Shown one piece after another: positions 1 to 57,693 of a DNA stretch of 57,693 nt (its first letter is position 1; each line of letters opens with the position of its first letter). This stretch comes from Oscillospiraceae bacterium (GTDB lineage Bacteria; Bacillota; Clostridia; Oscillospirales; Ruminococcaceae). The position numbers and the translations under genes were made by a program. The notes below the pieces were generated by a model, which saw nothing but the letters and a program-made list of their open reading frames with translations, made no database searches and was not told where the DNA came from. The stretch is taken from NCBI GenBank assembly GCA_017461245.1, contig JAFTYW010000002.1:1-57693 (forward strand), in the 5' to 3' direction.

Positions 1-1211
<1,211 letters not shown>

Positions 1212-1215
1212 CTAC

Positions 1216-1244
1216 ATTATATAACACCCAAAGGTTGTTGTCAA
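1216..1244 (-). promoter_or_regulatory. Sigma-A promoter of the collagen-like gene
   Basis: On the minus strand TTGACA (1239-1244) and TATAAT (1216-1221) are separated by exactly 17 bases, a consensus match at both hexamers, 32 bases before the GTG start codon. Confidence 0.85.
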
Positions 1245-1261
1245 TAACTACGGTAAGGTGT

Positions 1262-1290
1262 TTTACATAACAATTTTTTGTTGTTAATAT
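1262..1290 (+). promoter_or_regulatory. Promoter with inverted repeat, likely autoregulated XRE promoter
   Basis: TTTACA (1262-1267), 17 bases, TAATAT (1285-1290). An inverted repeat TAACAA (1268-1273) / TTGTTA (1281-1286) fills the spacer and touches the -10 box, a position suited to a repressor operator. Binding by the downstream XRE protein is inference. Confidence 0.6.
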
Positions 1291-1307
1291 TATCTTAGGT
1301 GATAAAA

Positions 1308-1622
1308 ATGGTGAAAAATCTCAAGAAGTTGAGAACTCAAAAAGGCATCAGTCAGCAAAAGCTTGCAAGCGAAATCGGACTGACACAGCAGTCTGTGAAC
1401 AAATACGAAAACCACAATATTGAGCCCGATATTGCAACCCTTATTGCATTAGCTGATTATTTTGACACCTCGGTGGATTATTTGATAGGTAGGGTAGATG
1501 AGGAAGGTAACAACCTCAGTGTGTCAGAAGGTGAAAGGTTGATAAGCCAGTATAAAAAACTTGATTCAAAAGAGCAGCTATGCGTTAAAACCGTTATCGA
1601 AACCTTTAATAGCTTAAAATAG
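1308..1622 (+). CDS. XRE-family transcriptional regulator
   Basis: A 104-aa protein. The N-terminal 60 residues are a classic Cro/C1 helix-turn-helix (LRTQKGISQQKLASEIG, then LTQQSVNKYENHNIEPD and TLIALADYFDTSVDYLIGR); the rest is a short helical tail. The ATG at 1308 is preferred to the in-frame GTG at 1299 because the SD-like GGTGAT lies at 1299-1304. It is divergent from the collagen-like gene and has an inverted repeat in its own promoter, so it may control both. It is followed at once by a terminator and is monocistronic. DNA binding is secure at family level; the target is inference. Confidence 0.85.
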   Translation: MVKNLKKLRTQKGISQQKLASEIGLTQQSVNKYENHNIEPDIATLIALADYFDTSVDYLIGRVDEEGNNLSVSEGERLISQYKKLDSKEQLCVKTVIETFNSLK

Positions 1623-1648
1623 CAGGTCTTTGCGACCTGCTGTTTTTT
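1621..1648 (+). terminator. Rho-independent terminator after the XRE gene
   Basis: Stem AGCAGGTC / GACCTGCT with a short loop, followed by GTTTTTTT; it starts at the stop codon. Confidence 0.9.
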
Positions 1649-1696
1649 TGTGCAATATCAACTATTTTAGCACCGAGCATTAAGCAGGTTTGATAA

Positions 1697-1725
1697 TTGA
1701 CTTAAATCCACTTTTTTAGTAAAAT
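1697..1725 (+). promoter_or_regulatory. Promoter of the dockerin protein gene
   Basis: TTGACT (1697-1702), 17-base spacer, TAAAAT (1720-1725), 64 bases before the start codon. Confidence 0.6.
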
Positions 1726-1788
1726 TATAGTGTATATTGGCGTATTATTTTCAAACACAGGAGCACTTTCTTAAAAAGGAGAAAAGTG

Positions 1789-4700
1789 ATGAAAAAAAGA
1801 GTTCTATCCTTGATAATGTCTGCGGTTTTGCTTTGCGCGAGCCTGCTGCCGCTTGCCCCAAAGGCAAAGGCGGTAGATATTAAAAGTAATCACACCCTCG
1901 GAGTAAATATGTGGGGTTTTAACGCCTGGGCGGATTATTACACGACGGACGGGGTAAACACTGCCGCAGACAAATTAAGAGAGATAGAGGATGTTCTGGC
2001 GGCAGGCTATATGAACCAGATAATGCTCTATTATGACGAAAACTTTGAGTCGGTGCTGGCGCTCTGCAAGAAGTATGATGTTGACATCTGGCTCAGCCCA
2101 GGGGTATTTAGGTCAAAGCGGCAGACCATCGAAACATATATGGCAAACATAACAGAGCGCGTTGATAAGATCATTGCCGCGGGAATGTTTGATGACTTTC
2201 TCGGCTTTATCTGGGATGAGCCTTTCTTAAACGGCATAACCAACGAGGATTTCTACACAATGACAAAGACCCTTTTTGAAAAATGGGGCAAGCGCAATTA
2301 TCCTGTTTTTGCTACATCCAGTTTTATGGGCACCGCGGGCAAAGAGCAGATAAAGACCGAATGTATGGAATATGTCACCGACATCAGCTGGGATAACTAC
2401 AGCTATGACGTGCGCGAAGAAGCAAAAACTAACGCCGCGCAGAACAATCGGCTTAAAGAGCTCTCTGCGTCTTATGGAGTTGAGTTTAAAACAGCCGAGG
2501 ATTATTATCGCTATATTCATAATCAACTGCTGAGCAAATTTGACCACGATGTTTATGTCTGGTTTCATCCTAACGCTTGGCTGACCTATACCTATGCCGG
2601 CTTCAGAGCCGACGAGGATTACTGCCTTGGACATCTTGAGTTCTTTTTAGACCTGCTTGATGAGCAGGAGTATCTGGGCGGCATCACCCTTTACAGCTAC
2701 GCTTCGTGGAGCTGGCCGGGAATAGAGCAGTATCTCGAGGTCCCCAATCTGCAGACAGGGAAACAGCTCCTTTATCCCGATGTTGCAAAGTGGTCGAGCT
2801 ACTCTAAAGCCGTAAAGGATATGGTAAAGGATTTTAGAGGCAGAAAGCTGACCGCATTAAAGAATTGCCCCTTCGGCAACCTTAATGTAACCGAGAGAAC
2901 GGGGTATTCAATTTCTATTCAGTATAGAAGTGGGTATGAATACTCTATTGACGGCGGGCCCTTTAAGATAGTGTCTAGGTTTGACTCACTTACTCCTAAT
3001 ACAAAGTACACCATAACTGTAAAGCGCACCTCAGACGGCGAAACAAAGAGCTTTGACGTCTGGACAACACCTGCAAATCCCTATGGAACGGGGTATAGCG
3101 ACACCGCGAGCTATATACTCAAAATGCCGAGCAATATCGGTTATTACTCGAACACATACGGCTGGGTAAGCACCAATATTTCGCGTAACGAGGACGATAC
3201 CGACTTTCTAAGAAACAGCGAGGGTGCCTATACATACAACGGCTATCTGCATATGAGAACCATCGACGGCGAGAGGTTCTTAGAGATTTATAACAACGGC
3301 GCGGGCGAAGGTAATTCAACTGTTTACCTCAACTTTGGAGATGCCAACAGATCAAGCAATTACAAAGGCTTCCCCAAGGGAGTTAAGACGAGCAATCTAA
3401 AGGCATTTGCCTTTAGAGTCAAGACAAGCGGCGGAAGCGAGGACCAAATTTCCGCCATAGATTTCCGTGTTAACAGCAAGAGAAATGGTCAGACACAGGA
3501 TAATCCAATTCTCTATCTGGATAAAGAGACCTGCGAGTATAGTCAGCTTGAGTATAAGGGAGGAATTATACTCGATAAAAACATAGACGGCTGGATCATT
3601 GTTCCGTTTGATTCGTATACCGATTTTGACGGTGATGAGACAACCACCAATCTTGAATGGCTTGAAAACAACCTCACAAACATACAGATATGGCAGCACG
3701 ATGACAAGGCCTGTGACCACGGTGTAGACGAGAGTAGCTGGGAAAACAGAAAATGGTATGTCGGTGATATGCTTGTTATTGAGGATGCAAACTCTTTCCG
3801 TGCAGGTCGCATCAGAGAAAACCAGCAGCCTTTAAGCATCTCGATAGCCAGAAACCCAAGTAAAATGCAGTATTATATCGGTGAAGAGTTTGACTCGAGT
3901 GGGATGGAGCTTGCTGTTCATTATGAGGGCGGCTTTGTCTTTAGTGTAACAAGCGGCTGGAACGCAGGATATAATTTTGACAGCATTGGAAAAAGAGGCG
4001 TTTACATCAGTTATGCGGGGAAAGGCTTAATGCTTGTGGTTGACGTTGTCGAAAGACCGACCGAAAGGATTGAGATCACGACCCTGCCGTCAAAGCTCAC
4101 ATACATAGAGGGTGAGCAGTTTGACAAAACGGGAATTGTCGTAACCGCCTATGACGATCTTGGAGCGGGTAAGGTCGTAACAAAATATACTATAAGCGGA
4201 TACGATTCCACACCAGGCGTAAAAACAATAACTGTTTCTTATAATGATAAAACTGCAACCTTCAATGTGACAGTTGCAGAGAAAAGCCTTGAATCCATCT
4301 CGGTAACAACAAAGCCCAGTAAGCTCGTTTATACAGAGGGCGAAGAGTTTGACAAAACGGGAATGGTCGTAACTGCTTACTATAACAACAACACCAGCGA
4401 GGTTGTAACATATTACACTGTGAGCGGCTACTCTTCCATAGCCGGCACAAAAGCAATAACCATAACCTACGGCGGTAAGAGCGCGACTTTTAGTGTTACA
4501 GTCAATGCAAAGCCTGCAGAGCCCGAAGCCGTACCCACACCAACTCCTACACCCGAGCCAGAACCCGAGCCCGAGCCTAAGCCGGAACCCGAGCCAGAGC
4601 CCGAGCCAGAGCCTGAGCCGGAACCCGAGCCAGAGCCAGAACCCGCTCCTATTCCCGAGCCTACACCTGTGCCCACGGTAATATATGGCGATGCCAATCT

Positions 4701-4875
4701 TGACGGTAAGATAACCATAACAGATATGCTGTCCGTCAAGGCTCATCTATTGCAAAAGAGTAGCTTGTTGGCAGATGCGGCAAAGGCAGCAGATACAAAC
4801 AGCGACGGAAAAATAACTATAACCGATTTTATTCAGATAAAGGCACATTTGCTTGGTAAAAGTAATTTAATGTAG
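1789..4875 (+). CDS. Secreted multidomain protein: glycosidase-like barrel, three Ig-like (Big_3) domains, type I dockerin
   Basis: A 1028-aa protein with SD AAGGAG at 1776-1781; ATG 1789 is better spaced than GTG 1786. A signal peptide ([22 protein letters not shown], about residues 1-29) precedes a roughly 290-residue TIM-barrel-like region with LGFIWDEPF; Glu near residue 144 is a candidate acid/base. A fibronectin-like stretch and a beta-rich region follow. Then come three Big_3-type Ig repeats, each with the pattern PSKL.Y.EGE.FDKTG, an (EP)n linker at about 4541-4670, and a dockerin with two calcium-binding repeats ([13 protein letters not shown] and [12 protein letters not shown]). The dockerin implies docking to a cohesin scaffold, but no cohesin gene is in the window. 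A shorter relative of the barrel lies at 15502-16734. The polysaccharide substrate is unknown. Confidence 0.85.
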
Positions 4876-4937
4876 CTTTGGCTATCCACAGAAAAAAGCA
4901 AGGCTTATGACTGTTTCTTATAAGGATGTCTTTTAGG

Positions 4938-5125
4938 CCCCCTCTGACGAGGGGGCTGTCATTTTTGAAAAAATGACTGGGGGAGAGAGGGTAAAAATCT
5001 CTCCCTCCGTCAAAATCTGCGATTTTGCCATTTCTCGCTGTGGCTCGGTCACGCCGCGGCTCTGACAGTCCACAGGACTGTCATTCACTCCCGCGTCGCG
5101 CTTCGCTACCCTCGTCAGAGGGAGG
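4938..5125. mobile_element. Gene-less repeat element with CCTCCCTCTGACGAGGG-type ends
   Basis: Both ends carry the motif CCYCCCTCTGACGAGGG in inverted orientation (4938-4955 and 5109-5125). Read on the minus strand, its two parts match the left end (7329-7459) and right end (about 7806-7852) of the DUF559-bearing unit, with the coding part absent. It therefore looks like an internally deleted, MITE-like copy. Confidence 0.7.
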
Positions 5126-5135
5126 CAGATGAAAA

Positions 5136-5160
5136 GGCCAGATTCAATATGAATCTGGCC
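5136..5160 (+). terminator. Hairpin of the CAGATTCA/TGAATCTG type
   Basis: GGCCAGATTCA, loop ATA, TGAATCTGGCC, then TTTAAA. A near-copy of this stem serves as terminator at 20699-20733. The T-run here is short, so terminator activity is uncertain. Confidence 0.5.
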
Positions 5161-5253
5161 TTTAAATATTCTTATAAGAAATGTTCTTAGGCCTTGCTCT
5201 TTTTTACGTTCTTTGTTGTGCCGAAAAATACAAATTTTATAATTAAATATACA

Positions 5254-5282
5254 TTGAATTGTGTGACGACAAACTGTAAAAT
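5254..5282 (+). promoter_or_regulatory. Promoter of the GH30 gene
   Basis: TTGAAT (5254-5259), 17 bases, TAAAAT (5277-5282), 32 bases before the start codon. Confidence 0.6.
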
Positions 5283-5314
5283 GATAAAAAATACAAAAAA
5301 CTTGGCGGTGCATT

Positions 5315-6679
5315 ATGAAGATCAAAGCGTATGTTACAGACCAAAACGGCAAAAGGCTTGAGAAGATTTCGGAAAGCCAAATGCAGTATAAGAACACCGA
5401 TATTATAGAGGAGCAAAATCACCCCGGCGACGTCGAGGCGTTTTTAGTTAATATTCACCCCGATGTTGAGGCGCAGAGCGTCGGAGGCATAGGCGGCGCC
5501 TTTACCGACACCTCGGCGGCGGTCTGGCAGGGTATGCCCGAGGATAAAAAAGAGGAATTTGTAAAGGCTTATTTTGACCGTGAGAGCGGCATAGGCTATA
5601 CGCTCGGCAGGCTCTCTATTGCAAGCTGCGACTTTTCGACTGAGGACTACACCTATGTTACGGAGGGTGACACTACTCTCGAGAGCTTTGACATTTCGCA
5701 CGATAAAAAGGCGGTCTTCCCGCTTATTAAAGCGGCGCAAAAGTATGCCGATCTTACTCTTTTTGCTTCCCCTTGGTCGCCGCCTACTTATATGAAAACT
5801 AACTTAAGCCGCATAGGCGGTCATCTTAAACGCGACTGCTACGCGCTCTGGGCAAAATACTTTAAAAAGTACATCGAAGCCTGTAAAGAGAACGGCATTG
5901 ATATATGGGGCGTAACCATACAGAACGAGCCGCGCCACCATCAGATCTGGGAGTCCTGCCTCTACACCCCCGAGGAAGAAGCTGAGTTTCTCGGTTACCT
6001 CGGAAAAGAGCTTAAGGGCAGCGGCGTTAAGATCCTATGCTATGACCACTGCAGAGAGAGGGTCTACGAGCGCGCCAAGTTTATTTACGAGAGTGAGAAC
6101 GGCAAGTATTGCGACGGAATAGCAAATCACTGGTATTCGGGCGACCATTTCGGCGAGCTTAAGGCGCACTTTGCAAAGTACCCCGACAAGATAAGCGTTG
6201 CCAGCGAGGGCTGCTGCGCTATTACAGGCTCGGGAATAAAGGCAGAGGTCGACCTGCCGCACGCCGAAGCGTACGCTCACGATATCATCGGCTGCTTTAA
6301 TAACGGACTCACCCATTATTGCGATTGGAACATTCTCCTAAACGAGCAGAACGGCCCTTATCATAACCGAGAGGGCAGAGGCTGCAGCGCAGAAGCGCCC
6401 GTTTACTATGACAGAGAGAGCGGCGAGCTTATCTATAGGCTTTCATATTATTACATAGGTCACATCAGCAAGTTTGTAAATAAGGGAGCAAAGGTTATCT
6501 CGTCAAGCTCGTATAGTACCGACCTTGAAAGCGTCGCTTTCAAAAACACCGACGGCAGTATTGTTACCGTTCTTTTAAATAGAACCGACAAGCCGATAGA
6601 TGCGATAATCAGAATAGACGGCGAAATTCAGAGCTTCACCCTCTCACCCCACTCGATTCTGACCGCCGTTATAGAATAA
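5315..6679 (+). CDS. Glycoside hydrolase family 30 (glucosylceramidase-like)
   Basis: A 454-aa protein without a signal peptide, so probably cytoplasmic. The order is a short N-terminal beta segment, a TIM barrel and a C-terminal beta-sandwich, as in GH30. Family marks: GIGGAFTDTSA near residues 58-68, SPWSPP near 152-157, TIQNEP with acid/base Glu at about 205, and ASEG with nucleophile Glu at about 298. GH30 enzymes are retaining hydrolases acting on beta-glucosyl, beta-xylosyl or beta-fucosyl linkages; the substrate here cannot be read from sequence. Start ATG 5315 has a GGCGGTG ribosome site. It is monocistronic, with its own promoter and a strong terminator. Confidence 0.9.
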   Translation: MKIKAYVTDQNGKRLEKISESQMQYKNTDIIEEQNHPGDVEAFLVNIHPDVEAQSVGGIGGAFTDTSAAVWQGMPEDKKEEFVKAYFDRESGIGYTLGRLSIASCDFSTEDYTYVTEGDTTLESFDISHDKKAVFPLIKAAQKYADLTLFASPWSPPTYMKTNLSRIGGHLKRDCYALWAKYFKKYIEACKENGIDIWGVTIQNEPRHHQIWESCLYTPEEEAEFLGYLGKELKGSGVKILCYDHCRERVYERAKFIYESENGKYCDGIANHWYSGDHFGELKAHFAKYPDKISVASEGCCAITGSGIKAEVDLPHAEAYAHDIIGCFNNGLTHYCDWNILLNEQNGPYHNREGRGCSAEAPVYYDRESGELIYRLSYYYIGHISKFVNKGAKVISSSSYSTDLESVAFKNTDGSIVTVLLNRTDKPIDAIIRIDGEIQSFTLSPHSILTAVIE

Positions 6680-6684
6680 AAAAT

Positions 6685-6720
6685 AAGCTCGGGTTTGGAA
6701 TAAACCCGAGCTTTTATTTT
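6685..6720. terminator. Bidirectional terminator between convergent genes
   Basis: Perfect 12-bp stem AAGCTCGGGTTT / AAACCCGAGCTT with a 5-base loop and T-rich flanks on both strands. Confidence 0.9.
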
Positions 6721-6905
6721 TAATATTCTAATTCTTCATAGTGGGCAAGCTGCCTTTGCTTTAGCGCTTCAAGTTCAGAATTGCTTAAAGAAACCGTTAT
6801 ACATTCGGCGCACCCACCAAGGCTGTCTATAGAAATACTATCGAGTATGCATTTGCCCTTTGATTGATAAATGCAATATGTATTTTCACAATTCATTTGT
6901 ATCAC
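6720..6905 (-). CDS. Small Cys-rich protein of unknown function
   Basis: A 61-aa protein with five cysteines, four of them in pairs or spacings suited to metal binding (CENTYC, KGKC, GGCAEC). Short proteins of this look (NCENTYCIYQSKGKCIL) are common in Clostridia but have no function that I know. Its start overlaps the end of the upstream RHH-like gene by 20 bases, so the two are probably translationally coupled. The second Met (MNCENTYC) is an alternative start. The overlapping RHH plus small-protein layout is formally like a toxin-antitoxin pair, but nothing here resembles a known toxin. Confidence 0.6.
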   Translation of the reverse strand: MIQMNCENTYCIYQSKGKCILDSISIDSLGGCAECITVSLSNSELEALKQRQLAHYEELEY

Positions 6906-7068
6906 CGTCTTGGTTTTCTAAAGCGTATTTACAGCATTGAAGCACTAAAAGATTAAATGAAATGTTATTTTCGGTTGCAAGCTGATTTAATTTTTCAAAC
7001 AAAGGTTCAGTAAAACGAATAGTACGAGAAACATTTGCATTTTTATACTCGTTTTCTATTTTAAACAT
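6886..7068 (-). CDS. Small ribbon-helix-helix-like protein
   Basis: A 60-aa protein. VSRTIRFTEPLFEKLNQLATENNISFNLLVLQCCKYALEN fits the Arc/CopG-type ribbon-helix-helix plan: one beta strand followed by two helices. It heads a two-gene unit with the overlapping Cys-rich ORF downstream. DNA binding and autoregulation are inference from the fold. Confidence 0.6.
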   Translation of the reverse strand: MFKIENEYKNANVSRTIRFTEPLFEKLNQLATENNISFNLLVLQCCKYALENQDGDTNEL

Positions 7069-7183
7069 AAGTAAATCACCTATGTTTATACTATAACCTT
7101 AAATGAGTTTTTTATATAACCAAAAACGGTGCTTTTTTGATATCAAAACAGGTGTATATATAGCAAAACAAATATATGATAAT

Positions 7184-7264
7184 TGTAGGGACAGGCCTCC
7201 CGGACTGTCCGTTTGTATGTTCGGCTAACGCCATCGGACAGTTCGTCTGACACCTGTTCCTACA
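7184..7264. repeat. REP/BIME-like paired hairpins (GTAGGG feet)
   Basis: The left arm at 7184-7211 starts TGTAGGGACAGG and holds a GGACAG..CTGTCC stem. The inverted right arm at 7235-7264 ends CCTGTTCCTACA. This arm pair is the closest intergenic relative of the pair inside the two RAYT genes. With the next element it fills most of the gap 7069-7459. Confidence 0.8.
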
Positions 7265-7328
7265 AAATGAAATTATAATATTGTAAATGCATAGAGGAAA
7301 ATCAAGACGAGGACGAAAAATAAAATCG

Positions 7329-7852
7329 CCTCCCTCTGACGAGGGTAGCGCAGCGCCGAACGGTAGTGAATGACAGTCCTGCGGACTGTCAGAGCCGTGA
7401 GGTGACCGAGCCGCAGCGAGAAGTGGATTTTTGCGAAGCAAAAAGACGGAGGGAGAGAAATGAAAAACTATAACAAAAATAACATTCCCCTTGCCAAAAC
7501 CTTGCGAAAAAATATGACTCCTTGGGAACGAAAGTTATGGTATGAGTTTTTGCGACTATACCACGTAAGATTTCAACGACAAAAAGCCATAGGAAATTAT
7601 ATAGTTGATTTTTACTGCGCAAAAGCAAGACTTGTAATTGAACTTGACGGTGGCGGGCATTATACAGATGAACAAATCGAAAGGGATGTAATAAGAACAA
7701 GAGAGTTGGAGGGAATGAAGCTAAGTATAATCTGAGTTTGTAATCTTGATATAGATAATAATTTTAAAGGTGTATGCGAGCATATAGATTTAGTTGTTAA
7801 AAATTCTCTCCCTCAGTCAGCTTCGCTGACAGCTCCCTCGTCAGAGGTAGCC
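7329..7852. mobile_element. DUF559 gene flanked by inverted terminal repeats
   Basis: The left end CCTCCCTCTGACGAGGG (7329-7345) is answered by an inverted right end CCCTCGTCAGAGG (7835-7847). Between them lie hairpin-rich end sequence (7346-7459), the DUF559 reading frame, and a right end whose hairpin CAGTCAGCTTCGCTGACAG is partly coding. The left end supplies the ribosome site (GGAGGGAGAG) just before the ATG. The right end supplies the last codons and the stop. Gene-less relatives are at 4938-5125 and, as fragments, at about 20960-21050 and 21428-21448. Confidence 0.65.
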
Positions 7853-7861
7853 GGAAAATAG
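7460..7861 (+). pseudogene. DUF559/endonuclease-like protein with in-frame stop
   Basis: Start ATG 7460 follows GGAGGGAGAG. The frame reads LAKTLRKNMTPWERKLWYEFLR..FQRQKAIGNYIVDFYC..LVIELDGGGHY, a DUF559 (Vsr-like, PD-(D/E)XK-type) domain with the usual DFYC and ELDGGGH active-site region. A TGA at 7733-7735 stands where relatives usually have Arg in a VIRFSNLD-type motif. Downstream the same frame continues as VCNLDIDNNFKGVCEHIDLVVKNS and then reads into the repeat end to a TAG at 7859-7861. Total length would be 133 codons, the family's normal size. So this is a full-length gene with one nonsense change; the 91-aa product would lack the last strand and helix. Confidence 0.75.
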
Positions 7862-7866
7862 GTGTA

Positions 7867-7897
7867 AAAAGAGCAAGGCATAAAGCCTTGCTCTTTT
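7867..7897. terminator. Terminator, GAGCAAGGC family
   Basis: AAAAGAGCAAGGC, short loop, GCCTTGCTCTTTT. It ends the minus-strand EamA operon and can also work on the plus strand. Confidence 0.85.
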
Positions 7898-8759
7898 ATT
7901 TATTATCCTTAATGAGCAGTACTGTTGCGGCAATCATAATTGCAAGACCGACAACAAACTGCACGGTTATGTTTTCGCCGAGCGCAAGCACGCCAAATGC
8001 CGCACCCAAAAAGGGTGATATAGAATAAAACGCGCTGGTTTTTGCGGCTCCAAGCTTCTTTTGAGCCTTGATATAAAAGTTGATGCTAAGCCCGTAAGAA
8101 ACAAAGCCCAAAAGCAAAATCAAAGGGATAAATGCGACAGGCGGAAAGCTCTCACCCGCCACAAGCGCAACCATAAGACTACCAAGTCCAGAGAAGATGC
8201 CTTTAATGGTGGTGATCTGCACCGAGGATTTTGAGCTGAGGCGGCGGGTGCAGTTGTTCTCTAAGCCCCAGCAGCACGCCGCGGCAAGCACTAAAAGCGA
8301 GCCCCAGTTCAGCTCAAGGCTTTGCGTTCCCTCTAGACTTAAGGTGACGCTCGCAAGCGTTACAAAAACGATTGCCAGCACAAGCCGTTTTGACAGAGCT
8401 TCCTTAAAGATAAAAAATGCAATAAGCGTGGTTGCAACTATCTCAAAGTTGTTAAGCAGCGAGGCGTTTGCCGAGCTTGTGTATCTTAAGCCGAGCATCA
8501 GGAGTATGGGCGCCGCGATGTCAAGAACTATCATACCGATGATGTAGGGCAGCTCCGCCCGAGTTAGCGGCGGCGCGCTTTTCCTCTCGCCACCCAAAAG
8601 TCCGCAGACAAAAAGACCTATTCCCGCCCCAAGATACAAAAACGCCGCCATCATAGTAGGCCCTGCCGACTCAAGCAGCAGCTTGCTTAAGGGAATATTT
8701 ATCGCATAAAGCGCCGCCGCGAGCAGAGCAAGCGCGGTGGCAATATTTTTGTTTTTCAT
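7896..8759 (-). CDS. EamA/DMT-family transporter (last gene of operon)
   Basis: A 287-aa, strongly hydrophobic protein with about ten predicted membrane helices in two five-helix halves, typical of the EamA (drug/metabolite transporter) family. It has the N-terminal pattern ALALLAAALYAINIPLSKLLL and a second-half GFVSYGLSINFYIKAQKKLGAAKTSAFYSISPFLGAAFG. It lies 12 bases after a second EamA gene, and both follow a histidine phosphatase gene in one minus-strand operon. Substrate unknown; members export amino acids, nucleosides or other metabolites. The pair could act as two separate carriers. Confidence 0.85.
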   Translation of the reverse strand: MKNKNIATALALLAAALYAINIPLSKLLLESAGPTMMAAFLYLGAGIGLFVCGLLGGERKSAPPLTRAELPYIIGMIVLDIAAPILLMLGLRYTSSANASLLNNFEIVATTLIAFFIFKEALSKRLVLAIVFVTLASVTLSLEGTQSLELNWGSLLVLAAACCWGLENNCTRRLSSKSSVQITTIKGIFSGLGSLMVALVAGESFPPVAFIPLILLLGFVSYGLSINFYIKAQKKLGAAKTSAFYSISPFLGAAFGVLALGENITVQFVVGLAIMIAATVLLIKDNK

Positions 8760-8771
8760 TTCTGCTTCTCC

Positions 8772-9638
8772 CTATACATTTAAAAAGACAAGCGCTACTG
8801 CGCCAACTGCAAGGCCTGCCCATTCGAGTTTTCCAAGCCTTTCTTTGTAGACAAGAACCGAAAACAGAGTGGTTAAAATCATACCGCCGACTGCAATAAC
8901 AGGGAAAATAACGCTCTCAGACAGGGCCGTGGAGAGCATAAGGATTATAAAATTGTTTAAAAGCGCGCTGCTTATTCCGCTTACAACGGGCAGAACAAGC
9001 GAGCTTTTTGAAAGCATTTTAAAATCAGGCTTTTTGTCCTTCAGATACTTTGCAAGACAGAAGATGGTCGCAAAGCCAATACCGAAAAACATAAGGGTGC
9101 TGCCGTATTTTGTATCAAAAGCTGCCTGCTGGTATTTTTGAATAATGGAGCAGCCTGCGTTTCCGACAAGCAGAAGCAGAGCAAAAACAACCCATTTTAC
9201 CGAGGTTTTAACTGCGTGATTGCGGTCAGGCTTAAAGCAAAGATAAAGCGCAATTACAATCAGCACAAGACCGATTACAACCGTTACTGTAAGCGGCGTT
9301 TTCCAAAATATAAAACCCCAGATTGAAACAGCAATGAGCGAGAGCTGTTTTATAAAAGAGGTTAGTGAAGCCGAGCCGTACTCAAGTGCCTTGAACAGAC
9401 CAATCAGCGCCATTGCGTAAAAAATGCCGTAGGTGGCTGAGTAAAGGATCACCCTTATATCAAAGCTGCCGTCAAGGGCAAAAAATACACCCCAAGTGAC
9501 AAAGGCACTTATCGAAACCAGCAGATTGTAAAACGACGAGGTGTTCTCTGCGCCCCAATTGCGCCTTTTGAAAGCCATATTTACAACACTCATAGCCGCA
9601 GACAAAAGAGCAGCACCGATTAAATATATGTAGTCCAT
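8772..9638 (-). CDS. EamA/DMT-family transporter
   Basis: A 288-aa protein with about ten membrane helices and an EamA-like duplicated layout. The first half is YGIFYAMALIGLFKALEYGSASLTSFIKQLSLIAVSIWG and the second ends with ILTTLFSVLVYKERLGKLEWAGLAVGAVALVFL, the family's closing motif. The start codon abuts the phosphatase stop without a gap, so translation is likely coupled. It is only distantly similar to the neighbouring EamA protein. Substrate unknown. Confidence 0.85.
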   Translation of the reverse strand: MDYIYLIGAALLSAAMSVVNMAFKRRNWGAENTSSFYNLLVSISAFVTWGVFFALDGSFDIRVILYSATYGIFYAMALIGLFKALEYGSASLTSFIKQLSLIAVSIWGFIFWKTPLTVTVVIGLVLIVIALYLCFKPDRNHAVKTSVKWVVFALLLLVGNAGCSIIQKYQQAAFDTKYGSTLMFFGIGFATIFCLAKYLKDKKPDFKMLSKSSLVLPVVSGISSALLNNFIILMLSTALSESVIFPVIAVGGMILTTLFSVLVYKERLGKLEWAGLAVGAVALVFLNV

Positions 9639-10280
9639 TTAGTTAAAACCTACCTCTGATGCCTTTTCTTCAAGATGGTCTGTATAGCCTATCTGAGTAA
9701 GGTTTACATGGTCTGCATCAAAGTACTCTGCAACCGTTACCGACGCATTGGGAACGTGCGGGACTGCGCCAATATCCTCAAGCGAGATACCGAGCCAATG
9801 CGCGCGCAAAACCCTTACAACACCGCCGTGGGTTGCGATGAGGACTGTTTTGCCGTCATTTTCTGCGGCAATTTTTTCTATCGCAGAGAGTGCGCGCTTT
9901 AGCATATCTCCGTAGCTTTCGCCATCGGGGAACTGCGCAATTCCGGGGTTCTGCCTGTAATTTTCAAATGCCTCTTTAAATCTTACCTTAACCTCCTCGA
10001 TAAGCACGCCTGTAAAGGCGCCGACGTCAACCTCGCGAAGCTCCTTGCAGGTGTTTATTTCAAGCCCAAGCGCCTCGGCGCAGGGCTTTGCTGTGTCGTA
10101 AGCTCTAATAAGGTCGCTTGAATAAATAGCATCTATCTTAAAGTTGTCACAAACGTATTTTGCAACAGACTGCGCCTGCTTTTTTCCTGCCGCATCAAGA
10201 GGCACATCCATCTGGCCCGAAAAGCGCTTTTCGCGGTTTCCCTCGCTAAAGCCGTGGCGAACGATTACAAACCTTACCAT
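9639..10280 (-). CDS. Histidine phosphatase family protein (phosphoglycerate-mutase-like)
   Basis: A 213-aa protein. RHGFSEGN at residues 8-15 is the phosphohistidine motif. SSDLIRAYDTA near 54, ELREVDVGAFTG near 82 and ATHGGVVRVL near 148 complete the family's catalytic set (two His, two Arg, one Glu). Such enzymes remove phosphate from small metabolites such as sugar phosphates or cobalamin precursors; the exact substrate is not readable. First gene of the operon with two EamA transporters and divergent from an AraC regulator, which is the likely controller. Confidence 0.88.
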   Translation of the reverse strand: MVRFVIVRHGFSEGNREKRFSGQMDVPLDAAGKKQAQSVAKYVCDNFKIDAIYSSDLIRAYDTAKPCAEALGLEINTCKELREVDVGAFTGVLIEEVKVRFKEAFENYRQNPGIAQFPDGESYGDMLKRALSAIEKIAAENDGKTVLIATHGGVVRVLRAHWLGISLEDIGAVPHVPNASVTVAEYFDADHVNLTQIGYTDHLEEKASEVGFN

Positions 10281-10321
10281 TTTAAACAGCTCCTTTTCCT
10301 ATAAAATTATACAATAACAAA

Positions 10322-10363
10322 AATATACATACAATTGACAAAATTGTCAAAAAGATATACAAT
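10322..10363. promoter_or_regulatory. Back-to-back promoters sharing a palindrome
   Basis: Plus strand: TTGACA (10335-10340), 17 bases, TACAAT (10358-10363). Minus strand: TTGACA (10345-10350), 17 bases, TATATT (10322-10327). The two -35 boxes form one palindrome, TTGACAAAATTGTCAA (10335-10350), so polymerase or a regulator at this site would affect both the AraC gene and the phosphatase/EamA operon. Confidence 0.75.
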
Positions 10364-10386
10364 GTTGCTGAAAGGGGCTGGGAATA

Positions 10387-11235
10387 ATGCAAAGCTACAG
10401 ATTGTTCTGCGTGGACAGGCAAAACGGCTATTCTCTTTATCACGGCAAGGGGATTTATGTTGACGGCGAAAACAATAAGTATATGCATTATGACAGCAGC
10501 CTTACGCTAACTTTTTTCGTCTCCTGTAAGGGCAAAATCAAAATCGAGGGCAACAGCTATGAGATAAAAGACGGCGATATAGTTATAATGAACACCCAGC
10601 AGGTGCACCGCCTGAGTGTTGAGGATCGCAGTCTTTACGAACGCTATTCCATTTATCTTAGCGAGGATATTTTCGCCGCTTTTCCTTTTGAAAGTAAACA
10701 GCTGTTTGATGTTTTTTACAAGACGGGTGCAAACCTTATCCCCCAAAAAGCAGTTTCTCAAAATGGGCTTGATAAAATCATTGAGCAAATTTTCTCTCTT
10801 GCCGCAACACAGGATAACACAAGCAAAATTTTGGTTACCTGTCGCATTGCCGAGCTTCTTGCCGCTTTAAACAACGCAGTTGTTCCTATAAGCGAAACAG
10901 AGCAGTACGTTTCTGAAAATCCAACTGTGAAAAAGGTTCTGCACTATATAAACGAGCATTTTAAAGAGGATATTTCCTTGGAGGGTATTGCCGAGAAATT
11001 TTATTTAAGCAAATACAGGCTTGAACATATTTTCAAGGAAAGCGTCGGCGTTTCTCTTTGGGAATACGTCATCATCCGCCGCCTTATCTATGTTAATATT
11101 CTTATCAAGGAAAAGGTGGGGATCAGCGAGGCGGCTTATGAGGCTGGCTTTTGCAATTACTCAAATTTTTACCGACTTTACAAAAAGCATATGAATATGA
11201 CGCCCCAACAGTATAAAAAACAGATTTCCAAATAA
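10387..11235 (+). CDS. AraC-family transcriptional regulator with cupin-like N-terminus
   Basis: A 282-aa protein. The N-terminal 150 residues look like the AraC ligand-binding cupin (SLTLTFFVSCKGKIKIEGNSYEIKDGDIVIMNTQQVHRL). The C-terminal 100 residues hold the two AraC helix-turn-helix motifs (ISLEGIAEKFYLSKYRLEHIFKESVG and VGISEAAYEAGFCNYSNFYRLYKKHMNMTPQQYKK). SD AAAGGGG lies at 10371-10377. It is divergent from, and shares a promoter palindrome with, the phosphatase/EamA operon, which suggests control of that operon by a small metabolite (inference). Confidence 0.9.
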   Translation: MQSYRLFCVDRQNGYSLYHGKGIYVDGENNKYMHYDSSLTLTFFVSCKGKIKIEGNSYEIKDGDIVIMNTQQVHRLSVEDRSLYERYSIYLSEDIFAAFPFESKQLFDVFYKTGANLIPQKAVSQNGLDKIIEQIFSLAATQDNTSKILVTCRIAELLAALNNAVVPISETEQYVSENPTVKKVLHYINEHFKEDISLEGIAEKFYLSKYRLEHIFKESVGVSLWEYVIIRRLIYVNILIKEKVGISEAAYEAGFCNYSNFYRLYKKHMNMTPQQYKKQISK

Positions 11236-11268
11236 AAAAGAGCAAGGCGCGAAGCCTTGCTCTTTTTT
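11234..11268. terminator. Terminator, GAGCAAGGC family, between convergent genes
   Basis: AAAAAAGAGCAAGGC, 5-base loop, GCCTTGCTCTTTTTT; U-tracts form on both strands. Confidence 0.9.
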
Positions 11269-11284
11269 ATTTGTGATTGTTTAA

Positions 11285-12202
11285 TTATTTACCTAAAATC
11301 TGTTTTGCGGTGTGCTCGTCTGTAACAAGGGTGTTTACAAGACCCGAGCGCAGAGCGCCGCGGATGGCCTTGACCTTGTCTTCGCCGCAGGCAACCGCAA
11401 CTATCTGCTTTGCGTTCTTTAGGTTGTCGTAAGAGGCGCAGAGGGTGTTTTCGTAGAGGCCCAAAACCTCGCCGTCCTCTGAGAAAAAGTGGGTCGCGAT
11501 GTCGCCGATAGCTTTGTCCTTCTTTTCGCTGTAGCCAAAGGTTTTGCCGAAAAGCTCAAGAACATCGGTGTTTCCGATTCCTACAAGCGCGAGGTCAATA
11601 TCGTCCCAAAGTCCCTGCAGCTTTTTGTAGTAAGAGGTCTTTTTTAAAAGGTCGCAGTCGCTTAAATCATCGGGCAGGTAGGGGAACCAAGCGTATTTTA
11701 CAGCGGCACCTATCTTGTCCGCCATACTGCGCGCGATCTCATTTGACAAAAAGTAAGGTCTGTCGGTATCGGTTGCGCCAAAGAGAGGGAAAACAACGTT
11801 GTTTTGCGTTTTCATTTCGGGAAGCTCGCCGATAAGCGACTGAATTGTGCGCCCCCACGAAACTGCAATTTTTTGGTTGCCTTTTTCCAAAATTGGCTTC
11901 AGATAATCGCAGGCGGCCTTGACCGTCATCATTATTCGAATGTCCTCGCCCTTGCCGCTTGTTCCGCAAACTGTCGCAGAAGCAATATTAAATTTCTCGC
12001 AAAGCTCGATTTCAAGAGCCTTGCAGTCCTTTATGGGATTGTGGATCTTTATTTCTACTATATTCTCTTTTATAGCGTCGTTTAAAAGCTTTGAGATCGT
12101 CTGCCTTGAGAGACCCAGCCTCGCAGCGATCTCCTGCTGGGTGCAGTTTTTTTCGTAATAGAGGGTTGCGGCCTCCGCCATTAAAATCTTTTCGTCTGCC
12201 AT
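11285..12202 (-). CDS. SorC-family sugar-responsive transcriptional regulator
   Basis: A 305-aa protein. The N-terminal helix-turn-helix (CTQQEIAARLGLSRQTISKLLNDAIKENIVEIKI) is followed by the sugar-phosphate-binding domain of SorC/CggR/DeoR-like regulators (SWGRTIQSLIGELP, DIDLALVGIGN, HFFSEDGEVL, AVACGEDKVKAIRGALRSGLVNTLVTDEHTA). SorC regulators respond to phosphorylated sugars. It is divergent from an aldolase/SorE-like operon whose promoter region carries three copies of a TRACAAATGT motif, the likely operator. The effector is probably a ketose phosphate handled by that operon (inference). Confidence 0.9.
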   Translation of the reverse strand: MADEKILMAEAATLYYEKNCTQQEIAARLGLSRQTISKLLNDAIKENIVEIKIHNPIKDCKALEIELCEKFNIASATVCGTSGKGEDIRIMMTVKAACDYLKPILEKGNQKIAVSWGRTIQSLIGELPEMKTQNNVVFPLFGATDTDRPYFLSNEIARSMADKIGAAVKYAWFPYLPDDLSDCDLLKKTSYYKKLQGLWDDIDLALVGIGNTDVLELFGKTFGYSEKKDKAIGDIATHFFSEDGEVLGLYENTLCASYDNLKNAKQIVAVACGEDKVKAIRGALRSGLVNTLVTDEHTAKQILGK

Positions 12203-12216
12203 AATTTGCCGCCTTT

Positions 12217-12295
12217 ACATTTGTTATGTTTTTAGTTTAACAAATAAAATTAAATTTGTCAAGATTTTTTAACAAATGTAATTGACAAATGTTAA
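12217..12295. promoter_or_regulatory. Repeated TRACAAATGT sites, probable SorC operators
   Basis: Three copies of the motif TAACAAATGT / TGACAAATGT: reverse orientation at 12217-12226, forward at 12269-12280 and forward at about 12284-12295. The last overlaps the -35 box of the aldolase promoter. TTTGTTA / TTAACAAA arms between 12219 and 12246 form an inverted repeat near the regulator's own start. Confidence 0.6.
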
Positions 12296-12310
12296 AAGGG
12301 GTGCTATAAT
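12282..12310 (+). promoter_or_regulatory. Promoter of the aldolase/SorE-like operon
   Basis: TTGACA (12282-12287), 17 bases, TATAAT (12305-12310): consensus at both boxes, with a putative SorC site across the -35 region. Confidence 0.85.
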
Positions 12311-12343
12311 GAGGACAAACATATTAAAAAGGAGATTTATGTT

Positions 12344-13213
12344 ATGTTAGTTTCAATGAAAGAAATGCTTGCGGACGCTCGTAAAAATCACTATGCGCTT
12401 CCCGCATTCGATGTCAGCAATTACGAAATGATGAAGGCAGTTCTTGACGCCTGTGAGGAAGAGGGCTCGCCCGCGCTTCTTATGGGCCTCGGTGTAGACC
12501 TTGGCGGCAGAGCTATGGACCTTATGGCTTCTATGGTAGCTTCTGCTTCAAAGTTCTATTCAATTCCCGTTTGCTTCCATCTTGACCACGCAACAGATTT
12601 TGAGCTCATCAAGAGAGCGATCGACGCAGGCTTCAGCTCTGTTATGTATGACGGCTCTGTTCTTGACTTTGAAAATAACGCTAAAAATACAGCCGAGGTT
12701 ACAAAGTATGCACACGCTCACGGCATAACCGTTGAGGCCGAGCTTGGCCACGTTGGTAACGCAAGTGTTGGCAGCATCAGCGAAACCGGTACTGATACCG
12801 ACCCCGGTGAGACCCTCACAGTTCCCGAAGAGGTTGCAAAGTTCGTTGAGATCACCGACGTTGACGCTCTTGCAGTTGCTATCGGAACCTCTCACGGCGT
12901 TTATCAGAAAACTCCCGAGCTGAGAATTGACAGACTCGACGAGATAATGGCAGTTTGCGACAGACCCTTAGTTCTTCACGGCGGCAGCGGCACCCCCGAC
13001 GATCAGATGCAGAACGCTATCCACCACGGTATTACCAAGATCAACATCTATTCCGATGTTGTAGGCGCTCTTAATAAGGGCCTTAAGGATAAGCTTAACA
13101 ACATTGATAATCCTTCAACCTGGCCGTTCCTTGTATTTGAGGATGCAAGAGTTATGATGAAGGAAGTTGTTAAGAACAAGCTCAGAACCTTTGGTAGCGC
13201 AGGCCGCATCTAA
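12344..13213 (+). CDS. Class II fructose-bisphosphate-aldolase-family protein
   Basis: A 289-aa protein of the class II (zinc) ketose-bisphosphate aldolase family: PAFDVSNYEMMKAVLDA at the start, HLDHATDF with the catalytic Asp/zinc His near residues 80-84, GFSSVMYDGS, VEAELGHVG, AVAIGTSHGVY, LVLHGGSGTPD and KINIYSDV. It differs clearly from the second aldolase at 28211-29074, which sits in a housekeeping setting. The operon with a SorE-like dehydrogenase and SorC regulator points to a role on a ketose-1-phosphate or ketose bisphosphate from a specific sugar, not general glycolysis (inference). SD AAGGAG is 8 bases upstream. Confidence 0.88.
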   Translation: MLVSMKEMLADARKNHYALPAFDVSNYEMMKAVLDACEEEGSPALLMGLGVDLGGRAMDLMASMVASASKFYSIPVCFHLDHATDFELIKRAIDAGFSSVMYDGSVLDFENNAKNTAEVTKYAHAHGITVEAELGHVGNASVGSISETGTDTDPGETLTVPEEVAKFVEITDVDALAVAIGTSHGVYQKTPELRIDRLDEIMAVCDRPLVLHGGSGTPDDQMQNAIHHGITKINIYSDVVGALNKGLKDKLNNIDNPSTWPFLVFEDARVMMKEVVKNKLRTFGSAGRI

Positions 13214-13234
13214 GGCTGATTGGAGGAAAAAGCT

Positions 13235-14473
13235 ATGAAAACAAAAGCAGTCAGACTGTACGGCGAGAACGACCTTCGTTTAGAGGAGTTTGAGCTTCCC
13301 GCCCTTAAAAACGGCGAAATTCTTATTAAGGTCGTTTCAGACAGCGTTTGTATGTCTACATATAAAACTCAGAAGCAGGGCGCAAAGCACCTTCGCGTTC
13401 CCGATAACGTTGCTGAGAATCCCGTAATCGTAGGCCACGAGTTCTGCGCAGAGATCGTAGAGGTTTCTGATAAGTGGAAAGATGACTATAAGGTCGGTGA
13501 AAAGGTTATCATTCCTCCCGTGCTCAGCTACCTCGGCGGAATGCAGACCATCGGTTACACCTTTGGTGAGATCGGCGGTGTTTCGACCTACAGCATCGTT
13601 TACGAGCACATTATTGATAACGGCTATTTAATTAAGCTTGAAAGTGACGCTTTCTTTAGCGGCTCACTTATCGAGCCTGCCTCCTGCGTGCTTCGCGGAT
13701 ATAAGGCTAACTATCACCTTGACGGCGATTTTGCTCCACACACTAACATCAAAGAGGGCGGCAAGACCGTTATCTTAGCAGGCTGCGGACCTATGGGTCT
13801 TGAGGCTATCGACATTGCCCTTCACGGCGACGTTAAGCCCGCACTTGTTGTTGTAACCGATCTTGATCAGGCCCGCCTTGACAGAGCGGCAGACCTCTTT
13901 AAACCCTCTGTTGCGGCTAAGGACGGAATTAAGCTCGTATTTGCAAACACATCCGATAAAGATGAGCTCCTTGCATACACAGACGGAACAGGCTATGACG
14001 ATGTTTTCGTTTATGCTCCCGTTCCCGCAGTTGTTGAGCTTGGCGATGCGCTCTTAGCATTTGACGGTTGCCTTAACTTCTTCGCAGGTCCTCTTGACAA
14101 GAACTTCTCTGCAAACTTTAACTTCTACAATGTTCACTATCAGCAGCACCACATTGCAGGAACAAGCGGAAGCAATCTTGAGGATATTCACGACATCGTT
14201 AGAATGATCGGCGAAAAGAAGATCAATCCTGCCGTTATGATCACCCACATCGGCGGTATCAACGTTGCAATCGATACAACCGTAAATCTTCCTACCATCC
14301 CCGGTGGCAAAAAGCTTATCTACACACACATTGATATGCCCCTTACCGCTATTGATGACTTTGAGAAGCTCGGCGAGACCGACGAGCGCTATAAGGTTAT
14401 GGCAGAGATGGTAAAAAAAGCAGGCGGCCTCTGGTGTGCCGAAGCAGAAAAATATCTGCTCGAAAACTTCTAA
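13235..14473 (+). CDS. Zinc-type medium-chain dehydrogenase, L-sorbose-1-phosphate reductase (SorE)-like
   Basis: A 412-aa protein; ATG 13235 has SD GGAGG at 13222-13226, so the upstream in-frame TTG is not needed. Medium-chain dehydrogenase marks: VIVGHEFCAEIVEV near residue 68, the nucleotide-binding loop VILAGCGPMGLEAIDIA near 188-204 and FFAGPLDKNFSANFNFYNVHYQQHHIAGTSGS in the later half. The N-terminus (VRLYGENDLRLEEFELP..ILIKVVSDSVCMSTYK) and length agree with SorE, which interconverts L-sorbose 1-phosphate and glucitol 6-phosphate. It lies seven bases after the aldolase stop, counted to its ribosome site region. No PTS or glucitol dehydrogenase is nearby, so the real substrate may differ. 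Confidence 0.75.
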   Translation: MKTKAVRLYGENDLRLEEFELPALKNGEILIKVVSDSVCMSTYKTQKQGAKHLRVPDNVAENPVIVGHEFCAEIVEVSDKWKDDYKVGEKVIIPPVLSYLGGMQTIGYTFGEIGGVSTYSIVYEHIIDNGYLIKLESDAFFSGSLIEPASCVLRGYKANYHLDGDFAPHTNIKEGGKTVILAGCGPMGLEAIDIALHGDVKPALVVVTDLDQARLDRAADLFKPSVAAKDGIKLVFANTSDKDELLAYTDGTGYDDVFVYAPVPAVVELGDALLAFDGCLNFFAGPLDKNFSANFNFYNVHYQQHHIAGTSGSNLEDIHDIVRMIGEKKINPAVMITHIGGINVAIDTTVNLPTIPGGKKLIYTHIDMPLTAIDDFEKLGETDERYKVMAEMVKKAGGLWCAEAEKYLLENF

Positions 14474-14498
14474 ATTTCCCCATGCTCATAGATCTCCG

Positions 14499-14536
14499 AA
14501 AAAAGAGCAAGGCGCTTTTAGCGCCTTGCTCTTTTT
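14499..14536. terminator. Terminator, GAGCAAGGC family
   Basis: AAAAAGAGCAAGGCGC, loop TTTTA, GCGCCTTGCTCTTTTT; placed between convergent genes. Confidence 0.9.
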
Positions 14537-14539
14537 CTT

Positions 14540-14980
14540 TTATTCATGATCTGCAATATTTATAACTGTCCTACCCTTCTTTTCTGCGAGGGTTTTAAAC
14601 TGTACCGCGCCGCCAACTATATATTTTACATAAGTCACTACTATATCGGAATTTTCTATCATCCAACGATTTCGCTTGACTATGGCGTATCTGGGTGGTG
14701 TGTTTTCGATTCCGTCAGCGATTATAGTGTCTGAATAAAATTTATGATCAAGCACATTTCTTTTAATAGGAATATATGCAAGAACAACAGCATAATCAAT
14801 GTGTGCATATCTCTGTTTTAATTTTTTTAAGGTGTTCTTGACCATTGAATCAAAATTTCCGTGATTGCCAACATAAAATTTTGTCGCGTTTTTGTTTTCT
14901 ATTAAATCGATTAAAATCGCCTCTAATTTCGGCATAATATCCCGCGGAGCGTTACTGTGTCCAAAAAATGTTACCGTCAT
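14540..14980 (-). CDS. SLOG-superfamily (DUF1273/YpsA-like) protein
   Basis: A 146-aa protein with a Rossmann-like start MTVTFFGHSNAP, then FYVGNHGNFDSMVKNTLKKLKQRYAHIDYAVVLAY and a C-terminal NSDIVVTYVKYIVGGAVQFKTLAEKKGRTVINI. This is the SLOG/DUF1273 pattern, a fold that binds nucleotide-derived ligands and is seen in YpsA and in several defence or stress systems. It is divergent from a small XRE regulator with a perfect 34-bp palindrome between them. The job is unknown; sensing or processing a nucleotide signal is inference. Confidence 0.75.
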   Translation of the reverse strand: MTVTFFGHSNAPRDIMPKLEAILIDLIENKNATKFYVGNHGNFDSMVKNTLKKLKQRYAHIDYAVVLAYIPIKRNVLDHKFYSDTIIADGIENTPPRYAIVKRNRWMIENSDIVVTYVKYIVGGAVQFKTLAEKKGRTVINIADHE

Positions 14981-14994
14981 ATAAACACCTTTTT

Positions 14995-15028
14995 TATTTT
15001 ATTGCACTTATATAAGTGCAATAAAATA
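14995..15028. promoter_or_regulatory. Perfect 34-bp palindrome, probable operator
   Basis: A perfect 17+17 inverted repeat centred at 15011/15012, core TTGCACTTATATAAGTGCAA. It lies between the divergent SLOG and XRE genes, 14 bases before the SLOG start codon, so it is well placed for repression by the XRE protein. Confidence 0.75.
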
Positions 15029-15093
15029 ATAGCATCAACCTATAATAAAGTCAAACAGTTTTGTTCCTAAATAAGCACAAAAGGTGATGCAAT

Positions 15094-15318
15094 ATGAATG
15101 CCGCTGTCGAAAAGAGGGTAGGCGAAAATATTAAAAGGTTAAGGATAAAGGCAGGTATGACACAAGATATTTTAGCCGCCAAGCTGCAGCTTATGGGCTG
15201 TGACATAACAAGAAGTGCCATGGCTAAAATAGAGGTTGGACAAAGACATCTGTATCCCGATGAAATAATGCTTTTAAAGGATATTCTTAAAACAAGTTAT
15301 GATGAAATATTAAAATAA
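15094..15318 (+). CDS. Small XRE-family regulator
   Basis: A 74-aa protein that is little more than one Cro/C1-type helix-turn-helix (VGENIKRLRIKAGMTQDILAAKLQLMGCDITRSAMAKIEVGQRHLYPDEIMLLKDILKTSYDEIL). SD AGGTGAT precedes the ATG. It is divergent from the SLOG gene with a 34-bp palindrome between, so it probably represses that gene and perhaps itself. Confidence 0.85.
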   Translation: MNAAVEKRVGENIKRLRIKAGMTQDILAAKLQLMGCDITRSAMAKIEVGQRHLYPDEIMLLKDILKTSYDEILK

Positions 15319-15352
15319 AAGAGCAAGGTGCTTTTAGCGCCTTGCTCTTTTT
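15317..15352 (+). terminator. Terminator, GAGCAAGGC family
   Basis: AAAAGAGCAAGGTGC, loop TTTTA, GCGCCTTGCTCTTTTT, overlapping the stop codon of the XRE gene; one G-T pair in the stem. Nearly identical to the copy at 14499-14536. Confidence 0.88.
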
Positions 15353-15371
15353 CAGCTTTTTAATTAAACCC

Positions 15372-15465
15372 GTAGGGAACGGCCTGTGTGCCGTTCCGTT
15401 GCAGCGCCAGAAAAAATTTCGGTTTCGCTCTGCTTTTCGGCACGACACATAGGTCGTGCCCTACA
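15372..15465. repeat. REP/BIME-like paired hairpins
   Basis: Left arm GTAGGGAACGGCC..GCCGTTCC and inverted right arm GGCACGAC..GTCGTGCCCTAC. The two arms have different stem sequences but the same GTAGGG feet. Confidence 0.8.
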
Positions 15466-15501
15466 ATTTTAATTTATGACATTTTTGATTTTAAAAAATT
15501 A

Positions 15502-16734
15502 TTATTTTTCTATCTTATAAAGGCAGAGCTGACCGGGAGCATACCAGGAAATGTGCTCGTAGGAATCGGGGATCTTGTCTGCTTCAGCTGTTTCGGTAAC
15601 GCCACCTGCCGCAAGCGCCTGTGTTATAACCGTCGGGGTAACAACGCTGTTGTTGCCGAGGTTTACTATCTTGCCCGCCTTTGTTGAAATGGTGAGATTG
15701 ATTCTCGCAATGTCGGTTCTGCTGTTGCAAACAACGGCAAAGTAATCATCACCGTTTTCGTCCTTAAAGAAGCTTAGGATAAGCGGATTGTGGTTTCTTA
15801 CATCCTCGACCTTAAGGATAACATCGCTGTCGCCCTCTTTAAACAGGTCAAATCCGCCGAACGCCTCGCCAACGTGATAGGATTTTACAAGCTTCAAGTG
15901 ACTAAAATGCTCGCCGTGAACAAGATGGAATTCTCTGATTGCATCGGACATGTTTATGTAGGTAAGCGAGCGTTCGCCAAACTTGTTTATAGGGCCGTTT
16001 CTGTAGTTAGCAGAGGCCTTCTGTGTGTAGAAATGGAACCACAAAAGTCCTTCACAACCGCTTGCAACCGCCGTGCTTATCTGCCAGATAAAGTCGTTGC
16101 GGTTCGGCTCCTCGTATGCCCAGTGGCCCATGCTCAGTAGGGTAGTCCAAAGCGGTGCGCCGTACTTGTCGGCATTCTCTTTAAACTTTTTAAGCTGTCT
16201 AAAATAGCCGTCGGGCTTTAGGTCCTTAACCATCTGCGCATAGTAGTCGTAACAGAGGTTTTTCATTTCTATGTTAGGGAAAATTGCTTCAGCAATGTCG
16301 TCAATTCTCGGCTCGTAGAATGGGAAGTAGTTTACAAAGGGAACAAGCTCGGGAGCAACCTCGAGCTGAATTTCGTAAGCCTTAACAACATTGGGAGCTG
16401 CATCAAGCCCAGGCTCGTCGCCAACGTGGAAGCCCCAGGTAGCCTTGTGCTTTCCAAAATCGTTGTAGGCCTCTTGAAATCTCTTTTTGTATTCCTCTGG
16501 TTCCTCTGCCGCCTTTCCCCAGCGTGCGCGCCTGTCGCAGACGATAAGCCTTATTCCGCATTCGTAACAGTAGTCCATTATTTCAAGCATCTTTTGCTTG
16601 TCGTGCTTTTCGGGATCGTAGTTGGGAGAAAAAGTGAGGGTCAGACCGCAATCGCGCCAGTCATCAATATCTTTTTTTGTCACCTGATTTAAATCGCGGT
16701 ACACCCACGCACCCATAGGGAAGCTGCTTTGCAT
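15502..16734 (-). CDS. Glycoside-hydrolase-like TIM-barrel protein, cytoplasmic
   Basis: A 410-aa protein with SD GAGGTGG and no signal peptide. It starts SSFPMGAWVYRDLNQVTKKDIDDWRDCGLTLTFSPNYD, runs through KATWGFHVGDEPGL (Asp-Glu at about 106-107, candidate catalytic pair) and WTTLLSMGHWAYEEPNRNDFIWQISTAVASGCEGLLWFHFYTQ, and ends in a beta-sandwich (FFKDENGDDYFAVVCNSRTDIARINLTI). The layout matches the barrel of the dockerin protein at 1789-4875, which also has a F..WDEP segment, so the two probably share ancestry. The exact family is not recognised; beta-glycosidase activity on an oligosaccharide inside the cell is inference. Confidence 0.65.
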   Translation of the reverse strand: MQSSFPMGAWVYRDLNQVTKKDIDDWRDCGLTLTFSPNYDPEKHDKQKMLEIMDYCYECGIRLIVCDRRARWGKAAEEPEEYKKRFQEAYNDFGKHKATWGFHVGDEPGLDAAPNVVKAYEIQLEVAPELVPFVNYFPFYEPRIDDIAEAIFPNIEMKNLCYDYYAQMVKDLKPDGYFRQLKKFKENADKYGAPLWTTLLSMGHWAYEEPNRNDFIWQISTAVASGCEGLLWFHFYTQKASANYRNGPINKFGERSLTYINMSDAIREFHLVHGEHFSHLKLVKSYHVGEAFGGFDLFKEGDSDVILKVEDVRNHNPLILSFFKDENGDDYFAVVCNSRTDIARINLTISTKAGKIVNLGNNSVVTPTVITQALAAGGVTETAEADKIPDSYEHISWYAPGQLCLYKIEK

Positions 16735-16876
16735 AAAACCACCTCGTTTTTTGTTTTGTCGGCACTCGCCAAGAAAATTATACCATCCGCCCCTTTAAGC
16801 CGCAATAGATTTTTAAAAATAAAAAGCAGAATTGAAAATCTTTTCAACATATGTTAAAATCATTTTGGTGATAAAA

Positions 16877-17374
16877 ATGGATTTGCCAAACAGAAAACAA
16901 AACAGATTGCAAGATTTTGATTATAGCCAAAACGGAGCATATTTTGTTACAATATGCGTAAAAGATCGAAAAGAACTATTGTCAAATGTAATTGTAGGGA
17001 CAGGCGTCCTCGACTGTCCGCAAATACAATTATTAAAGTACGGCGTAGTTGCAGAAAAATATATAAATCAGTTAAACGATTTTTATAACGATATTTCGGT
17101 TGACAAGTATGTTATTATGCCCGACCATATACATTTATTATTAACGATAATAAACGGACAGTCGAGGACGCCTGTCCCTACAAATATAAATAACCGTAAT
17201 TCTGCAGTTGCAAAGTTTGTAAGTACATTCAAGCGGTTTTGTAATAAAGAGTATGGCGAAAATATATGGCAACCGAGATATTACGACCACATTATTCGCA
17301 ACCAAGAGGACTATAACGAAACATGGGAGTATATTGAAAACAACCCGATAAAATGGATAGAAACGCATAAATAA
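16877..17374 (+). CDS. REP-associated tyrosine transposase (RAYT, IS200-like Y1 family), copy 1
   Basis: A 165-aa protein; ATG 16877 is chosen because SD GGTGAT ends six bases before it. Family marks: NGAYFVTICVKDRK, MPDHIHLLL with the metal-binding His-x-His at about 84-86, and WQPRYYDHIIRNQEDYNETWEYIENNPIKW with the C-terminal catalytic Tyr region. RAYTs are single-copy nucleases that act on REP hairpins with a GTAG/GGAG foot, and the window is full of GTAGGG hairpins. Two stretches of the protein, about residues 38-49 and 92-102, are encoded by inverted REP arms and are absent from RAYTs that I know. Copy 2 at 48762-49256 is close to it at nucleotide level. Confidence 0.88.
   Translation: MDLPNRKQNRLQDFDYSQNGAYFVTICVKDRKELLSNVIVGTGVLDCPQIQLLKYGVVAEKYINQLNDFYNDISVDKYVIMPDHIHLLLTIINGQSRTPVPTNINNRNSAVAKFVSTFKRFCNKEYGENIWQPRYYDHIIRNQEDYNETWEYIENNPIKWIETHK
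16993..17182. repeat. Inverted REP arms inside RAYT copy 1
   Basis: Arms 16993-17020 and 17155-17182 are perfect 28/28 reverse complements, beginning TGTAGGGACAGGCGTCC and ending the mirror way. They enclose 134 bases that include the codons of the His-x-His motif, and they are translated in frame. Confidence 0.95.
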
Positions 17375-17405
17375 AAAGAGCAAGGCGCGAGCCTTGCTCT
17401 TTTTT
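17374..17405. terminator. Terminator, GAGCAAGGC family
   Basis: AAAAAGAGCAAGGC, loop GCGA-like, GCCTTGCTCTTTTTT, between convergent RAYT and SpoIVB genes. Confidence 0.9.
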
Positions 17406-17406
17406 G

Positions 17407-18633
17407 TTATGAGGCTTTTAAGGTTTGCTTGATGCTTTCAGAAGACGCAAGCATATTCTCGGCGAAAATGGCGTAGCCGCGGGTGCAGTCGTTTACAAAA
17501 ACGTGGGTCACCGCGCCGACCAGCTTGCCACCCTGCAAAATCGGCGAGCCGCTCATTCCTTGAACGATGCCGCCTGCCGAGTCAAGTAGGCGCGGGTCGG
17601 TTACGCGGATGACCATATTTTTGACTGCGCGCTCAGAGTTATAGCTGATCTTTTCGATCTCGATCTCAAACTCCTCAGGAGCAGATCCCGATAGGGTTGA
17701 AAGAATAGTCGCGCGTCCGGTTTTAACCTCTTGCTTTAGCGCAACTTCGACGCTCTCGGACACGACCCTTACATTTTTAAGACTGCCGTAAACTCCGGTC
17801 TGGTCATTTTTTAAAATGTTTCCGGTGTTGTAAACGGTGGCAAAATGTCCGTTGAGCTGACCAGGCATACCCGCACGGCTTTTAGTAACGCTGTCGATCT
17901 CGGCGCCGACGACCTCGCCCTTTAAAAGAGAGAGGATCTCGCCTGTTTCGCCGTCGCAAACGGCGTGACCGAGCCCGCCGAAGATCTCGGTTTCGGGATC
18001 GTAATAGGTGACGGTGCCGATTCCCGCGCTGCTGTCCCTTACATAAACTCCGATCTTATAGGTGTTGTCGGTAGAGTCTAAAACGGGAGTGATCTGCGCG
18101 GTATGCTGATCGCCGCTGCTTTTCCTTAAAACAACCTCAAGCTCTTTGCCTCGGCTTTTTGAAACTGCAGAGATAACGTCAAGGTTGCTCTGCATCTTGT
18201 TGCCGTCAATACTTACAATAACATCAGAGGCGCGTATTCCCGCATCCTTTGCGGGAGTGTGCAGCTTTCCGCTATTTTCAACCGAGCCGAGCGAAGTAAC
18301 TATGACCCCGTCGGAGAGCATTTTAATTCCGAAAGGTATACCGCCCGGAACGACTCTTTTGCTCTCGGCCGCACTCACGACCACCGTTTTAATAGGGAAT
18401 AAGCCAAATAGCTTAAGCTCAGTCAGGCTTTGTCCTTGACCCTGGCTTAAGCTCGGCATACTGCCTGTCGGGACCTGCGCAATATAGTCCTCAAACTCAA
18501 GCGGCGCGTCGGCTGTTACGTAGTATTTGTCGCAAAGATTACTGTTTAGGACATAGATCATGCCCCATAAAAAGCCGCACAAAACGAAAAGTGCGGCAAC
18601 GGAGGTCCTCACAATTCTCGCGAGTTTTCTCAT
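17407..18633 (-). CDS. spoIVB: SpoIVB intramembrane-signalling serine peptidase
   Basis: A 408-aa protein; ATG at 18633 has SD GGGAGGAAA, so the longer frame upstream is not used. The N-terminal anchor (VRTSVAALFVLCGFLWGMIYVL) is followed by a PDZ domain (DGVIVTSLGSVENSGKLHTPAKDAGIRASDVIVSIDGNKM), then the S55 peptidase with GGLGHAV (His) and IVQGMSGSPILQGGKLVGAVTHVFVND (Ser near 363). SpoIVB, made in the forespore, activates the pro-sigma-K processing complex in the space between the two spore membranes. Its presence argues for an endospore former. Here it stands alone, without the usual spo0A neighbour. Confidence 0.93.
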   Translation of the reverse strand: MRKLARIVRTSVAALFVLCGFLWGMIYVLNSNLCDKYYVTADAPLEFEDYIAQVPTGSMPSLSQGQGQSLTELKLFGLFPIKTVVVSAAESKRVVPGGIPFGIKMLSDGVIVTSLGSVENSGKLHTPAKDAGIRASDVIVSIDGNKMQSNLDVISAVSKSRGKELEVVLRKSSGDQHTAQITPVLDSTDNTYKIGVYVRDSSAGIGTVTYYDPETEIFGGLGHAVCDGETGEILSLLKGEVVGAEIDSVTKSRAGMPGQLNGHFATVYNTGNILKNDQTGVYGSLKNVRVVSESVEVALKQEVKTGRATILSTLSGSAPEEFEIEIEKISYNSERAVKNMVIRVTDPRLLDSAGGIVQGMSGSPILQGGKLVGAVTHVFVNDCTRGYAIFAENMLASSESIKQTLKAS

Positions 18634-18943
18634 CCGATTTCCTCCCAACTTTAATGAAAATGTTTGTGTCAATATTATTGTTTCGCACGAAAATTGTTTT
18701 ATTTTGTAATATTAAAGGGAGTTTTTAATACAAATTTAAGGTTTTTTATCTGGAAAATAATAAAATTTACAATTTGAGTAAACCGCATAGCACCGCCGTT
18801 TGTTAAGCTTACGCTTAGGCGGACGCGGCCAGTCGGGAGCACAAATGGCTTAATTTTACTTGATTTTTTTGAAAAAAGGTGTATAATAACTTTGTAACCA
18901 ATTTGTAACCATTTTAAAATTTACTGAAAGGAGATGACACCGT
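18634..18943. promoter_or_regulatory. Intergenic region between divergent spoIVB and M23 genes, with M23 promoter
   Basis: TTGATT (18860-18865), 16 bases, TATAAT (18882-18887) precede the M23 gene. A hairpin-like block with CCGCC/GGCGG and TAAGC/GCTTA arms lies at about 18792-18827. I see no clear sporulation-sigma promoter for spoIVB and no gene. Confidence 0.5.
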
Positions 18944-20680
18944 ATGGCAGAAAACGCAAATAATCAGATGGAAAGCGAAAAGCGCCCTCCCGTAAATAAG
19001 CGTTTCAAAATTGACCCAAAATATACCGAGTATGCACTGAGTGCCTGCTACCATACAGGTGACTTCACACTTTCGCTGCTTAAACGCATACCCAGCATGC
19101 TTTTAGCGCTCCTCGCGCTCATTCAGGTGGGATTTTCAAAGCTTTATAATAATGTAATAAAGGTACTTAAAAAGGTCGCATTGCCATTTTCCAAGCTTGC
19201 CTATAAAACGGGCAGAATGATAAAGGCGGGAAAAACTAAGGCGAGCGCGGCTTACAAAAGCGGCGGAATCAAAGCGATGTTTAAGGCTCTTTACAGAGTT
19301 TTAAAGGAAGGAACAGAGAGAAACCGCGAGGCCGTTATCAAGGTTCGTAACTATGTGCTTCCCTTGGCGGGTGTTTTTGTCCTCGCATTTACGGTTTTTG
19401 TTTTCTCGCATCTTACATTTGGACTTATAGTTGAATATGACGGTGTGACCCTCGGTTCTATAAAGCACGAGCAGGTTTACGACAGCGCTGAAAAGCAGCT
19501 TATGCAGAGAGTTCTGTTTGAGGAGGGTGACGACGTTAAGATCGTTCCTAAATTTACTCTCGCAGTTGTAAACAAAAAATCGTTTATGACCTCTGACCAG
19601 ATAACCGATAAGCTTATCGAGGCGTCCAGCAGTGTTATTGACGAGGCGAGCGGACTTTATGTTGATAACACCCTTATCGGTGCGGTAAAAGAAAAAGAGG
19701 AGCTCGAGGATGCTCTTAATGCTATCCTTGAAAAGTACAGGTCTGACGACCCCGATGAGATAGTCGGCTTTGTAAAGGACGTTCAGATCAAGGATGGACT
19801 TTATCCCGTTTCGAGCATCATCGGCTTTGACGAACTTAAGGTAAAAATGAACGGCGAAAGCTCCGCTGAGGTATCCTATACCGTCACAAGCGGCGACACG
19901 CCTTACACAGTTGCTCAGAGAGCGGGCATTTCTCTTGACTCTTTCTACGCCTTAAACCCCATTACAAAAACAACATTTGTAATCGGACAAAAGGTTACTA
20001 TCGCTTCCTCTGAGCCTTTCCTCAGTGTTCAGGTTCAGAGATACGAAAAGGTTAAAGAAACCGTCGAGTACGACACTATAACCACCAAGAATAACAACTA
20101 CTACACCTCTTACCGAAAGGTTACCCGAAAGGGCAAAAACGGCGTTAACGAGGTCACATATCTTGTCACTTACCTAAACGGAGTTGCAACCGAAAAGGAA
20201 GTTACCGACACCAAGGTTTTATCAGCACCGGTTGATGAAAAGGTTACTGTTGGTACAAAGGTTGCATCTACAATGGTTTCCCAGACAAGACCCTCGTCAA
20301 CGGGTAACGGCAAGGTTCCCGGCCTTATCTGGCCCACAAGTGGTAGGATCAGCTGTCGCTGGTGGGGATATTACAACCACCGTGGACTTGATATTGCCGC
20401 TCCCAAGGGAACGCCCATCTATGCTGCCGCCAGCGGAACAGTTATTTCGTATAGAAACTTAAGAAACGGCTACGGAAAGCATATCGTTATTGACCACGGC
20501 AACGGAGTTCAGACCCTTTACGCCCACACCAGCGCAGTTTATGTAAATGTCGGCGACAGAGTTACCAAAGGTCAAAAGGTTGCCGCCGTCGGTAGAACGG
20601 GTTGGGCAACGGGTTACCACCTGCACTTCGGAATTATGATAAACGGCGTTTATAAAAACCCCGAGCTTTATCTACCCTAA
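18944..20680 (+). CDS. Membrane-anchored M23 peptidase with LysM and G5 domains
   Basis: A 578-aa protein. A basic cytoplasmic N-terminus of about 135 residues precedes one membrane helix (VLPLAGVFVLAFTVFVFSHLTFGLIV, about 137-162). Then follow a linker, a LysM-like segment (SYTVTSGDTPYTVAQRAGISLDSFYALNPI..VIGQKVTI), a G5-like domain (VQVQRYEKVKETVEYDTITTKN..VTYLNGVATEKEVTDTKVL) and a C-terminal M23/LytM domain with NHRGLDIAAPKGTPIYAAASG and YHLHFGI carrying the zinc ligands. Such proteins cut or bind peptidoglycan cross-bridges, often in division or spore formation. All catalytic His/Asp positions are present. The long cytoplasmic part is unusual. SD AAAGGAG precedes the ATG. Confidence 0.9.
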   Translation: MAENANNQMESEKRPPVNKRFKIDPKYTEYALSACYHTGDFTLSLLKRIPSMLLALLALIQVGFSKLYNNVIKVLKKVALPFSKLAYKTGRMIKAGKTKASAAYKSGGIKAMFKALYRVLKEGTERNREAVIKVRNYVLPLAGVFVLAFTVFVFSHLTFGLIVEYDGVTLGSIKHEQVYDSAEKQLMQRVLFEEGDDVKIVPKFTLAVVNKKSFMTSDQITDKLIEASSSVIDEASGLYVDNTLIGAVKEKEELEDALNAILEKYRSDDPDEIVGFVKDVQIKDGLYPVSSIIGFDELKVKMNGESSAEVSYTVTSGDTPYTVAQRAGISLDSFYALNPITKTTFVIGQKVTIASSEPFLSVQVQRYEKVKETVEYDTITTKNNNYYTSYRKVTRKGKNGVNEVTYLVTYLNGVATEKEVTDTKVLSAPVDEKVTVGTKVASTMVSQTRPSSTGNGKVPGLIWPTSGRISCRWWGYYNHRGLDIAAPKGTPIYAAASGTVISYRNLRNGYGKHIVIDHGNGVQTLYAHTSAVYVNVGDRVTKGQKVAAVGRTGWATGYHLHFGIMINGVYKNPELYLP

Positions 20681-20698
20681 ACATTATATTTAATAACA

Positions 20699-20733
20699 AA
20701 AAAGGACAGATTCAAAATGAATCTGTCCTTTTT
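20699..20733 (+). terminator. Terminator after the M23 gene
   Basis: AAAGGACAGATTCA, loop AAA, TGAATCTGTCCTTTTT. Near-copy of the hairpin at 5136-5160. Confidence 0.9.
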
Positions 20734-20758
20734 GATTTTTTTGAACACAATAAAATTT

Positions 20759-20832
20759 TGTGGGGCAGGGGCTTGCTCCTGCCGTTTTTTATGTATGTGT
20801 ATTGTGCGGCAGGAGCAAGCCCCTGCCCTACA
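20759..20832. repeat. REP/BIME-like paired hairpins
   Basis: Inverted arms TGTGGGGCAGGGGC..GCCG and CGGC..GCCCCTGCCCTACA; each arm also folds on itself (GGCAGG..CCTGCC). Confidence 0.85.
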
Positions 20833-20858
20833 AATCAATAGCAGCATATAATAGATTC

Positions 20859-20924
20859 TGTAGGGAACGACCTATGTGTCGTTCCGCTTTGTTTTGCGGT
20901 GCGTCGTGGGCGCCGCACCCTACG
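20859..20924. repeat. REP/BIME-like pair with unlike arms
   Basis: Left arm TGTAGGGAACGAC..GTCGTTCC; right arm GGTGCGTCG..CGCCGCACCCTACG. The stems differ in sequence but both keep the GTAGGG foot. Confidence 0.8.
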
Positions 20925-20949
20925 ATATAAATGCAATGTAAATTATTCT

Positions 20950-21105
20950 TGTAGGGACAGTTCTCGCTGTGGCTCGGTCACCTCGCGGCTCTGACAATTC
21001 CCCGAATTGTCATTCACTCCCGCTCGGCGCTTCGCTCCGTCCTCGACTGTCCGTGATTGTGTTCGGCAAGCACCCTATGGACCGTCGGGGACGCCGGTCC
21101 CTACA
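20950..21105. repeat. REP pair interrupted by a piece of the DUF559-type element
   Basis: The outer arms are TGTAGGGACAG (20950) and GACGCCGGTCCCTACA (to 21105). Between about 20961 and 21044 lies sequence homologous to the right part of the 4938-5125 element (TCTCGCTGTGGCTCGGTCAC and CATTCACTCCCGC). It is a nested mosaic of the two repeat families and makes up most of the gap 20681-21182. Confidence 0.75.
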
Positions 21106-21182
21106 ATTATCAATAAAATTTATCTTTTGCTTTAACGCATTTTTTTGCCCATCTTGCACACAACATAAAACGAGGTGATTTT

Positions 21183-21323
21183 ATGAAGGGCGAGCCCAAA
21201 AACAAAAGAAACAAGAATGAGACCGTTCCCGAGGATATTTACCCCGTTATCGACAACGACCTTGCGAGAGATAACCTTGAAAACGACATTCCTGCCGCCG
21301 ACCTGCAGGATTTAGACGGCTGA
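21183..21323 (+). CDS. Small hydrophilic ORF, unknown
   Basis: A 46-aa ORF with a good ribosome site (GAGGTGAT, eight bases before the ATG). It has a basic start (MKGEPKNKRNKNE) and an acidic remainder (IYPVIDNDLARDNLENDIPAADLQDLDG). No family recognised. Codon use and the ribosome site favour a real gene, but its shortness leaves doubt. Confidence 0.5.
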   Translation: MKGEPKNKRNKNETVPEDIYPVIDNDLARDNLENDIPAADLQDLDG

Positions 21324-21332
21324 TCCACTTTA

Positions 21333-21360
21333 AAAAACCACGCGATAGTCGCGTGGTTCA
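21333..21360 (-). terminator. Hairpin with U-tract on the minus strand
   Basis: AACCACGCGA / TCGCGTGGTT with a 3-base loop. The T-run lies on the minus-strand side (GGTTTTTTA), so it would stop leftward transcription. No convincing leftward gene ends here. Confidence 0.6.
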
Positions 21361-21427
21361 AAACAGGTTAACCGATGAACAAAATAATTGAGTAAAATCA
21401 CAAAAACAAGAAGTATTAACATGCCTG

Positions 21428-21448
21428 CCTCCCTCGTCAGAGGGAGCC
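21428..21448. repeat. End fragment of the DUF559-type repeat
   Basis: CCTCCCTCGTCAGAGGGAGCC, the terminal motif of the element family, stands alone here and forms a CTCCCT/AGGGAG hairpin. The rest of 21361-21570 holds nothing that I can identify. Confidence 0.6.
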
Positions 21449-21572
21449 AAGCGCCGTAAACAACCAGTTTACTGGTGGCAAGCATAGGATGCATGGCTGG
21501 CAGGTTAACAAAAAGCACATTTATGTGCAGCCAGTAATGATTAGGGCTATGCCCGAAAATGAAAAGCCGCCC

Positions 21573-21598
21573 GTGAGGGCGGCTTTTGTTTTTATTAA
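21573..21598 (-). terminator. Terminator of the SPFH gene
   Basis: AAAAGCCGCCC, loop, GGGCGGCTTTT just beyond the minus-strand stop codon. Confidence 0.85.
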
Positions 21599-21600
21599 GA

Positions 21601-22407
21601 TTATTCCTGATTGCCTGTTACGCTGTCCATGCTTAAGAGAACGCCGTTGTCTCCCATAACAGAGGGGAGTTTGCCGTCCCATTTGTTCCATTTTATGTAC
21701 TCAACGTAGTCGGGTGATTTTGCAAGCGCGTCCTGAATGAGCTTGATGCTCTCTGCCTCTGCCTCTGCTTGAGTTATCTTCTGCTTTGCCTCAACCTCGA
21801 TTCGAGCAAGGTCCTGCTCGGCCTTGAGGGCGTTCTGCTGGGCGGTCTGCTTTGCCTCAACTGCGGCGTTAAACTCGTCAGAGAAGTCAAAGTTTACAAT
21901 GTTGAATATCTCAACAATAATGCCGTAGTCGCTGATCTTTTCAGAAAGGGCGCTCTTTATCTGGTCGCCGACCGTCTGGCGCTTGGTGATAAGCTCCTCG
22001 GCGGTGTACTGCGCAGTTACTGCCTTGATGCTCTCTTGAATTGCGGGAACTATAATAACTGAGCCGTAGTCAAGGCCGACGTTTTGATAAAGCGAGGCAG
22101 ATGAGGAATCATTAACGTGGTAGTTGACCGCAACTACGTAGGAGATTATCTGCAGGTCCTTGGAGGATGCAGTACCATCGGTCTCGGTCTTCTGGGTGCG
22201 GTTGTTCATCTGAACGACAGACTGAATAAAGGGAACCTTAAAATTAAGTCCCTCGCTCATAACCTTGTCCTCGACAGCGCCAAAGGTCATAACAACACCT
22301 GTATGACCCGCCTTAACAACAGTAAAGCAGGACGAAGCGACTGCGATGAGAACAAGCGCACAAACTGCTCCGATAATGATCTTGGTAAGTGTTTTTGTGT
22401 TTTTCAT
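21601..22407 (-). CDS. SPFH/Band-7 (prohibitin-like) membrane protein
   Basis: A 268-aa protein; ATG at 22407 has SD AAGGAG, so the longer frame upstream is excluded. An N-terminal membrane helix (IIIGAVCALVLIAVASSCFTVV) is followed by the Band-7 domain (VKAGHTGVVMTFGAVEDKVMSEGLNFKVPFIQSVVQMNNRTQK..DLQIISYVVAVNYHV) and a long coiled coil (EAKQTAQQNALKAEQDLARIEVEAKQKITQAEAEAESIKLIQDAL). SPFH proteins form membrane ring scaffolds that hold proteases or other partners. The gene is led by a yybP-ykoY (manganese)-type riboswitch, an unusual regulator for this family. A role in membrane or metal stress is inference. Confidence 0.9.
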   Translation of the reverse strand: MKNTKTLTKIIIGAVCALVLIAVASSCFTVVKAGHTGVVMTFGAVEDKVMSEGLNFKVPFIQSVVQMNNRTQKTETDGTASSKDLQIISYVVAVNYHVNDSSSASLYQNVGLDYGSVIIVPAIQESIKAVTAQYTAEELITKRQTVGDQIKSALSEKISDYGIIVEIFNIVNFDFSDEFNAAVEAKQTAQQNALKAEQDLARIEVEAKQKITQAEAEAESIKLIQDALAKSPDYVEYIKWNKWDGKLPSVMGDNGVLLSMDSVTGNQE

Positions 22408-22473
22408 ATGTTTTCTCCTTTTTGTTTTTTTGCAGATCCGCGGAATCTCTGCATGAGTAAGCAATTTAAAAAT

Positions 22474-22508
22474 AAAAAAACTCATACATAGCCATGCTAT
22501 GTATGAGT
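22474..22508 (-). terminator. Riboswitch-controlled terminator
   Basis: Minus strand: ACTCATACATAGC, loop ATG, GCTATGTATGAGT, then TTTTTTT. Its 5' strand begins with the CUCAU that also closes aptamer helix P1, so the two structures exclude each other. Confidence 0.88.
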
Positions 22509-22595
22509 CTCATTTTCATTGAGGATACACCGAGAGGAATGACCTCTGATATGACGATGAATCCCGCACACAAGGTGCGTAAATTACTCCCTCAT
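22503..22595 (-). ncRNA. yybP-ykoY-type (Mn2+) riboswitch aptamer
   Basis: Minus-strand RNA: P1 AUGAG (22595-22591) with CUCAU (22507-22503); the conserved GGAGUA follows the 5' strand. P2 is the hairpin CGCAC/GUGCG. P3 is GGAUUCA/UGUAUCC enclosing CAUCGUCAUAUC, a hairpin AGAGG/CCUCU and then CGGUG. This order and the CGUCA...CGG internal loop match the B. subtilis yybP element as I recall it. Ligand binding would hold P1 and prevent the terminator, so the switch should turn expression on with Mn2+. It was identified by eye; a covariance search would settle it. Confidence 0.8.
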
Positions 22596-22602
22596 TGACT
22601 AT

Positions 22603-22631
22603 AATCTACCATAAAACGCAGATTTTGTCAA
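22603..22631 (-). promoter_or_regulatory. Promoter of the riboswitch/SPFH transcript
   Basis: Minus strand TTGACA (22626-22631), 17 bases, TAGATT (22603-22608); transcription would start just before P1 of the riboswitch. Confidence 0.7.
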
Positions 22632-22665
22632 TAGCAAGGCCAAAATTGTAATAATTTGTTAACTT

Positions 22666-22914
22666 TTACTCAGACAGATAGGACTTAACAAGCATCTGAA
22701 GAAGCTCGTCGCGGTCAATTTTTCTGATAAGGCTACGGGCATTGTTGTGAGTGGTGATATATGTCGGGTCCTCAGAAAGAATGTAACCGACTATCTGATT
22801 TATGGGGTTGTAGCCCTTTTCCTTTAAGGCATCGTAAACACAAACAAGGGTAGAATGGATCTGAAACTCCTTGTCGTCCTTAAGTGAAAAGGTAATTGTA
22901 CGGTTGTCTGACAT
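22666..22914 (-). CDS. ireB: IreB-family regulatory phosphoprotein
   Basis: An 82-aa protein with the full IreB/UPF0297 pattern: [75 protein letters not shown]. In enterococci IreB is a substrate of the PASTA kinase IreK and affects cephalosporin resistance. In many Firmicutes it precedes ruvX; here it is alone, with the SPFH gene and its own promoter downstream. SD GGAGGG precedes the ATG. Confidence 0.93.
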
Positions 22915-22938
22915 ATAGTGTCCCTCCGTTTAGTTTCT

Positions 22939-22977
22939 CTTGTATACAAGTATATACTAAAAAAATTTGATTTTCAA
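22939..22977 (-). promoter_or_regulatory. Promoter of ireB with palindrome
   Basis: Minus strand TTGAAA (22972-22977), 17 bases, TATACT (22949-22954). A perfect palindrome CTTGTATACAAG (22939-22950) overlaps the -10/start region and may be an operator. Confidence 0.65.
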
Positions 22978-23031
22978 GTAAAAACACAGATTTTTTTCAG
23001 CTTAATAAAAAATCAATATCTTGTCGGCCTC

Positions 23032-23060
23032 TTTACAAATTTTGCCTTATATAGTATAAT
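23032..23060 (+). promoter_or_regulatory. Promoter of the ymfI-parE-parC unit
   Basis: TTTACA (23032-23037), 17 bases, TATAAT (23055-23060), 50 bases before the ymfI start. Confidence 0.75.
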
Positions 23061-23110
23061 ATAATGAATAGTCTACTTTTTGAAAATTACTTGAATAGGA
23101 ATACAGACCG

Positions 23111-23845
23111 ATGAAAAAGATAGTTTTGATAACCGGCGCTTCGGGCGGAATAGGCGAGGCCTTGGTGCGAGCCTTTGCGCAGAGCGGATACGGCGTTGCC
23201 ATTCATTGCAGCGAATCCATAGAAAAGGCGCAGAAGCTTGAAAACGAGCTTAAAGAAAACGGCGGCGACGCCGCGGTCTTCCGCTGTGACCTGTCTAATG
23301 ACGGCGCGCCAAAATGGCTTGTTGATAGCGTTATAGGGCACTTTGGCAGGATAGACGTGCTTGTAAATAATGCGGGCGTTTCACTCGTTTCACCTTTTCT
23401 TGACACCGACGAAAAAGAGGGCGAGAGGCTAATAAAAATTAACCTCACCGCCGCTATCGAGTGTTCAAAATATGCCGCAGAGGATATGCTCAAAAGAAAA
23501 AGCGGCAGCATAATAAACATTTCGTCAGTCTGGGGAATATGCGGGGCTTCCTGCGAGGTCTACTATTCGGCCGCAAAGGCGGGGATTATCGGCTTTACAA
23601 AGGCTTTAGCCAGCGAACTTGCTCCAAGTAATATCAGAGTAAACTCTGTCGCACCTGGAGTTATTGACACCAAGATGAACTCCTGCTTTAGTGAGAGTGA
23701 TAAAAAAGCGATAATAGATGAAATTCCTATGGGCAGAATGGGCAGCGGCTACGACGTAGCAAATGCCGCGCTGTTTTTAGCCTCAAACGCGGCCGACTAC
23801 ATAACGGGACAAACCCTTAATGTAAGCGGCGGATTTCTTATTTAA
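23111..23845 (+). CDS. ymfI: SDR reductase, YmfI-like (EF-P 5-aminopentanone reductase)
   Basis: A 244-aa short-chain dehydrogenase: TGASGGIGEALV at residues 8-19 (NAD(P) loop), VNNAGVS near 86, NISSVWGICGASCEVYYSAAKAGIIGFTKALA with the Ser-Tyr-Lys catalytic set, and VNSVAPGVIDTKMN. The VWG.CGASCEV.YSAAKAG block is typical of YmfI, which reduces the 5-aminopentanone modification on elongation factor P. A general FabG-like ketoreductase is the main alternative. It sits 21 bases before parE on the same strand. Confidence 0.75.
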   Translation: MKKIVLITGASGGIGEALVRAFAQSGYGVAIHCSESIEKAQKLENELKENGGDAAVFRCDLSNDGAPKWLVDSVIGHFGRIDVLVNNAGVSLVSPFLDTDEKEGERLIKINLTAAIECSKYAAEDMLKRKSGSIINISSVWGICGASCEVYYSAAKAGIIGFTKALASELAPSNIRVNSVAPGVIDTKMNSCFSESDKKAIIDEIPMGRMGSGYDVANAALFLASNAADYITGQTLNVSGGFLI

Positions 23846-23866
23846 TTTACATTTTCGGAGGGAAAT

Positions 23867-25858
23867 ATGGCAGCGAAAAAACAAAGCCAACAGTATGACA
23901 ATAGCAGTATTCAGTCGCTAAAGGGCGCAGATCGCGTTCGTAAAAGACCTGCCGTTATCTTCGGCTCTGACGGAATTGAGGGCTGTCAGCACTCGGTTTT
24001 TGAAATTCTCTCAAACTCTATCGACGAGGCGAGAGAGGGACACGGTAATAAAATAATCGTTACAAGGTATAAGGACGGCTCGGTCTCCGTTGAGGACTTT
24101 GGCCGTGGTATCCCCGTAGACTACAACGAGCGCGAGGGAAAGTTTAACTGGGAGCTGGTTTTCTGCGAGCTTTACGCAGGCGGTAAGTACCAGAATAATG
24201 ACGGTGAGAACTATGAGTTCTCATTGGGCCTTAACGGACTGGGCCTTTGCGCCACCCAGTATTCGTCTGAGTATATGGACGCCGAGATCTACCGCGACGG
24301 GCAGAAATTCACCCTGCATTTTGAAAAGGGCGAAAACGTCGGCGGTCTAAAAAAGGAGCCCAGCACCCGTAGACAGACGGGAAGTAAGATAAGCTGGCGC
24401 CCCGATAGAAACGTTTTTACCGATATTGACATTTCGCTCGAGTATTTTCAAGAAACTATGCGCCGCCAGGCAGTTGTAAACCCCAAGGTGCTTTTTGTTC
24501 TTAAAAATCAAGTAACCGCCTCGAGCTTTGAGAGCTTTGAGTATTTTTACGAAGAGGGAATCGTTGACTACACCAAAGAGCTTGTCGGCGAGCAGGCAAT
24601 GACAAGCGTTCAGACCTTTACCGACGAGCGCCGTGGCCGTGACCGTGAGGATATGAATGACTACAAGGTAAAAATGTCGGTCGCCTTCTGCTTTTCCAAT
24701 AAGCTCAATATGATCGAGTACTACCACAACTCGAGTTTCCTCGAGCACGGCGGCTCTCCGGAAAGAGCGGTAAAGAGCGCCTTTGTGGCTCAGATAGACG
24801 CTTACCTTAAGCAAAACAACCGCTATCTCAAAAACGAGAGCAAGATAAGCTTTCAAGATGTTGAGGACTGCCTTGTTTTAGTTTCAAGTTCGTTCTCGAC
24901 ACAGACCTCTTACGAAAACCAGACCAAAAAAGCCATCACAAACAAGTTTATTGCAACCGCTATGACCGAGTTTTTAAGGCACAACTTAGAGGTATATTTC
25001 ATTGAGCACCCCGACGAAGCTAAGAAGATCGCCGACCAGGTGCTTATCAACAAGCACAGCCGTGAAAAAGCCGAAAGAACAAGGCTCGACCTTAAGAAGA
25101 CCCTTGCAACAAGCAATGATGTTATGGCAAGAGTCGAGAAATTTGTCGACTGCAGAAGCAAGGATAAGGCAAAACGAGAGATATATATCGTTGAGGGCGA
25201 CTCGGCTTTGGGCTCCTGTAAACAAGGTAGAGATAGTGAGTTTCAAGCTATCATCCCTGTTCGCGGTAAGATATTAAACTGCCTTAAGGCTGAGTATGAT
25301 AAGATATTCAAAAACGAGATCATAACCGATCTTATAAAAGTTCTCGGCTGCGGAGTCGAGGTCAAGACCAAGAGTAATAAGGACCTTTCTATGTTTAACC
25401 TTGATGCACTGCGTTGGAACAAAGTCATTATCTGTACCGATGCCGACGTTGACGGCTTCCAGATAAGAACACTTATCTTAACAATGCTCTATAGGCTTGT
25501 TCCTACTCTTATTGAGGAGGGGTATGTCTATATTGCGGAGTCTCCGCTTTTCGAGATTACAACTAAAGAGAAAACCTATTTTGCATACACCGAGGCGGAA
25601 AAAACCTCGATTCTTAAGAGGATAGAGGGTCAGAAATTCACCATTCAGCGCTCTAAGGGACTTGGCGAAAACGAGGCTGAAATGATGTGGATGACCACAA
25701 TGAATCCCGAAACACGCCGTCTTATCAAGGTTATGCCCGAGGACATAGAGGAAACTGTCAGGGTGTTTGACCTGCTCCTTGGCGACAACCTCGACGGACG
25801 AAAAGAATTTATTGCAGAGCACGGCGGAGAGTATTTAGAGCTCGCCGATATATCTTAA
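23867..25858 (+). CDS. parE: Type IIA topoisomerase ATPase subunit (ParE/GyrB-like), divergent
   Basis: A 663-aa protein. GHKL ATPase: ILSNSIDEAREG (catalytic Glu region), EDFGRGIPVD; transducer in the middle; TOPRIM with VEGDSALGSC and TDADVDGFQIRTLILTMLYR; C-terminal LGENEAEMMWMTTMNPETR. The N-terminus differs from standard GyrB/ParE: RKRPAVIFGSDGIEG replaces RKRPGMYIG, and the ATP lid reads LGLNGLGLCATQY in place of the usual GGLHGVGxSVVNAL. It pairs with the parC-like gene 18 bases downstream. Decatenation of daughter chromosomes is the family role. Confidence 0.88.
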   Translation: MAAKKQSQQYDNSSIQSLKGADRVRKRPAVIFGSDGIEGCQHSVFEILSNSIDEAREGHGNKIIVTRYKDGSVSVEDFGRGIPVDYNEREGKFNWELVFCELYAGGKYQNNDGENYEFSLGLNGLGLCATQYSSEYMDAEIYRDGQKFTLHFEKGENVGGLKKEPSTRRQTGSKISWRPDRNVFTDIDISLEYFQETMRRQAVVNPKVLFVLKNQVTASSFESFEYFYEEGIVDYTKELVGEQAMTSVQTFTDERRGRDREDMNDYKVKMSVAFCFSNKLNMIEYYHNSSFLEHGGSPERAVKSAFVAQIDAYLKQNNRYLKNESKISFQDVEDCLVLVSSSFSTQTSYENQTKKAITNKFIATAMTEFLRHNLEVYFIEHPDEAKKIADQVLINKHSREKAERTRLDLKKTLATSNDVMARVEKFVDCRSKDKAKREIYIVEGDSALGSCKQGRDSEFQAIIPVRGKILNCLKAEYDKIFKNEIITDLIKVLGCGVEVKTKSNKDLSMFNLDALRWNKVIICTDADVDGFQIRTLILTMLYRLVPTLIEEGYVYIAESPLFEITTKEKTYFAYTEAEKTSILKRIEGQKFTIQRSKGLGENEAEMMWMTTMNPETRRLIKVMPEDIEETVRVFDLLLGDNLDGRKEFIAEHGGEYLELADIS

Positions 25859-25876
25859 AGGAAAGGAGCGCTAACT

Positions 25877-28114
25877 TTGGCAAGAAGTAAAAAACAGCCC
25901 GAAGAAAAAAAGCGCAAGGGGCTGGACGTTAACGCTGAAATTGCGGGAGCGGGCACTGTTTTAGAGCAGGGAATAACCGACACTCTGGAAACCAACTATA
26001 TGCCCTATGCAATGAGCGTTATTGTTTCGCGTGCCATCCCTGAGATCGACGGTCTTAAGCCGTCGCACAGAAAGCTGCTCTTTTCTATGTATAAGTCGGG
26101 GCTTCTCGGCTCGGACAGAAAGAAATCTGCCAGCATCGTCGGCGACGCTATGAAATTAAACCCTCACGGTGACGCTGCGATCTACGACACAATGGTTCGT
26201 CTTGCCCGAGGCAACGAGGCGCTTCTGCACCCCTACGTTGATTCAAAGGGCAACTTCGGTAAAATGTACTCAAAAAATATGGCCTACGCCGCCGCCCGTT
26301 ACACCGAGGCAAAGCTGGAGCCTATCTGTAAGGAGTTTTTTGCCGATATAGATAAGGACACAGTAGATTTTGTTCCTAACTATGACAACACAATGATGGA
26401 GCCTACACTGCTACCGACCTCTTTCCCCAACATTTTAACAAACGTTAACCTCGGCATCGCAGTTGGTATGGCAAGCTCGATATGCTCCTTTAACTTGGAG
26501 GAGGTCTGCACCACCACCATCGAGCTTATGAAAAACCCTGCACACGATATTCTTTCAACTCTCAAGGCTCCCGATTTTCCAGGCGGCGGCTTCGTTATCT
26601 ACAATGCCCAGGAGCTTGAAAAAATTTATAAAACGGGTAGAGGCTCGGTTAAAGTCCGTGCAAAGTACGCCTACGATAAATCAGAAAACTGCATTGATAT
26701 AACCGAAATTCCCTATACTGCAACCATCGAGGCTATAATCGACAAGGTCATCGAGCTTGTTAAGGCAGGCAAGATAAAGGAAATTTCGGATATCCGAGAC
26801 GAGTCCGACCTCGGCGGTCTTAAGATAACGATCGACCTGCGCCGTGGTGCCGACCCCGACAAGCTCATGCAAAAGCTCTTTAAGATGACGGCGCTTGAGG
26901 ATAACTTCCCCTGCAACTTTAACATCCTTATCGGCACGACTCCTAAGGTTATGGGCGTCGGCGAGATTTTGGAGGAATGGACCGCATTCAGAAGAGAGTG
27001 TGTCCGCCGCAGAACATATTACACCCTTTCAAACCTCAAAGATAAGCTCCACCTCTTGCGAGGTCTTGAGGCAATACTTTTAGATATTGATAAGGCTATC
27101 AAGATAGTAAGGGAAACCGAGGAAGAGGCAATGGTTATTCCAAACCTTATGATAGGCTTTGGAATTGACGAGATTCAGGCAGAGTACGTTGCTGAGATTC
27201 GCCTTAGAAACTTAAACCGCGAGTATATCATCAAGCGCACCGACGAGATCGCAAGGCTTCAAGAAGAGATCTACGACCTTGAGGATATCGTAAACAGCCG
27301 CCGCAGAATTGATAAAATTATTATTTCTGAGCTTGAGGCGGTCGTTAAAAAGTATGCAAAGCCGCGTAAAACTCAGATCGAGTATAATGCTACAGAGTAC
27401 GTAGAGGAGCCCGAGCAGATTCCCGATTATCCCGTAAACCTGTTCTTTACAAAGGACGGATATTTCAAGAAGATAACTCCGCAGTCGCTTAGAATGAGTA
27501 GCGACCATAAGCTTAAGACCGATGACGAAATTATCTGCCATCTTGAAACTACCAACTCGATAGAGCTGCTTTTCTTTACTGATAAGCATCAGGTCTACAA
27601 GGCAAAGGCAAGCGACTTTGAGGACCATAAGGCAAGCATCTTAGGCGATTACATCCCTGCCAAGCTTTCAATGGATGAGAACGAAAAGGCTATCTGTATG
27701 GTCGCAACCAGCGATTATTCGGGACACATAATGCTCTTCTTTGAAAACGGTAAGGCGGCAAAGATCCCGATGAGCGCCTTTGAAACCAAGTCAAACCGCA
27801 AAAAGCTTACAGCGGCTTACAGCGATAAATCTCCTCTCATTGCCCTTTTCAGCGCTAAAGAGGATAGGGAGTACGTAATTCGCAGCAGCGCAGGCAGGTA
27901 TCTTATCGTGCACAGTGGCTCGGTAGCACTTAAGACCTCAAGGAGCACTCAAGGCGTCGCCGCTATGAGCCTTAAGAAAAACCACCGTGTTGAAAAGGTC
28001 GAACTGCTCGCCGAGGATAGATTTGCAAACCCGAACCGCTACCGCACCAAGAATATTCCCGCCGCAGGCTCAACTTTGGCCAGCGCCGATGCGGGCGAGC
28101 AGCTTACTTTTTAA
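25877..28114 (+). CDS. parC: Type IIA topoisomerase cleavage subunit (ParC/GyrA-like)
   Basis: A 745-aa protein; YAMSVIVSRAIPEIDGLKPSHRKLLFSMYKSGLL opens the breakage-reunion domain, HPYVDSKGNFGKMYSKNMAYAAARYTEAKL holds the active-site Tyr (AARYTE), and the tower/coiled coil follows. The C-terminal domain is short and poor in clear GyrA-box motifs, favouring topoisomerase IV over gyrase. Start is at TTG or a near codon: SD AAAGGAG precedes a TTG at 25877. It is translated with the ParE-like partner. Confidence 0.88.
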   Translation: MARSKKQPEEKKRKGLDVNAEIAGAGTVLEQGITDTLETNYMPYAMSVIVSRAIPEIDGLKPSHRKLLFSMYKSGLLGSDRKKSASIVGDAMKLNPHGDAAIYDTMVRLARGNEALLHPYVDSKGNFGKMYSKNMAYAAARYTEAKLEPICKEFFADIDKDTVDFVPNYDNTMMEPTLLPTSFPNILTNVNLGIAVGMASSICSFNLEEVCTTTIELMKNPAHDILSTLKAPDFPGGGFVIYNAQELEKIYKTGRGSVKVRAKYAYDKSENCIDITEIPYTATIEAIIDKVIELVKAGKIKEISDIRDESDLGGLKITIDLRRGADPDKLMQKLFKMTALEDNFPCNFNILIGTTPKVMGVGEILEEWTAFRRECVRRRTYYTLSNLKDKLHLLRGLEAILLDIDKAIKIVRETEEEAMVIPNLMIGFGIDEIQAEYVAEIRLRNLNREYIIKRTDEIARLQEEIYDLEDIVNSRRRIDKIIISELEAVVKKYAKPRKTQIEYNATEYVEEPEQIPDYPVNLFFTKDGYFKKITPQSLRMSSDHKLKTDDEIICHLETTNSIELLFFTDKHQVYKAKASDFEDHKASILGDYIPAKLSMDENEKAICMVATSDYSGHIMLFFENGKAAKIPMSAFETKSNRKKLTAAYSDKSPLIALFSAKEDREYVIRSSAGRYLIVHSGSVALKTSRSTQGVAAMSLKKNHRVEKVELLAEDRFANPNRYRTKNIPAAGSTLASADAGEQLTF

Positions 28115-28141
28115 ATTATAGAAAAAATTAGTAAGTTTGCA

Positions 28142-28170
28142 TTGATTTTCTAACAAAGTGGCTGTATAAT
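28142..28170 (+). promoter_or_regulatory. Promoter of fba
   Basis: TTGATT (28142-28147), 17 bases, TATAAT (28165-28170). Confidence 0.75.
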
Positions 28171-28210
28171 ATTTTTATAAATGTGTGAAAACTTAAGGAG
28201 GACTTCAAAC

Positions 28211-29074
28211 ATGTTAGTATCAGCAAAAGAAATGCTTAACAAAGCAAAGGCAGGCAAATATGCCGTAGGTCAGTTCAATATCAACAACCTTGAGTGGACC
28301 AAGGCTATCCTTCAAACCGCTCAGGAGCTTAACTCTCCCGTTATTCTCGGTGTTTCCGAGGGCGCAGGAAAATATATGTGCGGCTATACCACCGTTGTAG
28401 GTATGGTTAATGGAATGATTAATGAGCTCGGCATCACCGTTCCCGTTGCTCTCCACCTTGACCACGGTAGCTATGAAGGCGCTAAAAAGTGCATCGAGGC
28501 AGGTTTCTCCTCGGTTATGTTTGACGGTTCTCATTATCCCATTGAGGAAAATATCGAGAAGACCAAGGAACTCGTTGGCATCTGCGATGAGCTCGGCCTT
28601 TCGCTTGAGGCAGAGGTCGGCGCGATCGGCGGCGAGGAAGACGGCGTTATCGGCGGAGGCGAGGTTGCTGATCCCGATGAGTGCAAAATGATTGCAGACC
28701 TCGGCGTCACAATGCTCGCTGCAGGTATCGGTAACATCCACGGTAAATATCCTGAAAATTGGGGCGGCCTTAACTTTGAGGTCCTCGCAAAGATCCAGGA
28801 AAAGACCGGAACTATGCCTTTAGTTCTTCACGGCGGCACAGGTATCCCTGCTGAGATGATTCAGAAGGCTATCTCCCTCGGCGTTTCCAAGATCAACGTT
28901 AACACCGAGTGCCAGCTCGCTTTCTCGGCTGCAACCCGTAAGTACATCGAAGAGGGTAAGGACCTTGTCGGTAAGGGCTTCGATCCCAGAAAGGTTCTCG
29001 CTCCCGGCGTTGAAGCTATCAAGGCAACCGTTAAGGAGAAGATGGAGCTCTTCGGCTCTGTTAACAAGGCCTAA
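28211..29074 (+). CDS. fba: Class II fructose-1,6-bisphosphate aldolase
   Basis: A 287-aa protein; ATG 28211 has SD AAGGAGG. Pattern of the class II zinc aldolase: AVGQFNINNLEW, ALHLDHGSYEGAKKCIEAGFSSVMFDGSHYP (Asp general acid and zinc His), LEAEVGAIGGEEDGV, AAGIGNIHGKYP, LVLHGGTGIP and VSKINVNTECQ. GGEEDGV is the mark of true FbaA-type enzymes, so this is the likely glycolytic/gluconeogenic aldolase, unlike the operon-specific relative at 12344. Runs into ylbF 11 bases downstream. Confidence 0.93.
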   Translation: MLVSAKEMLNKAKAGKYAVGQFNINNLEWTKAILQTAQELNSPVILGVSEGAGKYMCGYTTVVGMVNGMINELGITVPVALHLDHGSYEGAKKCIEAGFSSVMFDGSHYPIEENIEKTKELVGICDELGLSLEAEVGAIGGEEDGVIGGGEVADPDECKMIADLGVTMLAAGIGNIHGKYPENWGGLNFEVLAKIQEKTGTMPLVLHGGTGIPAEMIQKAISLGVSKINVNTECQLAFSAATRKYIEEGKDLVGKGFDPRKVLAPGVEAIKATVKEKMELFGSVNKA

Positions 29075-29085
29075 GGAGTAACAAA

Positions 29086-29499
29086 ATGGAATTATACAAA
29101 CTTGCAAGAGAGCTCGGAAAAGCCATTCAGGCAGACGAGAGATATTTAAATATTCAGAAATGCATCCAAGCAAACGACAAGGACGCCGCTTTAAATGAGC
29201 TTATGGCAAAGATTCAGTTTATCCAGACTGCTTATCAGAGTGAAGTTCAGGGCGAAGGCAACGCCGAAAAGCTCGCTGGGTACGATAAAGAGTTTCAGCA
29301 GCTTTATGCTCAGATCATGCAGAATGAGAATATGAAGAATTACGAGGCGGCAAGAGGCGAGATCGATAAGATGATGAACTACATTGTCGGCATTCTCACC
29401 CTCTCTGTAAACGGCGAGGACCCCGAAACCTGCGAGCCCACCGAGCACGAGTGCGGCCACGATCACGATTGCGACTGCGGCTGCCACGACTGCCACTAA
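29086..29499 (+). CDS. YlbF/YmcA-family protein with Cys/His-rich tail
   Basis: A 137-aa protein. Residues 1-110 match the all-helical YlbF/YmcA family (LARELGKAIQADERYLNIQKCI..DAALNELMAKIQ..YDKEFQQLYAQIMQNENMKNYEAARGEIDKMMNYI). In B. subtilis these proteins form the Ric complex that carries iron-sulphur clusters and steers RNase Y. The last 22 residues contain six Cys and five His (ending DCDCGCHDCH), a plausible metal-binding tail. Probably co-transcribed with fba, then a terminator. The tail could reflect metal storage or cluster binding; this is inference. Confidence 0.85.
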   Translation: MELYKLARELGKAIQADERYLNIQKCIQANDKDAALNELMAKIQFIQTAYQSEVQGEGNAEKLAGYDKEFQQLYAQIMQNENMKNYEAARGEIDKMMNYIVGILTLSVNGEDPETCEPTEHECGHDHDCDCGCHDCH

Positions 29500-29552
29500 T
29501 CGAGACCTCAAGCAAAACCGATTTAAAATTAAATCAAAACCAAATCAAAACA

Positions 29553-29586
29553 AAAAAGCCCGAAGGCACTTGCCTTCGGGCTTTTT
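29553..29586 (+). terminator. Terminator after the fba-ylbF unit
   Basis: AAAAGCCCGAAGGCA, loop CT, TGCCTTCGGGCTTTTT. A close relative stands at 32542-32578. Confidence 0.92.
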
Positions 29587-29612
29587 ATATGAGTTTAACT
29601 AAAATTATATGA

Positions 29613-29900
29613 TTAATTTAAGATTTCGTAAGAAAAAATGTTGAATTTGTGGCTTTTATTAAATAGTATCTTTTCATCTAAAATCTTATGCATTGTAGAA
29701 ACAGACTCACTAAATTCACTGGGCAAGCTGTGTTCGCCTTTAATAATTACCTTACTTGCGTCGCACTCACTCCAAAGCAAATCCCAAAATGCATCCCAGT
29801 TTTTTCCGTACCACTCAGGGAAATCAAACGCAACACGTATTCTTTCGTGAATTTCTTCTAAGTATTTGCAACCTGTTAAATCTAATTCAATTATTTTCAT
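29613..29900 (-). CDS. Barstar-family ribonuclease inhibitor (immunity protein)
   Basis: A 95-aa protein with the barstar fold pattern: KIIELDLTGCKYLEEIHERIRVAFDFPEWYGKNWDAFWDLL..VIIKGEHSLP, where WYGKNWDAFWD is the family hallmark (Asp and Trp contact the nuclease active site). SD GGCGGAG. It lies 13 bases after the stop of a barnase-like gene on the same strand, so toxin and inhibitor are co-expressed. Confidence 0.92.
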   Translation of the reverse strand: MKIIELDLTGCKYLEEIHERIRVAFDFPEWYGKNWDAFWDLLWSECDASKVIIKGEHSLPSEFSESVSTMHKILDEKILFNKSHKFNIFSYEILN

Positions 29901-29913
29901 TTATGTCTCCGCC

Positions 29914-30480
29914 CTATATAATTTCGTAAAATGTTTGATAATGATCATATGTAACAAATATTAATCCATCATTAGACCATAAAATTCTTTGGGAATTACG
30001 TTGGCCGGTTTTATAATTAATATCCGCTTCATACCAAATTCTTCCGTTAGCATAAGGTAAATGCCCGTTAAAATTTTTATAATTTCCTAATGTCAACATT
30101 TTGCCTGGAACAAAATTTGATGGCCATTTACCAGGTTTCCAACCAGACAGTGATGCATTATAGCTACTAATATAGTAGTTGGGTAATTTACACTCGTATT
30201 TTAGCCGCCAATCTGCGCCATCTACACCATCAATTGTTGCTGTTCCTGCTGTGATTGCTTGCATTAATTTAATTTTACAACGACAATTCGGGTGTGTTGG
30301 CGGCTCGGAGTAAGGGGTCTCCGTAATTAACCAAATTTTTCCGTGATTCTTTGCACATTCAAAACATCTTTTCCAATCCTCAACACTAACCCAATGCTTG
30401 TAATTTAAACTGGTAGTAATTTGAGGTGACAACTGGTTGCCGCTTGTAGCGGCATTTGCAATAGCTGAAAGTAAACTCAA
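29914..30480 (-). CDS. Barnase-family ribonuclease toxin with CxxC/HPNCRC N-terminal module
   Basis: A 188-aa protein starting at TTG 30480 with SD GGAAGGAG. The C-terminal half aligns with barnase: KLPNYYIS..LSGWKPGKW..VPGKMLTLGNYKN..LPYANGRIWYEADINY (general base Glu), RNSQRILWSNDGLIFVTYDHYQTF (Arg and His). All catalytic residues are kept. The N-terminal half has FECAKNHGK and PPTHPNCRCK, the Cys pairs seen in Mu-F-like and other polymorphic-toxin pre-domains. There is no signal peptide, so export would need a dedicated route; use as an intracellular or contact-delivered RNase is inference. Confidence 0.88.
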   Translation of the reverse strand: MSLLSAIANAATSGNQLSPQITTSLNYKHWVSVEDWKRCFECAKNHGKIWLITETPYSEPPTHPNCRCKIKLMQAITAGTATIDGVDGADWRLKYECKLPNYYISSYNASLSGWKPGKWPSNFVPGKMLTLGNYKNFNGHLPYANGRIWYEADINYKTGQRNSQRILWSNDGLIFVTYDHYQTFYEII

Positions 30481-30841
30481 TTTAATTTTTCTCCTTCCTT
30501 ATTGTATCACTCTTTTGCACAAAAGTATAGTTTGAATTTCTTTTATTAAAATAATCGACTACTTTTAGTGTAATCAATTATTTCTGCAAAGTCACACGAA
30601 ATCTGTCGAAAAGAAAAATTTTGAGTTGATATATGTAAAAAACACAAACAGCCCCACAAATTTCGTTTTTGGAATCGGGGCAGTTTTATTTCGTAGGGAA
30701 GGAGTAACCCATTCCTCTCCTTTCGTTTTACCCATATAAAAAGAGAAGAACTTTGTTTTTGTGCCGAATTTTAGATTTGGCACTTTACTTTTTGCGGCGC
30801 AGCCGTTATAATTAATTTCGGCAAAAAGGAGATGTTATAAA
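30481..30841. other. Intergenic region between divergent toxin and SulP genes
   Basis: No convincing gene. It holds a weak hairpin with AACAGCCCC / GGGGCAGTT arms (about 30646-30685) and, at 30693-30719, a degenerate single REP arm (GTAGGGAAGGAG..). An SD AAAGGAG for SulP lies at 30825-30831. A 63-codon minus-strand ORF here has no support. Confidence 0.5.
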
Positions 30842-32497
30842 TTGAAAAGCTTTTATCTTAAGCCAAAGTTCTTTTCTGTTATGAAAAACTATTCGGCAGG
30901 GCAGCTTGTAAAGGATATCGTTGCAGGTGTTATAGTTGCAATTATCGCTCTGCCCCTGTCGATTGCGCTGGCGCTTGCTTCGGGCGTTGAGCCCGCCTGC
31001 GGTATTTATACGGCGATTGCGGCAGGTTTTTGCGTTTCGCTTTTTGGCGGCAGCCGCATACAAATTGCAGGCCCTACGGCCGCATTTGCATCAATAGTCG
31101 CAGGCATTGTTGCTTCACAGGGAATGGACGGGCTCTTTATCGCCACCATTCTTGCGGGTGTTATGCTTATTTTGATGGGCGTTTTACGCTTCGGCTCTCT
31201 TATTAAGTTTATTCCGCATACAATAACAACAGGTTTCACCTCGGGCATTGCGCTCACCATTCTTATCGGACAGATAAAGGATTTTCTCGGCCTTACATAC
31301 GCGAGCGGGGTAAAACCTATTGAAACGTTAGAAAAAATTGAGGCTAACATTGAGTTTGCAGGCACTTTTTCCTGGCAGGCACTTGTCGTTGGCGCAGTCA
31401 GCCTTGCAATACTTATAATTTATCCCAAGCTTGAAAAAAGAGTTCCGCCGTCGCTGGTAGCGGTTCTGGCGGGCGCCCTTATGGTCGCATTCCTGCCCGG
31501 ATTTGAGGAGGGCGTCTACACAATACGTGACCTTTACACCATCCCCTCGGGGCTTCCCAAGGTTGATTTCGGCGGTATGGATCTGAGTTTTGAAAAAGTA
31601 TCTGCCGTTTTGCCAGATGCCTTTACGATCGCAATTCTTGCGGCCATTGAATCACTGCTTTCCTGTGTCGTGGCAGACGGTATGGTAAACTCTCACCACA
31701 ATTCCAATGCCGAGCTGGTAGGTCAGGGTATAGGCAATATAGCATCGGTGCTTTTCGGCGGAATTCCCGCAACGGGAGCCATTGCAAGAACTGCGGCAAA
31801 CGCCAAAAACGGCGGCAAAACCCCCGTAGCAGGTATGGTGCACGCAGTTGTGCTTTTGCTTGTGCTTCTGTTCCTTATGCCTTATGCGGGCCTTATTCCT
31901 ATGCCGACTATCGCCGCGATACTGTTTATGGTTGCATATAATATGAGTGAGTGGAAAAAGTTTGTGCGCATATTAAAAACCGCCCCCAAAAGCGATATAC
32001 TTATTCTTGTAGCAACCTTTGGACTTACCGTTGTGTTTGACCTCGTTGTTGCGATCGCTGTCGGTATGGTGCTTACGGCTATGCTCTTTATGAAGAGAAT
32101 GAGCGACGAAACCTCTGTAAACGGCTGGAAGTATATAGATCCCGACACCGACGAGGACGGCATTGATCTAAAGGTCGTTCCCAAGGACGTGAGGGTCTAT
32201 GAGATCAGCGGACCGCTTTTCTTTGGCGCCGCAGATAAGATTCCCGAAATTATTTTGAAGGATTACACCCGTTGCCTTATATTGAGAATGCGCGCAGTAC
32301 CGTCCCTTGACTCAACCGCACTCAATGCTCTTGAACTCCTTTGCGAAAAGTGCAAAAAGCAGGGAGTTAGACTCATTCTTTCCCACGTAAATGAACAGCC
32401 CCTGCAGGTTATGCGTAAGTCGGGTTTTTATGGTATGGTCGGAGAGGACAACTTCTGCGCTCATATTGATGAGGCCCTCACAAAAGCAAGCAACTAA
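30842..32497 (+). CDS. SulP-family anion transporter with STAS domain
   Basis: A 551-aa protein, start TTG 30842 after AAGGAG. About 12 membrane helices of the SulP family follow: DIVAGVIVAIIALPLSIALALASG near residue 22, GGSRIQIAGPTAAF near 69, FGGIPATGAIARTAANAKNGGKTPVAGMVHAV near 305. The cytoplasmic C-terminal STAS domain covers about 440-551 (VYEISGPLFFGAADKI..CLILRMRAVPSLDSTALNALELL). SulP carriers take up sulphate, bicarbonate or dicarboxylates with protons or sodium. Substrate not readable. It has its own terminator and no partner gene. Confidence 0.92.
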   Translation: MKSFYLKPKFFSVMKNYSAGQLVKDIVAGVIVAIIALPLSIALALASGVEPACGIYTAIAAGFCVSLFGGSRIQIAGPTAAFASIVAGIVASQGMDGLFIATILAGVMLILMGVLRFGSLIKFIPHTITTGFTSGIALTILIGQIKDFLGLTYASGVKPIETLEKIEANIEFAGTFSWQALVVGAVSLAILIIYPKLEKRVPPSLVAVLAGALMVAFLPGFEEGVYTIRDLYTIPSGLPKVDFGGMDLSFEKVSAVLPDAFTIAILAAIESLLSCVVADGMVNSHHNSNAELVGQGIGNIASVLFGGIPATGAIARTAANAKNGGKTPVAGMVHAVVLLLVLLFLMPYAGLIPMPTIAAILFMVAYNMSEWKKFVRILKTAPKSDILILVATFGLTVVFDLVVAIAVGMVLTAMLFMKRMSDETSVNGWKYIDPDTDEDGIDLKVVPKDVRVYEISGPLFFGAADKIPEIILKDYTRCLILRMRAVPSLDSTALNALELLCEKCKKQGVRLILSHVNEQPLQVMRKSGFYGMVGEDNFCAHIDEALTKASN

Positions 32498-32541
32498 AAG
32501 CCGCTTGGTGTTTTTCGCCTACTATTGATAAAAAAACAAGC

Positions 32542-32578
32542 AAAGCCCGAAAGCATTTGCTTTCGGGCTTTTATTTTT
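32542..32578 (+). terminator. Terminator after SulP
   Basis: AAAGCCCGAAAGCA, loop TT, TGCTTTCGGGCTTTT; near-copy of the hairpin at 29553-29586. Confidence 0.9.
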
Positions 32579-32612
32579 TAGAAAAAAGTTTTTGGAAAAA
32601 GCAAGAAAGGTA

Positions 32613-32641
32613 TTGACAAAGCTAAAAAGCTGTGGTAATAT
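32613..32641 (+). promoter_or_regulatory. tRNA operon promoter
   Basis: TTGACA (32613-32618), 17 bases, TAATAT (32636-32641), 16 bases before tRNA-Thr. Confidence 0.8.
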
Positions 32642-32657
32642 AATAAAGCTGTTTTGT

Positions 32658-32733
32658 GCTGGTGTAGCTCAGCTGGTAGAGCAGCTGATTTGTAATCAGC
32701 AGGTCGGGGGTTCGAATCCGTCCACCAGCTCCA
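32658..32733 (+). tRNA. tRNA-Thr (anticodon TGT)
   Basis: A 76-nt cloverleaf: acceptor GCTGGTG/CACCAGC, D arm with AGCTGGTAGAGC, anticodon arm CTGATTTGTAATCAG (TGT), T arm with standard TTCGAAT loop, discriminator T and encoded CCA. Confidence 0.95.
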
Positions 32734-32763
32734 AGCGCATTTTCAGCGCACAGCTTAATATTC

Positions 32764-32848
32764 GGGAGTGTACCCAAGTGGCCAAAGGGGGCAGACTGTA
32801 AATCTGTTGTCTATGACTTCGATGGTCCGAATCCATCCGCTCCCACCA
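32764..32848 (+). tRNA. tRNA-Tyr (anticodon GTA)
   Basis: An 85-nt class II tRNA with a long variable arm: acceptor GGGAGTG/CGCTCCC, anticodon arm CAGACTGTAAATCTG (GTA), variable arm around GTCTATGAC, encoded CCA. The T loop reads TCCGAAT, so position 55, nearly always T (pseudouridine), is C. Confidence 0.93.
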
Positions 32849-32850
32849 AA

Positions 32851-32886
32851 CAAAAATACCACCCAATCGGGTGGTATTTTTGTTTG
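32851..32886 (+). terminator. Terminator of the tRNA operon
   Basis: CAAAAATACCACCC, loop AATC, GGGTGGTATTTTTG, directly after tRNA-Tyr. Confidence 0.9.
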
Positions 32887-33056
32887 GTGCGATCGAGTCG
32901 GTGAGATGAGGGCCATCGCAGATGGGCCGGCGACGCAGGACAAAAGGTACGATAGCCTTTTGTCTCTGCCAAAGTCTCGAGTAAGGCAAGTGATTTTGGG
33001 CACCGCTCGGAGCGGTCAAAATCACGCCGACGCAGAGTACCCATCCGCTCCCACCA
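32887..33056. other. Structured non-coding segment behind tRNA-Tyr
   Basis: Three strong stems: TGCGAT/ATCGCA (about 32888-32921), GCAGGACAAAAGG/CCTTTTGTCTCTGC (about 32936-32970), and GTGATTTTG/CAAAATCAC enclosing ACCGCTC/GAGCGGT (about 32990-33025). It ends with a copy of the tRNA-Tyr 3' end including CCA. No protein-coding frame is convincing. It could be a structured RNA or the remnant of an integrated element. Confidence 0.45.
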
Positions 33057-33304
33057 AAAATCTTCGTATCGCAAGATACGGGGATTTTTACTTTTTCACT
33101 ATTACCTCTTCACTCTTCACCTTTCTTTTATTTGCTCGGATTTTTGGGAAGTAATAAGTAATAGTGAATAGTGAAGAAGTGGAATCCGCCAACGGCGGAA
33201 TATCACCGAAATCTCCATCAAGGTGGATTTGAATCACCGAAAATAATATGTCTTGTTTTTTTTAATAATTTATAGTAATATAAAGAAAAACTCAAGGGGG
33301 CATT
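33057..33304. repeat. Terminator-like hairpin and dispersed-repeat-like sequence
   Basis: At 33057-33090 a CGTATC/GATACG hairpin is followed by TTTTT. At about 33085-33180 two inverted blocks rich in TAATAGTGAA / TTCACTATTA follow, then short hairpins such as TCCGCC/GGCGGA. This looks like a MITE- or ERIC-like intergenic repeat. A weak promoter (TTGTTT, 17 bases, TAATAT at about 33253-33281) leads to yeiH. Confidence 0.45.
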
Positions 33305-34330
33305 ATGGAACTTAAAATAAAAAAATATGGTGCATTCATACTGGGTGTCACAATATGCTTTGCAGTAGCCGGTTTGGCTGTCTTTTTAGAAAAACTAATT
33401 CCCGGAGAGCTGTTAGGGGCATCTATCATCGCTTTGTTTATGGGTACAATCATCAATAGCTTTTTTCATCCTGCATGGATAAAGCCTGCACTCAAATTTA
33501 CATCCAAAAGGATTTTGAAGGTTGCAATTATCCTATTGGGAGCTTCTTTATCCGCCAATACTATTATGTCTGTGGGTAAGATGACCTTTTTTGTGATGAT
33601 CTTCACCTTTGCTATGTGTTTTGGGGGCGGTTATTTTGTTCGAAAACTTTTTGGGCTAAATTGGAAACTCGGTAACTTGATCTCTGCAGGAACCGGTATT
33701 TGTGGTGGCTCCGCTATAGCAGCTATTGCTCCCGTAATCGATGCCGATGACAAGGATATTGCTTTTGCCATGTCCTCAACATTTCTTTTTGATATGGTAA
33801 TGATCGCGTTGTATCCTCTTATGGGTAAAGCATTGGGTATGTCCGATATTGCCTTCGGTATATGGGCGGGAACATCAGTGAATGATACCGCAAGCGTTGT
33901 TGCCTCCGGATATGCTTTTTCTGAGATAGCCGGTGACTTCGCTACAATGGTTAAGCTCACCAGAACGATTGCAATCATTCCTACTGTATTGGTTTTTGCA
34001 TATATCAGCACTCGCATAAAGCAGAAGGAGTTAAAAGCGGCAAGCAATGGCCAGAAGGTAAATCTCGTGAAAATTATACCTTGGTTTATCGGCGGTTTTC
34101 TGCTGTTGGCTGTTTTGAACAGTGTAGGTTGTATCCCTAGTGCAGTAGCCGGAATCATAAAAAGGGGCAGTAAGTTTTTAATGGTAACTGCCTTGGCAGC
34201 CATCGGCCTTTCAACAAGCATAATCGATTTCAAAAAAGCCGGACTAAAGCCTATGTTCTATGGAATCACGATCGATACCTTGGTAACGTTAACTGCACTG
34301 GTCGTTGTTTGGGGAATGGGACTGATGTAA
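33305..34330 (+). CDS. YeiH-family putative sulphate exporter
   Basis: A 341-aa protein with about ten membrane helices and the YeiH/UPF0324 pattern: LLGASIIALFMGTIINSFF, LKVAIILLGASLSANTIMSVG, GTGICGGSAIAAIAPVIDADDKDIAFAMSSTFLFD, GIWAGTSVNDTASVVASGYAFSEIAGDFATMVKLTRT and FLMVTALAAIGLSTSI. The family is annotated as sulphate exporter, but biochemical support is thin. A SulP importer lies just upstream of the tRNAs. Base use is slightly more AT-rich than in neighbouring genes. Confidence 0.9.
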   Translation: MELKIKKYGAFILGVTICFAVAGLAVFLEKLIPGELLGASIIALFMGTIINSFFHPAWIKPALKFTSKRILKVAIILLGASLSANTIMSVGKMTFFVMIFTFAMCFGGGYFVRKLFGLNWKLGNLISAGTGICGGSAIAAIAPVIDADDKDIAFAMSSTFLFDMVMIALYPLMGKALGMSDIAFGIWAGTSVNDTASVVASGYAFSEIAGDFATMVKLTRTIAIIPTVLVFAYISTRIKQKELKAASNGQKVNLVKIIPWFIGGFLLLAVLNSVGCIPSAVAGIIKRGSKFLMVTALAAIGLSTSIIDFKKAGLKPMFYGITIDTLVTLTALVVVWGMGLM

Positions 34331-34392
34331 ATACATACTGTGTCTTTCTGCCTTGCTTTCTTGTGCCGCAAGAGCAGGCTGTTTGACATATA

Positions 34393-34421
34393 TTGACAAA
34401 ATGTTAAACAAGGGCTATACT
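34393..34421 (+). promoter_or_regulatory. Promoter of the 34456 gene
   Basis: TTGACA (34393-34398), 17 bases, TATACT (34416-34421). Confidence 0.8.
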
Positions 34422-34455
34422 CAAGGTAAACAAAAAATAACAGAGGGTGAAAAAT

Positions 34456-35163
34456 ATGGAGTCAATAGAAAATACGGTTGTACACACAGAGGAGTCCTCA
34501 GAGCAGGTCAAAGCAGAGGAAACACAAATAGCCGCTGGGCCCAAGGCTGAGGAAAAGAATGTCAGCGGCGACGTTGGATACGGCACCTTTTTTGGCTCAG
34601 AGCTGTTGTTTTCCCTCCCTGTCATTGGGCTTATTTCAACCATTGTAATGACAGCTGTTGCAAAGAGAAAAAGCCTTAAAAATTACGCTCTGGCAAAAAT
34701 GACGTGGATCTTAACTAAAGCGGCGTTGTCAATTATTTCTGTATGTTTGATTTTAGTGATTGTTGGAAATTCCGTTGTAGCTACGATAAACAGCTCGTTA
34801 GGAACAAATTTTGGCAATATCTTTGGCTTAGTCAGAACAGTTATTAATGTTAGTAATGGAAGATATTCCTCGCTTATTAGCCAGCTTGGAAGTGTAGTTC
34901 CTGAAGAGCTTAGATCATTTATTGAGGAACTTGGAAGCGGTGAATACGACGAGCTGCTCGAGATGTTTGATAATAAAGAGTATGCAGCTCTTGTAGAGGA
35001 GCTTAAATCAGAAAAGTATCCCCAGTTGGTAAATAAGCTCGATAGCGATACCTTTAATATGGTAGTAGATGAACTTGAAAAGGCGGCTAACGGCGAGATA
35101 TTGCCTTGGATGGAAGAGCTTGATAATATTACTAATAATGTATTATCCAACTTTTTAGGATAA
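34456..35163 (+). CDS. Membrane protein of unknown function
   Basis: A 235-aa protein; ATG 34456 is preferred to GTG 34447 because the GAGGGTG ribosome site covers the latter. An acidic N-terminus of about 55 residues is followed by two membrane helices (LLFSLPVIGLISTIVMTAVA and AALSIISVCLILVIVGNSVVATI) and a C-terminal soluble part with repeated acidic segments (LEELGSGEYDELLEMFDNKEYAALVEELKSEKYPQLVNKLDSD). The repeats have a period of about 12-13 residues (EYDELLEMF, EYAALVEEL, KYPQLVNKL). No family recognised. It has its own promoter and terminator. Confidence 0.75.
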   Translation: MESIENTVVHTEESSEQVKAEETQIAAGPKAEEKNVSGDVGYGTFFGSELLFSLPVIGLISTIVMTAVAKRKSLKNYALAKMTWILTKAALSIISVCLILVIVGNSVVATINSSLGTNFGNIFGLVRTVINVSNGRYSSLISQLGSVVPEELRSFIEELGSGEYDELLEMFDNKEYAALVEELKSEKYPQLVNKLDSDTFNMVVDELEKAANGEILPWMEELDNITNNVLSNFLG

Positions 35164-35181
35164 CTTTAACAGAAAACAGAA

Positions 35182-35211
35182 AGCACCCGACTCAAAACAC
35201 AGTCGGGTGCT
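35182..35211 (+). terminator. Terminator, GCACCCGACT family
   Basis: AGCACCCGACT, 8-base loop, AGTCGGGTGCT, then TACTTTTCTTTT. A near-copy is at 38120-38155. Confidence 0.8.
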
Positions 35212-35287
35212 ACTTTTCTTTTCTGCCTTGCTTTTTTGTTTAGGTGTGATATAATTACATTGTAAATTTAAAAAAGGAGTGCTTTTT

Positions 35288-36373
35288 ATGTGCACAATCA
35301 TTACACCCGATGACGGATATCATTATTTCTTTGGCTACTACGATCTTAAGGCTTCGCAGGGAAATGACCACCTTGCCCATAGAGTAGATTTTTTTGATAG
35401 AATGCCCACCAAGGACGATGTTGCAACGCTGGGAATCCTTCGCGACGGCAAGTTTTTGCCCTTTGCCACAACGACTGCTTGGAACTTTCAGCAGGGCGCT
35501 CTCTTGCAGTATCACCCCACACAGCCCGACACCGTTATTTACAACGTAAATAAGGACGGCTTCAGAACCGTGATCCATAACCTTAAAACAGGCGAAAAGG
35601 TTTATACCGACCGCGCCTGCGCCGCAATTTCGCAGGACGGAAAGTACGGCCTTGGTATCGACTTTGGTAGCGTTTTTGAGTTCCGTCCCGGCTATGGTTA
35701 TGACGGCGCGCCCGTTACTGAGGACGGTATATATCTTGTAAACCTCGACGGTAGCGGCTCTAAAAAAATAATGGAGCACGAAACCCTCTATGAGATGGGC
35801 TTTGACCGCGACGAGCGCCTTTTGGTAAATCACATTACCTTTAATCCCGATACATCAAAGTTCCTTATGTTAGTGCGTAACTTCCCCGAGGAAGGCAGAA
35901 GATGGGCAACCTCGCTTGTCACCGTTCATATGGACGGAAGCTTTAAAACAATAATGGAAACCACCGTTGTTTCCCACTATTACTGGCTCGATAACGATAA
36001 TATCGTTGTTTTCGGCGCTATCGATAACGGTCCTTGGGATCTCTTTAAGGTCAATATGGAAACGGCAGAGATCGAGGCCTATCCCATCACCTACAAGGGC
36101 GATATTCACTGTATCCCCTCGCCCGATGGCAAATACATAATCGGCGACGGCTATCCCGAGGAGGACGACAAGCGTCAGATCTGGGGAATCAACACCGAAA
36201 CCGGCGTTTCCAAGATGATCTATGCCGATCCCAGCGTTATCGTGGATAACACCGACATTCGCTGCGACCTGCACGTAAGATTTGTTTTCGGCGGTAAATT
36301 TATCAGCTTTGACACCACCAAAAACAACAAGCGCCAGATCGCGATAATGCCCATAGATGTTCTCGATTTTTAG
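35288..36373 (+). CDS. Beta-propeller protein, oligogalacturonate-lyase/PD40-like
   Basis: A 361-aa protein; ATG 35288 with SD AAGGAG. Repeating blades such as DGYHYFFGYYDLKAS, GALLQYHPTQPDTVIYNVNKDGF, AAISQDGKYGLGIDF, HITFNPDTSKFLMLVRNFPEEGRRWATSLVTVHMDGS and HCIPSPDGKYIIGDGYPEEDDKRQIWGINTETG suggest a seven-bladed propeller. HxxFNPD, PSPDGKY and a late RCDLHVRF His are reminiscent of the PL22/oligogalacturonate-lyase group and its relatives. No signal peptide. Function, perhaps on sugars from outside, is inference. It is followed after 9 bases by a secreted transglutaminase-like protein. Confidence 0.65.
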   Translation: MCTIITPDDGYHYFFGYYDLKASQGNDHLAHRVDFFDRMPTKDDVATLGILRDGKFLPFATTTAWNFQQGALLQYHPTQPDTVIYNVNKDGFRTVIHNLKTGEKVYTDRACAAISQDGKYGLGIDFGSVFEFRPGYGYDGAPVTEDGIYLVNLDGSGSKKIMEHETLYEMGFDRDERLLVNHITFNPDTSKFLMLVRNFPEEGRRWATSLVTVHMDGSFKTIMETTVVSHYYWLDNDNIVVFGAIDNGPWDLFKVNMETAEIEAYPITYKGDIHCIPSPDGKYIIGDGYPEEDDKRQIWGINTETGVSKMIYADPSVIVDNTDIRCDLHVRFVFGGKFISFDTTKNNKRQIAIMPIDVLDF

Positions 36374-36382
36374 GAGTAATAT

Positions 36383-37987
36383 ATGAAAAAAATAATCAGC
36401 ACTCTGTGTGCGCTTTGCATTTTGGTGTTAGCATTACCCTTTAATGCTTTTGCGGCAGAAAGAGAAACAAAGGAATTTGAGGGCAAGACCTATATCAATG
36501 TAAACAGTAAGGCGGTAATCGACGAAATCGTGGCGGAAATGTTTAAAAACCGCTCTGATTTTACATACGTGTATTACATTGACGGCCAGCAGGATTGGGA
36601 AGAGCGCTATCCTATGGATATTCGCAATTTTACAAGTATAACTACCAGTCCGATCCACGATTATTGGTCATATTCGGTAAATTCGGTCGGAGCGTCGATT
36701 TACCCCGTTTATACAGATACGGGATTTACCGAAGAATCTTATGGCTATATCGAGGTAAGATACATTGACAACAAAGAGGAACTTGCCAAAGCCGATGCCT
36801 TAATTGATAAGAAACTGGTCGAGCTTTCCTCTTTAAGCACCTATGACAAAATTAAATATATTGCCGACTATGTATGTAGCTGTACCGAGTACGGCTCTGT
36901 TCAGATGGAGGGCGGCGGTTACGATGTCATTAACGGCCCCTATGATGTTCTCACGGGCGTTCGCACCAACACCGTTTGTACCTCTTATGCCCTGACTTTC
37001 CAGCGCTTTATGGAGCGCGCGGGCATTCCGGCTTACATGACAAGTAATGACAACCATATCTGGAATATGGTCCAGCTCGACGGATTATGGTACGGCGTTG
37101 ACTGTACAAACGATATTGGAAATGCGATAGACCCCGCAAGCTTTCTGATGGGCTCGGATTCGCTAGCCCGCTATCCCAAGGGAGCGCTCGACCCCGTTGG
37201 AGCATTTGCAAAGGAACATACCATTTCAAAAACCGATTACGGCGTTAAGGCTCCCGTCAGCACCAAACCTGCGGTAAGTAGTAAACCCGCGGTGAGCAGT
37301 AAACCCGCAGTAAGCAGCAATCCGACTCCTTCAAGCAAGGTCGAGCAGAGTTCCTCTGAGGTGATTTCGTCGCAAATAAGTTCGTCAGAAATTGAGCAGT
37401 CGTCCTCGCCTGCTCCCGCAGTCGATGAGATAAAGGCAGAGCTTTCAGAAACGACCTCTGTAAAGGCTGATTTGTTTAAATCAGCGGCCGAGCTTAAGGT
37501 TCCCCTTGTTCTCACTGCCGAAAATTATAGCTGGAGCTTTGACCTAAGCGGCACAGACGGCACAGTCGCAGAGGATTTTGATGCCGCAGTTTTTGCGGGG
37601 GAAGAGATGGAGAAGGAGCAGATACAGGTTATCGAAAAGGCGGCAAAAACCGAGTCGGTCTATCCCTTCAGCTTTGCCCATCACGGACAGCTTCCCGCCA
37701 AAGCAACCGTCAGCATCCGCATAGCAGATGAATATGCAAATAAAACGGTCGACGTCTACTCGCTTGATGAAAACAACGCTCCCGTTTTGCAGCTTACCAC
37801 AACAGTATCGGCCGACGCTGTGCTTGAGTTTGAAACCTCGCATTGCTCTCTGTGGTACGTTTCTGAAACAGGGGCTAAAGAAAACGGCAGTACAATGCTC
37901 TGGCTGTGGATCGTGATCGCAGCGGCAGTTTTGTCATCGGTGGCGGTTGTGTCTGTGGTTGTTGTAAAAAGAGCAAAAGCTAAATAA
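36383..37987 (+). CDS. Secreted, membrane-anchored transglutaminase-like protein
   Basis: A 534-aa protein: signal peptide MKKIISTLCALCILVLALPFNAFA; a transglutaminase-like domain with GVRTNTVCTSYALTFQRFMERAGIPAYM (Cys), NHIWNMVQLDGLWYGVDCTND (His and Asp); a Ser/Pro linker with repeated VSSKPA and many SSS/SSE runs (about 280-345); a beta domain; and a C-terminal helix LWLWIVIAAAVLSSVAVVSVVVV followed by KRAKAK. The triad is complete. Such domains act as wall or spore peptidases or cross-linkers. The SSKP linker recurs in the LRR protein at 49325-51352. Probably co-transcribed with the propeller gene. Confidence 0.85.
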   Translation: MKKIISTLCALCILVLALPFNAFAAERETKEFEGKTYINVNSKAVIDEIVAEMFKNRSDFTYVYYIDGQQDWEERYPMDIRNFTSITTSPIHDYWSYSVNSVGASIYPVYTDTGFTEESYGYIEVRYIDNKEELAKADALIDKKLVELSSLSTYDKIKYIADYVCSCTEYGSVQMEGGGYDVINGPYDVLTGVRTNTVCTSYALTFQRFMERAGIPAYMTSNDNHIWNMVQLDGLWYGVDCTNDIGNAIDPASFLMGSDSLARYPKGALDPVGAFAKEHTISKTDYGVKAPVSTKPAVSSKPAVSSKPAVSSNPTPSSKVEQSSSEVISSQISSSEIEQSSSPAPAVDEIKAELSETTSVKADLFKSAAELKVPLVLTAENYSWSFDLSGTDGTVAEDFDAAVFAGEEMEKEQIQVIEKAAKTESVYPFSFAHHGQLPAKATVSIRIADEYANKTVDVYSLDENNAPVLQLTTTVSADAVLEFETSHCSLWYVSETGAKENGSTMLWLWIVIAAAVLSSVAVVSVVVVKRAKAK

Positions 37988-38044
37988 ACCTTAACAGATC
38001 AAAACAAAATCCACCCAAAAGGTAAGTGGGCGGGTAAAAACAGT

Positions 38045-38112
38045 TGTAGGGAACGATCTATGTGTCGTTCCGATAAAAAATAAACGGAACGGCACGCAGG
38101 CCGTTCCCTACG
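38045..38112. repeat. REP/BIME-like paired hairpins
   Basis: TGTAGGGAACGA..TCGTTCC and the inverted GGAACGGC..GCCGTTCCCTACG; GTAGGG feet at both ends. Confidence 0.85.
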
Positions 38113-38119
38113 AAAAAAC

Positions 38120-38155
38120 AGCACCCGATTTCACAGAGTGAGTCGGGTGCTTTTT
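38120..38155. terminator. Terminator, GCACCCGACT family
   Basis: AGCACCCGA with mid-stem mismatch, TCGGGTGCTTTTT. It serves the transglutaminase gene and may also stop leftward transcription of the hydrolase gene. Confidence 0.8.
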
Positions 38156-38190
38156 ATAAAGCTCGAGGGAAAACGGAACTTAACGATTTG

Positions 38191-39150
38191 CTATTTTTTC
38201 ACGACCTCGGTGGGAATGCCGTTTTGGTTAAAAAACTCCTCGATCGACGCAAGGTACCCGTCGGGCTCGAGCATATAGCTAAGTCCGTGACCTGCATCCT
38301 TGACGGTGACGAGCCGTTTGGAAGCGGCGCAGGCGGCAAAATTTTGCTCGCTCATATAGCAGGGAACATAGTCGTCAGACTCACCGTGAAAAAAAATAAT
38401 GGGCAGGCGGCAGTTTTTCATCGCCTCTATCGGCGAGGTCTCCTCCAAATCAAAGTGGCCGAAGATTTTTGCTCCGAGCTTAACAAAGGGGTAGAGAAGG
38501 TCGGCAGGCAACTTCATCTTGCGGATCTCCTGCTTGATTATCTCTTTTGCGCTGGTGTAGCCGCAGTCGGCAAGCACACCCACAACGTTTTTAGGTAAGT
38601 GGCGCCCTGCCGCAATCATAACCGTTGCTGCACCCATAGAAATGCCCGAAATAATTATCTTAACATCCTTGCCAAAGCGCTCTATTAAGTAATCGACCCA
38701 CTTTTCAAGGTCTCGGCTCTCGTTAATGCCAAAGCTGATGACCTTGCCGCCGCTTTTTCCGCTTGTGCGCTGGTCAACTATAAATGCATTGCGTCCTAAT
38801 TTAAAGCACCTCTGAACGCCGCCGCACAGATCACGCTCGGCACTACCTCTGTAGCCGTGAAACAGTAGCTCAATGGTGGCACCCTCTTTGCACTCGTAGT
38901 ATCTGCCGTGCAGGTTAAGCCCGTCAAAGCTTTTTATGTCGGCTTCCTCTGTGACAAGTGTGCGGGCTTCTTTCATCCAAATAAGCATTTTGTCGTGGTA
39001 AGGCTCGTAGATCTCGCCGTGGGGGAAGGTGAACTCCTCTAAATTTTCCTCTTTGTCCCTCTTAACATAGAAAGCCATTCTGAAGCATATATAGGCGGTG
39101 AGCAAAACAACAAGCATCAGCACCGCTAAAATAAGTAAAAATATTTCCAT
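38191..39150 (-). CDS. Alpha/beta hydrolase with N-terminal membrane anchor
   Basis: A 319-aa protein; ATG 39150 with SD TTTGGAGG (the TTG further up lies inside that site). An N-terminal helix (FLLILAVLMLVVLLTAYICFRMA) is followed by an alpha/beta hydrolase fold: LLFHGYRGS (oxyanion region), FIVDQRTSGKSGGKVISFGINES, ISGISMGAATVM with nucleophile Ser near 191, GESDDYVP (Asp) and KDAGHGLS (His). The catalytic triad is complete. BAAT/serine-aminopeptidase-like esterases share this layout. Substrate unknown. Confidence 0.88.
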   Translation of the reverse strand: MEIFLLILAVLMLVVLLTAYICFRMAFYVKRDKEENLEEFTFPHGEIYEPYHDKMLIWMKEARTLVTEEADIKSFDGLNLHGRYYECKEGATIELLFHGYRGSAERDLCGGVQRCFKLGRNAFIVDQRTSGKSGGKVISFGINESRDLEKWVDYLIERFGKDVKIIISGISMGAATVMIAAGRHLPKNVVGVLADCGYTSAKEIIKQEIRKMKLPADLLYPFVKLGAKIFGHFDLEETSPIEAMKNCRLPIIFFHGESDDYVPCYMSEQNFAACAASKRLVTVKDAGHGLSYMLEPDGYLASIEEFFNQNGIPTEVVKK

Positions 39151-39259
39151 AATTGCCTCCAAAGTATGTTACTTTAAGTATAACACTTTTTCCAAAAAAA
39201 TCAATTATCTTGCTTTTTTATCTTAAATAATGTAAAATAAGATTTTGGAGGGTGAAAAA

Positions 39260-40534
39260 ATGAACATAGATGTGAATTATAAAAACAAAAAACGCTATAA
39301 AACTGCAAAATATCCCATAAGGCAGCCGCTTATCATAACCTATCTTATCTGGCTGCTCTCTAAATTTGCTTTAATGGGCAAGAAATACAAGGTTGAAAAG
39401 ATCAATATGGAAGGCTTAAAGCCGCCCTATATCCTGCTCAGCAATCATATGTATTTTATCGACTTTGAGCTCTGTGCTATGGGTACTCTGCCTCACAGAG
39501 TCAACAACGTCGTCAGCATTGACGGATATTACCGCCGTCCCTGGCTTATGGAGCTTATTGGCGCTATCTGCACCCGTAAGTTTACAATGGACCTGCATCT
39601 TGTAAAGTCCATCCGCCACGTTACCAAAAAGGGCGATATCTTAAGTATGTACCCCGAGGCAAGATATTCCCCCTGCGGAATAACCTCGTATATGCCCGAG
39701 TCGCTGGGCAAGCTTATTAAAATGAATAAGGTTCCCGTTGTTGTTGCGGTGCATCACGGAAATTATCTGCATTCTCCTTTCTGGAATTTCAGAAAAAAGA
39801 GGAGGGTTCCGCTTCACACAACAATGACGCAGATTTTAACTGCAGAGCAGGTAAAATCTATGACTGCCGACGAGATAAATACCGCCGTCAGAACCGCTAT
39901 GGAATATGACGATTATAAGTACCAGAAGGAAAACGGCATACTGATAACCGAGCCGTTTCGTGCCGAGGGTATGCACAAGATCCTCTACCACTGCCCGCAT
40001 TGCAACACCGAGTCCAAAATGGCATCGGAGGGCAGCGAGATCTACTGCACACAGTGCGGCAAGCGCTGGAACTTAAACGAGGACGGAACTCTTACTGCCT
40101 TAAGCGGCGAAACCGAGTTTTCCCACGTTCCCGATTGGTTTAACTGGGAGAGGGAGCAGGTTCGTGCGCAGATAGAGCGTGGCGAGTATAAATTTGAGGA
40201 CGAGGTCGAGGTCTACTCCTTCCCTCGCTGCTGGCGCTTTATCCCGCTTGGTAAGGCTCGACTTACCCACGACAGTAAAAACGGCTTTGTGCTGGAGGGT
40301 GAGTATAACGGCGAGAGGTATCACATAAACCGCACTCCGCTTGAAACTAACAGTCTTCACATTGAGTACGATTATTGCTATATCAAGCCCTTTGATTGCG
40401 TTGATATTTCGACCGAAAACGACTCCTTTTATTGCTACCCCAAGAGTGAAAATGTTGTTACAAAGCTCGCCTTTGCAACCGAGGAAATTTATCAGATGAA
40501 TTTAAAGAGCAGCAAAGAAGCCGTTAAGGCATAA
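39260..40534 (+). CDS. PlsC-like acyltransferase with zinc ribbon
   Basis: A 424-aa protein; ATG 39260 with SD GGAGG. The acyltransferase core shows NHMYFIDFELC (H-x4-D catalytic motif) and ILSMYPEARYSPCG (the FPEG-like block 3). A zinc ribbon follows (YHCPHCNTESKMASEGSEIYCTQCGKRW, four Cys) and a C-terminal beta-rich domain of about 130 residues. Lysophosphatidic-acid acyltransferases use the first part; the ribbon and C-terminal extension are not usual for PlsC and may direct it to another acceptor. Likely membrane-associated. Confidence 0.8.
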   Translation: MNIDVNYKNKKRYKTAKYPIRQPLIITYLIWLLSKFALMGKKYKVEKINMEGLKPPYILLSNHMYFIDFELCAMGTLPHRVNNVVSIDGYYRRPWLMELIGAICTRKFTMDLHLVKSIRHVTKKGDILSMYPEARYSPCGITSYMPESLGKLIKMNKVPVVVAVHHGNYLHSPFWNFRKKRRVPLHTTMTQILTAEQVKSMTADEINTAVRTAMEYDDYKYQKENGILITEPFRAEGMHKILYHCPHCNTESKMASEGSEIYCTQCGKRWNLNEDGTLTALSGETEFSHVPDWFNWEREQVRAQIERGEYKFEDEVEVYSFPRCWRFIPLGKARLTHDSKNGFVLEGEYNGERYHINRTPLETNSLHIEYDYCYIKPFDCVDISTENDSFYCYPKSENVVTKLAFATEEIYQMNLKSSKEAVKA

Positions 40535-40692
40535 AAGGCTGCCTTGTTAAATATAATTAAATGTCACAGATAAGTGAAAAATAGACAAAAAAATACAGTT
40601 TTCTGCGATTTTTTTATTGACACTGTCATAATATGTGTGTTATTATTGTCTTGTGATAAATCACAAAACTTTTTCCTGAGGGGGACATTTTA

Positions 40693-40917
40693 ATGAAAAC
40701 AGCAGCAAAAGTATTTATTATTCTTAATATGATTTGCGGATTTTGGGCAATTCTGCCTCTTGTTTTTGGCATTATAGCTCTTAAAAAGCTAAAAACCGCA
40801 ACTAAAAAAGATGAGCTTACAACCACAGCAGTTTTAACACTTCTGTTCTGTAGCCTTATCGGAGGCATCCTTATGCTTTGCCTTAAGGACGAGGACCTTG
40901 CCCCTGCCGAACAGTAA
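40693..40917 (+). CDS. Small two-helix membrane protein
   Basis: A 74-aa protein with two hydrophobic segments (VFIILNMICGFWAILPLVFGIIAL and TAVLTLLFCSLIGGILMLCL) joined by a basic loop KKLKTATKKDE. Ribosome site GAGGGGG. It resembles short DUF4190-like membrane proteins. Promoter TTGACA (40617-40622), 18 bases, TATTAT (40641-40646). Function unknown. Confidence 0.75.
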   Translation: MKTAAKVFIILNMICGFWAILPLVFGIIALKKLKTATKKDELTTTAVLTLLFCSLIGGILMLCLKDEDLAPAEQ

Positions 40918-40934
40918 GCTACATAGTTTAAGCG

Positions 40935-40962
40935 AAAAAGCCACCCGAGAGGGTGGCTTTTT
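40935..40962 (+). terminator. Terminator of the small membrane protein gene
   Basis: AAAAAGCCACCC, loop GAGA, GGGTGGCTTTTT. Confidence 0.92.
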
Positions 40963-40971
40963 AAAAAACGC

Positions 40972-41000
40972 TTGCAAATCAAATAATAAGCAGTTATAAT
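40972..41000 (+). promoter_or_regulatory. Promoter of the TPP riboswitch/thiW transcript
   Basis: TTGCAA (40972-40977), 17 bases, TATAAT (40995-41000). Confidence 0.75.
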
Positions 41001-41011
41001 ATAGTTAACAA

Positions 41012-41110
41012 TTAAACAGTGGGGAGCTTGTAGTACAGGCTGAGAGGAAGGTGAGACCTTCGACCCGTGAACCTGATGCGGATAATGCCGACGTAGGAAA
41101 TTTTTATTAA
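41012..41110 (+). ncRNA. TPP riboswitch (THI box)
   Basis: GGGGAGC at 41021, hairpin GCTTGT/ACAGGC, CTGAGA at about 41040-41045, hairpin GGAAGGT..ACCTTC, GACCCGTGAACCTGAT, GCGG/GCCG around ATAAT and then CGTAGGAAA. All core pieces of the thiamin pyrophosphate aptamer are in order; GTAGGAAA instead of GTAGGGAA is a small variant. A terminator follows at 41122-41150. Confidence 0.95.
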
Positions 41111-41121
41111 GCCTATTTTAA

Positions 41122-41150
41122 CAGACACCGCAAAGGGTGTCTGTTTTTTT
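41122..41150 (+). terminator. TPP-riboswitch terminator
   Basis: CAGACACC, loop GCAAAG, GGTGTCTG, then seven T. It is the likely expression platform that stops thiW transcription when TPP is bound. Confidence 0.9.
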
Positions 41151-41175
41151 GTTTAATCTCTTTTGAAAGGATGTG

Positions 41176-41320
41176 AAGAGCGGCTTTCCCGTAAAAAACG
41201 GGCGGGGCAGAAGGGGAGCGCCTTGTGCCTTGAATTAACAGCGATGGGAAGCAGTGTTGCTGCGTGAGAGGAAGCCGTAAGCTTCGACCGAACCTTTATG
41301 GGAACGCTGTTATTGCCGTT
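41176..41320 (+). ncRNA. Second structured leader of thiW, TPP-riboswitch-like
   Basis: Closing helix TAACAGCG (41236-41243) with CGCTGTTA (41305-41312), eight perfect pairs. Inside lie GGGA, hairpin GCAG/CTGC, then GTGAGAGGAAGC, hairpin GAAGC/GCTTC and GACCGAACCT. This repeats, in order, the P3-(C)UGAGA-GGAAG hairpin-GACC-GAACCT series of the TPP aptamer just upstream. However, the P4/P5 helix with ATAATGCC and GTAGGG is not recognisable. Upstream are further hairpins (CCCGT/ACGGG; GGCA/TGCC with AAGG/CCTT). No U-tract follows; regulation, if any, is unclear. Confidence 0.55.
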
Positions 41321-41348
41321 CTCAAATCAAAACAAAGGAGAAAAAACT

Positions 41349-41864
41349 ATGAAATCAAATCAGACTAAAAAACTTTGTATTGCAGGAATCATGTGTGCGC
41401 TGGCGGTTGTGGGAAGTATGTTTTCGTTTCCGATTTTCGGCAGCAAATGCGCCCCCGTTCAGCACATGGTAAACATTCTGTGCGGCGTATATCTCGGCCC
41501 TTGGTATGCCGTCGGTGTTGCCTTTGCGGCAAGCCTTTTCAGAAACCTTTTGGGCCTTGGCAGCCTTTTGGCGTTTCCCGGCAGTATGTTCGGAGCGCTC
41601 CTCTGCGGCTTTGTGTTTATGAAAACAAAAAAGACTCTGCCCGCTCTTATCGGCGAGGTTTTCGGCACTGCGGTCTTAGGCGGACTTTGCGCTTATCCCA
41701 TAGCGGTGTGGTTTATGGGGCAGGATGCGGGAAGCCTTGCGTTTTATGCCTACATGGTGCCGTTCCTTGTTTCAACGGTTGGCGGAGCGGTATTGTCGGC
41801 GGTGCTGATTGCCGCCCTTAACAAAACAGGAGTTCTAAAGCTTTTGTCAGACAATGGAAAATAA
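41349..41864 (+). CDS. thiW: ThiW, S-component of an ECF thiamin-precursor transporter
   Basis: A 171-aa membrane protein; ATG 41349 with SD AAAGGAG. ThiW pattern: CIAGIMCALAVVGSMFSFPIFGSKCAPVQHMVNILCGVYLGPWYAVGVAFAASLFRNLLGLGSLLAFPGSMFGALLCGFVF, about six helices. ThiW is the predicted substrate-binding unit for a thiamin precursor (thiazole) and works with shared energy-coupling subunits encoded elsewhere. The TPP riboswitch upstream supports the assignment. It is alone; the usual neighbours thiM/thiE are not in the window. Confidence 0.9.
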   Translation: MKSNQTKKLCIAGIMCALAVVGSMFSFPIFGSKCAPVQHMVNILCGVYLGPWYAVGVAFAASLFRNLLGLGSLLAFPGSMFGALLCGFVFMKTKKTLPALIGEVFGTAVLGGLCAYPIAVWFMGQDAGSLAFYAYMVPFLVSTVGGAVLSAVLIAALNKTGVLKLLSDNGK

Positions 41865-41893
41865 CAAAAAGCGCCCGCGAGGGCGCTTTTTGT
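41865..41893. terminator. Bidirectional terminator between thiW and the LysR gene
   Basis: CAAAAAGCGCCC, loop GCGA, GGGCGCTTTTTG; T-runs on both strands. Confidence 0.9.
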
Positions 41894-41896
41894 TAT

Positions 41897-42739
41897 TTAA
41901 TTAATGGTTGCTTGCAGGTAATCAATAAAGCTTTTAACGTTTCCGTGATAGGCTTGCTTTTTGTAGTAGACGTAAATTACGTAGCTTTCGTCAAAGTCTG
42001 AAACGTCGAGATATTGCATTCCAAAGGAGGCGGCGCCAAGCTCAACTGTAACGCCAAGCCCCATTCCTGCTCGCTCAACCATATCAATACAGTCGTAGTC
42101 ATTGCACTCCATAATGAAATTCGGCTCAAAGCCGGCTCGGTTGCAGGCTCTTGTGAGCGCCTTGTAGATCTCGTTGTGGCGGCTGGTGGTAACAAAAGGC
42201 TGGTTACGAAGCTGACTTAAGGTGAGCTTTTTCTGGCAAAGCGGGCTGTACTTCGATGCCTCTATTTTGAGCTTAAAGCGGCAAAGCTCAAAGCACTCGT
42301 ATTCGGGATGCTCGTCGTTTTTTGGTGCGATAATTATGTCATATTTGTCGTAATCATTTTCTTTAAAATCAATGTTTACCTCAAAAGCTTGGTTTGGGTG
42401 GAGAGAGCTGTACTCAACAATGCGCCTTGTAGTCCTCTGGCGCATACCTTTTGCAAGAATTTTTATTTTTTTGTTGTCGGTGCCGTCATCTCGCATTGCT
42501 GATGATGCGCTGTCAAGCTCATAAAATATCTGCCCGACCGACTGCAAAAACTGCCTGCCCTTGTCGTTTAAAACAATGGAGTTGCTTGTTCTGTCAAAAA
42601 GCTTTACCCCAAGCTCCTCTTCAAGACGGCGCACCGAGGCCGAAACCGAAGCCGTTGGCACCATATATTTCTGTGCGGTCTTTGAAAAGCTTTCGTTTAG
42701 CGCACTTTCGTAAAAATACCTTAATTGTAACATTTCCAT
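41897..42739 (-). CDS. LysR-family transcriptional regulator
   Basis: A 280-aa protein. The winged-helix N-terminus (MLQLRYFYESALNESFSKTAQKYMVPTASVSASVRRLEEELGVKLFDRTSNSIVLNDKGRQFL) is typical of LysR, and the rest is a periplasmic-binding-protein-like effector domain that is somewhat shortened. SD AGGTGAT. It is divergent from an NlpC/P60-like lipoprotein gene, with an inverted repeat ATTGTA-N7-TACAAT between them. It probably regulates that gene or itself. Effector unknown. Confidence 0.9.
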   Translation of the reverse strand: MEMLQLRYFYESALNESFSKTAQKYMVPTASVSASVRRLEEELGVKLFDRTSNSIVLNDKGRQFLQSVGQIFYELDSASSAMRDDGTDNKKIKILAKGMRQRTTRRIVEYSSLHPNQAFEVNIDFKENDYDKYDIIIAPKNDEHPEYECFELCRFKLKIEASKYSPLCQKKLTLSQLRNQPFVTTSRHNEIYKALTRACNRAGFEPNFIMECNDYDCIDMVERAGMGLGVTVELGAASFGMQYLDVSDFDESYVIYVYYKKQAYHGNVKSFIDYLQATIN

Positions 42740-42757
42740 ATTTAATCACCTGCCTTT

Positions 42758-42776
42758 ATTGTAATTTTACTACAAT
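42758..42776. promoter_or_regulatory. Possible LysR binding site
   Basis: ATTGTA, seven bases, TACAAT, an inverted repeat 19 bases upstream of the lysR start and inside the divergent intergenic region. It fits the T-N11-A style of LysR boxes. Confidence 0.5.
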
Positions 42777-42878
42777 TTTAAAATTATAGCAACACCAATT
42801 TGCAAAACTATTTACATTTATCATATCGGTTGGTAAAATGAAGAAAATACCATATTTTAAGGAAATGCGGTGGATCGT

Positions 42879-45029
42879 ATGAAAAAAATATGCAAAATAG
42901 CCTCTCTGCTTCTCGCAGTGCTTATGGTGGCGCTCACTATGGCGTCCTGCAAGGATAACGCTCCTGTGGGCTCTTTAGGCTCAAACATATTGGTTGAGTC
43001 GGAAGCATCAAACGATGAGCAGAGTGATTTAACGCAGTCGCAGGTCGGCGAAAATGAAGATGAGCCGTCTGAGGAAAGTGAGATCGCAGATAGCAGTAAG
43101 GAAGACGAGGATATGGATAGCAGCAACCCCAATGTTTCAAGGCCTGAAAAAACCGGCACCAGTAGTAAAAAGACTTCGAGTGGCGATAAGGTTACCGCAA
43201 CAAGCAGTAAAAAAACCTCAAATACTACCACTACAAGCAGCAAAAAGCCTACAAATACAACAACTACAAGCAGCAAAAAGCCTACAAATACAACAACTAC
43301 AAGCAGCAAAAAGTCTACAAATACAACTACTACAAGCAGCAAAAAGCCTACAAATACAACTACTACAAGCAGCAAAAAGCCTACAAATACAACGACTACA
43401 AGCAGTAAAGCTCCCTCTACCAGCACAAGCAGTAATTCTCCCACAACACCCACTACACCTACCTACGATATCTATACATACAGCCCCGTTGACACCTCGG
43501 GTATGACAGAGCTTCAGAAGGCGGTAGTACTTACTGCCGAAAGCTACTTTGCAAGAGGGGCCCGCCTGCAGTATGAGGACACCCGCCTTACAAGCACAAA
43601 GTATTTCAGCCGTTGGCGCTGGGGTATGGTAAGACAAAAGACCATTGAGGATTACACAACCCAGAATATAGGCTATTCAAACTGCGCCGCATTTACACAC
43701 GACGTATATTACAATGCCCTCGGCTTTAACATTGAGCAGTACACAACTGCAAGCCTTGTTGCAAGCTCGGCTGCATCAAGGGTAGTTCTTAAGAAAACGT
43801 ATATGTCGATATCAACCAACAAGCAGAAAGAGGCTTTAAAGGAAGAGTTTCTTTCAAATCTGGAACCTGGCGACCTTATGGTTTACCTTACAAGCAGTGG
43901 CTCGGGCCACGTTATGCTCTATGTCGGAAACGATATGATGATTCACTGCTCGGGTTCAAACTATGACTGGGAAAACAAAAAGGAAGTAACCGATATAGGC
44001 ATCAGATATGAGAGCATAGATTGCCTCTTTGATGAAAGCCATAGAAGATGTCTTTATAAGCAGAGAGACGTTGCCATCATTCGCCCCTTAAATGACTTTA
44101 ACGGCACTATTCCCGCCGCAACATTAGACAGAATGGATGAAATGCGCGGCGTTGTGGCAGAAAAGCTTGCCTCTGTTGATCCCCACGTTACAGTAAACCC
44201 CGGCGATGAGATCACCTTTACCTTTAATTTTGAAAACCTTTCTTCTACTAAAAAGACCCTTAAGGTTACCGACGTTGTTCCCGCTAACACCACCTACGTT
44301 TCGGGCGCAGAGAAAAAGAGCGGAGATAACCTTTCCTGGACGGTAACGGTCGAGGCAGGAAAGAGCGCAAAGGTTTCATATAAAGTAAAGGTTGCAGAGG
44401 GTGCCCTCGGTAAGACTGTTTACGGAACCGACGCCAAGGTTGAAAACATCCCCGTAAAATGCCACAAGATTTACGTTAAAAATACACTTACGGCATCAGA
44501 GCAGACCAAGATCAAAAACGCCGCAAAGGCTCTTGGCAGCTCAAGCCTTAGGGATATTGCGCTTGCAGATGCTATCTATAAAGAGGCTCTCGGCGAGAGT
44601 AATCTGACCGATGCGACTGCTACAGACATGCTTAACGGCATATTTGTAAATTATTCGACCAATATGGAAAGCTGGCCTTCAAAATGGAAGAAGTTTACCA
44701 CCTCTACAAGCAATAAGTACTATAAGATGATGGCTCCCGACCTTTACGGCGGACGACAGGTTTTGGTTGATAAGGATTACGATAGAGCAACCCTCATAAC
44801 CGCTAATAAATTAGTGGTCGGTGATATAATCATCACAAACAATCCTACTGCCGACACCTATGAGGATACCGAAAAGAAAAAGTACATTTACGAGCCGGTA
44901 AACTATATGTTCCTCGGCGATAAGCTTTTGGACCTTACCAATATGAAGGAGATTGACCTTGAGCCTAAACTCGAGCAACTGCTTTGTGAGAAACACTTTG
45001 TTGTCATCCGCCCCTCAATAACACTCTAA
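42879..45029 (+). CDS. Lipoprotein with NlpC/P60-like and DUF11-type domains
   Basis: A 716-aa protein; ATG 42879 (the GTG at 42870 is in frame but lies in the ribosome-site stretch). Signal with lipobox-like MASC (Cys near 25). A long acidic, Ser/Thr-rich linker includes about six copies of an 11-residue SSKKPTNTTTT repeat. An NlpC/P60-like domain follows (IGYSNCAAFTHDVYYNALGF, LEPGDLMVYLTSSGSGHVMLYVGNDMMIHCSG) with Cys and His in the expected order. A DUF11/Ig-like domain (VNPGDEITFTFNFENLSSTKKTLKVTDVVPANTTYVSG) and a second globular region with VVGDIIITNNP complete it. Likely a wall-active peptidase or amidase held on the membrane. Confidence 0.85.
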   Translation: MKKICKIASLLLAVLMVALTMASCKDNAPVGSLGSNILVESEASNDEQSDLTQSQVGENEDEPSEESEIADSSKEDEDMDSSNPNVSRPEKTGTSSKKTSSGDKVTATSSKKTSNTTTTSSKKPTNTTTTSSKKPTNTTTTSSKKSTNTTTTSSKKPTNTTTTSSKKPTNTTTTSSKAPSTSTSSNSPTTPTTPTYDIYTYSPVDTSGMTELQKAVVLTAESYFARGARLQYEDTRLTSTKYFSRWRWGMVRQKTIEDYTTQNIGYSNCAAFTHDVYYNALGFNIEQYTTASLVASSAASRVVLKKTYMSISTNKQKEALKEEFLSNLEPGDLMVYLTSSGSGHVMLYVGNDMMIHCSGSNYDWENKKEVTDIGIRYESIDCLFDESHRRCLYKQRDVAIIRPLNDFNGTIPAATLDRMDEMRGVVAEKLASVDPHVTVNPGDEITFTFNFENLSSTKKTLKVTDVVPANTTYVSGAEKKSGDNLSWTVTVEAGKSAKVSYKVKVAEGALGKTVYGTDAKVENIPVKCHKIYVKNTLTASEQTKIKNAAKALGSSSLRDIALADAIYKEALGESNLTDATATDMLNGIFVNYSTNMESWPSKWKKFTTSTSNKYYKMMAPDLYGGRQVLVDKDYDRATLITANKLVVGDIIITNNPTADTYEDTEKKKYIYEPVNYMFLGDKLLDLTNMKEIDLEPKLEQLLCEKHFVVIRPSITL
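43231..43410. repeat. 33-bp tandem repeat in the lipoprotein linker
   Basis: Copies start at 43231, 43264, 43297, 43330, 43363 and 43396; each encodes an 11-residue Ser/Thr/Lys unit. Near-identity of units suggests recent length change. Confidence 0.9.
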
Positions 45030-45033
45030 AAAC

Positions 45034-45067
45034 AAAAAGCGTGGCACTTAAAGTGCCACGCTTTTTT
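45034..45067 (+). terminator. Terminator after the lipoprotein gene
   Basis: AAAAGCGTGGCACTT, loop AA-like, AAGTGCCACGCTTTTTT. Confidence 0.92.
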
Positions 45068-45099
45068 ACATGATACAAAACATGTGTTAAATAAGAATT

Positions 45100-45165
45100 T
45101 GTAGCCAATGGCCTATGTGCCATTCCGTTTTGTGTATAGGAACGACACGCAGGTCGTTCCCTACA
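45100..45165. repeat. REP/BIME-like pair
   Basis: Left arm TGTAGCCAATGGCC..GCCATTCC (foot changed to GTAGCC); right arm GGAACGAC..GTCGTTCCCTACA. Confidence 0.75.
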
Positions 45166-45191
45166 AAGCGTATCAAACGTTTGTTTTATAT

Positions 45192-45216
45192 TGTAGGGGC
45201 GAACTGTGTTCGCCCG
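45192..45216. repeat. Single REP-like hairpin
   Basis: TGTAGGGGCGAAC, loop TGT, GTTCGCCCG: one arm only, with the GTAGGG foot. It sits beyond the 3' end of the phosphatase gene. Confidence 0.75.
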
Positions 45217-45226
45217 CAAAATAATA

Positions 45227-45679
45227 TTACACCTCGCCGTTTTGCTTCAGATGCTCTAAAAGCGCCTTGCAACCATAGGAGATCTCATTAAAAACCTTTT
45301 CAAAATTCCCGCTGTACCAAGGATCCTCTATGTCCCCCGGTGCGTCGGTAAAATCTAAAAGGCGGCAGACCTTATTCCCGTCGTCCTCACCGATTATGCG
45401 CATAAGGCGAGGGATATTGTAGCTTTCCATAACTATAACGTAGTCAAAATCGTCGTAGTCCGCGCGCGTTATCTGCCGCGCTCTGTGACTTGCAAAGGGA
45501 ATAGAGTGCGCTCTTAAAACTGCGGCGGCGGGCGGATAGATGCCGTTTCCTATCTCCTCGCGGGAAACTGCCATAGACTCTACATGTATGGGCAGAGCGC
45601 GAGTCATATCTTTAAAGACAAATTCAGCAATGGGCGATCTGCAAATATTCCCATGGCACAAGAATAGAACTTTTTTCAT
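45227..45679 (-). CDS. Low-molecular-weight protein tyrosine phosphatase
   Basis: A 150-aa protein with VLFLCHGNICRSPIAEFVF at residues 4-22, the P-loop C-x5-R-S of LMW-PTPs, and the general-acid loop DPWYSG near 118. Complete and of normal size. Such enzymes dephosphorylate tyrosine (or arginine) on bacterial proteins, often linked to capsule control; no kinase or capsule gene is nearby. Minus strand, single gene. Confidence 0.93.
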   Translation of the reverse strand: MKKVLFLCHGNICRSPIAEFVFKDMTRALPIHVESMAVSREEIGNGIYPPAAAVLRAHSIPFASHRARQITRADYDDFDYVIVMESYNIPRLMRIIGEDDGNKVCRLLDFTDAPGDIEDPWYSGNFEKVFNEISYGCKALLEHLKQNGEV

Positions 45680-45834
45680 TCTAAAACCTCACAATGCGTT
45701 TTTTATATTATAAATTTTATATTTTGTGTTGTCAAATTTGCTCTTAAATTGCAAAAAGTCTATTGCAATTTTGTAAGTAAAATGTTAATATAAAAAGGAT
45801 GTGATTTTTTTAAATAAACGGAGGTTTATGCAAA

Positions 45835-46929
45835 ATGGAAATTCTTTACAGCAATTTGCTGGCATTCTCGTGGCAGCAGCTCGTTATGATCCTTATCGGC
45901 TGCGTTCTCATTTATCTTGCTATTGCAAAGGAAATGGAGCCTACTCTTCTTCTCCCTATGGGATTTGGAACAATTTTAGTAAACATTCCTTTTTCCGATG
46001 CCCTTGCAGGTCCTATCAAGGAGCTTTACGAGGCAGGAATTGCAAATGAGCTTTTCCCCCTGCTCCTCTTTATCGGAATCGGAGCTATGATAGATTTCGG
46101 TCCGCTGCTTTCTAACCCCAAGCTTATGCTTTTTGGCGCGGCGGCTCAGTTTGGTATATTCTTTACTCTCGCAATGGCTCGTATATTCTTCCCCGAGATC
46201 GACGCGGCTTCTATCGCTATCATCGGTGCGGCTGACGGCCCGACCTCTATCGCTGTTGCAAACACCTTAGGCTCGAGCTATGTCGGACCTATCACCGTTG
46301 CGGCCTACTCATATATGGCGCTGGTTCCCATTATCCAGCCTCCCGTTATAAAGCTCTTAACAACCAAGAAAGAGCGTCTTATCCGTATGCCTTACGAGCA
46401 GAAGTCGGTTTCCAAGCTCACCAGAATTATGTTCCCCATAATCATTACGATCGTTGTTTCTGCAGTTATCCCTCAGGCGACCGCTCTTATCGGATTCCTG
46501 ATGTTCGGTAACCTTATCAGAGAGTGCGGCGTTCTTGAGTCGCTTTCCGAAACTGCACAGAAGGTGCTTGCAAACCTCGTTACCATCTTCCTCGGCATCT
46601 CGGTTGCATTTAATATGACTGCTGAGCAGTTCTTAAAGCCCGCAACCCTGCTTATCCTCGGCCTCGGCCTTATCGCCTTTATCGTTGACACCGCAGGCGG
46701 CGTCCTCTTTGCAAAGTTCTTAAACCTCTTCTCGAAGAAGAAGATCAACCCCATGATCGGTGCCGCAGGTATCTCTGCGTTCCCTATGTCTGGTAGAATC
46801 GTTCATAAGATGGGTCTTAAAGAGGATCCCCAGAACTTCCTGCTTATGCACTCCATAGGCGTTAACGTTTCGGGACAGATCGCATCGGTTATCGCCGGTG
46901 GTATCATTCTCAGCTTCTTTGCGAAGTAA
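45835..46929 (+). CDS. Sodium-translocating decarboxylase beta subunit (OadB-like)
   Basis: A 364-aa membrane protein with SD GGAGG. It has the beta-subunit pattern: LAIAKEMEPTLLLPMGFGTILVNIPF, ELFPLLLFIGIGAMIDFGPLLSNPKLMLFGAAAQFGIFFT, AIIGAADGPTSIAVANTL (the conserved Asp of the ion path) and GAAGISAFPMSGRIVHKMG. The family couples decarboxylation of oxaloacetate, methylmalonyl-CoA or glutaconyl-CoA to Na+ export. The gamma-like gene follows, but alpha carboxyltransferase and biotin carrier genes are absent here and must be elsewhere if the pump is complete. Promoter TTGCAA, 17 bases, TAATAT upstream (about 45762-45790). Confidence 0.9.
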   Translation: MEILYSNLLAFSWQQLVMILIGCVLIYLAIAKEMEPTLLLPMGFGTILVNIPFSDALAGPIKELYEAGIANELFPLLLFIGIGAMIDFGPLLSNPKLMLFGAAAQFGIFFTLAMARIFFPEIDAASIAIIGAADGPTSIAVANTLGSSYVGPITVAAYSYMALVPIIQPPVIKLLTTKKERLIRMPYEQKSVSKLTRIMFPIIITIVVSAVIPQATALIGFLMFGNLIRECGVLESLSETAQKVLANLVTIFLGISVAFNMTAEQFLKPATLLILGLGLIAFIVDTAGGVLFAKFLNLFSKKKINPMIGAAGISAFPMSGRIVHKMGLKEDPQNFLLMHSIGVNVSGQIASVIAGGIILSFFAK

Positions 46930-46947
46930 GGAATAGGAGGAATAAAA

Positions 46948-47136
46948 ATGAACTTTTTAGCTTCACTTTTAAGCGCTGCACAGAGCGCAGATAAGGCTCT
47001 TGAAATTGATTTTCAGCCCGCAAGATTTTTGGATATGCTTCAGTATATGGGCAAGGGAATGCTGGTTATATTCGTTATTATCGGCGTTATAATCCTTGCA
47101 ACCCTGCTTATCAATAAGCTCTTTTCCAAAAAATAA
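46948..47136 (+). CDS. Small OadG-like gamma subunit
   Basis: A 62-aa protein with one membrane helix (GMLVIFVIIGVIILATLLINKLF), as in OadG/gamma subunits, which assemble the decarboxylase pump. SD AGGAGG. It lies 18 bases after the beta gene. Gamma normally precedes beta; the order here is reversed. Confidence 0.75.
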   Translation: MNFLASLLSAAQSADKALEIDFQPARFLDMLQYMGKGMLVIFVIIGVIILATLLINKLFSKK

Positions 47137-47144
47137 GATTTTTA

Positions 47145-47175
47145 AAACCGCCTGCTTAAAAGTAGGCGGTTTTTT
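47145..47175 (+). terminator. Terminator after the beta/gamma genes
   Basis: AAACCGCCT, 9-base loop, AGGCGGTTTTTT. Confidence 0.88.
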
Positions 47176-47238
47176 GTTGCTAACTTAAAAATAATGTGAT
47201 AAAATTTTTTTGTAAAAATACAGATGGCGGTGTGAATA

Positions 47239-48054
47239 ATGCTTTACAAACAAAATCTTCATCAGCACTCGAGTTTTGACGACGGTAAGGACACTCCCGA
47301 AGAGGTCGTTCTGGCGGCTATAGAGAAGGGCTTTGATTCCATCGGCTTTTCGGGCCACTCCTATATGCATTGGGTGGACGGCATTTCGATGACCTTAGAG
47401 GGAACAGAGCAGTATAAAAAAGAGATAGCACGACTTAAAGAAAAATACTCAGACAAAATCAAGGTGTTTTGCGGCCTTGAGGTTGAAATGCTTTCAGAGG
47501 TTGAGCTTTCGGGCTATGATTATCTTATCGGCTCGGTGCATTATCTTAAAATGGACGATGAGATCGTCGGTATCGACCGCTCTAAAGAGGTCGTGCAGGG
47601 GGTTATAGATAGCTATTTCGGCGGCGACGGTCTTAAGTGCGCGGGGAAATATTACGAGCAGATGGCCGAGCTTTATAAGTATGGCGATTTTGATATAATT
47701 GGCCATTTTGACCTTATTGCAAAGCACAATGAAACCGCAAACTTCTTTGACGAACAGTCAAAGGAGTATCAAAGCCTTGCTCTCGGCGCAATAGAGGCGC
47801 TGAGAGGTAAAATCCCGTTTTTCGAGGTCAACACAGGCGGGATTTCAAGAGGTTACCGTAAAAATCCTTACCCCAACGAGTTTATTGTAAAGGTGTTTCG
47901 TGATATGGGCTTCGGTGCCGTTATCTCCTCGGATTGCCACGATAAAAATTATCTTGATATTGCTTTTAAAGAGTCGGAGGAGCTACTTAAAAGCTGCGGC
48001 TATAACGAGATCTACGTGCTGACCGAAAACGGCTTTGATCCGACTAAGATTTAG
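47239..48054 (+). CDS. PHP-family phosphatase, histidinol-phosphatase (HisK/HisJ)-like
   Basis: A 271-aa protein: NLHQHSSFDDGKDTPEEVVLAAIEKGFDSIGFSGHS gives the first His pair of the PHP metal site. CGLEVEM, YDYLIGSVHYLK, GDFDIIGHFDLIAKHNE and ISSDCHDKNY supply the other metal ligands. The family enzyme removes phosphate from histidinol phosphate, but no his operon is near, so a different phosphoester is possible. Start ATG with GGCGGTG upstream; the AlkD-like gene follows after 9 bases. Confidence 0.88.
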   Translation: MLYKQNLHQHSSFDDGKDTPEEVVLAAIEKGFDSIGFSGHSYMHWVDGISMTLEGTEQYKKEIARLKEKYSDKIKVFCGLEVEMLSEVELSGYDYLIGSVHYLKMDDEIVGIDRSKEVVQGVIDSYFGGDGLKCAGKYYEQMAELYKYGDFDIIGHFDLIAKHNETANFFDEQSKEYQSLALGAIEALRGKIPFFEVNTGGISRGYRKNPYPNEFIVKVFRDMGFGAVISSDCHDKNYLDIAFKESEELLKSCGYNEIYVLTENGFDPTKI

Positions 48055-48063
48055 GAGCAGACT

Positions 48064-48747
48064 ATGACAAAAAACATAAGAGAAGAGCTATTGTTGCTTG
48101 CCGACGAGGGTTACCGTGAATTTCATGCCCGCCTTATGCCTACTGTGGATAAGGATAAAATTATCGGCATCAGAACTCCTGTTTTAAGAGGCTATGCAAA
48201 GAGCATTAAGGGTACAGCGGCGGCAGATGAGTTTTTAAAGCAGCTGCCGCACCGCTATTATGAGGAAAATAATCTGCACGCAATGCTCATCGAGGGCATA
48301 AAGGATGCAGATAGGCAGGCAAGCGAATTAGAGCGACTTTTGCCGTACGTAGACAATTGGGGAACCTGCGATCTAATTCGCCCTAAGGCGCTTTTTAAAG
48401 AGAACGAGCTTTTGCTATGCAAAATTAGAGAGTGGCTAAAAAGTGAGCATACCTACACCGTCAGGTTTGGTATGGGCATGCTGCTCGTCCGTTTTCTTGA
48501 TGAGGATTTCTCGCCCGAGTTTTTATCTCTTGTTGCGGAGGTAAAGAGTGAGGAGTATTATATCAGAATGATGCAGGCGTGGTATTTCGCAACCGCCATC
48601 GCAAAGCAGTGGGACAGTGCAGTTTGCTATCTTAAGGACAATAAGCTTGAAAAATGGACCCACAATAAGACTATCCAAAAAGCCTGCGAAAGCTACCGCA
48701 TAACTCCAGAGCAAAAGGCATTTTTAAAGGGTTTGAAGCAAAAATAA
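48064..48747 (+). CDS. DNA alkylation repair (AlkD-like HEAT-repeat) protein
   Basis: A 227-aa all-helical protein of the AlkD family: IIGIRTPVLRGYAKSIKG, PHRYYEENNLHAMLIEGIKDADRQ, LPYVDNWGTCDLIRPKAL (the conserved Trp/Asp region that faces DNA) and VRFGMGMLLVRFLDEDFSPEFLSL. AlkD glycosylases remove alkylated bases without flipping. Not every family member is active; the DNWGTCD motif is kept. SD GGAG. RAYT copy 2 begins 14 bases after its stop. Confidence 0.88.
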   Translation: MTKNIREELLLLADEGYREFHARLMPTVDKDKIIGIRTPVLRGYAKSIKGTAAADEFLKQLPHRYYEENNLHAMLIEGIKDADRQASELERLLPYVDNWGTCDLIRPKALFKENELLLCKIREWLKSEHTYTVRFGMGMLLVRFLDEDFSPEFLSLVAEVKSEEYYIRMMQAWYFATAIAKQWDSAVCYLKDNKLEKWTHNKTIQKACESYRITPEQKAFLKGLKQK

Positions 48748-48761
48748 TTTTGGTGATAAAA

Positions 48762-49256
48762 ATGGATTTGCCAAATAGAAAACAAAACAGATTGCAAGAT
48801 TATGATTATAGCCAAAATGGCGCATATTTTGTTACAATATGCGTAAAAGATAGAAAACGACTTTTAAGTGAAATTGTAGGGACAGGCGTCCTCGACTGTC
48901 CGCAAACACGTTTATTAAATCACGGCGTAGTTGCAGAAAAATATATAAATAAGTTAAACGATTTTTATAGAGATATTTCGGTTGATAAATATGTTATTAT
49001 GCCCGACCATATACATTTATTATTGACGATAATAAACGGACAGTCGAGGACGCCTGTCCCTACGAATATAATTAACCGTAATTCTGTGATCGCGAGGTTT
49101 GTAAGTACATTCAAGCGGTTCTGCAATAAAGAATACGTCGAAAATATATGGCAACCGAGATATTACGACCACGTTATACGAAACCAAGACGATTACAACG
49201 AAATTTGGGAATACATTGAAAACAACCCTACAAAGTGGATAGAAATGCATAAATAA
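48762..49256 (+). CDS. REP-associated tyrosine transposase (RAYT), copy 2
   Basis: A 164-aa protein, nearly the same as copy 1 (shared start MDLPNRKQNRLQD, MPDHIHLLLTIINGQSRTPVPTN and WQPRYYDHVIRNQDDYNE). It has the same 17-base leader TTTTGGTGATAAAAATG. One codon is missing just before the first embedded REP arm. The embedded arms sit at the same two places as in copy 1. It is inserted right behind the AlkD-like gene, where it may be read as part of that operon. Full length, no frameshift. Confidence 0.88.
   Translation: MDLPNRKQNRLQDYDYSQNGAYFVTICVKDRKRLLSEIVGTGVLDCPQTRLLNHGVVAEKYINKLNDFYRDISVDKYVIMPDHIHLLLTIINGQSRTPVPTNIINRNSVIARFVSTFKRFCNKEYVENIWQPRYYDHVIRNQDDYNEIWEYIENNPTKWIEMHK
48875..49064. 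repeat. Inverted REP arms inside RAYT copy 2
   Basis: Arms 48875-48902 and 49037-49064 are reverse complements at 27 of 28 bases. The first is identical to its counterpart in copy 1 although the flanking coding sequence has diverged. Confidence 0.95.
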
Positions 49257-49286
49257 AGCCAAGGCAAAAATTGCCTTGGCTTTTTT
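49255..49286. terminator. Terminator between RAYT copy 2 and the LRR gene
   Basis: AAGCCAAGGCAA, loop AAA, TTGCCTTGGCTTTTTT. Confidence 0.9.
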
Positions 49287-49324
49287 GATTGTTTATAGAT
49301 TGATTTTTTGTTATTTGATATGTA

Positions 49325-51352
49325 TCAGAATTTGTTTTTCTTTTTAAGGATAAAGATAACTCCGACTGCCGCACCTGCGCCAAAAACAACCGCGCCTACA
49401 GCTATTAAAATAACGGCAATAGGGGAAACGCCGCCGGTGTTTTGGCCTATCTGAGAACTGATGTTCTCGGAGGCGGTGTCGCCCGTAGGCTCGCTTTCGA
49501 TTTCGGTAAGAATGTTGCTTTCAATCTCACTTGCAACGCTCTGGGTTAAAACGCTTGATGTTTTGTTATCCTCGGCTGTTTTGCTTGAGGTTGTAGTCTG
49601 CGCAGGCTTGCTTGAGGCTGCTCCACTGTGATTAGGCTTGCTCGAAACTGTAACTGCAGGCTTGCTTGATTCAGCGGGCTTGCTCGAAACTGTAACTGTA
49701 GGCTTGCTTGAGGTTGTAGCCTGCACAGGATTGTTCGAGGAGGATAACTTGTTATCATCCTCGTAAACCACCTTTACTCTTTCCTCAAGGATGGCTCTTT
49801 GGAGTGATCCACTGAGCTCAACAGTTTCCCAATATTTTTTTGTTCCTTTATAATTTATCACTAAACCTGAACACTTTGAAAAATCGCCGTTTATCGTGCT
49901 GATACTTTCTGGCAAACTCATCTTTTTGATTATTTCACTATCTATTGATACACTAGCGGCATTTGTTAAAATATTTAATTCAACTAAATTTTTACATCCA
50001 ATAAAATTACTGGCACTAAAATTCTCAACACTACTAGGTATAGTTATGCTTGTAAGATTATTGCAACCAACGAAGGCTCCGGCGCCTATATTGGTAACGC
50101 TAGTTGGGATATTTATACTGGTGAGACCGCTACAGTAGCTGAAAGCCCCGCCACCAATACTAGCGACACTTGCGGGAATATTTATACTGGTAAGACCACT
50201 GCAATCACTGAAAGCGTATTTGTCTATACTTTTGACACTGTTGGGAATGGTTATGCGTTTAAGATTTTTGCAAAAATTAAATGCGTTATCAGCTATGCGC
50301 GTTGCATTTGTTATAACAACCTCTTTTAGTGACGAAGGTACGCAACCAGAGTTATATAAATAAGTTCTTCCACCAAACAAATAACCGAAATGAGTGTTTT
50401 GCGTGCCATTCAAAGCGCTTCCAACAAATGGAATGGTTATTTTTTCAAGGCTATCGCAGCCTTTAAATACAGAATTTCCTATGTCTGTAACGCTGTCAGG
50501 AATAGTAACACTTGTAAGACTGCTACAATCTCGAAAAGCACTCTCGCCTATGTCTGTAACGCTATTAGGTATAGTTATGCTTGTAAGGCTTGTGCAGCCA
50601 CTAAAAGCCTCCTGATCTATGTCTGTAACACCATTAGGTATACTTATGCCTGTAAGATTGCTACAATTTCGAAAAGTGCCCTCGCCTATGCGAATAGTGC
50701 TATCTGGGATAGTTACGCTTGTAAGACTGCTGCAACCATAGAACGCATTATTGCCTATGCTTGTAACGCTGTCAGGAATAGTAACGCCTGTAAGTTTATT
50801 GCAGTTATAAAAAGCGTGATTACTTATACTGGTAATACTGTTAGGAATGATTACGTTTGTGAGCTTGTAACATGAATGAAATGCGCCCTGTGCAATGATT
50901 TTAGTCCCGCTTTTTATTATGTAGTTTCCGGAAAGAGAGTCTTTTTTTGCGCAAATTAAATGTTGTCCAATATAAAGAACACCATTTTCCCAGTTTGAAG
51001 AGTTGTTGTAGTACGCAGTGCCAATAAAAGCCTCCTTCCCTATATCTGTAACACTATTAGGAATTGTTATACTGGCCAGTTTAGAACACGAAGCAAAAGC
51101 ATTACTATGTATGCTTGTAACACCATTCTGAATAATTACTTTTGTTATGTGGCTTTTCCATAGGGGATTAGTATTATATTGAGCCATAGCGCCATTTCCT
51201 GAAATTGTTAATGTATCTCCGTCGAGAGTCCAGGTGCAGTCGCCAGTTGTTCCGCTTGTTGTTGCCGCTTTTGCAGGAATATTGAATACTCCAAGTGAGC
51301 AGATTGAGAGCATTAAGCTTATAGATAATACAACTGATAAAATCTTTTTCAT
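49325..51352 (-). CDS. BspA-like leucine-rich-repeat surface protein
   Basis: A 675-aa protein; ATG 51352 with SD GGAGAGGG, so the longer frame upstream, which runs through REP sequence, is excluded. Signal peptide MKKILSVVLSISLMLSICSLGVFNIPAKA; a short beta-rich head (CTWTLDGDTLTISGNGAM); about 12-14 LRR_5 repeats (SITIPNSVTDIGESAFRDCSSLTSV type, about 23 residues each); then a linker with repeated SSKP and TVSSKPA units; and a C-terminal helix VSPIAVILIAVGAVVFGAGAAVGVIFIL with KKKNKF. BspA-type LRR proteins are surface adhesins of gut bacteria. The helix plus basic tail suggests membrane anchoring. Confidence 0.9.
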   Translation of the reverse strand: MKKILSVVLSISLMLSICSLGVFNIPAKAATTSGTTGDCTWTLDGDTLTISGNGAMAQYNTNPLWKSHITKVIIQNGVTSIHSNAFASCSKLASITIPNSVTDIGKEAFIGTAYYNNSSNWENGVLYIGQHLICAKKDSLSGNYIIKSGTKIIAQGAFHSCYKLTNVIIPNSITSISNHAFYNCNKLTGVTIPDSVTSIGNNAFYGCSSLTSVTIPDSTIRIGEGTFRNCSNLTGISIPNGVTDIDQEAFSGCTSLTSITIPNSVTDIGESAFRDCSSLTSVTIPDSVTDIGNSVFKGCDSLEKITIPFVGSALNGTQNTHFGYLFGGRTYLYNSGCVPSSLKEVVITNATRIADNAFNFCKNLKRITIPNSVKSIDKYAFSDCSGLTSINIPASVASIGGGAFSYCSGLTSINIPTSVTNIGAGAFVGCNNLTSITIPSSVENFSASNFIGCKNLVELNILTNAASVSIDSEIIKKMSLPESISTINGDFSKCSGLVINYKGTKKYWETVELSGSLQRAILEERVKVVYEDDNKLSSSNNPVQATTSSKPTVTVSSKPAESSKPAVTVSSKPNHSGAASSKPAQTTTSSKTAEDNKTSSVLTQSVASEIESNILTEIESEPTGDTASENISSQIGQNTGGVSPIAVILIAVGAVVFGAGAAVGVIFILKKKNKF

Positions 51353-51482
51353 TTTTGTTATCCCTCTCCAACTAAAAAGTGCGGCTACCGAAGCGGCCAC
51401 TAGGCTATTTGGTATTTTTAGTTTACAACAAAATTTTACAAAATGCAACAAAAAACAAAGTTGGCGCGTGTTATTGAAATAA

Positions 51483-51553
51483 TGTAGGGGCGACCATTGG
51501 TCGCCCGTTTTTTGTATAGGGCGTATGGCGGGTGAACACTGTTCGCCCCTACG
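51483..51553. repeat. REP/BIME-like pair, array unit 1
   Basis: TGTAGGGGCGACC..GGTCGCCCG and the inverted GGGTGAACACTGTTCGCCCCTACG.. arm. First of five pairs between the LRR gene and rpe; the array fills most of the gap 51353-52089. Confidence 0.8.
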
Positions 51554-51579
51554 GAGTATTTCGAGCGTTGGTGCTACAT

Positions 51580-51645
51580 TGTAGGGCGCGACCTGCGTGT
51601 CGTGCCGCAAAACAAAACGGAACGACACATAGGTCGTTCCCTACG
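51580..51645. repeat. REP/BIME-like pair, array unit 2
   Basis: TGTAGGGCGCGAC..GTCGTGCC; opposite arm GGAACGAC..GTCGTTCCCTACG. The arms have different stems. Confidence 0.8.
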
Positions 51646-51671
51646 GAGTACAACATACATCGGTATAAAAT

Positions 51672-51732
51672 TGTAGGGTGCGGCGGTTTGTGACGCACCG
51701 CAAAAACGGAATGGATAAATCCATTCCCTACA
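51672..51732. repeat. REP/BIME-like pair, array unit 3
   Basis: TGTAGGGTGCGGCG..CGCACCG; opposite arm GGAATGGA..TCCATTCCCTACA. Confidence 0.8.
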
Positions 51733-51756
51733 AGGTTTCCAACCCTTACATTATGT

Positions 51757-51833
51757 TGTAGGGAGGGGTGTCCCATTTCCCTCCTCCCGCTTTGTTTTGT
51801 ATAGTTTCGGGAGGAGCAAGCCCTTCCCCTACA
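51757..51833. repeat. REP/BIME-like pair, array unit 4
   Basis: TGTAGGGAGGGG..CCCTCCTCCCG; opposite arm CGGGAGGAGCAAGCCCTTCCCCTACA is the imperfect partner. Confidence 0.75.
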
Positions 51834-51858
51834 TCCTATCGAACGGGTGATTTTAAAT

Positions 51859-51935
51859 TGTAGGGGGCGATGCCCACATCGCCCCGAAAATAGATGTGGG
51901 TAATTAGCGGGCGGATGTGGGCATCCGCCCCTACA
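51859..51935. repeat. REP/BIME-like pair, array unit 5
   Basis: TGTAGGGGGCGATG..CATCGCCCCG; opposite arm GGGCGGATGTGGGCATCCGC then CCCTACA. Confidence 0.8.
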
Positions 51936-52025
51936 ATATGAGCGCATACGCGTACTTTAACCGCTTATGTGAAAAACCAACAATATGCGCGGGTGAATTT
52001 TGTGCAATAGTGAAACATATAGAAT

Positions 52026-52054
52026 TTGACGAACGGATAAAAATATGCTAAAAT
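52026..52054 (+). promoter_or_regulatory. Promoter of the rpe-rnf operon
   Basis: TTGACG (52026-52031), 17 bases, TAAAAT (52049-52054), 36 bases before the rpe start. Confidence 0.7.
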
Positions 52055-52089
52055 AAACTGATATAGTTTGTGAATTTGGAGGTATCCTC

Positions 52090-52737
52090 ATGTATATAGT
52101 TTCGCCATCCATCCTCGCCAGCGATTTTTCAAAGCTCGGTTGCGAGGCAGAGGCTGTTTATAACGCGGGAGCACAGTGGCTCCATATAGACGTAATGGAC
52201 GGGCATTTTGTCCCCAACATTACCCTCGGTGCAGATATCGTTAGATCCATAAGACCTCATTCAAAGGCCTTTTTTGACGTTCATCTTATGATAGACGACC
52301 CGCTTTTTTATGCCGAAAGATTTGCCCAGGCGGGAGCAGAGCTTATAACCTTTCATATTGAGGCGCCCTGCGATATAGAGAAAACCATCAGCAAAATAAA
52401 GGAGCTTGGCGTAAAGGTCGGCATTTCGTTAAAGCCCAAAACTCCCGCCGAGGCGATTGCGCCGTACCTTAAGGATATCGACCTTGTTTTAGTTATGACG
52501 GTCGAGCCGGGTTTTGGCGGACAGAAGTTTATGGCGGATATGCTCCCCAAAATAGCCGAGCTTAAAAAGATGATAGACGAGAGCGGAAAAGATATTCTTA
52601 TACAGGTCGACGGCGGAATTGACAAAAACACCGCCCCGCTTGTAAAAGAGGCGGGAGCTACTGTGCTTGTTGCAGGCTCGTCGGTTTTCCGCAGCAACGA
52701 TTATAAAGAGGCAATAGACAGCCTCAAAAATGCTTAA
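52090..52737 (+). CDS. rpe: Ribulose-phosphate 3-epimerase
   Basis: A 215-aa TIM-barrel protein with all family marks: SPSILASDFSKLGCEAEA, WLHIDVMDGHFVPNITLG (metal His/Asp), HLMIDDP, KPKTPAE, VMTVEPGFGGQKF and VDGGIDKNTA. It interconverts ribulose 5-phosphate and xylulose 5-phosphate in the pentose phosphate pathway. SD TTGGAGG. It heads the operon with the Rnf-like genes, 24 bases upstream of rnfC; no functional link is obvious. Confidence 0.95.
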   Translation: MYIVSPSILASDFSKLGCEAEAVYNAGAQWLHIDVMDGHFVPNITLGADIVRSIRPHSKAFFDVHLMIDDPLFYAERFAQAGAELITFHIEAPCDIEKTISKIKELGVKVGISLKPKTPAEAIAPYLKDIDLVLVMTVEPGFGGQKFMADMLPKIAELKKMIDESGKDILIQVDGGIDKNTAPLVKEAGATVLVAGSSVFRSNDYKEAIDSLKNA

Positions 52738-52761
52738 AGCACAAAGGAAAGAGGTGCTCCT

Positions 52762-54027
52762 ATGCGTAGGCTAACCAGCCGAGGACTCTATCTTGAGCAG
52801 TTTAAAGAACCTGCAATTTCCTCGCCTATTGATAGTTTTTTTGACGTAAAAACCGTTTTTCTGCCGGTGTCAAGCGAGCTTTGCGTTTCGGCAAACCAGC
52901 AGCTTGATTGCGGCCAGCTAATATCCCGTGGAATTTATCCCGATTCTATTGACTCATTTGCATCGGTCAAGGGAACTGCGGCAGCCATTGGTGAATTTAA
53001 ATTCGAAAAATTTGAGGGACAGAGCTTTATGCAGCTTGATGCTGATAAGGACTTTGTGGCAACAAGCTTTGAGGAAATTGAACCAAGAGAGCTTACTGAT
53101 GATGAGATCATGTATGCCGCCACCGAGTGTGGAATTTTAAATACCACAGACAAAAGAACCCTTGCTGAGATCTTAGAGCAGTACAAGGGCGGTGTTAAAA
53201 ATCTCGTCATTGACGCGGTTGACGACGAGCCTTATGTCAGCAGCAGAATTTCTCAGCTCCTCTGCCGCACAAAATATATTCCACACGCCATTAAGGCGTT
53301 AAACCGCCTTTTCGGTGCCAAGAATATTCATATCGAGGCTTACGGAAGAAACGGAGATGTTTCTGTCCGCATTCCCCAGAGCGTCGGCAGGTATGCAGTC
53401 AAGGCCTCGCTTGAGGTCTATCCCGTTTCAAGAATGCTGCAGAGCGACGACGATACCGTTTATATTGACATCGGCGCACTTCTCAGCTTTTATTACTCGG
53501 CTATTACCCATAAGCCCTACACCAACACCGTTGTAACGGTGGCGGGTGACTGTGTTAAGAAAAGCCGAAACGTTGAGGTGCCTATCGGAACCTCTATAGG
53601 CGACATTTTAAACTTCTGCGGTCTTAGAAAAAAGCCTGCCCTTATAGTCTTAGGCGGAAGTATGACAGGCTACAGTGTTGACGGAACAGATATTCCTGTC
53701 TTAAAATCGACAAAGGCAATTCTGGCATTCACAGAGGAGCCTGAGTTTGAAACCACTACCTGCGTCGGTTGCGGAAGATGCATAGACGTTTGCCCGCAAA
53801 AACTGCTTCCGTACTACATTTACAGCTATTATCTTGACAATAATATTGAAAAGCTTTACAGACTTTCGGCAGATAAATGCACCGAGTGCGGTTGCTGTTC
53901 CTATATATGTCCCGCCAAGATTGATTTGAGGCAGTATGTGAAACTATCAAGAAGAACGCTACTTAAGGAGATGTGGCAAAATGAACAGGACAGTCAAAAT
54001 AACCAAAGCGCCCTTTCTGAGAAATAG
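52762..54027 (+). CDS. RnfC-like iron-sulphur protein lacking the usual nucleotide/flavin loop
   Basis: A 421-aa protein. The C-terminal half has two intact 4Fe-4S motifs: Cys 334/337/340/344 and 373/376/379/383 (CVGCGRCIDVCP and CTECGCCSYICP). The middle SLBB-like part is present (TVAGDCVKKSRNVEVPIGTSIGDIL). At residues 121-135, where RnfC normally has a glycine-rich GxGGAGFPTHxK loop, the sequence is TECGILNTTDKRTLA. The later NGAECEPY motif is DAVDDEPY (151-158). So NADH oxidation via FMN seems lost, while electron relay by the clusters may remain. The 3' end overlaps rnfD by 47 bases. SD GAGGTG. Confidence 0.8.
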   Translation: MRRLTSRGLYLEQFKEPAISSPIDSFFDVKTVFLPVSSELCVSANQQLDCGQLISRGIYPDSIDSFASVKGTAAAIGEFKFEKFEGQSFMQLDADKDFVATSFEEIEPRELTDDEIMYAATECGILNTTDKRTLAEILEQYKGGVKNLVIDAVDDEPYVSSRISQLLCRTKYIPHAIKALNRLFGAKNIHIEAYGRNGDVSVRIPQSVGRYAVKASLEVYPVSRMLQSDDDTVYIDIGALLSFYYSAITHKPYTNTVVTVAGDCVKKSRNVEVPIGTSIGDILNFCGLRKKPALIVLGGSMTGYSVDGTDIPVLKSTKAILAFTEEPEFETTTCVGCGRCIDVCPQKLLPYYIYSYYLDNNIEKLYRLSADKCTECGCCSYICPAKIDLRQYVKLSRRTLLKEMWQNEQDSQNNQSALSEK

Positions 54028-55018
54028 CGGCACTGTTCAGTCGCTGATGTTCGATATGCTGGTCGCAATGGCGTTTGTTTATATGATGCCTATCTTTTTC
54101 TACGGCTTCAGGGTTCTTAAAAACCTTGTAGTATCCCTTGCCGTTTGCTATTTTGCCGACCTGCTTGTCAGAAGAATAAGGGACGGGAAGTATAATTTCC
54201 TTGACTTTTCGCCGCTTGTGACGGGTGCGATCCTGCCGCTTCTTTTTCCCGCGTCGATCGATATCGGGATAATCGTAATTGCAGACCTGTTTGCAATTTT
54301 AGTGGTCAAGCACCCCTTCGGCGGACTGGGCAACAACCCCTTTAACCCCGCCGCCGCGGCATTCTGCTTTGCGGCAATTTCCTGGTCAGATAAGGTGTTT
54401 GCCTATACCAAGCCTATGCAGTGGCTCAGTGTATTCGGCTCGGTTTCCGAGAACGTGAGATTTTACGAAACAAGCGCTAAGAGCCTGGGCCAAGGCGGAA
54501 AACCGCTCTTTGACTTTTTTGATGTGCTTGTAGGTAACACTCCCGGCGCGGCAGGTGCAACAAGCGTTATAGTAATTTTAGCCGCAGGAGCCTACCTTTT
54601 GTATCGCAAGGCACTAAGCGTTCAGATCTCGGCAGGCGTGCTTATCGGCGCGTCGGTTTTCGCTCTTGTTTTCCCCAGAGCTTCGATAAATGTTTTTGAG
54701 GCTCTTTGGTTTGAGATAACCTCGGGCGTGCTTATCTTCGGCGCTGTCTTTATGGCGACCGAGCCTGTTACAAGCTGTAAGCACCCCTATGCAAAGTGGA
54801 TATACGGTCTTTCGATAGGCGTTCTCACAATGCTTTTCAGACATTTTGGAAAGATGGAGATCGCATTTCCGTTTGCTCTGCTTATCGCAAACTCATTTAC
54901 ACCGTTCCTTGATAAGATCGGTACGGGCATTGACAGATACACGGACCTGACCCCTCGACTTTCCAAAGAGGAAAGACAGGCAGAAAAGCAAAAGGGAGGG
55001 GCAGAAAATGAAGCGTAA
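53981..55018 (+). CDS. RnfD-like membrane subunit
   Basis: A 345-aa protein with about nine membrane helices; the RnfD/NqrB core is clear (GKYNFLDFSPLVTGAILPLLFPASIDIGIIVIADLFAILVVKHPFGGLGNNPFNPAAAAFCF; GNTPGAAGATSVIVILAAGAYLLYRK; GAVFMATEPVTSC). Where family members carry the flavin-attachment motif SGATPL, the sequence here is YETSAKSLGQ (about 162-171), without the Thr in place. SD AAGGAG inside the end of rnfC; its own end overlaps rnfE by 11 bases, so no rnfG lies between. Confidence 0.8.
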   Translation: MNRTVKITKAPFLRNSGTVQSLMFDMLVAMAFVYMMPIFFYGFRVLKNLVVSLAVCYFADLLVRRIRDGKYNFLDFSPLVTGAILPLLFPASIDIGIIVIADLFAILVVKHPFGGLGNNPFNPAAAAFCFAAISWSDKVFAYTKPMQWLSVFGSVSENVRFYETSAKSLGQGGKPLFDFFDVLVGNTPGAAGATSVIVILAAGAYLLYRKALSVQISAGVLIGASVFALVFPRASINVFEALWFEITSGVLIFGAVFMATEPVTSCKHPYAKWIYGLSIGVLTMLFRHFGKMEIAFPFALLIANSFTPFLDKIGTGIDRYTDLTPRLSKEERQAEKQKGGAENEA

Positions 55019-55661
55019 ACAAAAAAACAAGCTGTTTTTAAAGGCCGAAAAAGGCGTTTTAACGGCGGTTAAAAAGCTTATTTTGGAAAATCCCATTCTT
55101 ATAAGCGGTCTGTCGCTTGGCCCCGTTGTTGCGATAAGCCAGAGCCTTAAGGCAGGCGTTTCGCTTTCGGTTGCCTTTGCAATCATTATCGTTCCCGTTC
55201 TGGTGCTTTTTGCGGTAAACCCTATAAAGATTCCCAAAAGCATCCGTGTTATCCTTTGCGCCCTGCTCTCGAGCCTGTTTTTCATTCCTGCTTTCTGGTT
55301 TGCTAAAAACATATTCCCCGAGGTCAGTGACAAGGTCGGCGTTTTTCTTCCGCTGATGGTTGTAAACCCCATCATCACCGCTCATTCGGGCGAGGCGGTT
55401 AGGGACAAGCGCCCGCTCAGAAGCTTGATTGACGGACTTATCACAACCGTCGGCTTCTCCCTTGTAATGATCTTCGTTTCTGCCATAAGAGAGATACTCG
55501 GCAAAGGCACTATCTGGGATAAGCCTATCGGCAATATGCAGAGGAACATTTCCTTCCTCTTGCCTTTTATGGGCTTTATAATTGTCGGCCTGCTTGCCGC
55601 GGGCGCGAGAAGGCTCTCGATGCTTCTCCAAAATAAAGAGAAAGGGGAGAGCGCTAAATGA
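55008..55661 (+). CDS. RnfE-like membrane subunit without cluster cysteines
   Basis: A 217-aa protein with six predicted helices and the RnfE outline (NPILISGLSLGPVVAISQSLKAG; GVFLPLMVVNPIITAHSGEAV; FVSAIREILGKGTIW). The two Cys that normally bind the intramembrane 2Fe-2S cluster are replaced: Gly at about 38 in the GLCP position (SLGP), and Pro at about 121 in the VNC position (VVNP). It shares four bases (ATGA) with the rnfA start. Membrane. Confidence 0.8.
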   Translation: MKRKQKNKLFLKAEKGVLTAVKKLILENPILISGLSLGPVVAISQSLKAGVSLSVAFAIIIVPVLVLFAVNPIKIPKSIRVILCALLSSLFFIPAFWFAKNIFPEVSDKVGVFLPLMVVNPIITAHSGEAVRDKRPLRSLIDGLITTVGFSLVMIFVSAIREILGKGTIWDKPIGNMQRNISFLLPFMGFIIVGLLAAGARRLSMLLQNKEKGESAK

Positions 55662-56269
55662 TGCAGTTTTTGTTTGATTTCTTTATAGCCGCAGTCGCGG
55701 CGGTGTTTATTGAAAACACCATTTTCACAAGAGGTCTCGGCGCCAGCCGAATGCTTATGGCGGTAAAGACCCCGAGAACAATGTTCAAATTCAGCATTAT
55801 GCTGACCTCTATTACGACCCTTTCGGGCCTGCTTGGCTGGGGTGTAAACCTGCTTATAAGAAAAAGTCCTATAAGGCTTTATATCGAGCCGCTGGTTTTT
55901 GTAATAGTTCTTATCGCGGTTTATGTTATCTACAGCGTCGTTCTGTATTTCGTTTTGCCCCAATCCTATCGCAAAATGAGCGAAATTCTGCTGCTTGCAG
56001 TTTTTAACTGTGCCGCTCTCGGTGCAATACTCCTGCCCGCGCACAACTCGGTTATAAGCGCCGAGGTTTCGCTCGCTTCCTGGCTCGGCTTTTCTTTTGG
56101 AACGGGCGTTGCATTCTTCTTGGCAACCGTTCTGGTCTTTGAGGGAACGAGAAAACTGAGAGGAACGCAGGTTCCTGCTGCCTTCAGAGGCCTTCCTGCA
56201 ACACTTATTTATATTGGTATACTGTCCCTTGCGTTTTACGGTCTAATCGGGCACGAGCTGCCCTTCTAA
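55658..56269 (+). CDS. RnfA-like membrane subunit with one of two cluster cysteines
   Basis: A 203-aa protein with six helices and the inverted-topology relationship to RnfE usual for the pair. The first half reads FIENTIFTRGLGASRMLMAVKT, where RnfA normally has NNFVLSRFLGICPFLG: Ser at about 30 replaces Cys. The second half keeps VFNCAALG (Cys 118). RnfB should follow in a standard operon but does not; a DUF4015-like gene comes next, 25 bases on. Confidence 0.8.
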   Translation: MMQFLFDFFIAAVAAVFIENTIFTRGLGASRMLMAVKTPRTMFKFSIMLTSITTLSGLLGWGVNLLIRKSPIRLYIEPLVFVIVLIAVYVIYSVVLYFVLPQSYRKMSEILLLAVFNCAALGAILLPAHNSVISAEVSLASWLGFSFGTGVAFFLATVLVFEGTRKLRGTQVPAAFRGLPATLIYIGILSLAFYGLIGHELPF

Positions 56270-56294
56270 TCTTTGAAAAAGGGGAGATTAAGAA

Positions 56295-57509
56295 TTGAGA
56301 TCCCGCAGAAATAAGGGTGTAAAAATTCAAAAATACGATAGGATATTTGATAGCTCATCTCGCCGCAGAAACAGAAAGATAAAAAATGCCGTGGTCTCTG
56401 TTTTGGTGATTGCGCTGCTGATTTTTGTCGGCTACAGCATTTCGGGCCCGCTTGTAAATCTCTTTAAGGGAGAAAAGACCGAGCGCCCTAATAGTAGTTC
56501 GTCGCAGGTGTTATCTGCGTCATCGGTTTCGTCCTCGATATCAAAAGTCGAGCCCGAAGTAGAGCAGGTCGACCTAAAGATAGCCTACCTGCCGCTCGAA
56601 GTTGCAAAAAATGCAGAAAATCTCTCGGCTTATCTTGAAAAAGTAAAGTCTTTGGGTTATAATGCAGTTGTTTTGAGCCTAAAGGATGAGGACGGCACGA
56701 TTTACTACAAAACCACTAACGAAATGGCAATTTCGGTTGGAGCGGTATCTACTGCCGCTATTGAAAACCTTTCTGAAATCGTCACAAAGATAAAGGGTGC
56801 TTCGCTTATCCCTGTTGCAGAGATAAACGCTTTCAAGGATAAGATCGCAACCAAGAATGCCGATGCAAAAATTCAGTATGCAGGGCAGGAGGGCTGGAGT
56901 TGGCTTGATGCCGAAAACGGCAAGCCTTGGCTCAATCCTTACAGCGATGCGGCGCAAGGCTATGTTACGGCGCTCGCCTGCGAGCTTGCCCAGCTTGGCT
57001 TTGAAAACGTTATGGTTTCGAGTGTAATGTTCCCGTCTGTGTTTAGGCTTGTTTCTACAAACTTCGGACCGCTTGAGGCAACCGTTTCGCACAAGGACAT
57101 TTTAAGTCAGTACACTGCTGACTTGAAAACTGCCTTAAACGATAAGGGCGCAAAGCTCATCCTTTCCTACAATGCCGCATCTGCATTGCAGGAGGATAAT
57201 GTTATCTACGGCGGAGCCGATCCCAAAACCTTCTCGGCGGATATATATGTTGCACAGGTCGGTGCTGATGTCGTCAGCTTCTCTAACGAGAGTCAAGTAG
57301 AGGGCGAGCCGACGCAAAAAGATAAAATTGACGTTTTTGTCGAGCAGACCCTTGAGGACAACAGAGAAAGAAAAATTATTATTGCAGTTACTCTCCCAAG
57401 CGGAGAAAATGCACCCGCAGTTACAAAAGAACAGATAGATTCTGTTAAAAATGCCATCACAGACTGCGGTTATTATTTCCTTGATAAAAGCGGAAACTAC
57501 GTAGGTTGA
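56295..57509 (+). CDS. Membrane-anchored DUF4015-type putative glycoside hydrolase
   Basis: A 404-aa protein; TTG start at 56295 with SD GGGGAG. A basic N-terminus is followed by a membrane helix (AVVSVLVIALLIFVGYSISGPLV, about 33-55), a Ser-rich linker and a TIM-barrel-like domain with LSAYLEKVKSLGYNAVVLSLKDEDGTIYY, LIPVAEINAFKD, GWSWLDAENGKPWLNPYSDAAQGYVTALACELAQLGFENVMVSSVMFP and KLILSYNAASA. This fits the DUF4015 putative glycosyl-hydrolase family. It is likely extracytoplasmic, facing the wall. It is last in the rpe-rnf-like run before an Ldh2-type gene. Confidence 0.75.
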   Translation: MRSRRNKGVKIQKYDRIFDSSSRRRNRKIKNAVVSVLVIALLIFVGYSISGPLVNLFKGEKTERPNSSSSQVLSASSVSSSISKVEPEVEQVDLKIAYLPLEVAKNAENLSAYLEKVKSLGYNAVVLSLKDEDGTIYYKTTNEMAISVGAVSTAAIENLSEIVTKIKGASLIPVAEINAFKDKIATKNADAKIQYAGQEGWSWLDAENGKPWLNPYSDAAQGYVTALACELAQLGFENVMVSSVMFPSVFRLVSTNFGPLEATVSHKDILSQYTADLKTALNDKGAKLILSYNAASALQEDNVIYGGADPKTFSADIYVAQVGADVVSFSNESQVEGEPTQKDKIDVFVEQTLEDNRERKIIIAVTLPSGENAPAVTKEQIDSVKNAITDCGYYFLDKSGNYVG

Positions 57510-57555
57510 GAGCGTAGTCCCGTTTTTATAAATAATTTTATAGGAGTGAAAACCC

Positions 57556-57693
57556 TTGAAACATGTTGTTGATTGGAAAACTCTGTACTCCTTCGCGACA
57601 GACGCATTTGTAGGCGTCGGTGTGCCACGCGAGGATGCAGAAATCTGTGCCGATGTTCTGCTTTCGTCAGACAAGAGAGGCATAGAGTCACAC
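57556..57693 (+). CDS. Malate/L-lactate dehydrogenase (Ldh2/YlbC-like), N-terminus only
   Basis: The frame starts at TTG 57556 with SD AGGAG and runs off the window after 46 codons. KHVVDWKTLYSFATDAFVGVGVPREDAEICADVLLSSDKRGIESH matches the N-terminus of the Ldh2 family, in which DxRGxxSHG is invariant. These enzymes reduce pyruvate, oxaloacetate or other 2-oxoacids with NAD(P)H. The rest lies outside. Confidence 0.7.
   Translation, partial: MKHVVDWKTLYSFATDAFVGVGVPREDAEICADVLLSSDKRGIESH

Follow-up and report, generated by a model that had tools for sequence, protein, structure and literature searches.

An Rnf-like gene set without RnfG, RnfB and most redox sites, conserved across families of Oscillospirales, is very probably not a ferredoxin:NAD+ ion pump

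Can a set of Rnf subunits that has lost RnfG, RnfB and most of its redox sites still pump ions, and if not, what could it do? The question is raised by an operon in the window, the whole stretch of 57,693 nucleotides analysed here (contig JAFTYW010000002.1 of an Oscillospiraceae bacterium, assembly GCA_017461245.1). On the forward strand, four Rnf-derived genes follow each other in the order C-D-E-A between rpe (52090..52737), which ends 24 bases 5' of C, and a gene for a DUF4015 protein of 404 aa (56295..57509) that has a strongly hydrophobic segment near its N-terminus and a second, weak one at residues 239-255. RnfC (421 aa; 52762..54027), RnfD (345 aa; 53981..55018), RnfE (217 aa; 55008..55661) and RnfA (203 aa; 55658..56269) are intact frames that overlap by 47 (C/D), 11 (D/E) and 4 (E/A) bases, and these open frames confirm the order and the D/E overlap described in an earlier note on this DNA. 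D matched the Pfam family NQR2_RnfD_RnfE (6e-75), E and A matched Rnf-Nqr (6e-30 and 1e-20) and C matched the NCBIfam model rnfC (8e-52), all four staying under the NCBIfam cut-offs for Rnf subunits; PF03116 was the sole domain match of RnfD, with no fusion to the NAD-binding domain PF00175. In agreement with the absence of rnfG and rnfB from the operon claimed in that note, single-sequence phmmer found no RnfG or RnfB match in the window or in 59 related loci of the same family. When compared with the RnfCDGEAB complexes of Clostridium tetanomorphum (7ZC6) and Acetobacterium woodii (9ERI), C, D, E and A are homologous (phmmer E 4e-38, 4e-36, 4e-12 and 5e-12) and alike in order, sharing the two [4Fe-4S] motifs of RnfC and the riboflavin-site Asn of RnfD; in contrast, G, B, the [2Fe-2S] ligand set, the RnfD FMN site and the RnfC FMN/NAD loop are missing from the variant.

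These losses were followed in the 59 variant loci of the family, chosen by similarity, and in 12 from families elsewhere in the order (71 in total), with canonical sets of the family (f1) as reference (n=18 for E and A, 21 for D and 20 for C; the counts differ because the controls L099, L100 and L109 had D and G, the first two also C, while E and A were missing from the stretch fetched). All four cysteines of the membrane [2Fe-2S] cluster were present in 18/18 canonical sets of f1 and 27/28 outside it, and at most one was found in each of the 71 variant loci. In the window, the cluster cysteines 1 to 3 are replaced by Gly38 (55119..55121) and Pro121 (55368..55370) of RnfE and Ser30 (55745..55747) of RnfA, and RnfA Cys118 (56009..56011) is the sole one retained. 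Among the family variants, Cys was found at neither RnfE site, never at the first RnfA site and in 37/59 loci at the second, while the other-family variants had it at the four sites in 2, 0, 0 and 4 of the 12 loci, with a maximum of one per locus. Misalignment or ligands in shifted positions were ruled out, since none of the 59 variants had a Cys within four residues at three or more of the four sites, whereas the canonical family sets had all four (18/18). One canonical control with full CDGEAB (L176, f3) had a single ligand replaced by Gly in each of RnfE and RnfA, with an RnfA Cys one residue off, and two C-less f5 variants (L152, L154) retained one RnfE cluster cysteine. The FMN-attachment motif of RnfD was also lost: residues 158-170 (54452..54490) contain no SGATPL-type sequence in the window, the Arg and Glu of the site were each present in 0/59 family variants and 21/21 canonical proteins, and the Thr column (21/21 Thr in canonical RnfD) held Ser in 34, Gly in 12 and Thr in 6 of the 59. 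Likewise, TECGILNTTDKRTLA stands where the GxGGAGFPT loop of RnfC belongs (residues 121-134; 53122..53163), a place where most relatives have a conserved DExDGxxLxxK of their own, and the FMN/NAD+ glycine loop was found in 0/42 variant RnfC versus 19/20 canonical ones. The earlier note had listed these replacements in RnfC, RnfD, RnfE (Gly and Pro) and RnfA (Ser), and alignment bore out all of them. Additionally, among residues probed in the A. woodii study (PMC11889175), those of the RnfA columns Gln85, Glu88 and Thr111, invariant in the 18 canonical sets, survive in about 2%, 0% and 0% of the variants; RnfE Arg67 (43/59), RnfE Leu103 (42/59) and RnfA Asn112 (53/59) were mostly kept. Many canonical invariant residues are gone, and the variants carry conserved residues of their own.

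Two features of the cytosolic side were retained. The eight [4Fe-4S] cysteines of RnfC, located in the window in CVGCGRCIDVC (C334-C344; 53761..53793) and CTECGCCSYIC (C373-C383; 53878..53910), were all present in 42/42 variant RnfC. Furthermore, RnfD Asn122 (54344..54346) is the counterpart of A. woodii Asn123 and C. tetanomorphum Asn124, for which passages of PMC9588780 and PMC11889175 describe a role in riboflavin binding, and Glu261 (54761..54763) is that of Asp248/Asp249. Asn was conserved in 55/59 family loci, including all 42 that contain C, and the paired position was Asp or Glu in 56/59 (44 and 12, respectively), so the flavin loss that the earlier note had ascribed to RnfD holds for FMN, this riboflavin-site Asn having been overlooked. 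One C-containing f5 locus (L165) has His at this position. Because RnfB, the membrane [2Fe-2S] cluster, RnfG together with the RnfD FMN, and the RnfC FMN/NAD+ loop are all lost, the operon, judged from sequence, very probably does not encode a ferredoxin:NAD+ ion pump. In A. woodii, according to passages of PMC11889175, mutants in the [2Fe-2S] cysteines, in the flavin residues of RnfG or in the riboflavin residues of RnfD showed neither autotrophic growth nor ferredoxin-dependent NAD+ reduction.

A tree of D, E and A separated 23 variants from 28 canonical sets by a 100/100 branch, which fits a single ancient origin of the variants. Among the best 30 class-wide matches, to which typing was limited so that lower-scoring variants elsewhere are possible, 7 were variant, all within the order, and 23 canonical. 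The expectation that relatives would share C-D-E-A with the same losses held for the losses and for the D-E-A order, both found in 59/59 loci, but for C in only 42. The pairwise dN/dS of C, D, E and A against the nearest relative was 0.10-0.16. That the set is a functionless, decaying duplicate, as the loss of so many canonical invariant residues could indicate, has a negligible probability and is refuted by these low ratios, the open frames, the D-E-A order and the retention of subunits in genomes of 0.7-0.9 Mb. The window genome (88% complete) has both forms, since the full second operon that the earlier note had proposed to look for, canonical rnfCDGEAB with apbE upstream, was found elsewhere in it. 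It holds no stray rnfG, its sole FMN_bind match being the canonical RnfG (contig C54); as regards a stray rnfB, a second PF04060 protein on contig C46 remains. In contrast, G760 (99% complete, 2 contigs) has the variant only, with canonical Rnf absent, no FMN_bind or PF04060 found and an ApbE present. The variant D is also retained in four reduced genomes of 0.7-0.9 Mb (G068, G087, G160, G174), with E in the three typed ones, and C, D and E in a fifth of 1.0 Mb (G102); in these five, neither canonical Rnf nor ApbE nor FMN_bind was found. In the four smallest, one Rnf-Nqr protein and no RnfA was found, which means that the A/E pair is not universal, and three reduced genomes carry D and E apart, amid unrelated genes. 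A role as assembly factor, regulator or spare-part pool for canonical Rnf could be read from the joint presence of both forms in the window genome and from at least two RnfD matches in 136/197 family genomes (counted by eye and untyped, with split matches possible), but it is very unlikely and largely refuted, because G760 and the five reduced genomes have the variant without the canonical complex it would serve; moreover, canonical Rnf occurs without the variant in three typed family genomes (G005, G063, G113). Even less probable is export of flavin for ApbE, which would enable flavinylation of canonical RnfG and RnfD outside the cell: flavin is bound by RnfD of true Rnf, ApbE lies upstream of canonical rnf in the window genome and G760 does carry one, but the five reduced genomes, where no ApbE or FMN_bind was found, refute it in their case. 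Taken together with the clade-wide losses, the variant-only genomes, dN/dS and gene order give good support to the suggestion of the earlier note that this is an Rnf-derived complex rebuilt for another job.

The two rivals with more weight concern RnfC and DUF4015. The set could still be a redox enzyme, passing electrons from a cytosolic donor through the two RnfC clusters to the RnfD riboflavin and on to a membrane or cytosolic acceptor, with no membrane crossing. The complete cluster cysteines and riboflavin Asn wherever C occurs in the family (42/42 each) speak for this, as do RnfD-like relatives without the flavinylated Thr, which are thought to hold a non-covalent flavin (passages of PMC10979944); on the other hand, the FMN/NAD loop is absent from all 42, no extracellular carrier lies alongside, and the 17/59 loci without variant C still keep D-E-A, so that we consider it unlikely. 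These 17 loci also imply that the core function can do without the RnfC clusters. A relocated RnfC was rejected, since the best RnfC match in each of the 17 genomes was canonical-like (140-196 bits, starting at model position 73-94), the matches being classed by score and coverage rather than typed singly; G075 has an additional weak match of 77 bits. That RnfC and the riboflavin pocket were lost together was likewise rejected: the raw association is strong at single residues (site intact in 47/51 loci with C versus 12/25 without), but it reflects about five changes and is no longer significant once the tree is taken into account. The Asn column of C-less loci reads Ser, Glu and Ser in three f5 loci, Ser in f105 and Asn in the four reduced genomes, which retain the site, and four C-containing loci have an altered one. 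Rather less likely than the redox enzyme is a membrane scaffold that would anchor or position the DUF4015 envelope protein, with the Rnf fold as a mere platform. The DUF4015 gene does follow RnfA in 58/59 loci, within 150 bases in 54 of the 58, but it also follows 9/28 canonical operons outside f1 (L156, among the 28, ends too early to tell), so the link may be inherited, six f5 loci with D-E-A, five of them with C, have none in the fetched stretch (L151, L152, L165-L168), and the isolated D and E of three reduced genomes also count against it. The association with DUF4015 seen by the earlier note is therefore real, but not specific to the variant form. Parallel loss of a catalytic-type Asp of DUF4015 with the Rnf sites was not clean, the residue being present in 6/9 canonical-linked copies and variable among variant-linked ones.

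In the rest of the neighbourhood, rpe lies upstream in 58/59 loci, within 150 bases in 25 of the 58. An opposite-strand gene between rpe and C or D in 30 loci, presumably a MecA-type adaptor, was taken as unrelated, and genes farther out were variable and gave no functional clue. Redox control by Rex, an idea prompted by Caproicibacterium, where rpe has a predicted Rex site (passages of PMC9600882), was rejected: of the top-scoring sites in front of rpe (58 loci) and before C or D (59 loci), nearly all were at the level of single-base shuffles. A Rex-like 12/14 site in the C-less locus L080 was unmatched by 100 shuffles, as were those in four canonical loci.

Among known systems, Na+-NQR (NqrA-F) is described in passages of PMC12174285 and PMC4014512 as a paralogue derived by duplication of an rnf operon, with loss of RnfB. 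It kept the membrane [2Fe-2S] cluster and the flavins, and its NqrA has no RnfC cofactors, the reverse of the variant; no NqrC-type FMN_bind subunit was found in G760 or the five reduced genomes, and the window genome has canonical RnfG only. The NQR/RNF-like flavinylation systems of Meheust et al. (2021) share with the variant an RnfD/NqrB-like protein without the flavinylated Thr (passages of PMC10979944 and PMC8238504), but they combine an RnfD-like domain, fused to a NAD-binding one, and an RnfG-like flavoprotein, both absent here. Alike in gene content, the basis of this comparison, is 'rnfDEA' of Faecalibacterium duncaniae (CG447_09840-830), D-E-A beside a separate rnfCDGEAB; D-E-A without C is also the content of the f5 loci L152, L154 and L164. 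It is the one mention of such a set that we found in print, and a passage of PMC10781979 counts this rnfDEA among two putative rnf operons that encode the pump.

The explanation that best covers the whole, which we hold tentatively, is an Rnf paralogue of single origin and ancient divergence that has become the body of a transporter or channel, under redox gating in the lineages that keep C. It has lost the entry point for ferredoxin (RnfB), the [2Fe-2S] cluster of the membrane, the flavin arm outside the cell (RnfG and RnfD FMN) and the RnfC FMN/NAD+ loop, and has retained the membrane body, RnfD with the inverted RnfE/RnfA pair; this body may now carry an ion or a small solute, passively or with a gradient. 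Where RnfC is present, its two [4Fe-4S] clusters and the adjoining riboflavin pocket of RnfD could act together as a short redox switch on the cytosolic side and gate the body, which would run ungated in RnfC-less lineages. This gated transporter or channel is conceivable rather than probable, and the proposal of the earlier note, ion movement or transport in which the RnfC clusters serve as sensor or anchor, stays at the same level, favoured by the eight cysteines where C occurs and weakened by the loci that lack it. In this regard, the RnfD/NqrB fold is related to ammonium and urea transporters (passages of PMC12174285 and PMC9588780). Points against a transporter are the Na+ path in RnfA/E of A. 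woodii, where passages of PMC11889175 place Na+ transport, reporting no path in RnfD, together with the lost RnfA residues, the non-universal A/E pair and the non-significant tie between RnfC and riboflavin.

Rnf genes are taken as a sign of ion-pumping energy conservation, and here a widespread, intact variant set lacks the parts needed for it; at least one paper counts a set of the same gene content, the Faecalibacterium rnfDEA, within the pump. The variant is also a natural experiment on the dispute over whether ions pass through RnfA/E or RnfD, as the [2Fe-2S] cluster and flavin arm have been removed and the membrane body kept. A redox-free Rnf core, D-E and usually A, could possibly have been kept as a transporter or channel since before several families split, surviving in minimal genomes without a true pump, with a riboflavin/[4Fe-4S] gate added in members that have C, and a defined substrate would reveal what the Rnf fold does without electrons.

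The operon comprises four intact, overlapping frames on one strand of the window, coding for variant RnfC (52762-54027), RnfD (53981-55018), RnfE (55008-55661) and RnfA (55658-56269), flanked by rpe on the 5' side and a DUF4015 gene on the 3' side. Judged by sequence comparison, each product is clearly, if distantly, homologous to its counterpart in true Rnf, with best E-values against solved Rnf chains of 4e-38 (C), 4e-36 (D), 4e-12 (E) and 5e-12 (A), and all four fall below the NCBIfam cut-off of the matching subunit. The same genome (88% complete) also encodes the canonical complex in full, as rnfCDGEAB plus apbE on contig C54, and, besides the canonical RnfB, a second PF04060 (FeS) protein (G000:C46:12346-12441, 423-aa frame). 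Upstream of the operon, the window holds an IS200-type Y1 transposase gene (PF01797; 48750-49256, + strand), a 767-aa frame with BspA-type leucine-rich repeats (LRR_5; 49325-51628, - strand) and, ahead of rpe, an inverted repeat with 9-base arms (51909-51930; a single match in the window) lying ~3 kb from the transposase gene, with which it may form a REP-element pair.

The window RnfD, used as query, gave a match in 186 of 197 genomes of its family, with at least two in 136 and one in 50 (counted by hand from the table; matches are untyped and one protein can yield two). From this ranking 60 loci were fetched non-randomly, as the best match per genome, from 581 to 140 bits; 58 of them plus the window make up 59 family variant loci with D, E and A (L039 is apparently the same contig as L007 (Oscillospiraceae MAG)). 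The other two, L086 and L092 from reduced genomes, have D without neighbouring E or A and are excluded from the counts; a 383-384 aa protein is encoded directly upstream of their lone variant RnfD (L086 8144-9298, L092 8043-9194), that of L092 matching a polysialyltransferase weakly, below the cut-off. Twelve further variant loci, from other families of the order and from family f5, bring the total to 71, and variants are present in six family-level groups of the order (f1, the window's own, f5, f90, f94, f98 and f105). The gene order in the 59 loci is rpe-C-D-E-A-DUF4015 in 41, rpe-D-E-A-DUF4015 in 16, C-D-E-A-DUF4015 in one (truncated where the stretch ends) and rpe-D-E-A in one.

Among the family variants, both RnfE cluster positions are without Cys in 59/59, and the first and second RnfA cysteines are absent in 59/59 and 22/59, respectively; the 18 canonical sets of the family all have the four cysteines. 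In the 12 variants from elsewhere, RnfE position 1 is Cys in two (L152 and L154, both f5) and RnfA position 2 is Cys in four, while RnfE position 2 and RnfA position 1 never are; at most one of the four [2Fe-2S] ligands is therefore found per locus in 71/71. A check for shifted ligands in the 59 family loci found, per locus, at most two of the four positions with a Cys no further than four residues away; among the other variants, L153 has one two residues off RnfA position 1. Canonical loci outside the family have the four cysteines in 28, 27, 27 and 28 of 28, the exception being L176 (f3; 4887-10350), a full CDGEAB set with Gly at one RnfE and one RnfA ligand position and an RnfA Cys one residue off, which is possibly a half-way form; its genome, G288, has four Rnf-Nqr profile matches. 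Furthermore, the Arg and Glu of the RnfD FMN site are found in 0/59 family variants, the attachment loop has a different sequence, and residues at the Thr position include Ser (34 loci), Gly (12) and Thr itself (6); a loose flavinylation pattern is matched by two variants, but far from the RnfD FMN place. The RnfC glycine loop is missing in all 42 variant C, and a different conserved stretch stands in its place (D 37, E 36, D 40, G 37, L 40 and K 36 of 42). The stripped C-D-E-A operon described in the earlier note is thus confirmed, together with its list of losses.

That list overlooked what is kept at the cytosolic end. All eight RnfC [4Fe-4S] cysteines are present in 42/42 variant C. The RnfD riboflavin residues, given as Asn123 and Asp249 for A. 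woodii and Asn124 and Asp248 for C. tetanomorphum in the parts of PMC11889175 and PMC9588780 used here, are largely retained (Asn in 55/59; Asp in 44 and Glu in 12 of 59 at the paired position). Any redox parts that survive would therefore be riboflavin and two [4Fe-4S] clusters, at the cytosolic end of the former electron path, in which an electron step of 11.7 A separates riboflavin from the nearer RnfC cluster (PMC9588780, in part).

Variant C is missing in 17/59 family loci. In these 17 genomes the best match to the variant-C profile reaches 140-196 bits and covers the model only from about position 73 or 94 onward, as does canonical RnfC in genomes with both forms; variant C itself scores 391-507 bits (three control genomes). 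The riboflavin Asn and a nearby Thr occur in 42/42 and 41/42 loci with C, and in 13/17 and 8/17 without it. These numbers hint at a tie between RnfC and the riboflavin site, with only about five changes on the tree, independent pairs that miss significance and four C-less reduced genomes that retain the site.

In the careful D+E+A tree (51 rows), 23/23 variant sets are split from 28/28 canonical ones by a 100/100 branch, and a quick, larger D tree (81 rows) sets 34 variants apart from 47 canonical sequences with support 99. The deepest variants, L179 (f98) and L153 (f94), come from operons without RnfG or RnfB. DUF4015 follows 9 of 28 canonical rnfCDGEAB loci outside the window's family, one of them preceded by rpe (L156 ends too early to show a DUF4015), and none of 21 canonical loci within it, several of which are short; canonical f1 and f5 copies group with both sequences from outside the order. 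The simplest reading would be that an ancestral rpe-rnfCDGEAB-DUF4015 locus gave rise to the stripped form, and that the f1/f5 pump came from another rnf lineage. The genes are under constraint, with rough dN/dS values (window against L007, dS >1) of 0.16 (C), 0.14 (D), 0.12 (E), 0.10 (A), 0.16 (DUF4015) and 0.14 (rpe), and with variant-specific near-invariant residues such as RnfA Arg25 (98%), RnfD Glu245 (97%) and RnfC Ser160 (100%, window numbering).

Other Rnf-like loci were also seen. A third set in the family has C-D-G, with no E or A within the fetched stretch (L099, 1996-4000 region, genome G073; L100, 1253-4118, G014; D-G from 4212 onward in L109, G036); in L099 and L100 the gene after G encodes a membrane-like protein of 157-166 aa, G073 and G014 have three RnfD matches each, and the set could be a one-way electron exporter. 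Rex-like sites (12-13/14 bases) lie upstream of canonical rnfC in L181, L175, L170 and L188, each reached by 0/100 single-base shuffles.

Regarding function, the missing parts would exclude the Fd:NAD+ reaction, since A. woodii loses both the activity and autotrophic growth on removal of any one of three residue sets, namely the [2Fe-2S] cysteines, the flavin residues of RnfG and the residues at the riboflavin (PMC11889175, sections available). On the favoured reading, the remaining membrane body would now move a small solute or ion, and in C-containing members the putative RnfC-riboflavin unit would act as a redox gate on it; the parts of PMC12174285 and PMC9588780 used describe RnfD, the largest subunit of the body, as a relative of ammonium/urea transporters. 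Against transport, the A. woodii work, as far as those sections go, assigns Na+ to RnfA/E, and RnfA Gln85, Glu88 and Thr111 are gone in 98-100% of variants, with other tested residues mostly retained (RnfE Arg67 43/59, RnfE Leu103 42/59, RnfA Asn112 53/59); if ions move at all, the arrangement differs from that of A. woodii Rnf. The known NQR/RNF-like systems differ in make-up from the variant. In Faecalibacterium duncaniae, rnfDEA and rnfCDGEAB have both been listed as putative operons for the Rnf pump (PMC10781979, in part; the one paper found by text search for 'rnfDEA'), and in gene content, the only feature compared, this rnfDEA resembles the D-E-A arrangement of f5 loci L152, L154 and L164. 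Our literature search, mostly short of full text, turned up no further account of an Rnf that had been stripped or repurposed.

Genome contents bear on whether the variant depends on the pump. G760 (f5, 2 contigs, 99% complete) has the variant set only, with ApbE and with no FMN_bind or PF04060 protein found; five reduced genomes from the same family as the window (88-97% complete) yielded no canonical Rnf, ApbE or FMN_bind, and G005, G063 and G113 have canonical Rnf without the variant. Each complex is therefore able to exist without the other. Together with the losses, the single branch and the constraint, this lends good support to the earlier note's proposal of a complex rebuilt for another job. 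Four reduced genomes (G068, G087, G160 and G174, 0.7-0.9 Mb) have one variant RnfD and one Rnf-Nqr protein apiece, of E type in the three with a locus, where D and E lie on separate contigs amid unrelated genes; no A was found in the four and, for RnfC, nothing past weak Fe-S matches. In G102 (1.0 Mb), C, D and E have stayed together, and the genome encodes another Rnf-Nqr protein, untyped. The variant is classed here with the Rnf/Nqr kind, without qualifying as an Rnf complex; in these smallest genomes, the stripped complex is the one retained.
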